A stretch of DNA of 35,467 nt from NCBI GenBank assembly GCA_023132135.1, contig JAGLYR010000028.1:1-35467 (forward strand), written 5' to 3'. A program made the position numbers and the translations under genes. Below the pieces are notes generated by a model, which was given only the letters and a program-made list of their open reading frames with translations, was not told the origin of the DNA and did no database searches. Below, piece after piece: positions 1 through 35,467 of the stretch (position 1 is the stretch's first letter; every line of letters starts with the position of its first letter). The stretch is from Candidatus Eiseniibacteriota bacterium. Lineage in GTDB: Bacteria > Arandabacterota > Arandabacteria > JAGLYR01.

Positions 1-275
1 TATCTAGTAGTCTGTCCCCAAAACTCGAGATGTACAACGGAGCTGAAATCTGCGTCCCGAGTAGCGCGCGACCTCGGCCCTTCAAGTGCAATGAGCAGGA
101 GTCCACCCTTCAGAACGAGACTCTTCGCATGCTCCGTCTTCGACAGCCTATAGAGAAAACGCTCGAGAGCATAGTGATCCAGCAACGCGTTAAACGGCTT
201 TCCCGCTCGCTGGCTCTCGTTGAGAAGCCTCTGATGAACGGAGGCCGCAACGTCCTTCAATCTCTTCTGCACCAT
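1..275 (-). CDS. AbiEii-like nucleotidyltransferase toxin, 5' part only
   Basis: An open frame of 91 codons begins with ATG at 273-275, directly after the antitoxin's TAG (TAGATG, no gap), and runs off the left edge without a stop. The product has hallmarks of the AbiEii/AbiGii nucleotidyltransferase family: FNALLDHYALERFLYRLS at about residues 28-45, KGGLLL at about 56-61 and the catalytic-type motif RATRDADF at about 70-77. Members of this family are the toxins of type IV toxin-antitoxin pairs and act in phage abortive infection. After residue 77 the similarity I would expect fades. The last codons read through a copy of the dispersed GGGGACAGACTACT repeat, so the gene may be truncated here rather than only cut by the window. 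Family assignment is by motif recognition. Confidence 0.75.
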   Translation of the reverse strand, partial: MVQKRLKDVAASVHQRLLNESQRAGKPFNALLDHYALERFLYRLSKTEHAKSLVLKGGLLLIALEGPRSRATRDADFSSVVHLEFWGQTTR

Positions 276-1130
276 CTAGGCAAGAGCCTCCAGATAGGGT
301 CGGATCAGTTTCTCTACCCTGCAGGCGCGTGCAAACCTGATCAGCGTTGTGAGGTCGGCCCCGGACGTTCTCCAGTATGTCTTCAGAGCACCGACAGCCA
401 CATCCATCCCTACCCGCCGCCGATACTGAAAGCAGTCCGCGACCGTCTTCGCCGGGGAGTAGACTCTAACAATCACACCGTCAACCACATGCTTCTCGAC
501 CCCCATGTCAAAGGCCGGGCCTGATCGCCAGATGAAACGGACGGGTGGGTGCTGGAGCCGGGGCTTCTCCGAGCCTCGGCGAAGGGCAACATCGACATTC
601 CAAGGGATCTCCGTGGTCATGTCGTGGTATGCGAGAGCTGAGATGAGACACACGACACCGTTGGGAATCCTGGCAGCCACGGTAGCAAGATCCTGGTTCG
701 ACAGGGGAGGCTGGTCGGCAAGGCGGTACAGACCGCGAGACACGGCTTCGAGGACTCCGTTGTCTCTCATCCAGTACAGGGTATGGGGCGCAATGCCCAG
801 CTTCAGAGCGTCCCTGGTTCGCACCAGCCCACCCTTTGTGCGTATTGCTCGGATCGCAGTCTGCACGCTTCTTCTCGCCAGGGGACTCCGATTTCTCCGA
901 CCCTGTCCAGTTCGTTTCTTGCTCCTTGTCTTGCTGGCTTTGTCTTTGGCCACTTCACGAGGTACATCACTCAGCCGATAGAGGCCCCACTCTTCTCTGA
1001 CGAGCAGAGCCGTATCACGCATGTCATATAGGGTCCTCGGATGAATGCCCCGCCGCAGTGCCTCGCCTGTGCGGATCATGCCGCCGTTTGCCCTGATCTT
1101 GATGATAGCTTCTCGAAAAGATTCCCTCAC
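276..1130 (-). CDS. AbiEi-family antitoxin with duplicated winged-helix domain
   Basis: This 284-residue protein matches AbiEi antitoxins, transcriptional autoregulators of type IV toxin-antitoxin systems. It has two copies of the N-terminal winged helix-turn-helix: residues about 6-55 (GGMIRTGEALRRGIHPRTLY) and 92-142 (GGLVRTRDALKLGIAPHTLY). A very basic linker (KASKTRSKKRTGQGRRNR) joins them. The C-terminal AbiEi domain follows (LISALAYHDMTTEIP, VYSPAKTVADCFQYRRR). Usual family members have one winged helix and about 200 residues, so this one is extended by a duplication. The start is GTG at 1128-1130, with GGGAG about 13 bases upstream. The toxin start abuts its stop, so the pair is translationally coupled. 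Autoregulation through the upstream promoter is expected from the family. Confidence 0.85.
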   Translation of the reverse strand: MRESFREAIIKIRANGGMIRTGEALRRGIHPRTLYDMRDTALLVREEWGLYRLSDVPREVAKDKASKTRSKKRTGQGRRNRSPLARRSVQTAIRAIRTKGGLVRTRDALKLGIAPHTLYWMRDNGVLEAVSRGLYRLADQPPLSNQDLATVAARIPNGVVCLISALAYHDMTTEIPWNVDVALRRGSEKPRLQHPPVRFIWRSGPAFDMGVEKHVVDGVIVRVYSPAKTVADCFQYRRRVGMDVAVGALKTYWRTSGADLTTLIRFARACRVEKLIRPYLEALA

Positions 1131-1176
1131 TGTTTTCAGAACTCCCTTCCCGATAGAGGACCAGCGCTGCTATGTT

Positions 1177-1192
1177 TGCCTGGTTCAGGGCA
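1177..1192. promoter_or_regulatory. Imperfect inverted repeat upstream of the AbiE operon
   Basis: TGCCTG-GTT-CAGGGCA is an imperfect dyad just downstream of the predicted promoter and within the 5' untranslated region of the antitoxin gene. AbiEi proteins bind inverted repeats near their promoter, so this is a candidate operator. The assignment is by position only. Confidence 0.25.
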
Positions 1193-1217
1193 GCTGGCAG
1201 GACTTACGACCGGTGCC

Positions 1218-1246
1218 ATTCTAGACGCACCTCCAGGGCAGCGCAA
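1218..1246 (-). promoter_or_regulatory. Predicted sigma-70 promoter of the AbiE operon
   Basis: On the minus strand TTGCGC (1241-1246) and TAGAAT (1218-1223) are separated by exactly 17 bases. This gives a likely transcription start near 1211 and a leader of about 80 bases before the GTG start. Confidence 0.5.
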
Positions 1247-1923
1247 GCATTTTATCCATTTATCCTTCTTATTCGTTATTTATCATGTAGTTACATCCCA
1301 TATTTCTATCTCATTTCCATATAATTATACCTTCAATTAGCGATAAACTGAAGGTGTTTTTATACTGATTCTTACTCCAAGTTCCCACTTCCTTTCTTCA
1401 ATACTCTTTTTGATTTCCTTTTCCTCTTCCTCATCATTATCTCTTCTATTTCTTCTTCTTTTTCCTTTCTTCCCATCCCAAGGCCACCATTGCCCCAGAT
1501 AACCTACCCTACATGTGCTCGGGGGGGGCAAGATACTCATCCGATACTTCCGTGACAGTTCAGTAGTGGCGCAGGGCACCCATGTGTGTGTGCGAATGCT
1601 GCGGCGCGAATCGTCAGCAAGCTGTTGGCAGACATTCAGAATACATTGAGACGGAAAGGCTTGGAATGCGTAGTCGGCTACTGGACCCGAAGGTCGGAAG
1701 CGGGAGGTCAGATTCTAGAGTCACCTCGTGATTGACTGCTCGCCACAGCACTGCCGTTCGTCCCAAGTCTCCACACAAATCTCTCCCCAACAAACTCAAT
1801 CTCCCCGACAAAAATCTGGCAGTCAGAATCCGCATTCAGGCCTTTCAATACCCGCCTTGATGTGATATCATTGATGAATGTCAAGCTTGGGTTCATCAAC
1901 AGGTCTTCCTCCCGGAGGCTACG
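1247..1923. other. Long gap without a recognisable gene; AT-rich, pyrimidine-rich island
   Basis: From about 1247 to 1500 the sequence is far more AT-rich than its surroundings, and the + strand carries a long C/T tract (about 1370-1490). A short stem (1329-1335 with 1349-1355) followed by TTTTT could be a weak terminator on the + strand. The open frames here encode only low-complexity Lys/Arg/Glu-rich peptides. From 1500 to 1920 I recognise no protein, RNA or insertion-sequence end. Confidence 0.5.
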
Positions 1924-2604
1924 ATGCGATCCCTCGCCAGCTCTGCTTGCCTGCTTCTTCTGATTGTTTCCCCAGCATCGGCCGATTTCCTCGACACGTT
2001 CAGCTACCCGGACGGGACATTCCCACCGGAGTACGAATGGACGGGAGATCCGACGGGCGGCGGTTGGTTCCTGGTCGAGGACGAGACCTTTGCCCATGCC
2101 GAAGGTGGACACGTCCATTTCTTCCGTCCGGGGAGCATTGCAGGGAGAGGAGAATACGAGTTTGACTATTTGGGCGATGACTGGACCTTCGCCTGGCGGA
2201 TTGCACCTGGTGAACCCGGGGCTGGACAGTGCATGGTTCTCCACCCGGGGTTTGTATTCGGAGAATTCCTCTGGTTCAACCTTTATGGCTATCCTGATGG
2301 CCAGTACGTGTACCACAACGGATGGTTCCTGCGAAGCATCGAGAATACGTATGACCCTGGGCCAGGCTGGCACCACGTCAGGATCGTCGACGACTACGAG
2401 CGTGTTCGGATTTACGTGGATGAAGACCTGATCTTCGACGAACCCGTAATGGGATTGTCCGACGGATACATCGGATTGGGCTCCGGCTCCAATTCCGCTG
2501 TAGGTTTCCCTGCCTTTGACAACGTGGGCTACACCTGGGCTCCCCCACCTTCAGGCCATTCGGGACAGAGCCCTAATAGGGATATCGCTATATTCCACAG
2601 GTGA
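1924..2604 (+). CDS. Secreted concanavalin A/LamG-like protein, C-terminus formed by a repeat
   Basis: The 226-residue product starts at ATG 1924, six bases after CGGAGG. It has a signal peptide (MRSLASSACLLLLIVSPASA). The body looks like a LamG/DUF1080-type jelly-roll: FLDTFSYPDGTFPPEY at the start, then W- and G-rich strands, GPGWHHVRIVDDYERVRIYVD and a final FDNVGYTW strand. Such domains bind carbohydrate or serve as passive lectin modules; I cannot name a ligand. The last 14 or so residues (HSGQSPNRDIAIFHR) are encoded by a dispersed repeat also present downstream of the OmpA gene. The original C-terminus, perhaps including a sorting domain like its neighbours', may therefore have been lost. 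A strong hairpin terminator follows at 2687. Confidence 0.7.
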   Translation: MRSLASSACLLLLIVSPASADFLDTFSYPDGTFPPEYEWTGDPTGGGWFLVEDETFAHAEGGHVHFFRPGSIAGRGEYEFDYLGDDWTFAWRIAPGEPGAGQCMVLHPGFVFGEFLWFNLYGYPDGQYVYHNGWFLRSIENTYDPGPGWHHVRIVDDYERVRIYVDEDLIFDEPVMGLSDGYIGLGSGSNSAVGFPAFDNVGYTWAPPPSGHSGQSPNRDIAIFHR

Positions 2605-2638
2605 TTCCATCTTCTAGATTTGTTGCTGAGTCCTTGAT
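2561..2638. repeat. Dispersed repeat A, copy 1
   Basis: It aligns with 27101-27177. The first 40 bases are ungapped with 34 identities and share CGGGACAGAGCCCT and CTATATTCCACAG; the similarity then decays. It belongs to the wider GGGACAGA family in this window. This copy overlaps the end of the secreted lectin-like gene. Confidence 0.75.
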
Positions 2639-2686
2639 CTGTTTCAGGGATTCAGGTAGGTTTGTGAAGGGATAGGTGCAGAGGAG

Positions 2687-2746
2687 AGCGACCGGCGGGA
2701 CTCTGAAGTTCTGGAGTCTGGAGGCAAATGCCGCTGGTCGCTTTTT
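2687..2746 (+). terminator. Three-way-junction terminator with T-tract, copy 1
   Basis: A 12-bp outer stem (2687-2698 with 2731-2742, AGCGACCGGCGG/CCGCTGGTCGCT, one G-T wobble) encloses two small hairpins: GACTC..GAGTC (2699-2718) and GGCA-AA-TGCC (2723-2732, sharing its last bases with the outer stem). TTTTT follows. It lies downstream of the lectin-like gene on the same strand. A homologous element occurs in opposite orientation at 4971-5030. Confidence 0.8.
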
Positions 2747-2857
2747 CATTGTGGGGGGGCAGTCCGAGGGAAAGACGGAAATCGATAATCGGAAATCGGG
2801 GGAAATCTGAGGGGATGCCTCACGGCTGGCCCAGATATCCCATGTCGCCGTGCTGCC

Positions 2858-4471
2858 CTATCCCGAGAAGTAAATCCAGACGGCCGAGACGATGCCTGCC
2901 AGGAGGACGGACAGGATGATGTCGGTCCGGCGCCATGCGGGGTCGGACTGCGATCGCCCTGTGGTCGTGCCGTACGTGAGGTCGGCCAGCTTCGTCTCGG
3001 ACGGGGCCGGCGACATCAGACTGACGACGACGAGGATCGTGGAGCAGACGACAAAGAGAAACGCCGCGAAGTGGAGGAAGTTGATCGTGGCGTAGCGGTA
3101 CAGGAACCCGTCGAGGTTTTCCCGGATCACCTCGAGACAGAGCCGGCTCATGCCCAGGACGAGTCCGGTAAGGAGTGAGGCCATCGCACCGCGCGCGTTG
3201 AGGCGCTTGAAGAAGATGCCCAGCAGGAACACGGCCGCGATGGGCGGCGAGATGTAGGCCTGAACGCTCTGGAGATAGACGTAAATCTGCCCCAGTTTCC
3301 GCATGATCGGAATCCACGCCAGGCCGAAGAGCACGAGGACGGCCGTGGCGATTCGTCCGACCGCCACCAGCTGTTTCTCGGCGGTCTCCGGTTTCCACTT
3401 CCTGTAGATGTCAAGCGTGATCAGCGTGGAGCAGGAGTTGAACACGGAGGAGAGAGAGCTCATGAGGGCGGCCAGGAGGCCGGCGATCATGAGGCCGCGC
3501 AGACCCGCCGGCAGGAGCGCATTGATGAGCGCCGGCAGAGCCTGGTCGCCATGATCCAGGTGCAGATGGCCGTTCTTTGCCATGACGAAGGCGATCACTC
3601 CCGGAATCACGAAGATGAACAGAGGCAGAACCTTGAGGAAGCCGCCAAAGAGCGTGCCCCGCCGCGCATGGTCTTCGTTCTTTGCCGACAGGACACGCTG
3701 TACTATGAACTGGTCCGTGCACCAGTACCAGACCCCGAGGATGGGAGCGCCGAATATGATGCCCGTCCACGGGAACTCCGGGTCGCTCATCGGTTTCCAC
3801 AGACTCATGAAGCCGCTGTCCACGGCCGAGGTCATGGCTCCCCAGCCGCCGATTTGGCCGAGGCCCATGACGGTCACCGTCACCGATCCGGCGATGAGCA
3901 CGAACATCTGCAGGAGATCCGTATAGACAACGGCCCTGAGACCCCCCAGGACCGTATAGATTCCGGTCGCGACCACAACGACCACCGCCCCGGTCCAGAA
4001 TCCCACCCCGATGGCCTCGAACACGATCCCGGCGGCCGCAATTGTCACCGAGATCTTCGTGAGCACGTAGCTCAGGATCGAGACCCAGGACAAGTAGGCC
4101 CGGGCGCCGGGGGAGTAGCGTCTCTCCAGGAACTCCGGCATCGTGTATACGCCGCTCTTGATATAGAAGGGCACGAAGACCCAACCGAGGATCAAGAGGA
4201 TCAAGGACGCCATGACTTCAAACTGACCGACGGCCACACCACTCGTGTACCCGGTTCCGGCCAGGCCGATGAGATGCTCGGACCCGATGTTGGAGGCGAA
4301 GAGGGATGCGCCGACGACAAACCACCCGATGTTCCGACCAGCCAGGAAGTAACCGGCGGACGTGTTACGGGGGCCCTTCTCCCGTTGTGTGACCCACCAG
4401 GCCAGGGCGAAGACGGCGACGAAGTAGAACGCGATGATCGAGATGTCAATGGCTGTCATTCGAAAGGACAT
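2858..4471 (-). CDS. SGLT-type sodium/solute symporter (SSS family)
   Basis: The 537-residue, highly hydrophobic protein has the length and about 13-14 membrane segments typical of the solute:sodium symporter family. It is closest to the sugar (SGLT) branch. Diagnostic stretches are ASLFASNIGSEHLIGLAGTG in TM2, YWCTDQFIVQRVLSAKN near the middle and SSLSSVFNSCSTLITLDIY in the segment holding the second sodium site. It should import a sugar or other small solute with Na+ across the inner membrane; the substrate is not deducible here. The gene stands alone, between a secreted-protein gene and a broken ORF6N gene, with no sugar catabolism genes nearby. The ATG at 4471 has GGAG about 14 bases upstream; ATG at 4459 is possible. 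Confidence 0.9.
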   Translation of the reverse strand: MSFRMTAIDISIIAFYFVAVFALAWWVTQREKGPRNTSAGYFLAGRNIGWFVVGASLFASNIGSEHLIGLAGTGYTSGVAVGQFEVMASLILLILGWVFVPFYIKSGVYTMPEFLERRYSPGARAYLSWVSILSYVLTKISVTIAAAGIVFEAIGVGFWTGAVVVVVATGIYTVLGGLRAVVYTDLLQMFVLIAGSVTVTVMGLGQIGGWGAMTSAVDSGFMSLWKPMSDPEFPWTGIIFGAPILGVWYWCTDQFIVQRVLSAKNEDHARRGTLFGGFLKVLPLFIFVIPGVIAFVMAKNGHLHLDHGDQALPALINALLPAGLRGLMIAGLLAALMSSLSSVFNSCSTLITLDIYRKWKPETAEKQLVAVGRIATAVLVLFGLAWIPIMRKLGQIYVYLQSVQAYISPPIAAVFLLGIFFKRLNARGAMASLLTGLVLGMSRLCLEVIRENLDGFLYRYATINFLHFAAFLFVVCSTILVVVSLMSPAPSETKLADLTYGTTTGRSQSDPAWRRTDIILSVLLAGIVSAVWIYFSG

Positions 4472-4550
4472 GGATGCCCGCCACTCCGGTTCGGGGACAG
4501 GCCGTCATGATAGCCGGAACCGGTAGCCATGACACCCCTTTTATGAGTAT

Positions 4551-4600
4551 TTCGGGACACACTACTCAATTCCAGAACTAATTGTGGCAATTGGGGTTAC
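4551..4600. repeat. Dispersed repeat B, copy 1
   Basis: Fifty bases match 12243-12292 with six mismatches and no gaps. The shared part ends in AACTAATTGTGGCAATTGGG followed by GTTAC. Here it sits between the symporter and the ORF6N remnant. Confidence 0.85.
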
Positions 4601-4612
4601 GTCATCAGTAGT

Positions 4613-4930
4613 TCACTGCAGGTGTGGTAGGGTCGAACCATGATCAACCGGCAACGCAGGTTCCTTTGCTGACATTCTCTGTCCTCCCAGCCCCGCATGC
4701 CCCGAGGTCGCAAATTGCGAGCTCAGACAAATCGTTTCGTCTTTGGTCAGCTGAAACATGAAATCCGGCGGAAATCGGTCGAGGTTCCGTTGGACCTGTT
4801 CGTTCAAGCGGGTTGTGGTGACGCCATAAAGCTCAGCAAGATCTCGATCCAGCATGACCTTCTTCCCTCGAATGAGGAGTATTCGAGACTCCACATGGTC
4901 TGCCGGCAACACAGGTTCTCTCGCTGGCAT
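4613..4930 (-). pseudogene. Broken ORF6N-domain gene fused to the start of a second copy
   Basis: From ATG 4930 (preceded by GGAGGACGGAGA) the product begins like an ORF6N-domain protein, a phage/KilA-N-associated DNA-binding family: [20 protein letters not shown], then [16 protein letters not shown] and [14 protein letters not shown]. Normal members continue with a GGRRY.PYAFTEQGVAML block. Here the frame instead reads [17 protein letters not shown], which repeats the protein's own start ([12 protein letters not shown]), and stops soon after. The nucleotides confirm it: GGAGGACAGAGAATGTCAGC matches the upstream ribosome-binding site plus start codon. The simplest reading is two tandem ORF6N genes joined by a deletion at the shared GGAGGAC, with the second then truncated next to repeat B. 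It is unlikely to be functional. Confidence 0.7.
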
Positions 4931-4970
4931 TCTCCGTCCTCCTTGCCCGAATCCATAGATTCCCACATAG

Positions 4971-5030
4971 AAAAAGCGACCGGCGGCAATTGCCTCCGGA
5001 CTCCGAAACTCGGGAGTCCCACCGGTCGCT
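4971..5030 (-). terminator. Three-way-junction terminator with T-tract, copy 2
   Basis: On the minus strand the outer stem AGCGACCGGTGG/CCGCCGGTCGCT encloses GACTC..GAGTC and GGCAATTGCC hairpins and is followed by TTTTT (4971-4975 as A's on +). It lies 30 bases after the stop of the cohesin protein and should end the 12020-5060 operon. It is homologous to 2687-2746. Confidence 0.8.
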
Positions 5031-5059
5031 TCGTAGTGTGTGACTATACTCGTTACTCG

Positions 5060-7108
5060 TTATTTCAGCAGAACCATCTTCCTGACCGCTGCGTACTCTG
5101 CTGCCTGCATATGCAGGAAGTAGATACCGGAAGCGACTTCCCTTCCGGCATCGTCCTTTCCATCCCAATGCTGCACCGAATACCCGGCCGGGCACAAACC
5201 GTCCTCGAGTATAGCCACTCGTCGTCCCCGAATATCGTGGACCGTCAGCAGCACATGGCTTGGCTGCGGGATCGAGAAACGAACCGTCGTGCTGGGGTTG
5301 AATGGATTCGGCCGATTCTGCTCCAGAACACAGGAGTCCGCGGTGAACTCCCCGGGCTCAACCCCGGCAAAGCTCTCCACAATCTCCAGACTTCCGTTCT
5401 GCGTGTCGGCCGAAGGGTCTCCCTCGTTGAGATAGGCTCGGGTGACGTTCAAGTATGACGTCGCTCCAAGGGGCGCGCCGGGATCCGCCTCGAAATACAC
5501 GTGGAACAGGGGACCGATTCCTGCCAGAGGAACAGTCCCGGCATGGGCTACCCGGACACTGTCACCAGAAATCCTGCAGGTCGGGATACCCCAGGGATCG
5601 CTGACGGATCCCGAGTCAGTCACTCCGACGGCGTGAACATAGGTCGGATTGTACTGCAGCGTGATCTCGTAGCCCCGAATGGCCATCCCCGTCACATCCC
5701 GGTCCACGAAAATCGGAATCGCGTTGGGAGGATCGGTCAAAGACACCGAGTCGTGCCGGGCATAGATCAGGAGGTCGTAGACCTGGATGGTCCCCGTCTT
5801 GTCCCGGGCCAGGGCCGCATCCTCCACATGCACACTGCAGATGCCGCCTCCAACTGCCATGAAGAGTCCCGACTCGTCGATGGTTCCCACGGACGAGTCG
5901 GTTGTCCCCCAATCGAAGGGAGGTGTTGGAGATCCTCCCACACCAAAGGGCAACGTCTCACCCACAAGCAACTCGGCCGTGTCTGGCGTGATGTAGATGG
6001 AGGGAGGGGCAATTACCTGGAGGTAACCGTCATCGAGAAGGGGGATAAATTGCTCGTCGAACAGCCCCTCGGTGAGATCGAGGTAGGTGCTTCCCGAGGC
6101 ACCCGGTGGAACGTAGCACCTCAGGTACATGACAATCCCACTGCCCGTCAACGCCTCTGTGCCGGCGGTGGCCACCGATACCGATCCGGGCTCGATCAGA
6201 ATCTCGGGCGCTCCCCAGGATTCCGTGAGGGTCCCCGTCTCAATCGCCTCGAGGACTTCGAACCTGGCCGCGGTGAACACCATCGAGAATTCGAGTGAGT
6301 GAATCCCCAGCCCCGAGATATCCGTCACGAGGATAGGAATGTCGAAGGTTTCCTCGGGCACCACGGTCAGGTCGTCGGGGGCCCAGAGTCTCATGGCTCG
6401 TACGGTGATATCACTGTCCGTCGTATCCCGGACTCCCGCCGTGTCCACGGCGAAGACCCTGCAGGTCCCCCACGACATCCCGTGTAGCCAGCCGTTTTCG
6501 TCCATCTCTCCAACCGAGGGATCGGTCGAGCCATACGTATAGGGCGGGGTTCCATACGAGGCGGAGAACTGCAGTGAGTCACCGACCGCAATCTCACCGG
6601 AATTGGGCCAGACATAGATGGTCGGCACCGCACTGATGTTCACATAGCCGTTGTCCGTGGTGTCTTCCGGACTTCCCTCGTTGAACAGGAAGTCGCTGAA
6701 GCTCACCTGAGTGTTGCCATAGTTCGGACCCAGGAGAAACCGCAGGTGGACAAGGTCGCCGTCCCCCTCCAGCGGCTGACCCCCTGCGGAGGTTACGGTG
6801 GCAGTGCCATATCCCGAGTGGAAGATCGCGTCCCCCCAGGAATCACTCAAGGTTCCGGCCTCTATGACGTCGAGTAGGGTCAGGCGGTTGCCGTAGTACG
6901 TCAGATCGAACTCATACGAGTAGACGGCAAGGCCGGTCAGGTCCGTCGTGGTAACCCGGACATCGACCGTATCTCCCACGGTGCCCACGGTATCCGGAAT
7001 GCTGATCTGGACACCAGAGGCTGCTGTCGCCCATGCCGTAACGACGACCAGCGGGAGGAGAATCCCCCAGACCCTGATCTTCTGTTTTCCTCTCCTTGCG
7101 GTTCGCAT
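5060..7108 (-). CDS. Secreted three-cohesin protein with FlgD-like C-terminal domain
   Basis: The start ATG at 7108 follows AAAGGAGAAAGGCG and yields 682 residues; the frame extends further upstream but overlaps the neighbouring gene. A basic signal peptide ends near ATAASG. Three cohesin-type beta domains follow at about 35-160, 238-370 and 450-590, each with the pattern TDLTGLAVYSYEF...DVIEAGTLSDSWG. BIG/Ig-like spacers separate them (IAVGDSLQFSASYGTPPY; LLVGETLPFGVGGSPTPPF). The end (about 600-682) is a FlgD-like domain with NRPNPFNPSTTVRFSIP and final RKMVLLK, used for export or surface attachment in FCB-type bacteria. Cohesins bind dockerins, and the gene 52 bases upstream encodes a dockerin-like module, so a scaffold role is plausible. 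No enzyme domain is visible. Confidence 0.8.
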   Translation of the reverse strand: MRTARRGKQKIRVWGILLPLVVVTAWATAASGVQISIPDTVGTVGDTVDVRVTTTDLTGLAVYSYEFDLTYYGNRLTLLDVIEAGTLSDSWGDAIFHSGYGTATVTSAGGQPLEGDGDLVHLRFLLGPNYGNTQVSFSDFLFNEGSPEDTTDNGYVNISAVPTIYVWPNSGEIAVGDSLQFSASYGTPPYTYGSTDPSVGEMDENGWLHGMSWGTCRVFAVDTAGVRDTTDSDITVRAMRLWAPDDLTVVPEETFDIPILVTDISGLGIHSLEFSMVFTAARFEVLEAIETGTLTESWGAPEILIEPGSVSVATAGTEALTGSGIVMYLRCYVPPGASGSTYLDLTEGLFDEQFIPLLDDGYLQVIAPPSIYITPDTAELLVGETLPFGVGGSPTPPFDWGTTDSSVGTIDESGLFMAVGGGICSVHVEDAALARDKTGTIQVYDLLIYARHDSVSLTDPPNAIPIFVDRDVTGMAIRGYEITLQYNPTYVHAVGVTDSGSVSDPWGIPTCRISGDSVRVAHAGTVPLAGIGPLFHVYFEADPGAPLGATSYLNVTRAYLNEGDPSADTQNGSLEIVESFAGVEPGEFTADSCVLEQNRPNPFNPSTTVRFSIPQPSHVLLTVHDIRGRRVAILEDGLCPAGYSVQHWDGKDDAGREVASGIYFLHMQAAEYAAVRKMVLLK

Positions 7109-7160
7109 CGCCTTTCTCCTTTCTTGTGTCTCGAACGGATTCAAAAGCATGCCAACCGCT

Positions 7161-10100
7161 CTACTTGAGAAGGACCATCTTCCGTTGCCCGGAGAATGCT
7201 CCCGCCGTGAGCCGGTAGAAGTACACTCCGCTGGCCACCATTGCACCGTGCTCGTTCCGGCCGTCCCAGAACACGCTGTGGACGCCCGCCGGGCGAGGTT
7301 CGTCAAGAAGTACCCGGATCAATCTGCCCTTGGCGTCGAAGACCTTGAGGCTCGCAGGTACCGGCCCGTGAACTGTCTTCGGGATTGCGAACTGAATGGT
7401 CGTGCTCGGGTTGAAGGGGTTCGGGATGTTCTGTTCCAGTGCAAAGGCCGCGGGCAGCCTGCCCGGTACGAGACCCCTGGCAGGACGAGCCCGGGATGTG
7501 AGGTCCTGCTCGTTCACCCAGGCGCGGTCGAAGGCTACCGTCACACGGGCGTCTTCCGGGATGTCCTCGGAAATCGCCAGGGTGAGGGTCGCCAGGGGCG
7601 CGACAGGAATCTCCGTTGTTGAGGCCAGGGCAATCCGCGCGACACCGTCCTCTCCCAGCGTCGAGTAGAAGGCGGAGCCGTCCACCTCGGGCGTCTGTGC
7701 GATCCCCAAGATCCGAACTGCCTCGGAGTTGGACCGGACGGTGAACTGGGCCGAGTAGACGTCTCCCGAACCGGTCAACCGTATCGGCACGGTCACTTCC
7801 GTCCCCGGCTCCAGATCGAAGCTGTCCAGAGAAATGTCGAAGTCGCCGGGCGTCATTCCCGGCCAGTCGTCGAATGCAATCATGTCCTTGGTGGCGATCG
7901 ACCCGGCCATGCACGGGAAGTAGGGAATCAGACCGGCGACGTACTGGAGGATGTACGATGCATCGAGCGCCGACAGCCCGGCCGCGCAGGTTACATCTCC
8001 GATCACCTGCTGTTGAGCAGTCAGGGTTGTGTCGGCCACGAGCCACCGAAGGACCAGGGAAGCATCCCAGGCGTGAATCGCTCCGTTGAGAGAGACATCG
8101 CCCAACAGGTAGTTCTCGAGGCCCTCGGCAGCCCACGGCATGTAGTCCACCATGTCTGTCACGGGATCCCCGAGACCGGTCGGGTTATAGAGCCCCCCGG
8201 TCCCGGTATCGTCCGATGGGTCGTAGGGCCCCGAGTTATCGCCCCACCAGCAGTACTCGGCCGACACGGTGTGAGCCATCCCGGTGTTCCTGATCGCGTA
8301 TGATGAGTTGTCGAAGAAGTCGCACGAGTCGACCTCGCCGATGGCCGGATCACCACTGGCCTGTTGGTAATTGATGCCAACGGTGTTGTGAGCAAAGATG
8401 CAATTGTCGAAGGAGGGGCTCACGCTTCCCTTGACGATCACGGCTCCGTAGCTCGAGTAATTATACGAATAGGAGAACACGCAGTTCCGGAACCGCACAC
8501 TGGGGCTCAGAGCCGTCGACTGGATATCCATCCAACCCCAACGGCTGGAGAAGCCGTTGGTGTCTGTCGAGTCTCCGTTCGTGTCGCCCCCGTAGAAGTC
8601 GTCCGTCGTGGAAGTGAAAACGATCAGACTCTCCGGGTCGGCCTTGCCCTCGGCAATGAGGCCGCGTTTCACGTACAGACCGATACCGCTGTAGAACTTG
8701 ATCACCAGGCCGGGCTGGAGCGTGAGAATGGCTCCGGTGCCGACCGTCATATTGGAGAGAAGGACGTACGGGATGTTCTCGATCTGGCCGACATTCCGGG
8801 TGATCCAGGTGACATCCTGGGCGAGGGTCTCTCCTATAATCCCGAGAGCCGTATAGCCGTTTCCGATGAACTCGTTTCCGGTGGTCACCGGGTTTGACAG
8901 AAGCGTCATTGCGATGGGTGTGCGCCCGTTGTCGACAAAGTCGCAGTTCTCGACGATGGGTTCTGAGACACCGGCCAGTCTTAGTCCGTAGTAGTACCCA
9001 TGCTCAATCGTTGAGTTCGACAGTGTCGGTGAAGCGGATTCCACATACACAGCTCCGTAGCCGTACCGATCCCCATACCGGAGGATGCAATGGTCGAGGA
9101 GACACAGGGTGTCCACGCTCACGTCATAGAAACCGATAGCGTTCCAGCTCCCCGGGCTGGGAGACGTGAGTGCCCCATCGCCGTTGGTGTCCAGGGGATT
9201 CCCGTACGTATCGTCCCGAAGAGAAGTAAAGACGATCGGACTGAGTTCCTCGCCGTCCGCCAGGAGTCCCCCGTTGACGGCGAGCAATTCCCCGATGTAA
9301 AACGGTGAGCTGTACTGCATCTTGACCACGATCCCGGGTGCAATTGTAAGCGTCGCCCCGAACTGAACCGTGAGATTCGAGCCCAGGATGTATGTGATGT
9401 TGTTGTACCCGGCCACGTTGCGAACCGGGAGCGTGGCGTCCTGCGCCAGGTATCCTCCGATAATTCCGAGTGCGGTCATTCCGTTTGCGTCGAAGGAATT
9501 GCCGCTGAAGGTAGGGTTGCAGAGTACGTCGACGGCGACGGGCTCCCGAGTGGACTGGCGGATCAGGTTGCCGGTGATCGTCGGATTGGAGAGACCTTCG
9601 ATCCAGATGCCAATCCCGTTGAACTCGAAACTGCAGTTGGTAATGGACGGGCTGGCGTTCTCCATGTGGATCACACCCTGGGCCGACGAGCCTCCGTACC
9701 AGAAGAGGCAGTTCTCCAACCGGCAGTTGGCATCGTCCGCTGTGGGATAGAACTCGATAGCCGGCCAGTCTGCGTTGGTGGGGCCGGTGGCTGAACCGTC
9801 CACGTTAGAATCGCCACCGTGACTGTCGTCCTTGATGTCGGTGAAGACGACGGGGCTTTGCTTCACGAGAATCGGTCCGGGTTCCGCGATGAGCCCTCCA
9901 TGGACAATGATCCCATAGCTGGAGCACTTCACCACCACGTCCGGGTCGATAGTCATGATCACGTCGGTCCCGATCGTGAGAGCTCCCTGAACCAGAAAAT
10001 AGGGGAAGGGTTCTGGAAACTGTGGGATGCCGACGGTGCTTACCTCGAGCGTCGCGTTTTCGGAAAGAGTCTCGGAGATGATGCCGACGGCGTGGTACGC

Positions 10101-12020
10101 GTTCTGGTCGAAGGTGTTGCCGGTAAACGTGGGGTTCGAGAGAACCGAGACATGGATCGGAACGCTGTAGTGGTTGAAGAAGAAGTTGTCGGTGACGAGA
10201 GCCTCGGAGTTGCCGTCGCAGCGCACTCCGACCCGGTTGGTGTAGAACGTGCACTGGTCAATTGCCGGTGAAGAGCTGGAACACCAGACCGTGCCCTCGT
10301 ACGCGCCGTACCCGTCGTAGCCTCCGTATCCAATCCAGCAGTGCTGCAACACCGACTCGGTGTCGATGGCTGTGGATACGAACTGAATGTGTCCCCAATC
10401 GCTGTGGTTCGGTACCGTGGCCGAACCGTCGTCGTTGGTGTCGGCGGGGTTTCCGTGGGTGTCGTCCCGCCAACTCGTGAAGACGACCATCGAGTCGGGT
10501 GTCCCTTCGGCCCGAAGGCCGCCCTCGATGATGATGCTGGTGTACGCGTGCTTGAACTTGATCACGACATCCGGGTCCACGGTCAGCACGGCACCCAGAT
10601 CCATCGTGAGATTTCCGACCAGATAATACGTGATGTTCTCATATCCGGCCACGTCGCGACGCCGGATCAGCGAGTTGACCCCCACGGTCTCGCTGATCAG
10701 ACCCAGGGCAGTCACTCCGTTGGACACGAATGTGTTCCCACTGAAGACCGGATCCGCCGAGACGGACATGAGAATCGGTGTGTATGTGCAGAATGCGAGG
10801 GTGTTATCGGTCACCGCCGGGTCGGACAGACCCGCGATCTCGAGCCCGTACTGGGCGTCCGAGAACTCCGAGTTGGTAAAGGAGACGTCGGTTCCCGTGT
10901 TATATGTCCTCACAAGGCAGTTGTATGTTCCGTACCCTCCGTACTTGACCACGCAGTAGTCGATCGTGCCTGAGCTTCCCTCCCCGAAAACGAGGCCACC
11001 CCAGTCCCCGGAGGCAGGAGCGGTCGTGGAACCATCGTTGTTGGTGTCGTTCGGATCGCCGTAGTTGTCATCCTTAAACGACGTGAACACGATGAGACTA
11101 TCCGACTTGCCATCCGCAACCAGACCGCCATTGACGAAGATGTCGACACTGGCGCTCAGGAACTTGGTCACAATGCCGGGGTCAATGGTCAGGGTGGCGC
11201 CTGCATTCACCGTGATGTCGCCGAGGAGAAGATAAGTCACGTTCGGGATCGGACTGCCGCCGACCTGCGTACCTCGAACATAAAGTGTAGCATCAGACGA
11301 GAGGGTGGTAGGGAGAAGACCGATCGCGTCGTAGCCATTGTCGGACGTGGATCCAAAGGTGACTGCGTCGAAGACCGGATCGGCGTCTATCGTAATGGCA
11401 AGGGGAACCGAGGTGCAGGCGTTGATGTCCGTATTTCGAATGGTGGGTGTCACCGGACCGGTGCACTTGATGCCGTAGTATCCGGCATTCACCACACAGT
11501 TTTCAATCGTGGGACTTGCGTCCTCGCATACGATGATCGCGTTGCTGCTGTACCCTCCGAACCAAAGCTCGCAGTGCTCAAGACGGGATGTGTCCTCCGC
11601 TGTACTGTAGAAGTAGATGTTGTTCCAGTTCTGGTTCGCGGGAAGGGTCGCGTTTCCGTCGCCGTTCGTGTCGTCCCCCAAAGGTGGCGGGATATTATCG
11701 TCCCGAATGGAGGTGAAGTAGATGGTGGAATCCGGACCGTTCCCCCCGACGGCATAAAGGGTCCCGTAGACGGAGAGCGCCCTGTACAGGTTGAATTTCA
11801 CGACTACGCCGGGATCGATCCTGAGCGTTGCGCCCGACTGGACCGCGACGGATCCCGTGACCTCATAGATTCTGCCGCCGACAGTATCCCAAACCGTGTC
11901 GACCCAGATGTTGCCGGAGACCTGCTTGACTGCCATCGCCCCCGACGGACAGAGGGTGAGGGCAGCGACCGTAACAACGAGAAGCGCTGCCTGCTTGACA
12001 ATGATTCTGTGACGAGACAT
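7161..12020 (-). CDS. Giant secreted beta-helix protein with dockerin, cohesin-like and FlgD-like domains
   Basis: It has 1619 residues from ATG 12020, seven bases after GGAGG. A signal peptide (residues 1-31, ending GAMA) leads into about six tandem units of roughly 210 residues forming right-handed parallel beta-helices (repeated ASPTIENC, NPTFSGNSFDANG). Each unit includes a conserved FTS.RDD..G...DTN.DG acidic loop likely to bind calcium. At about 1303-1365 lies a dockerin type I-like duplicated helix pair (GDVSLNGAIHAWDASLVLRW; GDVTCAAGLSALDASYILQY) with partly lost calcium ligands. A cohesin-like domain follows (about 1390-1507), then a FlgD-like C-terminal domain ending RKMVLLK. Beta-helices of this type bind or cleave polysaccharide or act as adhesins; no catalytic site is evident. 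It is first in an operon with the three-cohesin gene. Confidence 0.8.
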   Translation of the reverse strand: MSRHRIIVKQAALLVVTVAALTLCPSGAMAVKQVSGNIWVDTVWDTVGGRIYEVTGSVAVQSGATLRIDPGVVVKFNLYRALSVYGTLYAVGGNGPDSTIYFTSIRDDNIPPPLGDDTNGDGNATLPANQNWNNIYFYSTAEDTSRLEHCELWFGGYSSNAIIVCEDASPTIENCVVNAGYYGIKCTGPVTPTIRNTDINACTSVPLAITIDADPVFDAVTFGSTSDNGYDAIGLLPTTLSSDATLYVRGTQVGGSPIPNVTYLLLGDITVNAGATLTIDPGIVTKFLSASVDIFVNGGLVADGKSDSLIVFTSFKDDNYGDPNDTNNDGSTTAPASGDWGGLVFGEGSSGTIDYCVVKYGGYGTYNCLVRTYNTGTDVSFTNSEFSDAQYGLEIAGLSDPAVTDNTLAFCTYTPILMSVSADPVFSGNTFVSNGVTALGLISETVGVNSLIRRRDVAGYENITYYLVGNLTMDLGAVLTVDPDVVIKFKHAYTSIIIEGGLRAEGTPDSMVVFTSWRDDTHGNPADTNDDGSATVPNHSDWGHIQFVSTAIDTESVLQHCWIGYGGYDGYGAYEGTVWCSSSSPAIDQCTFYTNRVGVRCDGNSEALVTDNFFFNHYSVPIHVSVLSNPTFTGNTFDQNAYHAVGIISETLSENATLEVSTVGIPQFPEPFPYFLVQGALTIGTDVIMTIDPDVVVKCSSYGIIVHGGLIAEPGPILVKQSPVVFTDIKDDSHGGDSNVDGSATGPTNADWPAIEFYPTADDANCRLENCLFWYGGSSAQGVIHMENASPSITNCSFEFNGIGIWIEGLSNPTITGNLIRQSTREPVAVDVLCNPTFSGNSFDANGMTALGIIGGYLAQDATLPVRNVAGYNNITYILGSNLTVQFGATLTIAPGIVVKMQYSSPFYIGELLAVNGGLLADGEELSPIVFTSLRDDTYGNPLDTNGDGALTSPSPGSWNAIGFYDVSVDTLCLLDHCILRYGDRYGYGAVYVESASPTLSNSTIEHGYYYGLRLAGVSEPIVENCDFVDNGRTPIAMTLLSNPVTTGNEFIGNGYTALGIIGETLAQDVTWITRNVGQIENIPYVLLSNMTVGTGAILTLQPGLVIKFYSGIGLYVKRGLIAEGKADPESLIVFTSTTDDFYGGDTNGDSTDTNGFSSRWGWMDIQSTALSPSVRFRNCVFSYSYNYSSYGAVIVKGSVSPSFDNCIFAHNTVGINYQQASGDPAIGEVDSCDFFDNSSYAIRNTGMAHTVSAEYCWWGDNSGPYDPSDDTGTGGLYNPTGLGDPVTDMVDYMPWAAEGLENYLLGDVSLNGAIHAWDASLVLRWLVADTTLTAQQQVIGDVTCAAGLSALDASYILQYVAGLIPYFPCMAGSIATKDMIAFDDWPGMTPGDFDISLDSFDLEPGTEVTVPIRLTGSGDVYSAQFTVRSNSEAVRILGIAQTPEVDGSAFYSTLGEDGVARIALASTTEIPVAPLATLTLAISEDIPEDARVTVAFDRAWVNEQDLTSRARPARGLVPGRLPAAFALEQNIPNPFNPSTTIQFAIPKTVHGPVPASLKVFDAKGRLIRVLLDEPRPAGVHSVFWDGRNEHGAMVASGVYFYRLTAGAFSGQRKMVLLK

Positions 12021-12093
12021 GGCAACCTCCTTTGAGGCTGAAGAGGGGTACAAGTGCAACTCCTCGCGTCATCACTCGCATTCCTCGTCATTA

Positions 12094-12140
12094 GCAGGTA
12101 TCTACAACGCCTCGCGACGAGGCTGGTGAGAAATGCGAGC
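12094..12140. repeat. Dispersed repeat F, copy 1
   Basis: It aligns with 31665-31709 in the same orientation. Shared parts include ATCTAC, CTCGCGA and GGCTGGTGAGAAAT. Both copies lie in divergent intergenic regions between a minus-strand and a plus-strand gene. Confidence 0.6.
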
Positions 12141-12242
12141 CAGTGTAAGAATGACCAATAGATCGGCCGAAGTCTACTGCAAATCTGAAAAAAAGAGGTC
12201 AACCAGAAGTTGCAGGGATAGTTGCAGATGATGTGCAGGTAT

Positions 12243-12292
12243 CTCGGGGCAGACTACTCAATCCTGGAACTAATTGTGGCAATTGGGGTTAC
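12243..12292. repeat. Dispersed repeat B, copy 2
   Basis: It is 88% identical to 4551-4600 over 50 ungapped bases. Its right end provides most of a likely -35 hexamer for the downstream C25 peptidase. Confidence 0.85.
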
Positions 12293-12316
12293 ATTTCCGG
12301 GCGAATCCGGTATAAT
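12288..12316 (+). promoter_or_regulatory. Predicted promoter of the C25 peptidase gene
   Basis: GTTACA (12288-12293) is 17 bases from a perfect TATAAT (12311-12316). The -35 is four of six and lies mostly inside repeat B. The transcript would start near 12323, about 43 bases before the ATG, and GAGG precedes the start codon. Confidence 0.5.
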
Positions 12317-12365
12317 GGAGAGGTCGGGAGATGTCGGACACACTTCCAATCGTGAGGTAATCGCC

Positions 12366-14696
12366 ATGAAATGGATATTCAGAGCTGCGGTTCTTGGTGT
12401 CGTCTCTTGCCTCTCTGTCACGGCTCCAGGTGCCGTCTTCGGTGCCCCGTGGGTTGTGGCGAGTTCCATCGAGGCTGGTCGTGTGATCGTGGACGTTGTC
12501 TCCGGTGACTACCGAATTATCGATTGGGAAGAGGGCCACCGTGTCCGGATGGAGGACTGCGCGTATCTGGCTGCGCCGGGAAAGCCGCTGCTCCCGGCCA
12601 AGAGATTCCTGATCGCGCTGCCTCCCGGTGCGAGGGTGACCTCCGTCGAGGCCGAGGGCATCGGGGCCACCGATCTTCCGGGTCGCTACCAGATAGAACC
12701 CGCACCACCGCCGATCCCTCTTGCCGACCCGGTTCGGCGGGCGGAACTTCTCGAGGAGATGGGACGGGAGTGGAGGAACAGCAAAGAAGAGGCCTACTCC
12801 TCGGATCTGGCATACCCGCGCGAGATCGTAACGCTCGCTGGATCGGGCACGCTCCGGAAGTACGCCTACGCGTCGATCTCCTTTTGCCCGTTCCGGTACC
12901 ACCCCCAATCCGGCCGGTTGATCCACTACGAGGGCGCCAGAGTCGTCATCCACTGCACACTGCCGCAGGCGGGTTCGGTCGAAGCCCAGAGGATTGAGGA
13001 TCTGAAACGAGATACGGCGGCCGACCTCCGGGCATCGACGCTGTTCGAGAACTACAGTCGGGTGCGGGATCTCTACCGACCAGGGGATATGTCCGGGGCT
13101 GAGAGAGATGAAACTTACGATTACGTCGTCATCACGACGGATGCCAACCTGGATGCCTTTGATGCCTCTGATTTCCTGGGCTGGAAGACTGCGCTGGGGT
13201 ACAGCATCCGCGTCCTTCTGGTGACAGATCCGGAAATCACAGGCCAGCCCGGCGCTGACCTGGCGGAGCAGATCCGTAACTTCCTGCGTGCGTACTACGG
13301 GCTATGGGGGATCGAGTACGTGCTCCTGGTGGGCAATTACGACGCGGTGCCCATGCGTTACTGCTATCCGGACCCGAACTACCACGCGCACAACCCGTCC
13401 GATCCGTCCAACTATGGGGGTTCGGTTCCGACCGACTACTACTATGCCGATCTATCTTTGCCGGATGCCGATTCCTGGGACTCGGACGGCGATGGCTATC
13501 CTGGAGAGTACACCGAGGACAACCCGGATTTCCTGGCAGAGGTCTACGTGGGGCGGATTCCGGTCAACAACAACGCGCGAATCACCTATGCGCTCAACAA
13601 GATCGTCCTTTTCGAGCAAGACAACGGGGACTGGAAGGATCGGGCTCTCCACGGAGCTTCCATTGCCTTTTACGAAAACGAGGATTACTCGGGCTACCCG
13701 AAGGTCGATTTCGCCGATTACATGAACGCTATCGAAACCGATATCATGACCAGCTGGACCATCAGCCACTACAGCGAACAGGAGGGGCTGGACCCGTCGG
13801 TGTTCGCATGGCCGGCGCTCACCCAGACGGCCTTCACCAGCGACTGGCGAAGCGGCCAGTACGGCGTTGTGAATTGGGGAGGACACGGGTGGCCGGCCGG
13901 AGGTAGTCGGACCATATGGGCGTGGGACGACGGAGATGGTGTACCTGAGCACGGGAACGGTGAGCTCGAGAGCGCGTACATTCTCTGCTGCGACGACGTT
14001 CTCGAGGACGACTACCCGTCGATCGTTTTTGGAGTTGGTTGCAGCGTTGGGTATCCGGAACCGAATGCGCTGGGCCGGATGGGCGTGGACCTTCTCACGA
14101 GGCCGGGGTGGGGTGCAGGCGCGGCCGTGATCACGGCCTCACGCTCCGCCGCGGCGGCGGGAGGGTGGCCGGATTTTCCGGGTGGCGTGCAATCGCTGTG
14201 CTACGAGTTCGATCGGTTTCTAATCAGTGGCCCTTCGGGACCGGAGAAGGTCGGCGATGCCCTGTACGATTCCAAACACTACTGCCACGTCAATTTCGGT
14301 TGGGACCACATCTATGAATTCAAGAACCTGTTCGATCACAATCTCTACGGCGACCCGGCGATGGCGCGCGAGGGATTTCCGACGGCCATCGAGCCAGACA
14401 TCCCCGTCGCATCCGGGAAATCCCTCCATATTCGGCAGAATCGCCCGAACCCGTTCAACCTTGCCACGGAGATTCGATACTCGCTGCCGGCGGGCTGCCG
14501 GGTGAAGATAGCAGTCTTCAACATCCGTGGGCAGAGGGTGATGACTCTTGTGGATGAAGTCCAGCAACCGGGTCTCAAGAGTGTGAGATGGGACGGGCGG
14601 AACATGAATTCCTCCGAGGTCCCGAGCGGAGTGTACTTCTACCGGATTCAGGCAGGAGAAATTGTGGAAACGCGGAGGATGGTGTTATTGAGGTGA
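12366..14696 (+). CDS. Secreted C25 (gingipain-type) cysteine peptidase
   Basis: The start ATG 12366 is chosen because it follows GAGG and begins a signal peptide (MKWIFRAAVLGVVSCLSV); the longer frame has no leader-like start. The 776-residue product has an N-terminal prodomain (about 30-250) and a C25 peptidase core (about 250-660) beginning DYVVITTDANLDAF and holding YVLLVGNYDAVPMRY, SVPTDYYYADL and EVYVGRIPVNN. The likely catalytic histidine is H507 in NWGGHGWPAGG and the nucleophile C559 in FGVGCSVGYPE. A FlgD-like domain (about 695-776; NRPNPFN, final RRMVLLR) should direct export or surface attachment. Family members cleave proteins outside the cell. A second C25 gene lies at 20170-22593 and a serpin lies between them. 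Confidence 0.9.
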   Translation: MKWIFRAAVLGVVSCLSVTAPGAVFGAPWVVASSIEAGRVIVDVVSGDYRIIDWEEGHRVRMEDCAYLAAPGKPLLPAKRFLIALPPGARVTSVEAEGIGATDLPGRYQIEPAPPPIPLADPVRRAELLEEMGREWRNSKEEAYSSDLAYPREIVTLAGSGTLRKYAYASISFCPFRYHPQSGRLIHYEGARVVIHCTLPQAGSVEAQRIEDLKRDTAADLRASTLFENYSRVRDLYRPGDMSGAERDETYDYVVITTDANLDAFDASDFLGWKTALGYSIRVLLVTDPEITGQPGADLAEQIRNFLRAYYGLWGIEYVLLVGNYDAVPMRYCYPDPNYHAHNPSDPSNYGGSVPTDYYYADLSLPDADSWDSDGDGYPGEYTEDNPDFLAEVYVGRIPVNNNARITYALNKIVLFEQDNGDWKDRALHGASIAFYENEDYSGYPKVDFADYMNAIETDIMTSWTISHYSEQEGLDPSVFAWPALTQTAFTSDWRSGQYGVVNWGGHGWPAGGSRTIWAWDDGDGVPEHGNGELESAYILCCDDVLEDDYPSIVFGVGCSVGYPEPNALGRMGVDLLTRPGWGAGAAVITASRSAAAAGGWPDFPGGVQSLCYEFDRFLISGPSGPEKVGDALYDSKHYCHVNFGWDHIYEFKNLFDHNLYGDPAMAREGFPTAIEPDIPVASGKSLHIRQNRPNPFNLATEIRYSLPAGCRVKIAVFNIRGQRVMTLVDEVQQPGLKSVRWDGRNMNSSEVPSGVYFYRIQAGEIVETRRMVLLR

Positions 14697-14697
14697 G

Positions 14698-14716
14698 TGC
14701 CCAGCACCACTGGGCA
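14698..14716. terminator. Short hairpin between convergent genes
   Basis: TGCCCAG-CACCA-CTGGGCA forms a 7-bp stem between the convergent peptidase and TonB genes. There is no clear T-tract, so a bidirectional terminator role is only suggested by position. Confidence 0.35.
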
Positions 14717-14766
14717 TCTCCGATGTTACTACCGGTTAGTTCCCCGGATTTCTCGCTACTGGTCAT

Positions 14767-15384
14767 TCACCCCCTCAGTGAGAACCGGAACGGGATGGCG
14801 ACTCTCGAGCGCACGGGCCTGTCTGCCTGGCGAGCGGGCTCGAAACGCCACTTGTAGGCCGCGTCGATGGCGGCCCGATCCAGCAGATCCGTCGTGGACG
14901 ATGCAACCTCCGCATGCACGACTCGCCCTCTCTCGTCGATGGTGACCAACACGTGAACGGAACCTTCGATCTGCGCCTTGAGTGCGAGGTCCGGATAGCG
15001 GGGCGACTCCATGTGGATCGGAATCGGTTTCTGGTCGAAGACCGGGAAGAACCCCAGGATCTGCTCCGGCCCTTGGGCTGGTCTGGACGGCGCGCTGTAC
15101 GGATCCACGGTCGTCTCGGGGAACGGAATCTCGTCGTCCAGGCTGTCCTCCCACAGCGACCCGTCGGGAATCTCCGGTTCGGGAATCTCCGGTGGCGCCG
15201 GCGGAATCTCCACTTGGGGCAGGTCATAGATGATGGGGATCGGGACCTCCTCCAGTTTGTACACGCCCGGAACGTACTCGGGCCAGAGCCCGAAGGCGAT
15301 GATATGGATCAGGAAGGTCGCGGCCCCGGCGATTCCATACATCTTTCCCTGTGAGAACTCGTGCCTGCTGCTTTTGAAAAGCAC
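14767..15384 (-). CDS. TonB-family protein
   Basis: The protein has one N-terminal membrane anchor (YGIAGAATFLIHIIAFGLW), a proline/acid-rich periplasmic spacer (IPPAPPEIPEPEIPDG) and a C-terminal TonB fold (about residues 125-205: RYPDLALKAQIEGSVHVLVT, VASSTTDLLDRAAIDAAYKW, FEPARQADRPV). TonB proteins transmit proton-motive energy to outer-membrane receptors. No ExbB, ExbD or receptor gene is in the window. I favour GTG at 15384, eight bases after GGGAGG, giving 205 residues. A GTG at 15393 lies in frame but overlaps that ribosome-binding site. Confidence 0.85.
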   Translation of the reverse strand: MLFKSSRHEFSQGKMYGIAGAATFLIHIIAFGLWPEYVPGVYKLEEVPIPIIYDLPQVEIPPAPPEIPEPEIPDGSLWEDSLDDEIPFPETTVDPYSAPSRPAQGPEQILGFFPVFDQKPIPIHMESPRYPDLALKAQIEGSVHVLVTIDERGRVVHAEVASSTTDLLDRAAIDAAYKWRFEPARQADRPVRSRVAIPFRFSLRG

Positions 15385-15540
15385 TTCGATCACCTCCCGG
15401 TTCCACTTGCCGTGACTGGGCCGAGGGTGAGGACGTTGATTCGGGCGAGGAACTGCGTGCGTTCAGGCGGAAACTCAGGGGCCGGAAGACATGGTTTCTG
15501 CTCCACCCCCAACATGCCAACGAAATGGAGAACTGTCAAG

Positions 15541-15563
15541 GGGGCGGGCATTTTGCCCGCCCC
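15541..15563 (-). terminator. GC-rich hairpin after the serpin gene
   Basis: A perfect 10-bp stem (GGGGCGGGCA/TGCCCGCCCC) with a 3-base loop lies four bases beyond the serpin stop. No T-run follows on the minus strand, so it may act as a weak or factor-assisted terminator. Confidence 0.5.
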
Positions 15564-15567
15564 TGGT

Positions 15568-16890
15568 CTATGAAGATGGATCCAGGACCCGCCCGACGAA
15601 GAGAATGGTCCCCGTCACACGGTCCCGAATGAGGAACACGAAAGGCCGGTCGGCCGTGAACTCGAATTCTGCGACCGGAGGCTCGATCGCGGACTCAAAG
15701 AACACGATGGCCGTTGCCGCCGCCGCTTCGGTTCCCTTTTCGTCGAGAGCGATGAAGGTCTTGTGATAGGCGTTGTCGATCCAGATTCCTCCGCCCTCGA
15801 TCATCCCGGCGAAATCCGGCGTGGTGAAGGGCGCCACCATCCCCATCCCCATCAGGACGTCCTTCAGGCTGAGACTGGGCGATTCGAAGCTGAATCGCGG
15901 GAGGGTGACGGCAACGCTCGCCGGGTCCAGGTCTTCGAGGATGCCCGCAAGGACGCCGCTGTCCAGACTCGCCTCGAACTCCTCAAACCGTCCCGCCGAG
16001 GGCAGCAGAAACACCATGGAGAGCTCGTCGTTCCGGTAGTTCATCTCCAGCGCCTGGTACCCGTCACTCTCGGCATAGCCGAACGTCTCGGCCTGCTGCA
16101 TCATGGGAGCGCCGGCATGGCTGCCATCGAGACAGAAGAAGACCCCTTCATGAGTCTGGTCCTCCTGGAACGGAAGAGCCCAGGGCGCCTTGAAGTAGAG
16201 GGCGTTGGTCAGGACCGCCACGGTCGGCGGCTGAATCGAACCCTCGGGAAGAAGATCCAGAATGCGGTCCCGGGTTTCGTCCGCCACCCATTCGTTGATG
16301 ATCCGGCGGCAGGTCTCCGGCTCACGTCCGAAATCCAGGAGTCTGACCCCCGAACCATAGTGGACCGCCAGGAGGTCCAGGTATTCCTCGATGAACGGGC
16401 GGTTGATCTTTCCCCAGAAGGCGTTGGCGACGTGCAATTCTACCGGGTCGTTTTCGGCATCTCCCGGCATGTTCCGCTTCTCGAGATCCAGATCCAGCGC
16501 ATTGAAGGCATCGTGCAGGGTTTCGTCGTCGAGGCCATAGTGCATCACCTCGGCAATCTCCTGTGCCGTCCGGCCTGTAGCTCCGGCATACGCCATGGCG
16601 AACGCGATCCGAATGCTGAAGGGTGACAGGCAAAGATTGCCGTCCAGGGCGCGAAGCGCCTGGTAGAAATCGATGGCGAGTTTGTGGTTCCCCGCCACGA
16701 GCTGGTCGATGTCCTCTGCGGTGGCAGCGGGGGAGAGGTCCCTGGCGAGGTCGGATTGCCGGGTTTGCCAGGGTGGATCACTTGCGGTCGGCCGGTCGGC
16801 CGACTCGCCGCATCCCGGGAGTATGGCCAGAGCCAGAAGGAATGTCAGAACGACGCCGAGGGACCGGGTCATGCCGAAGTCGGGTCTCAT
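15568..16890 (-). CDS. Lipoprotein serpin (serine/cysteine protease inhibitor)
   Basis: ATG 16890 follows GGAGGTGCCCACG and gives 440 residues; the longer frame lacks a ribosome-binding site. A lipobox (LAILPGCGES) predicts a membrane-anchored lipoprotein. The remainder is a full-length serpin: NLCLSPFSIRIAFAMAYAGA, then VANAFWG, NALYFKAPWALPF and FTADRPFVFLIRDRVTGTIL. The hinge of the reactive loop, DEKGTEAAAATAIVFFESAI, keeps the small residues needed for loop insertion, so an inhibitory serpin is likely. By spacing from the hinge, P1-P1' would be near FES-A (Ser or Glu). Serpins trap proteases by irreversible complex formation. It lies between two C25 peptidase genes, so it may protect the cell from its own or foreign proteases. 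Confidence 0.92.
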   Translation of the reverse strand: MRPDFGMTRSLGVVLTFLLALAILPGCGESADRPTASDPPWQTRQSDLARDLSPAATAEDIDQLVAGNHKLAIDFYQALRALDGNLCLSPFSIRIAFAMAYAGATGRTAQEIAEVMHYGLDDETLHDAFNALDLDLEKRNMPGDAENDPVELHVANAFWGKINRPFIEEYLDLLAVHYGSGVRLLDFGREPETCRRIINEWVADETRDRILDLLPEGSIQPPTVAVLTNALYFKAPWALPFQEDQTHEGVFFCLDGSHAGAPMMQQAETFGYAESDGYQALEMNYRNDELSMVFLLPSAGRFEEFEASLDSGVLAGILEDLDPASVAVTLPRFSFESPSLSLKDVLMGMGMVAPFTTPDFAGMIEGGGIWIDNAYHKTFIALDEKGTEAAAATAIVFFESAIEPPVAEFEFTADRPFVFLIRDRVTGTILFVGRVLDPSS

Positions 16891-17011
16891 CGTGGGCACC
16901 TCCATCTGGAGAAACATGCGCGGGAACACCAGAGGCGGAAGACGTTGGGTCCGTACAGCTGGAACCCGCAGTGGAGTGGAACGGTTCCCTGCCCTCACTA
17001 TGCCACGGTAT

Positions 17012-17040
17012 TCCGGGACAGACCACTCAATTCAGTAATT
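17012..17040. repeat. GGGACAGA-family repeat, partial
   Basis: CCGGGACAGACCACTCAATTC matches the left half of repeat B and also 20138-20158 (one difference within those 21 bases). Confidence 0.65.
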
Positions 17041-17060
17041 ATGCCAGCAAGTAGTCCGTT

Positions 17061-17147
17061 CCGGAATACCCCTCGTCCCCTGTCACTCGTCCCCTGTCAC
17101 TCGTTGTCACTTGCTTGACACAAAAGGATAAACCAGTGACCAGTGAC
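17061..17147. repeat. Dispersed repeat D, copy 1
   Basis: Eighty-seven bases align without gaps to 20014-20100. Shared parts include CCGGAATACCCCTCGT, a doubled CCTGTCACTCGT-like unit and TTGCTTGACACAAAAGG. The 5' GTCACTCGTTGTCACT and 3' CCAGTGACCAGTGAC parts could fold back imperfectly. Confidence 0.8.
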
Positions 17148-17238
17148 ACCCGTTTTGAAACCCCGTACTGCGAGAATTCGTATCGAACCATAGGTCATGG
17201 ATCAGCGAATTCCTTCCCCTGATGAGGAGAGCCACGAT

Positions 17239-19134
17239 ATGAACCTACCCCGAATGATGAAACGGGCCTTCGCGTTCCTGGTGGTTTCGGGGACGCTTTT
17301 CTCATGCATGGCGAGCGCACAGGAGGGTGTCGTCAATTTTGACTCGGATCGCTGGAACGTGGTCAGCGGGCAGGTGGTCGATTTCATGGACCGGACCTGT
17401 CTCACGGGTGTGGCGGTCCTGAAAGACGTGGAGTTCGAGAATGGAGTCATTGAGTTCGACATGGCCGTGACCACGACCGACCAGCGTTCGTATCCCGGGT
17501 TCACGTTCCGGGTCCAGGACATGCGGAACTACGAGCGTTTCTACATCCGTCCTCACCGCGCGCCCATCTATCCCGACGCGCTCCAGTATACGCCCGTAAT
17601 CAACGGGATTGCGGGTTGGCAGTTGTATAGTGGAGAGGGGTTCACGGCCCTGGCCGAGATTCCGGCCAACGAGTGGGTCCATGTGAGGATGGAAATCTCG
17701 GGAAGTCGGGCGAGGTTGTTCTTTGGTGATATGGATGCACCGGCCCTGACGATCCCGGAGTTAAAGCATGGCGAGAGCAAGGGGACAATCGGTCTCATGG
17801 CGGAGCCGGCCCAGTTGGCGTATTTCTCGAATTTCAGCTACCGCCTCGACGACAATCTGCAGTTCGAGGCCCCCCCAAGGGTCGAACCCCCGCCCGGCAT
17901 CATCCAGGACTGGGACCTGTCCCAAGCATTTCCCATGAGCAGCCTCGACATCGAGACCTACCCGGCTGAGGATTTCATCGGGTCGCTGGAGTGGCGGTCG
18001 GTGGAGCCCGAGCCGTTGGGCCTCGTGGATGTCGCCCGCTACTCCGGGCGCGTCGGAAGAGAGGCCGATTGCATTCTGGCCAAGACGACGCTCCATGCGG
18101 ACCGGGCCGAGGTACGGGAGATCATGTTCGGCTACAGCGACGCCGTGAGCATCTTTCTTAACGGCGAGATGCTGTACTTCGGCAACAGCGCGTACCGATC
18201 CAGAGACCCGTCCTTTCTGGGAGTTGTCGGCTGGAACGATTCCATCTATCTCCCGCTCAGGAGGGGAGATAATGAACTGCTACTCATGGTCCTGGAAGGC
18301 TTCGGCGGCTGGGGGTTCCAGGCGAAGGACGGGGACGCCGTCTTTGAGGCTGCCGGAGTCACCAGGCACTGGGAAACGGCTGATCAACTCCGGACTCCCG
18401 AGTCGGTGGTCTACGACCCGGACCGGGACGTGATGTACGTGTCGAACTACGATGTCTATAATCAGGGTCCGGCTTCGGGCAACCAGTATGTGTCCAGGGT
18501 CAGCATGGGCGGGAGCATCGTGGAGATGGAGTGGGCCGCCGGCCTCAAGAACCCCACGGGCATGATCATCCACGAGGACAGGCTCCTGGTGGTGGAGCGG
18601 GGCGGCTTCGTGGAGATCGATCTCGACACGGGCGAAATCCTGGATCGCCACGAGGCTTCCGAGTCCCAGTTCCTGAATGACGTCGCCGTCGACAGAAGAG
18701 GTCGCGTCTATCTCTCCGACTCGCGAAAGGGATGCCTCTGGCGCTTCAGTGACGGTCAGTTCGAGATCTGGCTGGACGATCAGGTTGCCGATCCGAACGC
18801 GCTGCTCGTGGATGGGAGCCGACTCCTCTGGGGCAACAATCGCGATTTCCGGCTGAAGGCGGTCGATCTCAAGAGCAAGAAGGTCTCCGTCGTGGCGCAG
18901 CTCGGCCAGGGGATCATCGATGGTCTGAAGAAGGACCGGGAGGATAACTATCTCGTGTCTCATTGGGAGGGCTGGATCTACCGCGTCACCCCCGAAGGGG
19001 AGGTAACCAGGATCCTGGACACCACGACGCCCGAGATCAAGATTGCCGACTTCGAGTATATCCCGAAGAAGAAACAGGTGGCAATTCCGACCTTTTACAA
19101 GAACAGTGTGATCATGTACCATCTCAATCACTAA
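17239..19134 (+). CDS. Secreted protein with LamG-like domain and SMP-30/NHL-type beta-propeller
   Basis: ATG 17239 lies behind GAGGAGA and starts a signal peptide (KRAFAFLVVSGTLFSCMASA), giving 631 residues. Residues about 30-200 resemble a LamG/DUF1080 jelly-roll (VEFENGVIEFDMAV, ANEWVHVRMEISGSRARLFF, YFSNFSYRL). A middle beta-rich part (about 215-370) contains IFLNGEMLYFGN, resembling an accessory carbohydrate-binding module. The last about 240 residues form a SMP-30/NHL-like propeller (TPESVVYDPDRDVMYVSNYD, LNDVAVDRRGRVYLSDSRKG). Such propellers may hydrolyse lactones or bind ligands; I cannot assign a substrate. A methyltransferase gene follows after 40 bases on the same strand. Confidence 0.8.
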   Translation: MNLPRMMKRAFAFLVVSGTLFSCMASAQEGVVNFDSDRWNVVSGQVVDFMDRTCLTGVAVLKDVEFENGVIEFDMAVTTTDQRSYPGFTFRVQDMRNYERFYIRPHRAPIYPDALQYTPVINGIAGWQLYSGEGFTALAEIPANEWVHVRMEISGSRARLFFGDMDAPALTIPELKHGESKGTIGLMAEPAQLAYFSNFSYRLDDNLQFEAPPRVEPPPGIIQDWDLSQAFPMSSLDIETYPAEDFIGSLEWRSVEPEPLGLVDVARYSGRVGREADCILAKTTLHADRAEVREIMFGYSDAVSIFLNGEMLYFGNSAYRSRDPSFLGVVGWNDSIYLPLRRGDNELLLMVLEGFGGWGFQAKDGDAVFEAAGVTRHWETADQLRTPESVVYDPDRDVMYVSNYDVYNQGPASGNQYVSRVSMGGSIVEMEWAAGLKNPTGMIIHEDRLLVVERGGFVEIDLDTGEILDRHEASESQFLNDVAVDRRGRVYLSDSRKGCLWRFSDGQFEIWLDDQVADPNALLVDGSRLLWGNNRDFRLKAVDLKSKKVSVVAQLGQGIIDGLKKDREDNYLVSHWEGWIYRVTPEGEVTRILDTTTPEIKIADFEYIPKKKQVAIPTFYKNSVIMYHLNH

Positions 19135-19174
19135 CGGTGTTCCGGTTCTGGTTGCCACACATGAGGTCTGTCTG

Positions 19175-19993
19175 ATGGAAAGCTACGCTCGCACACTTTA
19201 CCTGACTCATCTCCTGAGAGAACCGGCGATCCGGGCGGCGATTGCCGGACTTGAACTCCCCTCCGGGAGTCGAGGTTTGGACGCCGGATGCGGAATTGGT
19301 CTCAACACACAGATTCTGGCCGAAGCCGTCGGTCCCGGCGGGCATGTGACCGGGGTGGATGTGTCGGCCGATTTCCTGGAAGAAGCGCGGCAGCGAGCGG
19401 CTCAGGCCGATCTCGCCGAGCGGATGACCTTCTGTCACGGGGACATCGCGCGCTTTGCCTTCGAAGACGGGTTCTTCGACTGGCTGGTGTGCGTGGACAC
19501 CCTTTGGCCCGGAGCCGGGCAGCTCGGGGCCGACGACCAGAACCCAGCATCGGTGGTGAAGGAGCTGGCGCGAGTTGTCAGGCCGGGGGGCAGGGTCGCG
19601 GTCCTCTTCTGGTCCGCCCAGAAGCTTCTTCCGGGTCATCCGCTCCTGGAAACCCGTCTCAACATGACATCAACCCCCAACTTCCCATTCAAGCCGGGGA
19701 TGAAACCGCACCTGCACGCACTTCGGTCACTGGGGTGGTTCCGTGATGCGGGTCTGTCGGACGTGGGTGCGCACACGTCCGTCGCAGATGTTAGCGGCCC
19801 ATTCACGGGTGAGCTCCGGGAGGCGATGGCGGCGACACTGAACATGTTCTGGGGACAGGCCCAGCCGGAGGTGTCCCCGGAGGACTGGCAGCAGTACGAG
19901 CGTCTCTGCAGCCCCGACTCTCCCGACTTCATCGCCGACGAGCCCGACTACTACGCTTTCCTGACCTACTCGATGTTCTTTGGGAAGGTATAG
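19175..19993 (+). CDS. Class I SAM-dependent methyltransferase
   Basis: The 272-residue cytosolic protein has the Rossmann methyltransferase motifs: motif I LDAGCGIGLNTQILAE (about residues 32-47), the acidic end of strand 2 in VTGVDVSADFLEEAR, FCHGDIARFAFEDGFFDWLV and the post-motif VVRPGGRVAVLFWS. It transfers a methyl group from SAM to an unknown small molecule or cofactor; the UbiE/Methyltransf_11 type is the nearest general class. ATG 19175 has GAGG ten bases upstream. It probably shares a transcript with the secreted propeller gene, although a shared pathway is not obvious. Confidence 0.88.
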   Translation: MESYARTLYLTHLLREPAIRAAIAGLELPSGSRGLDAGCGIGLNTQILAEAVGPGGHVTGVDVSADFLEEARQRAAQADLAERMTFCHGDIARFAFEDGFFDWLVCVDTLWPGAGQLGADDQNPASVVKELARVVRPGGRVAVLFWSAQKLLPGHPLLETRLNMTSTPNFPFKPGMKPHLHALRSLGWFRDAGLSDVGAHTSVADVSGPFTGELREAMAATLNMFWGQAQPEVSPEDWQQYERLCSPDSPDFIADEPDYYAFLTYSMFFGKV

Positions 19994-20013
19994 GCAGAGG
20001 TATTCCGGGTTAC

Positions 20014-20100
20014 CCGGAATACCCCTCGTTACTTGTCACTCGTCCCCTGTCACTCGTTGTTACTTGCTTGACACAAAAGGGCAAACCAGTGGCCAGTGAC
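20014..20100. repeat. Dispersed repeat D, copy 2
   Basis: It is the same length as and ungapped against 17061-17147. An extra CAGTGACAAGTCACCAGTGAC segment follows it (about 20092-20112), and a GGGACAGA-family copy follows that at 20138. Confidence 0.8.
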
Positions 20101-20137
20101 AAGTCACCAGTGACAGGGGAATAGGGATTCCGGTACT

Positions 20138-20160
20138 CCGGGACAGATCACTCAATTCAC
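20138..20160. repeat. GGGACAGA-family repeat, partial
   Basis: CCGGGACAGATCACTCAATTC is the half-B sequence also seen at 17013. It lies just beyond the stop of the second C25 peptidase gene. Confidence 0.6.
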
Positions 20161-20169
20161 TGAGCACTG

Positions 20170-22593
20170 TCACTTGAGCAGTACCATTCGCTCCGACCAT
20201 CTCTCACCGTTCCACCGGAGCTCGCAGAAGTACACTCCCGCGGCCACCTCGATGCCCCTGGCATCGGTCCCGTTCCAGATGGTCTTGTGGAAACCTGCGC
20301 GTCTCGGGCCGTCCACGAGCGTCCGCACGTGCTGGCCCAGGCTGTTATAGACTGCGAGCTTCGCCCGGGCGGTCGATCCCTGGGGAATCGCATAGGTGAC
20401 TTCGGTCACCGGGTTGAAGGGGTTGGGGACAATGGAGACGATCTCGAGCTGCGCCGGAAGACCTGACGTTTCCGGGGAAACGGACGTGGGATCCAGCTGA
20501 ACGTCCGCCTGCCCTTCGTAAGGGAGGAAATCGTGGGCGCAGACGGTGACGTACAGGATCCCTTGGGATTCGGGAACGAAACCGAAGCTTGCCACGCCGC
20601 CCGCGGTCTCCACTACTTCATATACGTCTCCATCCTTCCACAGACACACGGTCGCGCCGTCCACCGGAGTCCCGCCGTCGGCCACATCGACCGGGAAAGT
20701 GGTGTACAGGCCAGCGGTGAGAGTTGCACCGTGGGTCACCGTCAAGGTCCCCGGATCGTGGGTCCACACGGTCAGTCCCGGGTCGCCAATCAGGTGGTAT
20801 TGTGTGAAACACCATTGGTTGAGGTTGTAGGGATCGTAGGGATCATACGCGTCGTTCTTGAGACGGGTGAAGTTGTCTCCTAGGCGGTAGATATCGAGAT
20901 CGAACAGGTTCCGGAAGAAATAGTGATTCTGGCGCAGTGAGTAATAGTCGGGATCTTCGACATAGCCGCCCCACCCGACGTTCGTGTTGCCCAGGAAGGC
21001 GACCCCGCCGCCGTTGGCATTGCGGAGGAAGGCCTCGGCTATGCACTTCGGGAGAGCCGGGAAGTCGCAGGGATGGCAGCCGACGGCCAGCAGAATACTC
21101 AGGCGGTCACCGTTGGTCAGCGCGTCAACATCGCCGACATACATCAGCTGGCCGTGGCAGGTCCACCCGGTGGCCATCGCATTGTAGTTGCAGTGTTCAT
21201 CGTGATTCACGATGTGGTGTCCGTAATCAAGGTAGGCCAGGACGTCCGCCTTGTGGAGGCCGGGTTCACTGTCGTATTCCGTGCTCAGTGACCATCCCGG
21301 AGACAGGTAGGGGCGGATGTAGTTCTCCTGCCAGAGCTCCCCGCTCTGGTCGCCGCAGGTTGTGATGTCGAACCCAAAGAGGGCAGCCTCGGTCACGTAG
21401 CCGGCCAGGGGAGGGTTCTTCTCGTAGGTGAGGATCTTGTCGATCACGGTGACGATCTGGCTGGACGTACCCACCGAGACCCGTCCGACGTGGACTTCCA
21501 GAATCCAGTCGTCATCGAAGTCCGCATAGTATGTATCGTTCCTGATATAGGCCACTTCGTAGCCGACGATGGGAGTCGTGACCGTTCGAACGTGGTAGGG
21601 AATGCCGCCGGCATCGGCTCCCAGAACGAAGTACATGGCGCCCCAGTTCGTGTGCGCGTCCACGATGAAGGCGCGGACCCTGTCCAGATCGGAGCCCGTG
21701 TACCCACCCTCGCTGTAAATCCAGTCGGTGGACACCACCGTCGAGCGCAATCCCTGCCTGGTTCGCCAGTCTGCGAGGGGCTGGAAGTCGTCGACCCAGG
21801 CGGGCTGAGTGATGATGACGTAGTCGAACTCGCCGGGTTCCACGCCGCGAGTTCTCCCGGCCCCGGACACCTGGAGTTCCACGTCCGCAGGGTTCATCAC
21901 CGTCTCCTCGAGGATCCTCTCGTACGCAGCACGCGAGCCCTCGGAGATCCGCGAGGGAAGGTAGTCGCCACAGATGCGGCCGGGCTCTCCCTCAAGGATC
22001 ACCTCCATGGACGTGGCCCGCGTCAGCCTGCCCGCGGCCGGTGAATACCGCAAGGGGAGAACCTGAAGGATCGCGAGGTTCTGGCCGGCCAGGTCGGCCT
22101 GTCCCGTCAGCGCAACCCACCGGGAGGGATACACGTCCGGAGAGGCGTAGACGGAGGGATTGGGTTCAGCGAAGGTTCCGGAGTCGCCGAGCGGCGGCCC
22201 AATGGGTTGAGGCCACTGCGCCGGATAGATCGTGTAGGTTCCCGGAAGGGCAATGCTCTCGACGGAGGCCGACCGGATTCCGGTAACCCTCATTCCTTCG
22301 GGTATGGCCACGCGAACCGTTCTGGCCGGGAGCCTCGGTTTTCCCGGGTCCGTCAGGTGGTCGAAGCCCTCCATCTCGACTGTGTCGAAGCCGGACAGGT
22401 GTCCGAAGCTCAGAGCGCGGGCCGAAAGCGAGACCCGGAACCGGACTTCGTAACGGTTGCCATCGAAGTTCGTCTCGACCTCTCCGAAGAATGGTTCCGC
22501 AGACGTCAGGGTGGGCACGGAGAGGATCGCAAGGCAGTATACGGCTGCGATCGCAAGGCATCGATCCAGGAACCTGTGCGCAGTTCTTCTCAT
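20170..22593 (-). CDS. Second secreted C25 (gingipain-type) cysteine peptidase
   Basis: The 807-residue product starts at ATG 22593 behind GAGGTGAG. It has a signal peptide (CLAIAAVYCLAILSVPTLTS), a prodomain to about 255 and a C25 core starting DYVIITQPAWVDDFQPLADW. MYFVLGADAGGIPYH and LEVHVGRVSVGTSSQ follow. The likely catalytic histidine is H467 in IVNHDEHCNYNA and the nucleophile C506 in LLAVGCHPCDFP. A beta-sandwich region follows the core, then a FlgD-like end (about 715-807; IVPNPFNPVTEVTY, final ERMVLLK). It differs considerably from the first C25 protein, especially around the active site, so it is an older paralogue rather than a recent copy. It should act outside the cell or on its surface. 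Confidence 0.9.
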   Translation of the reverse strand: MRRTAHRFLDRCLAIAAVYCLAILSVPTLTSAEPFFGEVETNFDGNRYEVRFRVSLSARALSFGHLSGFDTVEMEGFDHLTDPGKPRLPARTVRVAIPEGMRVTGIRSASVESIALPGTYTIYPAQWPQPIGPPLGDSGTFAEPNPSVYASPDVYPSRWVALTGQADLAGQNLAILQVLPLRYSPAAGRLTRATSMEVILEGEPGRICGDYLPSRISEGSRAAYERILEETVMNPADVELQVSGAGRTRGVEPGEFDYVIITQPAWVDDFQPLADWRTRQGLRSTVVSTDWIYSEGGYTGSDLDRVRAFIVDAHTNWGAMYFVLGADAGGIPYHVRTVTTPIVGYEVAYIRNDTYYADFDDDWILEVHVGRVSVGTSSQIVTVIDKILTYEKNPPLAGYVTEAALFGFDITTCGDQSGELWQENYIRPYLSPGWSLSTEYDSEPGLHKADVLAYLDYGHHIVNHDEHCNYNAMATGWTCHGQLMYVGDVDALTNGDRLSILLAVGCHPCDFPALPKCIAEAFLRNANGGGVAFLGNTNVGWGGYVEDPDYYSLRQNHYFFRNLFDLDIYRLGDNFTRLKNDAYDPYDPYNLNQWCFTQYHLIGDPGLTVWTHDPGTLTVTHGATLTAGLYTTFPVDVADGGTPVDGATVCLWKDGDVYEVVETAGGVASFGFVPESQGILYVTVCAHDFLPYEGQADVQLDPTSVSPETSGLPAQLEIVSIVPNPFNPVTEVTYAIPQGSTARAKLAVYNSLGQHVRTLVDGPRRAGFHKTIWNGTDARGIEVAAGVYFCELRWNGERWSERMVLLK

Positions 22594-22666
22594 GTCTCAC
22601 CTCATGGCCGGGAGGAACGCTCTCACCAAAAGACGCTCATCAGGACAAGCATGTGAATACTAATGC

Positions 22667-22695
22667 ATTATACCACGCATCTCCTTGATTCGCAA
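22667..22695 (-). promoter_or_regulatory. Predicted promoter of the second C25 peptidase
   Basis: On the minus strand TTGCGA (22690-22695) and a perfect TATAAT (22667-22672) are 17 bases apart. Transcription would start near 22660, with a leader of about 67 bases. Confidence 0.55.
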
Positions 22696-22838
22696 TGAGC
22701 GGCCCGGATCCGGGGCGGACTGGACTTGAGCCGGAGGAGTTGGTACTCTCCCATATGGGTCTCGCATACCAACCACATGCAGACCACATATTGGGCGGTT
22801 TAGATTGTAGCAATACGTTTCCAACGGAGGAACCCAAC

Positions 22839-24836
22839 GTGGACCGACATTCCGTCTGGGGCAAGACTCATGTATCCCGGCCGTTTCTCACCGTCTTGCT
22901 GTCCCTCGCCCTTTTCCTCGGGTGCGGTAAACAGGGGGGTCCGCCCGGCCCGCCGGAGACATGGGACGGGCCGAGGAATGGGGCTGTGGGCGCGCCAGGA
23001 TGGCCGTCTGACCGGGATGGGAGAGTCAAGGTGGCCGTGGAGCCTCCGTCGCCCTGGACCGCCGGATCCTGGATCCGTTGTTGCCTGGCTTTCCGTCCCG
23101 AGGGCCAGCCCATAGTGCCTGGAGGAGGCGTGCGCGCGGGGCTGCGGCGCGGTTCGGATGCCAGTCTTCTGCAAACCTCGGACCCTGGGGGGGAGGGGTA
23201 CGTCACCGCGCACGCAGAAGGACCCTCGGGTCGGCAGTTCCGGACCGAAGTCGAGATCATCGAGAAGGAGAACAAGGCAGCGCCATGGACGCGCGCCGTT
23301 CAGGTGATCCTGCCCGACGGTCTGCCAACCGGCGGGGAAGTTCTCGTCGTGCTGGGGAATCAGTCTTCGGGCGGGCTCGGATTCCGTGTGCAAACCTTCT
23401 CAGAGGACACGCCCATTTTCCGCGCGTATTCCGACGGGGACGGGGACGGGGTGTACGGACCTGTGCCAGAATCGTTGCCGATTCGAGTGGTGGGAGGCGA
23501 TGCAGTTAGGTTCTTTCTGACTGCCCCTGCAGTGGTTCGTGCGGGTCGTGAATTTGACATCCGGGTCCGTGCCGAAGACCCATACTGGAACACGGTGACT
23601 CACTACGCGGGATCTGCGGAAGTGGTTGTCAATCAGCTGAGCGGCGCGGAATTCTGGGAGAAGGATCCGAGCCCCGGGATGCATCCGGTGAGCGAGAGCG
23701 CAGTGAAGGCCGTTCGGAAAATCCGGACGGAGGCTTGGAGCGAGGGAAAGGCGGTGTTGGGGGCAGTTTGCGTCGATGCCGCAGGCCTCTACGAGCTTCG
23801 CGTCGAAGGCGATCTGGAGTCCCCCTCTCTGCCCCTGCTCGTCGTGGGAGAGACCCCACCCCAGTGGCTCTACTGGGGGGACCTCCACGGGCATAGCGAG
23901 CTCTCGGATGGAGCAGGAACCATCGATGGCTACTACGAGTTCGCCCGCTACGAGGCCTGTCTCGACTTCGTGGCGCCGACCGATCATGACTGGCTGCTCT
24001 CTGATGTGGAATGGGAGCTCATCGTCGAGGCGGCCGAGCGGGCCTACGAACCGGAAAGGTTTGTCACCTTCTCAGCCTACGAATGGTCCGAGAAATGGCG
24101 CTTGGGTGGCGACCACAACGTCTACTACGTCAGTGGGAAACCCGAGCTCTTCCGCTGCTCCCGGTCGGCGAAGGCGGATACTCCTGAGGGCGAGAATTTT
24201 CTCCGGGCGCTTCGAGGACGGGATGTGCTGGTGATTCCCCACGTTGGGGGTCGACGGGGGCGTTGGGAGGTTGACAGCCCGGAGCTTAAGGTCGCGTGCG
24301 AGATCGTCTCGGTCCATGGGCGAAACGAGAACTACGGGCTCGAAGGCCTTCGGCTCGGGCGATATGTCGGTTTCATCGGATCCTCGGATGGACACGTTGG
24401 GCATCCTGGGCGATCCCATCCCGCCCCCCCCACTTTTGCCGTGGAGCCAGGTGGGTTGGCCGCCATCTGGGCTACCGATCTCACCCGGGAAGAAGTCGCC
24501 AGGGCCATCCGCTCGAGGCGAACCTACGCAACCACTGGAGAGCGCATCTTCGTGGATTTCCGCGTCGAGGGGTCAGTCATGGGATCAAGGGTAGAGCGGA
24601 AAGGCCCGGTCGAGATCGTCGCCCGGGTTGCCGGGACCTCGCCGATCCGTCTGATCGAAATCCTCAAGAAAGAAGGTGTGGTCTTCAGAGGTGAGCCCGA
24701 ATCGATGGCTTGCACAGTTCTCTGGACCGACGAAGATCCGAGGACGAGTGAGACATACTACTACCTGAGAGTGCGTCAAGCTGACGGCGCCGTGGCCTGG
24801 TCCAGCCCGGTGTGGGTCCGAAGCAAAGGTTTCTAG
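22839..24836 (+). CDS. DUF3604/PHP-domain lipoprotein
   Basis: I start it at GTG 22839, eight bases after GGAGG, because this places a lipobox (LALFLGCGKQ) behind a short signal peptide; the longer frame begins without one. The product has 665 residues. Residues about 40-330 look like Ig-like or beta-sandwich modules. A DUF3604 domain, a relative of PHP-type metal phosphoesterases, follows: YWGDLHGHSELSDG (D348, H350, H352), FVAPTDHDWLLSD (D382-D384), VIPHVGG and IGSSDGHVGHPG. These histidines and aspartates would bind metal. Family activity is poorly defined, and the extracellular substrate is unknown. It stands alone and is divergent from the second C25 gene. Confidence 0.82.
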   Translation: MDRHSVWGKTHVSRPFLTVLLSLALFLGCGKQGGPPGPPETWDGPRNGAVGAPGWPSDRDGRVKVAVEPPSPWTAGSWIRCCLAFRPEGQPIVPGGGVRAGLRRGSDASLLQTSDPGGEGYVTAHAEGPSGRQFRTEVEIIEKENKAAPWTRAVQVILPDGLPTGGEVLVVLGNQSSGGLGFRVQTFSEDTPIFRAYSDGDGDGVYGPVPESLPIRVVGGDAVRFFLTAPAVVRAGREFDIRVRAEDPYWNTVTHYAGSAEVVVNQLSGAEFWEKDPSPGMHPVSESAVKAVRKIRTEAWSEGKAVLGAVCVDAAGLYELRVEGDLESPSLPLLVVGETPPQWLYWGDLHGHSELSDGAGTIDGYYEFARYEACLDFVAPTDHDWLLSDVEWELIVEAAERAYEPERFVTFSAYEWSEKWRLGGDHNVYYVSGKPELFRCSRSAKADTPEGENFLRALRGRDVLVIPHVGGRRGRWEVDSPELKVACEIVSVHGRNENYGLEGLRLGRYVGFIGSSDGHVGHPGRSHPAPPTFAVEPGGLAAIWATDLTREEVARAIRSRRTYATTGERIFVDFRVEGSVMGSRVERKGPVEIVARVAGTSPIRLIEILKKEGVVFRGEPESMACTVLWTDEDPRTSETYYYLRVRQADGAVAWSSPVWVRSKGF

Positions 24837-25047
24837 CCGACACGGTGTCCATGTCGCGGCGCCCCACGTTCGTGGGTACAGGTTCACGTGGGTGAGGTGT
24901 GGTTGCGAGAGTCCTCCCCAAAGGTTCCCCCGGACCGGATAGCAGGAAGCGTCCAAGCTGTCCAGAACACTCTTGGCCAGCTGCAGTTCTCGCAGATACC
25001 CGTTGTCCGATCAGGTAGGTGGGGGGGAAGAGATAGAAGAAAAGGAC
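24837..25047. other. Intergenic gap, nothing recognised
   Basis: There is no open frame with a credible start, no strong terminator and no dispersed-repeat copy that I could see between the DUF3604 gene and the first cold-shock unit. Confidence 0.5.
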
Positions 25048-25049
25048 TG

Positions 25050-25078
25050 TTGACGGATTGCTGTTGTTCGAGTATATT
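25050..25078 (+). promoter_or_regulatory. Promoter of cold-shock gene 1
   Basis: TTGACG (25050-25055), a 17-base spacer and TATATT (25073-25078) predict a start near 25085 and a leader of about 44 bases with AGAGGAGG. Confidence 0.7.
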
Positions 25079-25128
25079 TGACATAGCTAGGTGTACTGAG
25101 GTAGGGCACAAAGAGGAGGCTGTAAGAA

Positions 25129-25329
25129 ATGGCACGTGGAAAAGTCAAGTGGTTCAACGAGAACAAGGGTTTCGGATTCATTGAGCAGGAAGACGGCGCT
25201 GACGTATTTGTTCACTTCTCGGCGATCAATCAGGAAGGATTCAAGACTCTTGCCGAAGGGGAAGAGCTCGAATTCGATATAACGGAAGGGGAAAAGGGGC
25301 CCCAGGCCAGCAACGTGAGAAGAGTCTAG
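25129..25329 (+). CDS. CspA-family cold-shock protein, copy 1
   Basis: The 66-residue protein is a complete cold-shock domain with both RNA-binding motifs, KGFGFI (residues 13-18) and DVFVHF (25-30). It binds single-stranded RNA or DNA as a chaperone in the cytosol. GAGGAGG lies nine bases before the ATG. It differs from copy 2 only at residue 24 (Ala here, Pro there) and residue 65 (Arg here, Lys there). Most of the nucleotide differences between the copies are silent, indicating selection on both proteins. The two copies flank the OmpA gene. Confidence 0.97.
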
Positions 25330-25454
25330 CTCCCGGGAACGGATTCGAGTTCCCAGGATGCGATTGTGTTCAACAGTTACGCTAGTAGGAGAATACCAAG
25401 AGTTGCCAATGCCATAGGGATCTAGCTACTGAGTACGGGTTTTCCCGTCCTTGG
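25330..25454 (+). promoter_or_regulatory. Conserved 3' untranslated region of cold-shock gene 1
   Basis: This non-coding stretch is as conserved between the two copies as the coding sequence. It includes a small ACGGG-TTTT-CCCGT hairpin (25436-25449) that keeps pairing in copy 2 through a G-U pair. It may be a functional 3' UTR or give rise to a small RNA. Confidence 0.45.
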
Positions 25455-25456
25455 AT

Positions 25457-25494
25457 GCAGCCCCCCCGGCGGAACAAGTCGGGGGGGTTGCTGC
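25457..25494 (+). terminator. Terminal hairpin of cold-shock unit 1
   Basis: GCAGCCCCCCCGGC and GTCGGGGGGGTTGC pair around the loop GGAACAA, with G-U pairs where copy 2 has Watson-Crick pairs. There is no T-tract, so it could terminate transcription or stabilise the 3' end. Confidence 0.65.
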
Positions 25495-25629
25495 GTACGC
25501 TGCAAGAACTCGTTATGGATTCATGTTGACTCGGTGGCTGTTCCGGATACAGACTATGCCGGTACTCGAAAAGGAGGAAATGGCTCGGCCGGTACCAGTG
25601 GCCGGATGGTGAGAGAGAGGGGGACTAGT

Positions 25630-27060
25630 ATGGGGTTTGGGAGTTGTCTGATCAGGAATACCGCGACGAGACGGAACAGGGTGGTCGGTCTCGTTGCGAT
25701 GGCTGCGGTTCTATCCGCCGGCGTGTTCCTCATGGATCCAGGAGCTGCATCGGCCCAGGAGTCTGACTATCGTTGGGCAATCGGTCCGTGGCTCGGAGGC
25801 TATAAGTTTATCGGAGGTGAGGGAGATCGAGCTAAAATCGGGCCCGAGGGAGGCTTTGAACTCCAGCATCGCTTCTCGGAGCGTCTCACCTTCGCTTTAC
25901 GCGCAGGCTACGGTGAGAACGGAGAGTGGGACGGCGGCACCTACAGAACGCTCGTCTTCAACAGTGACCTGGTTGGCCAGGTCAATCTGATCCTTGATAA
26001 ACCCACGCGACCGTACTTGCTCCTGGGTATTGGCGTAAACTCGTGGAGATCCGAGTATGGTCACTGGGATGCCGTTGTCCGCGAGGATGCCAGGACCGAA
26101 GACCCCACGCAGCAGGTCGAGGGAACCGGTTTTGCCATCAAGCTCGGCGGCGGTGTCGAAAGAGATATTACGGAGCGACTGTTTCTGAACGCGCGGGTAA
26201 CGTATGACGTGCTCATGCGAGAGGACGACGAGCTCGATCTGGGTGGACTCTATGATCCGAACGACGCCGAGGTCGAAATCACAGCGGGTTTCCTCTACCG
26301 GTTCAGCGGTGCCCGCCCGGGAACCCCGAGGGAGCGAGATTCGGATCGGGACGGCATTTCTGACAGCTTCGATCGTTGCCCCGGCACTCCTCGCGGGGTT
26401 GCGGTCGACCGGTACGGGTGTCCCGCCGATGAAGACGGAGACGGAGTCCCCGACACAAACGATGAGTGTCCCGGAACGCCGGCTGGCGCCACCGTGGATG
26501 AGCGCGGCTGTCCTTCGGATGAGGATGGAGACGGCGTCTATAACGGGATCGACCGGTGTCCCGACACACCACGGCGCGCCGAGGTCGATCGCCGTGGCTG
26601 CCCGACCGACAGCGATCGGGACGGCGTGTACAACGGGATCGACCAGTGTCCCGACACGCCTCGCGGAGCCACGGTCAATGCCAGGGGCTGCACGGTTGCT
26701 CCTCCGCCGGAGCCTGAACCCGTAGTGGCAGTCTTGGAGGGAGTAACGTTCGCGTCCGGGACGTCGGGTCTCCTGCCCGAGGCGCTTGTCGTGTTGAACG
26801 GGATTGCTCGAGATCTTATTGGTCTTCCCGACCTCCGGGTGGAGATCCGTGGACACACGGACAGCTCCGGGGAGGACCAGTTCAATGTCAATCTCTCCCA
26901 GCAGCGTGCGGATGCGGTGAGAGACTACCTGATTTCCCGGGGTGTTTCTCCTGACCGGATGACCGCTGTCGGCTACGGAGAGTCGGAACCCGTCGCGACC
27001 AACGACACGGCGGAGGGACGTGTAAGAAACCGGCGGGTCGAGTTCCTGGTGCTGGAGTAG
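25630..27060 (+). CDS. OmpA-family outer-membrane protein with TSP3 repeats
   Basis: ATG 25630 follows AGAGGGGGA and gives 476 residues with a signal peptide ending ASAQ; the frame extends upstream to a GTG at 25534 without a leader-like start. The parts are an eight-strand-type beta-barrel (about residues 45-225), about four calcium-binding thrombospondin type 3 repeats (DEDGDGVYNGIDRCPDTPRR type), and a C-terminal OmpA domain (about 360-476; GVTFASGTSGLLPEAL, IRGHTDSSGEDQFNVNLSQQ, RVRNRRVEFLVLE). The last binds peptidoglycan, so the protein links the outer membrane to the cell wall. Both sides carry the duplicated cold-shock units. Dispersed repeat A lies 40 bases downstream. Confidence 0.93.
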   Translation: MGFGSCLIRNTATRRNRVVGLVAMAAVLSAGVFLMDPGAASAQESDYRWAIGPWLGGYKFIGGEGDRAKIGPEGGFELQHRFSERLTFALRAGYGENGEWDGGTYRTLVFNSDLVGQVNLILDKPTRPYLLLGIGVNSWRSEYGHWDAVVREDARTEDPTQQVEGTGFAIKLGGGVERDITERLFLNARVTYDVLMREDDELDLGGLYDPNDAEVEITAGFLYRFSGARPGTPRERDSDRDGISDSFDRCPGTPRGVAVDRYGCPADEDGDGVPDTNDECPGTPAGATVDERGCPSDEDGDGVYNGIDRCPDTPRRAEVDRRGCPTDSDRDGVYNGIDQCPDTPRGATVNARGCTVAPPPEPEPVVAVLEGVTFASGTSGLLPEALVVLNGIARDLIGLPDLRVEIRGHTDSSGEDQFNVNLSQQRADAVRDYLISRGVSPDRMTAVGYGESEPVATNDTAEGRVRNRRVEFLVLE

Positions 27061-27100
27061 TACGGAAGCAGCATGTAATAAAGGGCTTTTCGGGGCTTTT

Positions 27101-27177
27101 CGGGACAGAGCCCTGATTAGAATAACTCTATATTCCACAGGGAATTCCGTTCCCGGATTCGTCGCTGAATCCTGATC
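27101..27177. repeat. Dispersed repeat A, copy 2
   Basis: It aligns with 2561-2638. It is preceded by a doubled GGGGCTTTTC-like unit just after the OmpA stop codon. Confidence 0.75.
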
Positions 27178-27201
27178 AGTGGGGAATCTCCCTGAAAGTT
27201 G

Positions 27202-27230
27202 TTGACAGATTGATGTTGTTCGAGTATGTT
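27202..27230 (+). promoter_or_regulatory. Promoter of cold-shock gene 2
   Basis: TTGACA (27202-27207), a 17-base spacer and TATGTT (27225-27230). Compared with copy 1 the -35 is better and the -10 weaker, which could set different strengths. Confidence 0.7.
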
Positions 27231-27280
27231 TGACATAGCTAGGTGTACTGAGGTACGGCACAAAGAGGAGGCTGTAAGAA

Positions 27281-27481
27281 ATGGCACGTGGAAAAGTCAA
27301 GTGGTTCAACGAGAACAAGGGTTTTGGATTCATCGAGCAGGAAGATGGCCCCGATGTGTTTGTTCACTTCTCGGCGATCAATCAGGAAGGATTCAAGACT
27401 CTTGCCGAAGGGGAAGAGCTCGAATTCGACATAACGGAAGGGGAAAAGGGGCCCCAGGCCAGCAACGTAAGAAAAGTCTAG
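27281..27481 (+). CDS. CspA-family cold-shock protein, copy 2
   Basis: This 66-residue cold-shock domain protein carries KGFGFI and DVFVHF. It has proline instead of alanine at residue 24, just before the second RNA-binding motif, and lysine instead of arginine at 65. The leader, ribosome-binding site and 3' region match copy 1. It should act as a cytosolic nucleic-acid chaperone. Silent differences outnumber amino-acid changes, so both genes are probably used. Confidence 0.97.
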
Positions 27482-27608
27482 CTCCCGGGAACGGATTCGA
27501 GTTCCGAGGATGCGATTGTGTTCAACAGTTACGCTAGTAGGAGAATACCAAGAGTTGCCAATGCCATAGGGATCTAGCTACTGAGGATGGGTTTTCCCGT
27601 TCTTGGAT

Positions 27609-27646
27609 GCAGCCCCCCCGACGGAACAAGTCGGGGGGGCTGCTGC
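27609..27646 (+). terminator. Terminal hairpin of cold-shock unit 2
   Basis: A perfect 14-bp stem, GCAGCCCCCCCGAC/GTCGGGGGGGCTGC, with loop GGAACAA. It ends about 20 bases before the stop of the convergent CoA-transferase gene, so it may serve both strands. Confidence 0.75.
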
Positions 27647-27667
27647 GTACGCGGCATGGCTGCGGAC

Positions 27668-29530
27668 TCATACGTCTCTGAATCCCATCTGCAGCTCATA
27701 CATCCCGGCCTCACCTCTCTTCGTCACATCGAAGCCCGACGTTTCGAATATATGAAGCATGGGCTTGTTCTCCATCAACACTTCTGCCGTGAAGCCAAGG
27801 AGACCATGGTTCTTCGCCAGATAGGTCAGATAGGAGAGGATTTCTCTGGCTATTCCTTTGTTGTGATACTCATCCCTCACCTCAAATGCAACCTCGGCGG
27901 TATGCGAAGCCTCGTGTATGTAGTATCGTCCCTCACCGATGATCTTCTCCTTGCCGCCTTCCACCATCACGGCGACGATCGCCATTTCGCGGGTGTAGTC
28001 GACAATCACGAACTCCTGCAGACGCTCGTGCGGCATGTCCTTTCTCGATGACATGAACCTGAGGTACAGGCTGACATCCGAAAGGGAATAGATGAAGTCC
28101 TTGAGCAAGGGTTCATCGCTTATCTTCATGGGTCGCAGGAAAACCCCAAGTCCGGATTTCGTAGTCCTGTGCGTTTCCAGCTCCTCGGGATACTCTCCCC
28201 CTTTCCCTTCCACAATCTTCTGATCACTGTATATCAGGCCCAGCTTCTTTGCTTCCTTCACGAGCCAGGGCCTGAAGTTCGGATGCGCTATGGATATCAG
28301 CTCCATTGCCCTTTCCCGGATATTCCTGCCATGCAGATATGCTATCCCATACTCGGTTACGACGTAATGGATGTCCCCCCTGACCAGACTGACACCCGCT
28401 CCCTCCTTGAGAAACGGCACTATTCGCGATACCTTGCCTGACTCGGCGGTTGACTCAAGCGCCAGTATTGTCTTGCCACCCGGCGCCAGAATTGCGCCCC
28501 TCATGAAATCGGCCTGGCCTCCAATGCCACTGTAGAATACGTTTCCAATCGATTCCGCCGTTGCCTGTCCGGTGAGGTCCAGCTCCAGACAACTGTTTAT
28601 CGCTGTCATGTTGTCGTGCTGCGCTATGATCAAGGGGTTGTTTGTGTTGTCGATTGTGTCGAACATGATGGCCGGATTGTCGTGGATATACTCATAGGTC
28701 TCTTTCTTGCCCATACAGAAAGTCGCTACGGTCTTGCCGGGATTGATGGTCTTCAGCGTGTTGTCTACCACACCGCTTTTCATCAATTCCACGATACCGT
28801 CACTCAAGAGCTCAGTGTGCACGCCCAGGTGCTTCTTCTCGTGAAGGCTGGACAGAACTGCATTTGGTATGCTGCCATATCCAACCTGAATCGTGTCTCC
28901 GTCCCGGATGAGCTGTGCGACGTATTTCCCAATCTGCTCGGCGATCTGGCCTGGTGGATCTGCACCATACTCCAGCAGGGGTTCATCGTGACGAATAACG
29001 AAATCAACATCCTGCATGCTCAAGAATCCATTCCCGTGCGTGCGTGGCATGTTCGAGTTGACCTGTACGACCACCAGCTTGGATTTTTCCGTTGCCGCCT
29101 TCACAATATCGACACTTACGCCAAGACTCATGTACCCGCGCTCATCCGGAAGTGACGCCTGTACGAGAGCCACGTCAATGGGGATGAACCCGCGGTAGAA
29201 CAGATCCGGGACGTTTGAGAGAAATATCGGGGTATAGTCGGCAGCTCCCCTGTTCACCGCATCCCGGGTGCTGCTTCCGACGAAAAAGGAGTTGTGGCGG
29301 AAGTTGCGCTTGAACACCTCATCCGTGTATGGAGCAACGCCCAGCGTCCACACGTGGAGGATCTCAGCATCGAAGAAGGCCTTCGGACGAGCTTCGACGA
29401 AATCCACGAGGGCTTGAACAAGGTGCTGGGGTTCGCCGCAACCCGTACCGACGAATATCCGGTCGCCTCGATGGATGTGGCTGAATGCCTCCTCCTCCGA
29501 TACATACTTCTCTGAAAACGCGTTGGCCAT
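27668..29530 (-). CDS. Acetyl-CoA hydrolase/CoA-transferase fused to a GNAT acetyltransferase domain
   Basis: The 620-residue protein starts at ATG 29530 behind GGGAGGAG. Residues about 1-430 match the acetyl-CoA hydrolase/4-hydroxybutyrate CoA-transferase family (VALVQASLPDERGYMSLGVS, AINSCLELDLTGQATAESIG, SGIGGQADFMRGA, YGIAYLHGRNIRERA). The catalytic glutamate of that family should lie in the CLELDLTG segment. Residues about 465-620 form a GNAT domain (FEVRDEYHNKGIAREILSYL, then LMENKPMLHIFETSGF), resembling the acetyltransferase part of protein acetyltransferases such as Pat. It should move or hydrolyse CoA esters, with the GNAT part possibly sensing or acetylating. It has its own promoter. 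Confidence 0.9.
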   Translation of the reverse strand: MANAFSEKYVSEEEAFSHIHRGDRIFVGTGCGEPQHLVQALVDFVEARPKAFFDAEILHVWTLGVAPYTDEVFKRNFRHNSFFVGSSTRDAVNRGAADYTPIFLSNVPDLFYRGFIPIDVALVQASLPDERGYMSLGVSVDIVKAATEKSKLVVVQVNSNMPRTHGNGFLSMQDVDFVIRHDEPLLEYGADPPGQIAEQIGKYVAQLIRDGDTIQVGYGSIPNAVLSSLHEKKHLGVHTELLSDGIVELMKSGVVDNTLKTINPGKTVATFCMGKKETYEYIHDNPAIMFDTIDNTNNPLIIAQHDNMTAINSCLELDLTGQATAESIGNVFYSGIGGQADFMRGAILAPGGKTILALESTAESGKVSRIVPFLKEGAGVSLVRGDIHYVVTEYGIAYLHGRNIRERAMELISIAHPNFRPWLVKEAKKLGLIYSDQKIVEGKGGEYPEELETHRTTKSGLGVFLRPMKISDEPLLKDFIYSLSDVSLYLRFMSSRKDMPHERLQEFVIVDYTREMAIVAVMVEGGKEKIIGEGRYYIHEASHTAEVAFEVRDEYHNKGIAREILSYLTYLAKNHGLLGFTAEVLMENKPMLHIFETSGFDVTKRGEAGMYELQMGFRDV

Positions 29531-29592
29531 TTACTCCTCCCACTTACCACTTTGCGGTACCAAGGCTGGAAGTTTATGAATAATCCGAGCCT

Positions 29593-29622
29593 AGCCTACG
29601 CTCGCCGACCCACTTGTGTCAA
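29593..29622 (-). promoter_or_regulatory. Predicted promoter of the CoA-transferase gene
   Basis: On the minus strand a perfect TTGACA (29617-29622) is 18 bases from TAGGCT (29593-29598), about 65 bases before the start codon. Confidence 0.5.
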
Positions 29623-29627
29623 CCCTG

Positions 29628-29676
29628 GCCTGGATTATGCATGAACCCCAGACCGGGGTTCATGCATAATCCAGGC
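29628..29676. repeat. Perfect 22-bp palindrome with 5-base loop (repeat C)
   Basis: GCCTGGATTATGCATGAACC extended by CC is followed by AGACC and its exact complement. Related single arms occur at 29811-29826, about 30160-30178 and 35371-35390. It resembles a REP-type element and lies between the CoA-transferase promoter and the ftsB stop. Confidence 0.85.
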
Positions 29677-29825
29677 GGAGCAATGGAGCAATCGATCAAT
29701 AGAGTTAGGAGAAAGGCATCGTAGAAGAATACAGTCTGCTCCATTGCGGTCGGTTTTCGGCTCTCGGCTTTCGTCACCACAAGATGTCTGCGCGCGATAA
29801 CGAGAAGACGTGTGCATGGTCCAGG

Positions 29826-30167
29826 CTAGTCGCTGGTTGCTTGATCCTCTGACACCGGAACCAGGCGGTAGGAGGTTTCTCCATCGCGGATCATGCCGTA
29901 TTTTTCGCGGGCGAATTTCTCGAGGTACTCGGCGTCAGCAAGGTTCGCAGCCTGTGTGTCGAGGTCCTCGAGGTGCGATTCCATCTCCGAGATCCGGCGG
30001 CGGATGTCGGCGTTTTCGTGTTTGAGCTTCCAGAGCTGCACGAGACTGGTGTCACCGGCGAGAAGGACCCAGAGGAGCCACAGGCCGATTGCAACGGCGA
30101 CGGTGCGGCCGACGCGATCCCGGGACATGAAGCCCCGGAAGGGGTTTCTGGGTCTGCTAACCTGCAT
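29826..30167 (-). CDS. ftsB: Septum formation initiator, FtsB/DivIC family
   Basis: This small protein (113 residues) has a short N-terminal tail, one transmembrane helix (VAVAIGLWLLWVLLA) and a coiled coil (LWKLKHENADIRRRISEMES), then the conserved end AEYLEKFAREKYGMIRDGE. That arrangement is the FtsB/DivIC pattern; the protein helps assemble the FtsQLB division complex at the septum. It lies 122 bases downstream of enolase on the same strand, a gene pair conserved in many bacteria, which supports the call. ATG 30167 has GGAGA further upstream than usual; ATG 30128 (MSRDRVGR) is an alternative. The last codon overlaps a repeat C arm. Confidence 0.88.
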   Translation of the reverse strand: MQVSRPRNPFRGFMSRDRVGRTVAVAIGLWLLWVLLAGDTSLVQLWKLKHENADIRRRISEMESHLEDLDTQAANLADAEYLEKFAREKYGMIRDGETSYRLVPVSEDQATSD

Positions 30168-30289
30168 TATGCACGAGTTCTCCGGTCTGATACTGCGACT
30201 ATCTTATCTGCCTGTGGTTCGTTCCCCAAACGAGTCCGGTACCGATTGACACAGCGTTTCCTGCATCAGACTCCGAGACTGCAACGTTC

Positions 30290-31654
<1,365 letters not shown>

Positions 31655-31664
31655 TTATGCGAGG

Positions 31665-31709
31665 CCAAGCATCTACCGGATGCCTCGCGAGTGGGCTGGT
31701 GAGAAATAC
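31665..31709. repeat. Dispersed repeat F, copy 2
   Basis: It is similar to 12094-12140, with CTCGCGA and GGCTGGTGAGAAAT in common. It fills part of the divergent eno-sigma factor spacer. Confidence 0.6.
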
Positions 31710-31820
31710 TCTCTCTCACTCTGGTTTTATCGTAGGAAGAGTGGTAAGCAGGTGTCAAGTGAAAACGTTGAGTGCACTCAGTGCTGGACATTCGGGACGC
31801 AATCACGTAAATCGTTAGTT

Positions 31821-32390
31821 GTGGATGAGGAAAAACAGTGGATTGAGCAATGCCTGGACGGGGACGAATCCGGGTACCAGCATCTGCTGGACCGGTACCG
31901 GCGAGGTATCTACAACCTTGCCTACCGGATGCTGGGCAGTGCGGAGGATGCCAATGATGCGGCCCAAGAGGCCTTCATCAAGGCCTTCAGGTCTCTGGAC
32001 AAGTACGACCCTCGCTTCAAGTTCAGCTCCTGGCTCTACCGGATTGCCACGAACCATTGCGTCGACGCTCTCCGCAAGAGGAAGGGGTACATGGTTTCTC
32101 TGGAGGAGCACGAAGAAGAGGGGCGGGATCTCAAATCCCGCCTGCCCGGCCGAAACCCCGACCCCGCAGATTACGTACACAGGGGTGAAAGGAAAGCCAT
32201 CATGACAAGGGCCATCAATCAACTTGACCCACGGTACAGATCTGTAATCTTGCTCCGGCATGACCAGGAGATGACGTACGAGGAGATGTCGTCGATCCTT
32301 GGTCTTCCCATTGGTACCGTGAAGGTGAGAGTTCACAGAGCCCGGCAGCGACTCCGTGATCTCCTGGCTCCCTTTATGGACGATCTCTAG
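31821..32390 (+). CDS. ECF-family RNA polymerase sigma factor
   Basis: Region 2 (YNLAYRMLGSAEDANDAAQE, FSSWLYRIATNHCVDALRKR) and region 4 (LDPRYRSVILLRHDQEMTYE, LPIGTVKVRVHRARQRLRDL) are both complete, with no region 3, which defines an extracytoplasmic-function sigma factor. I place the start at GTG 31821 (189 residues), just before the usual N-terminal helix. The frame is open to ATG 31680, but that codon lies in repeat F and the extra residues match nothing. No strong ribosome-binding site is seen, so the start is uncertain. An AGGAGG for the next gene overlaps its stop codon, so the operon is translationally coupled. The anti-sigma gene two places downstream probably controls it. Confidence 0.9.
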   Translation: MDEEKQWIEQCLDGDESGYQHLLDRYRRGIYNLAYRMLGSAEDANDAAQEAFIKAFRSLDKYDPRFKFSSWLYRIATNHCVDALRKRKGYMVSLEEHEEEGRDLKSRLPGRNPDPADYVHRGERKAIMTRAINQLDPRYRSVILLRHDQEMTYEEMSSILGLPIGTVKVRVHRARQRLRDLLAPFMDDL

Positions 32391-32401
32391 GAGGTTTCGA
32401 G

Positions 32402-33496
32402 GTGAACACGCGAGGCGTGGCTTCAGGATGGGTGGCTGCGAGTGTCATCGCTTCACTGGCGATTCTCGGAGTGGTTTCCGCAGCGGATGCCCGCAAGGTC
32501 GAGTACGTGGAGGAGGTCTCCCGGGTTTTCTCGGTGGATCCGGACGTGAAGCTGATTCTCACCAACACGTCGGGGGATATCAAGGTGACCACTTGGGATC
32601 GGGAAGAAATCCGGATCATCGCCCGGAAGACTGCCCGGGGCGGGTCGTCCGATGAAGCCAAGGAGTACGCCCACGATCTCGAGGTTGAAATCCGCCGCGA
32701 AGGGACTCGTCTTGTGATGGTGGACACACGGTACCCCGAGTGGGGTGGTGGGGGCGGGTTTCTCGATCTGCTCCTGTCCAGGAGTGCGTCGGGCGAGATC
32801 GACTACCGGGTCACGGTTCCGAGGGAAGCGGCGGTGGTATTGAGTTGCACCAGCGGGGATGTTTCCGTGGAAGGGACCGGCGGGAGCCTTGCTGTTTCGG
32901 TTACCAGCGGCGACGTGGAGGTAACCGAATGCAGTGGACTGGTCACTGTGGTGGCGACTTCCGGCGACATTGACGTGGAAGGCATCCGCGGCAACACGGG
33001 CCTCAGCGCCACCACCGGGGATGTCACCATCATCGGGGTGGACGGAGATCTGATGGTTGGGGTCACCTCCGGGGATATCCACTGCCAGGACGTCCGGGGC
33101 TCGATGAACCTGAGCGGGAGTTCGTCCCAGGTCACAGTGTTGGACAGCCGGGGAGATCTTGAGATCTCCACTTCCTCCGGAGACATCGAGGTCAGTGGCT
33201 TCCGGGGGGCCATACTGGTGAGGACCAAGAGTGGCGATGTGGAACTGGATATCGAGTTGCTGGAGGACGGCGAGTGCGACGTCAGCACTTCCAGCGGGGA
33301 TGTGGAGATGGAAATCCCGGAGGACGGATCGTACGGATTTGTCATCGAGACCGTGAGCGGGGAAGTCGATATATCGATGCCTGAGGAAATGGATGTCAGG
33401 GCGTCGAAGAACCTGGTGAAAGCGAAGTACCGGGGTGGGGCGCAGTTGGTTCGTGTTTCGACCATTACAGGTGATGTCTACATCGAGAGCAGGTAG
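32402..33496 (+). CDS. Secreted DUF4097-type beta-helix protein
   Basis: The 364-residue product starts at GTG 32402, behind an AGGAGG that overlaps the sigma factor's stop. A signal peptide ends near SAADA. From about residue 50 onward it is built from some eleven strands carrying the motif (T/S)SGD(V/I)xV, spaced about 20 residues apart. This is the pattern of DUF4097 putative adhesin proteins, predicted to form a stacked beta-solenoid. It should lie in the periplasm or on the surface. Its place between a sigma factor and its anti-sigma factor suggests that it is part of the regulated envelope output. No enzyme motif is visible. Confidence 0.85.
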   Translation: MNTRGVASGWVAASVIASLAILGVVSAADARKVEYVEEVSRVFSVDPDVKLILTNTSGDIKVTTWDREEIRIIARKTARGGSSDEAKEYAHDLEVEIRREGTRLVMVDTRYPEWGGGGGFLDLLLSRSASGEIDYRVTVPREAAVVLSCTSGDVSVEGTGGSLAVSVTSGDVEVTECSGLVTVVATSGDIDVEGIRGNTGLSATTGDVTIIGVDGDLMVGVTSGDIHCQDVRGSMNLSGSSSQVTVLDSRGDLEISTSSGDIEVSGFRGAILVRTKSGDVELDIELLEDGECDVSTSSGDVEMEIPEDGSYGFVIETVSGEVDISMPEEMDVRASKNLVKAKYRGGAQLVRVSTITGDVYIESR

Positions 33497-33530
33497 GCAG
33501 TTGGGGCTTGGTGCAAAGGTCTGAGGGATA

Positions 33531-34172
33531 ATGAGCTGTCGCAAGGCAAAGGACTGGATCCGCGAGAAGCTGGACGGGACGCTGGACCCGCAGGGCGAAG
33601 CGCGTCTGGAACAGCATCTCGATGAATGCCCCAAGTGCCGGCAGGAGCTGGCGACCCTGACCGCCACCGTGGAGTGGTTGGAGGATCTGGAACCGGTCTG
33701 CGCACCCGAGGGCTTTGATGAGCAAGTGCTCCGGCGTGTGCGGGAGGAGCGCCGGAGAGCAGAGGAAAGGACCTGCTGGAAAGATCTCTGGTGGATCGCC
33801 GCCCAACGGTGGGTCCGGCCTGCCGCTGCAACGGCAGGCCTGCTGGGGGCAGCCGCCCTCATGGGGCCGGAGCTGGTCCGCGCATCCTCCAGTTTTGTCA
33901 GCAATCGGCTTGCGGAACCCCTCGCCAGAGGCACGGTCCGTCTTGTTGAGCTGGCCAACGATCCGAAGGGAATTGAAACCATCAGCGACCAGGCGAAATC
34001 GGTTTCTTCCCCCATCAGCCTGGTGGGCAGGTCGCTCTACGGCGGTCTCCTCGACATGGTGGTGCCCGTTGCGCTCTGGTGCGCGATCGGCATCGCTGGA
34101 ATCGGTTTTGTCTGGTGGGTGTCCAGGTACAGTCTGCAAAGGAGGACCCGCGATGCGAGCCTTGCTTCTTGA
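33531..34172 (+). CDS. Zinc-finger anti-sigma factor, membrane protein
   Basis: The 213-residue protein begins with an anti-sigma zinc-binding domain: MSCRKAKDWIREKLDGTL followed by the H-x3-C-x2-C motif (H29, C33, C36, in EQHLDECPKCRQEL). Hydrophobic segments lie at about 100-115 (TAGLLGAAALMGPELV) and 180-198 (VPVALWCAIGIAGIGFVWWV). It should hold the ECF sigma factor of this operon at the membrane and release it on an envelope signal. GAGGG lies a few bases before the ATG. Its 3' end overlaps the next gene by 20 bases. Confidence 0.85.
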   Translation: MSCRKAKDWIREKLDGTLDPQGEARLEQHLDECPKCRQELATLTATVEWLEDLEPVCAPEGFDEQVLRRVREERRRAEERTCWKDLWWIAAQRWVRPAAATAGLLGAAALMGPELVRASSSFVSNRLAEPLARGTVRLVELANDPKGIETISDQAKSVSSPISLVGRSLYGGLLDMVVPVALWCAIGIAGIGFVWWVSRYSLQRRTRDASLAS

Positions 34173-35352
34173 TCGGTGGTGCATTCCAATACTGGCGGTG
34201 ACATTGCTCGTGGGCTGGGCAAGCGTCGTTCCTGCGACCGGGCAGTCGGATCCGGGCGAGCAGGAAGAGATTGTGGAAAAAAAGGCCAAGCGCATTCGAA
34301 TAGGCGCCGGGCAGGTTGTCATCGACGACGACATTGTAGTCGACATCGATAGCAAAGCCATACAGATGAGCATCGAAGAAGCCCTCCGGGAGGCGGAGGA
34401 GGCCCTCGAGGGCATCGAGAACGATCTCACTTACAGGAAGGTCCACAGATCGAACAAGGTGCACGTCGGCGACAACGTCTATGTGGACATCGATGAGATG
34501 GTGAATGGTGATGTCGTCGCTGTGGGCGGGAACGTGACCATCGAAGGGAAGGTGGCAGGCGACGTCGTCGCTGTGTTCGGCAACGTGTTCCTGGAGAACA
34601 CGGCTGTCGTCAACGGGCAAGCGGTGGCCGTGTTCGGGCGGATAGTCGAGGAACCGGGCGCCCGGGTGCGGGGCGAGACGGTGAGTGTGGGCCCGGGAAT
34701 GCTTTTCGGCAATATCTTTGGAGAAGCGTGTTGCCCCGCCTCCTTCAATTGGAGATGGGTCCCGCTGGCGTCCCTGGTGGGAATGGGGCTCCTGCTGATT
34801 GTGGTTCTGCTGGTTGCGCTGGTATTTCGTGAAGGTACGGAACGGGTCACTGCCGCCATTCGGCGCGATCTTCTCAAGTCGTGGCTCTACGGGCTTCTCG
34901 CCGAGATCATTCTGATGGTTGTGACGATTGTGCTGTGCATCACCATCATCGGGATTCCGGTGGTCATTCTCCTGTGGCTGGCTGCGGGGCTGGCATGCCT
35001 TTGGGCCTTCGCCGGGGTTGCGGTCCGCGCCGGGGAAGCGATTTCCGGGATCCCCGGTAGCGCCGCCTCTCGTGCAGGCACGCTGCTGATTGGCGCGCTC
35101 GCTATTCTGGGGGTGTCCATCATCGCCCGGATACTTTCCCTGGTGGGTGGGTTCTTCTGGGGACCGGCCCTGGGAATCCGGATCCTGGGTTCAGCAATCA
35201 CATGGTTCGCACTGACCACCGGGCTGGGCGCGGTCTGTATGACGCGGTTCGGGACGCGGGCCGCGAATGGGCGGGCTGCCGCGGCGGCTCCGGTACCCCC
35301 GGCGGTTCCTCCGGCCCCGCGGGCGCCGGAGGTGCAGGGCACGGGCTCTTGA
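34153..35352 (+). CDS. Polymer-forming (bactofilin-like) domain membrane protein
   Basis: ATG 34153 follows GGAGG by seven bases and starts a signal peptide (IPILAVTLLVGWASVVPATG); the longer frame upstream is a shadow of the anti-sigma gene. The 399-residue protein then has a charged helix (about 70-90), hexapeptide-like polymer-forming repeats (about 105-185: NGDVVAVGGNVTIEGKVAGD, VVAVFGNVFLEN, GQAVAVFGRI), about five membrane helices (195-365) and a Pro/Ala-rich tail. Proteins of this design are known as polymer-forming cytoskeletal or bactofilin-like. It closes the sigma factor operon and may be an envelope scaffold under its control. Confidence 0.82.
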   Translation: MRALLLDRWCIPILAVTLLVGWASVVPATGQSDPGEQEEIVEKKAKRIRIGAGQVVIDDDIVVDIDSKAIQMSIEEALREAEEALEGIENDLTYRKVHRSNKVHVGDNVYVDIDEMVNGDVVAVGGNVTIEGKVAGDVVAVFGNVFLENTAVVNGQAVAVFGRIVEEPGARVRGETVSVGPGMLFGNIFGEACCPASFNWRWVPLASLVGMGLLLIVVLLVALVFREGTERVTAAIRRDLLKSWLYGLLAEIILMVVTIVLCITIIGIPVVILLWLAAGLACLWAFAGVAVRAGEAISGIPGSAASRAGTLLIGALAILGVSIIARILSLVGGFFWGPALGIRILGSAITWFALTTGLGAVCMTRFGTRAANGRAAAAAPVPPAVPPAPRAPEVQGTGS

Positions 35353-35467
35353 TGCCCTTTTGCTTGGACTGGCTTGGATCATGCATGAATGGGCGTGCCC
35401 GCGATGTGCTAGTGCGTTGTCGGACAGGACAATAGACAATAGAGAATAGACCGCAATAGAGAAGTGT
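35353..35467. other. Right-edge intergenic DNA with a repeat C arm
   Basis: GGCTTGGATCATGCATGAAT (35371-35390) is a variant arm of the palindrome at 29628. The rest is AATAGA-rich near the edge. No gene start is recognisable. Confidence 0.5.

Follow-up and report, generated by a model that had tools for sequence, protein, structure and literature searches.

The 35,467-nt stretch of DNA analysed here (the window) makes up contig C201 in a draft genome of 3.4 Mb (345 contigs, 96% complete) whose phylum is represented by eight genomes in the collection that we searched. On its minus strand lie two adjacent genes, P0002 and P0001, which encode a giant beta-helix protein with both a dockerin and a cohesin and a protein with three cohesins, respectively; a co-encoded pair of this kind had been proposed by an earlier sequence-only reading of this DNA, and both the modules, recovered by Pfam and profile searches, and the two-gene layout bear it out. 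The features referred to below are the following.

4969..5030, minus strand: intrinsic-terminator-like hairpin just 3' of P0001, followed by UUUUUCU (-34.2 kcal/mol, z -3.5)
5060..7108, minus strand: P0001, predicted exported protein of 682 aa (signal peptide, cohesin 1-Big_2-cohesin 2-Big_2-cohesin 3, FlgD-like tail)
5063..5308, minus strand: FlgD-like / T9SS-type C-terminal tail of P0001 (FlgD_ig 1.7e-7)
5381..5749, minus strand: cohesin 3 of P0001
5768..6001, minus strand: second Big_2-type Ig-like domain of P0001 (Pfam)
6014..6394, minus strand: cohesin 2 of P0001 (PF00963 and cohesin profile)
6395..6625, minus strand: first Big_2-type Ig-like domain of P0001 (Pfam and alignment)
6635..7012, minus strand: cohesin 1 of P0001
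7016..7108, minus strand: signal-peptide-like N terminus of P0001, with AAAGGAGAAAGG just before
7161..12020, minus strand: P0002, predicted exported protein of 1619 aa (signal peptide, beta-helix, dockerin, cohesin, FlgD-like/T9SS-type tail)
7164..7421, minus strand: FlgD-like / T9SS-type C-terminal tail of P0002 (FlgD_ig 7.5e-8)
7467..7838, minus strand: cohesin of P0002 (cis cohesin)
7911..8114, minus strand: dockerin of P0002
7962-7997, minus strand: dockerin calcium loop 2, DVTCAAGLSALD
8064-8099, minus strand: dockerin calcium loop 1, DVSLNGAIHAWD
8160..11927, minus strand: right-handed beta-helix of P0002
11931..12020, minus strand: signal-peptide-like N terminus of P0002, with AAAGGAGG just before
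30290-31621, minus strand: enolase

We placed the true start of P0001 at ATG 7108, within a TTG-started ORF that opens at 7306, and that of P0002 at ATG 12020; each start has a Shine-Dalgarno-like sequence and opens into an N terminus that, read from the sequence, looks like a signal peptide. With these starts the interval 5060-12020 given in the sequence-only reading is right. The two genes share a strand, are separated by 52 bp and each have a ribosome-binding site, and these features, together with the signal-peptide-like starts and the hairpin with its U-run, give P0002-P0001 an operon layout and the look of a closed two-gene transcription unit. No Rfam family was found in the window.

The Pfam matches of P0001 above cut-off were restricted to Cohesin (1.4e-17, over two stretches), Big_2 and FlgD_ig, with bit scores against Cohesin (PF00963) of 64.7 for P0001 and 28.2 for P0002 (curated cut-off 24.1). 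Cohesin 3 is absent from the PF00963 matches and was recognized by our cohesin profile and by its alignment with orthologous third cohesins. This profile scored the three P0001 cohesins at 1e-36, 4e-35 and 4e-33 and the cis cohesin of P0002 (Pfam 2.5e-6) at 2e-31, all four being rows of the same profile. It also matched solved cohesins in the PDB, the best being 2xdh, a non-cellulosomal cohesin of Archaeoglobus fulgidus, and a model of the P0002 cohesin (moderate confidence) gave TM values of about 0.5 against 1ohz, 3ul4 and 2xdh. Together, the profile and the model point to the Cohesin beta-sandwich fold.

Most of P0002 is a beta-helix of ~1250 residues (Pfam Beta_helix 1.8e-45), built of about six ~200-residue repeats that are spaced ~600 nt apart in the gene, and we found no enzyme domain in this dockerin carrier. 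Each repeat carries a DxNxDG-type loop (roughly one calcium-type loop per repeat, at 8570-11680 on the minus strand), and the loop residues are largely invariant in an alignment of four orthologs.

The dockerin of this copy falls below the Pfam cut-off. A Pfam search with full-length P0002 reported no dockerin at E<=1, and the isolated module matched Dockerin type I (PF00404) at an E-value of 0.024 (15.3 bits, below the curated cut-off of 22.9). The evidence from its relatives is as follows: all 12 aligned members (orthologs and one relative) used to build a dockerin profile matched Dockerin_1, the best at 1.1e-8, and the profile itself retrieved 15 PDB sequences at E<=0.01, every one of them a dockerin or dockerin-bearing by name. 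Both of the duplicated calcium loop-helix motifs of this family are present, and the two halves are quasi-symmetric: depending on the ortholog, 6-13 of 22 residues are identical. Loop 1 has the pattern D-V-S-L-N-G-x-x-x-A-W/Y/F-D, with D1, S3, N5 and D12 kept in all 13 orthologs aligned, while in loop 2 the ligand at position 5 is lost in most of the 13; the sequence-only reading, which had called the calcium loops degenerate, was thus correct for loop 2 but not for loop 1. Positions 10-11 of both loops (A-aromatic in the one, A-L or A-F in the other) are strongly conserved. AlphaFold models of the dockerin, alone or with the cohesin and tail, had helices as expected at low confidence (pLDDT about 37-47), and a fold search with such a model returned dockerins as 12 of its top 12 matches, which, as the model is of low confidence, is only suggestive. 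On the strength of the alignments and profile matches, we take the P0002 module to be a genuine dockerin.

Both proteins end in FlgD-like tails, as had been noted from the sequence, although such tails do not single out this pair: they occur at at least 37 places in the source genome and so are a general export mark. Among type IX sorting-domain families only FlgD_ig passed its cut-off; Por_Secre_tail/TIGR04183 did not, Por_Secre_tail falling short of its cut-off in P0001 and being absent from the matches listed for P0002, a difference from type IX cargo that carries that domain. Other properties agree with type IX cargo, as the tails are C-terminal, the modelled P0002 tail resembles PorU and PorZ of this system in a fold search, and the genome encodes the translocon protein SprA (PF14349, 72.1 bits, cut-off 27). 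The presence of SprA makes surface export of both proteins plausible.

Elsewhere in the window, two C25 gingipain-like peptidases, both with FlgD-like tails (12222-14696, plus strand, and 20170-22593, minus strand), flank a serpin (15568-16998, minus strand; 1e-98), a possible protease/inhibitor neighbourhood. In addition, there is a fusion of acetyl-CoA hydrolase/transferase and GNAT acetyltransferase domains (27668-29530, minus strand) and an AbiEi-type antitoxin/regulator (276-1130, minus strand) for which no AbiEii partner was found among the scanned neighbouring ORFs, the contig end being close by.

We searched 386 related and diverse genomes with an alignment of the dockerin-cohesin region and obtained matches in 25 genomes. 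A cross-genome search with an alignment that still included the tail was swamped by tail matches, and the tail was then removed. After fetching and annotating the loci and searching further, we identified P0002 orthologs in 12 genomes beyond the source. Three other phyla are involved: one with five genomes in the collection, two of which have the ortholog; one with four, of which a single one does; and one with 47 (the third phylum below), where the nine carriers belong to one family. Identity with the window copy is 37-56%, measured over about 1600 aa or, for copies truncated by a contig end, over the available stretch. Wherever the contig runs on (11 genomes of 11), an ortholog of P0001 comes next on the same strand; the twelfth locus ends at a contig edge, and every complete P0001 partner has three cohesins. 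The conservation of the whole P0002-P0001 pair, in order and across three other phyla, is the main new result of this work, and it shows that the sequence-only reading was justified in treating the two genes as a unit. Most third-phylum loci have an extra single-cohesin gene after the pair, the start of which is also present in genome G433. No other window gene is shared with the ortholog loci, save for tail-only or generic matches.

In the window's own phylum, the other seven genomes gave no P0002-type match; four of them have other dockerin-cohesin proteins. Against named genomes the C-terminal part of P0002 matched almost only the generic FlgD-like tail, with a few weak longer matches and no named orthologs, and a plasmid search found no ortholog, only a partial match in Rhodothermus (27%) to the C-terminal part. 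As a yardstick for horizontal transfer we used the window enolase, which is 65-69% identical to its counterparts in genomes of other phyla vs 50% to that of one own-class genome, none being found in two relevant genomes; either the window enolase or the own-class copy may be transferred or paralogous.

The cohesin profile identified 18 cohesins in the source genome, and the genome-wide dockerin count that the sequence-only reading had suggested as a check came, besides P0002, to about six copies of a second, longer variety and one canonical dockerin. These cohesins and dockerins are on a few contigs, in which cohesin-only genes adjoin dockerin genes (C179, C173 and C157). On contigs C173, C179 and C185 the second variety has an insert and a FEDLMIFAMNY half and is followed by a cohesin and a FlgD-like tail; these genes form clusters that have cohesin-only genes in between. 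The scanned dockerin carriers have beta-helix, FN3, Ig-like or FG-GAP/UnbV domains. Neither on them nor among the scanned window ORFs did we find a glycoside hydrolase, which within this scope agrees with the earlier statement that none is present. It therefore looks as if several cohesin-dockerin sets serve non-cellulosomal surface proteins in this organism.

A collection of viral contigs yielded only two dockerin loci. In one (L175:75-1555; IMGVR_UViG_3300007533_000439, IMG/VR) a two-gene unit, signal peptide-cohesin-dockerin followed by cohesin-tail, adjoins a 678-aa ORF that by eye resembles a phage head/portal protein, so this contig is either mis-binned host DNA or a phage carrying such a pair. 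In the other (L308:1309-3207; IMGVR_UViG_3300035183_000846, IMG/VR) a beta-propeller-like ORF has a Thr/Pro-rich linker and a terminal dockerin, 47% identical to that of the window, with no adjacent cohesin.

Cohesins and dockerins outside a cellulosome are already known from Archaeoglobus (PMC9705933), ANME archaea (PMC9012536) and Cloacimonadota (PMC8542988), so a setting of this sort, noted in the sequence-only reading, is not new in itself. In A. fulgidus the dockerin of ORF2375 and the cohesin of ORF2376 bind tightly and specifically (PMC9705933); as at our locus, the genes are adjacent in number, the dockerin is on one and the cohesin on the other, and there is no cellulosome, and this cohesin (2xdh) is the one closest to our profile in the PDB. 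That system is archaeal, whereas the present one is conserved in several bacterial phyla, places three cohesins on one partner, has its dockerin on a giant beta-helix protein and ends in FlgD-like/T9SS-type tails. ANME archaea also have a dockerin and multiple cohesins outside cellulose degradation, with function unknown; they belong to another domain of life and have other partner domains, and the conserved beta-helix/three-cohesin pair is not reported there (PMC9012536). In Candidatus Stygibacter (Cloacimonadota), a 3,755-aa cohesin scaffoldin with carbohydrate-binding modules has a conserved C-terminal sorting domain, to which the FlgD-like tails here may correspond, and, as here, accompanying dockerin proteins; its dockerins are on enzymes (GH18, GH57 and peptidases) (PMC8542988), unlike that of the beta-helix carrier. 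With clostridial cellulosomes, whose type I dockerin is quasi-two-fold with a potential for dual binding (PMC12484212), the locus shares the cohesin and dockerin families; it differs in that P0001 (cohesin, Big_2, FlgD_ig) has no carbohydrate-binding module, no carbohydrate-active or other catalytic dockerin protein was found among the scanned dockerin proteins and window ORFs, and the export tail is of Gram-negative type. In the literature that we searched, we found no description of the conserved beta-helix/three-cohesin gene pair.

We next consider which cohesin the P0002 dockerin would bind. The dockerin is the best-conserved domain between phyla (mean identity 55%, vs 42% in the final portion of the beta-helix), the P0001 cohesins 1, 2 and 3 follow at 38, 31 and 28%, and the cis cohesin, which adjoins the dockerin, is the least conserved and fastest-evolving at 22%. 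A constrained dockerin beside a drifting cohesin, together with the conserved partner gene, favours docking in trans, with P0001 as the acceptor, over a lock within the same chain; trans docking has a direct precedent in the binding of ORF2375 to ORF2376 (PMC9705933). We consider it reasonably probable that P0002 and P0001 are a dedicated non-cellulosomal pair in which the dockerin binds the P0001 cohesins on the cell surface. Against certainty on an exclusive pairing stand, mainly, the 18 cohesins and further dockerins of the source genome, which make other partners possible; in addition, dockerin conservation can have reasons besides partner binding, and loop 2 is degenerate.

The juxtaposition of dockerin and cohesin in P0002, which recurs in many other proteins of related genomes and in several more of the source genome, could also mean a daisy chain: the dockerin of one P0002 would engage the cohesin of its neighbour in the chain, another P0002 or a different dockerin-cohesin protein of the genome, to give a linear surface polymer that P0001 caps or branches. 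We regard this as unlikely: in most third-phylum orthologs the cis cohesin escapes the profile, whereas the dockerin and the three-cohesin partner persist, and the count of co-occurring modules carries a bias, both having been part of the search profile. The same widespread order, and a linker in P0002 of ~20 residues that would permit it, are compatible with a clasp in which the dockerin closes the C-terminal stalk on its own chain's cohesin and the partnership with P0001 is incidental; this is quite improbable, as the two modules evolve at different rates, the linker ranges from ~20 to ~60 residues among relatives, the AlphaFold model has no confident packing of the two, and a clasp gives no reason for a three-cohesin gene to be strictly paired with P0002. 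Finally, the modules may not dock at all and may be structural beads (an Ig-like fold and an EF-hand-like calcium module) that are co-expressed for another reason. The degenerate loop 2 would suit this, and plain beta-sandwich domains with a cohesin-like fold exist elsewhere, reportedly in TMEM132; it is nevertheless very improbable given the strong conservation and quasi-symmetry of the dockerin half-sites, with positions 10-11 of each loop among them, and the pairing of dockerin and cohesin gene products across phyla.

Under trans docking, signal peptides would take P0001 and P0002 across the inner membrane, and the FlgD-like tails would probably direct both through the outer membrane by a type IX-like route. 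The cohesins of P0001 would then be bound by the dockerin that follows the long beta-helix in P0002, and P0001 may thus be a small scaffold for up to three beta-helix rods (a putative 3:1 stoichiometry), the cohesin of P0002 being a further, optional docking site; such a scaffold might be self-assembling, as the sequence-only reading had it, and the product may lie on the surface and act in adhesion or as a surface layer. More tentatively, with a chance that we put a little short of even, the locus belongs to a conserved surface-assembly system that spans phyla: a cassette of two genes, at times joined by a third that encodes a single cohesin, in which rods would be bundled on a platform of three cohesins by a dockerin that keeps one calcium loop intact.

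For years, non-cellulosomal cohesins and dockerins have been catalogued with no role clearly assigned to them, and a defined cross-phylum pair with a predicted partner for its dockerin reduces that question to a binding test on a few domains. The unusual dockerin specificities (A-aromatic recognition positions and one intact calcium loop) may also provide orthogonal protein connectors. As the pair is shared with 12 other, mostly unrelated, genomes, cohesin-dockerin docking, best known from the digestion of cellulose, is probably used here for a different cell-surface structure, and if the cassette reading is true, it would be a non-enzymatic cohesin-dockerin bond that builds a surface fibre or layer.
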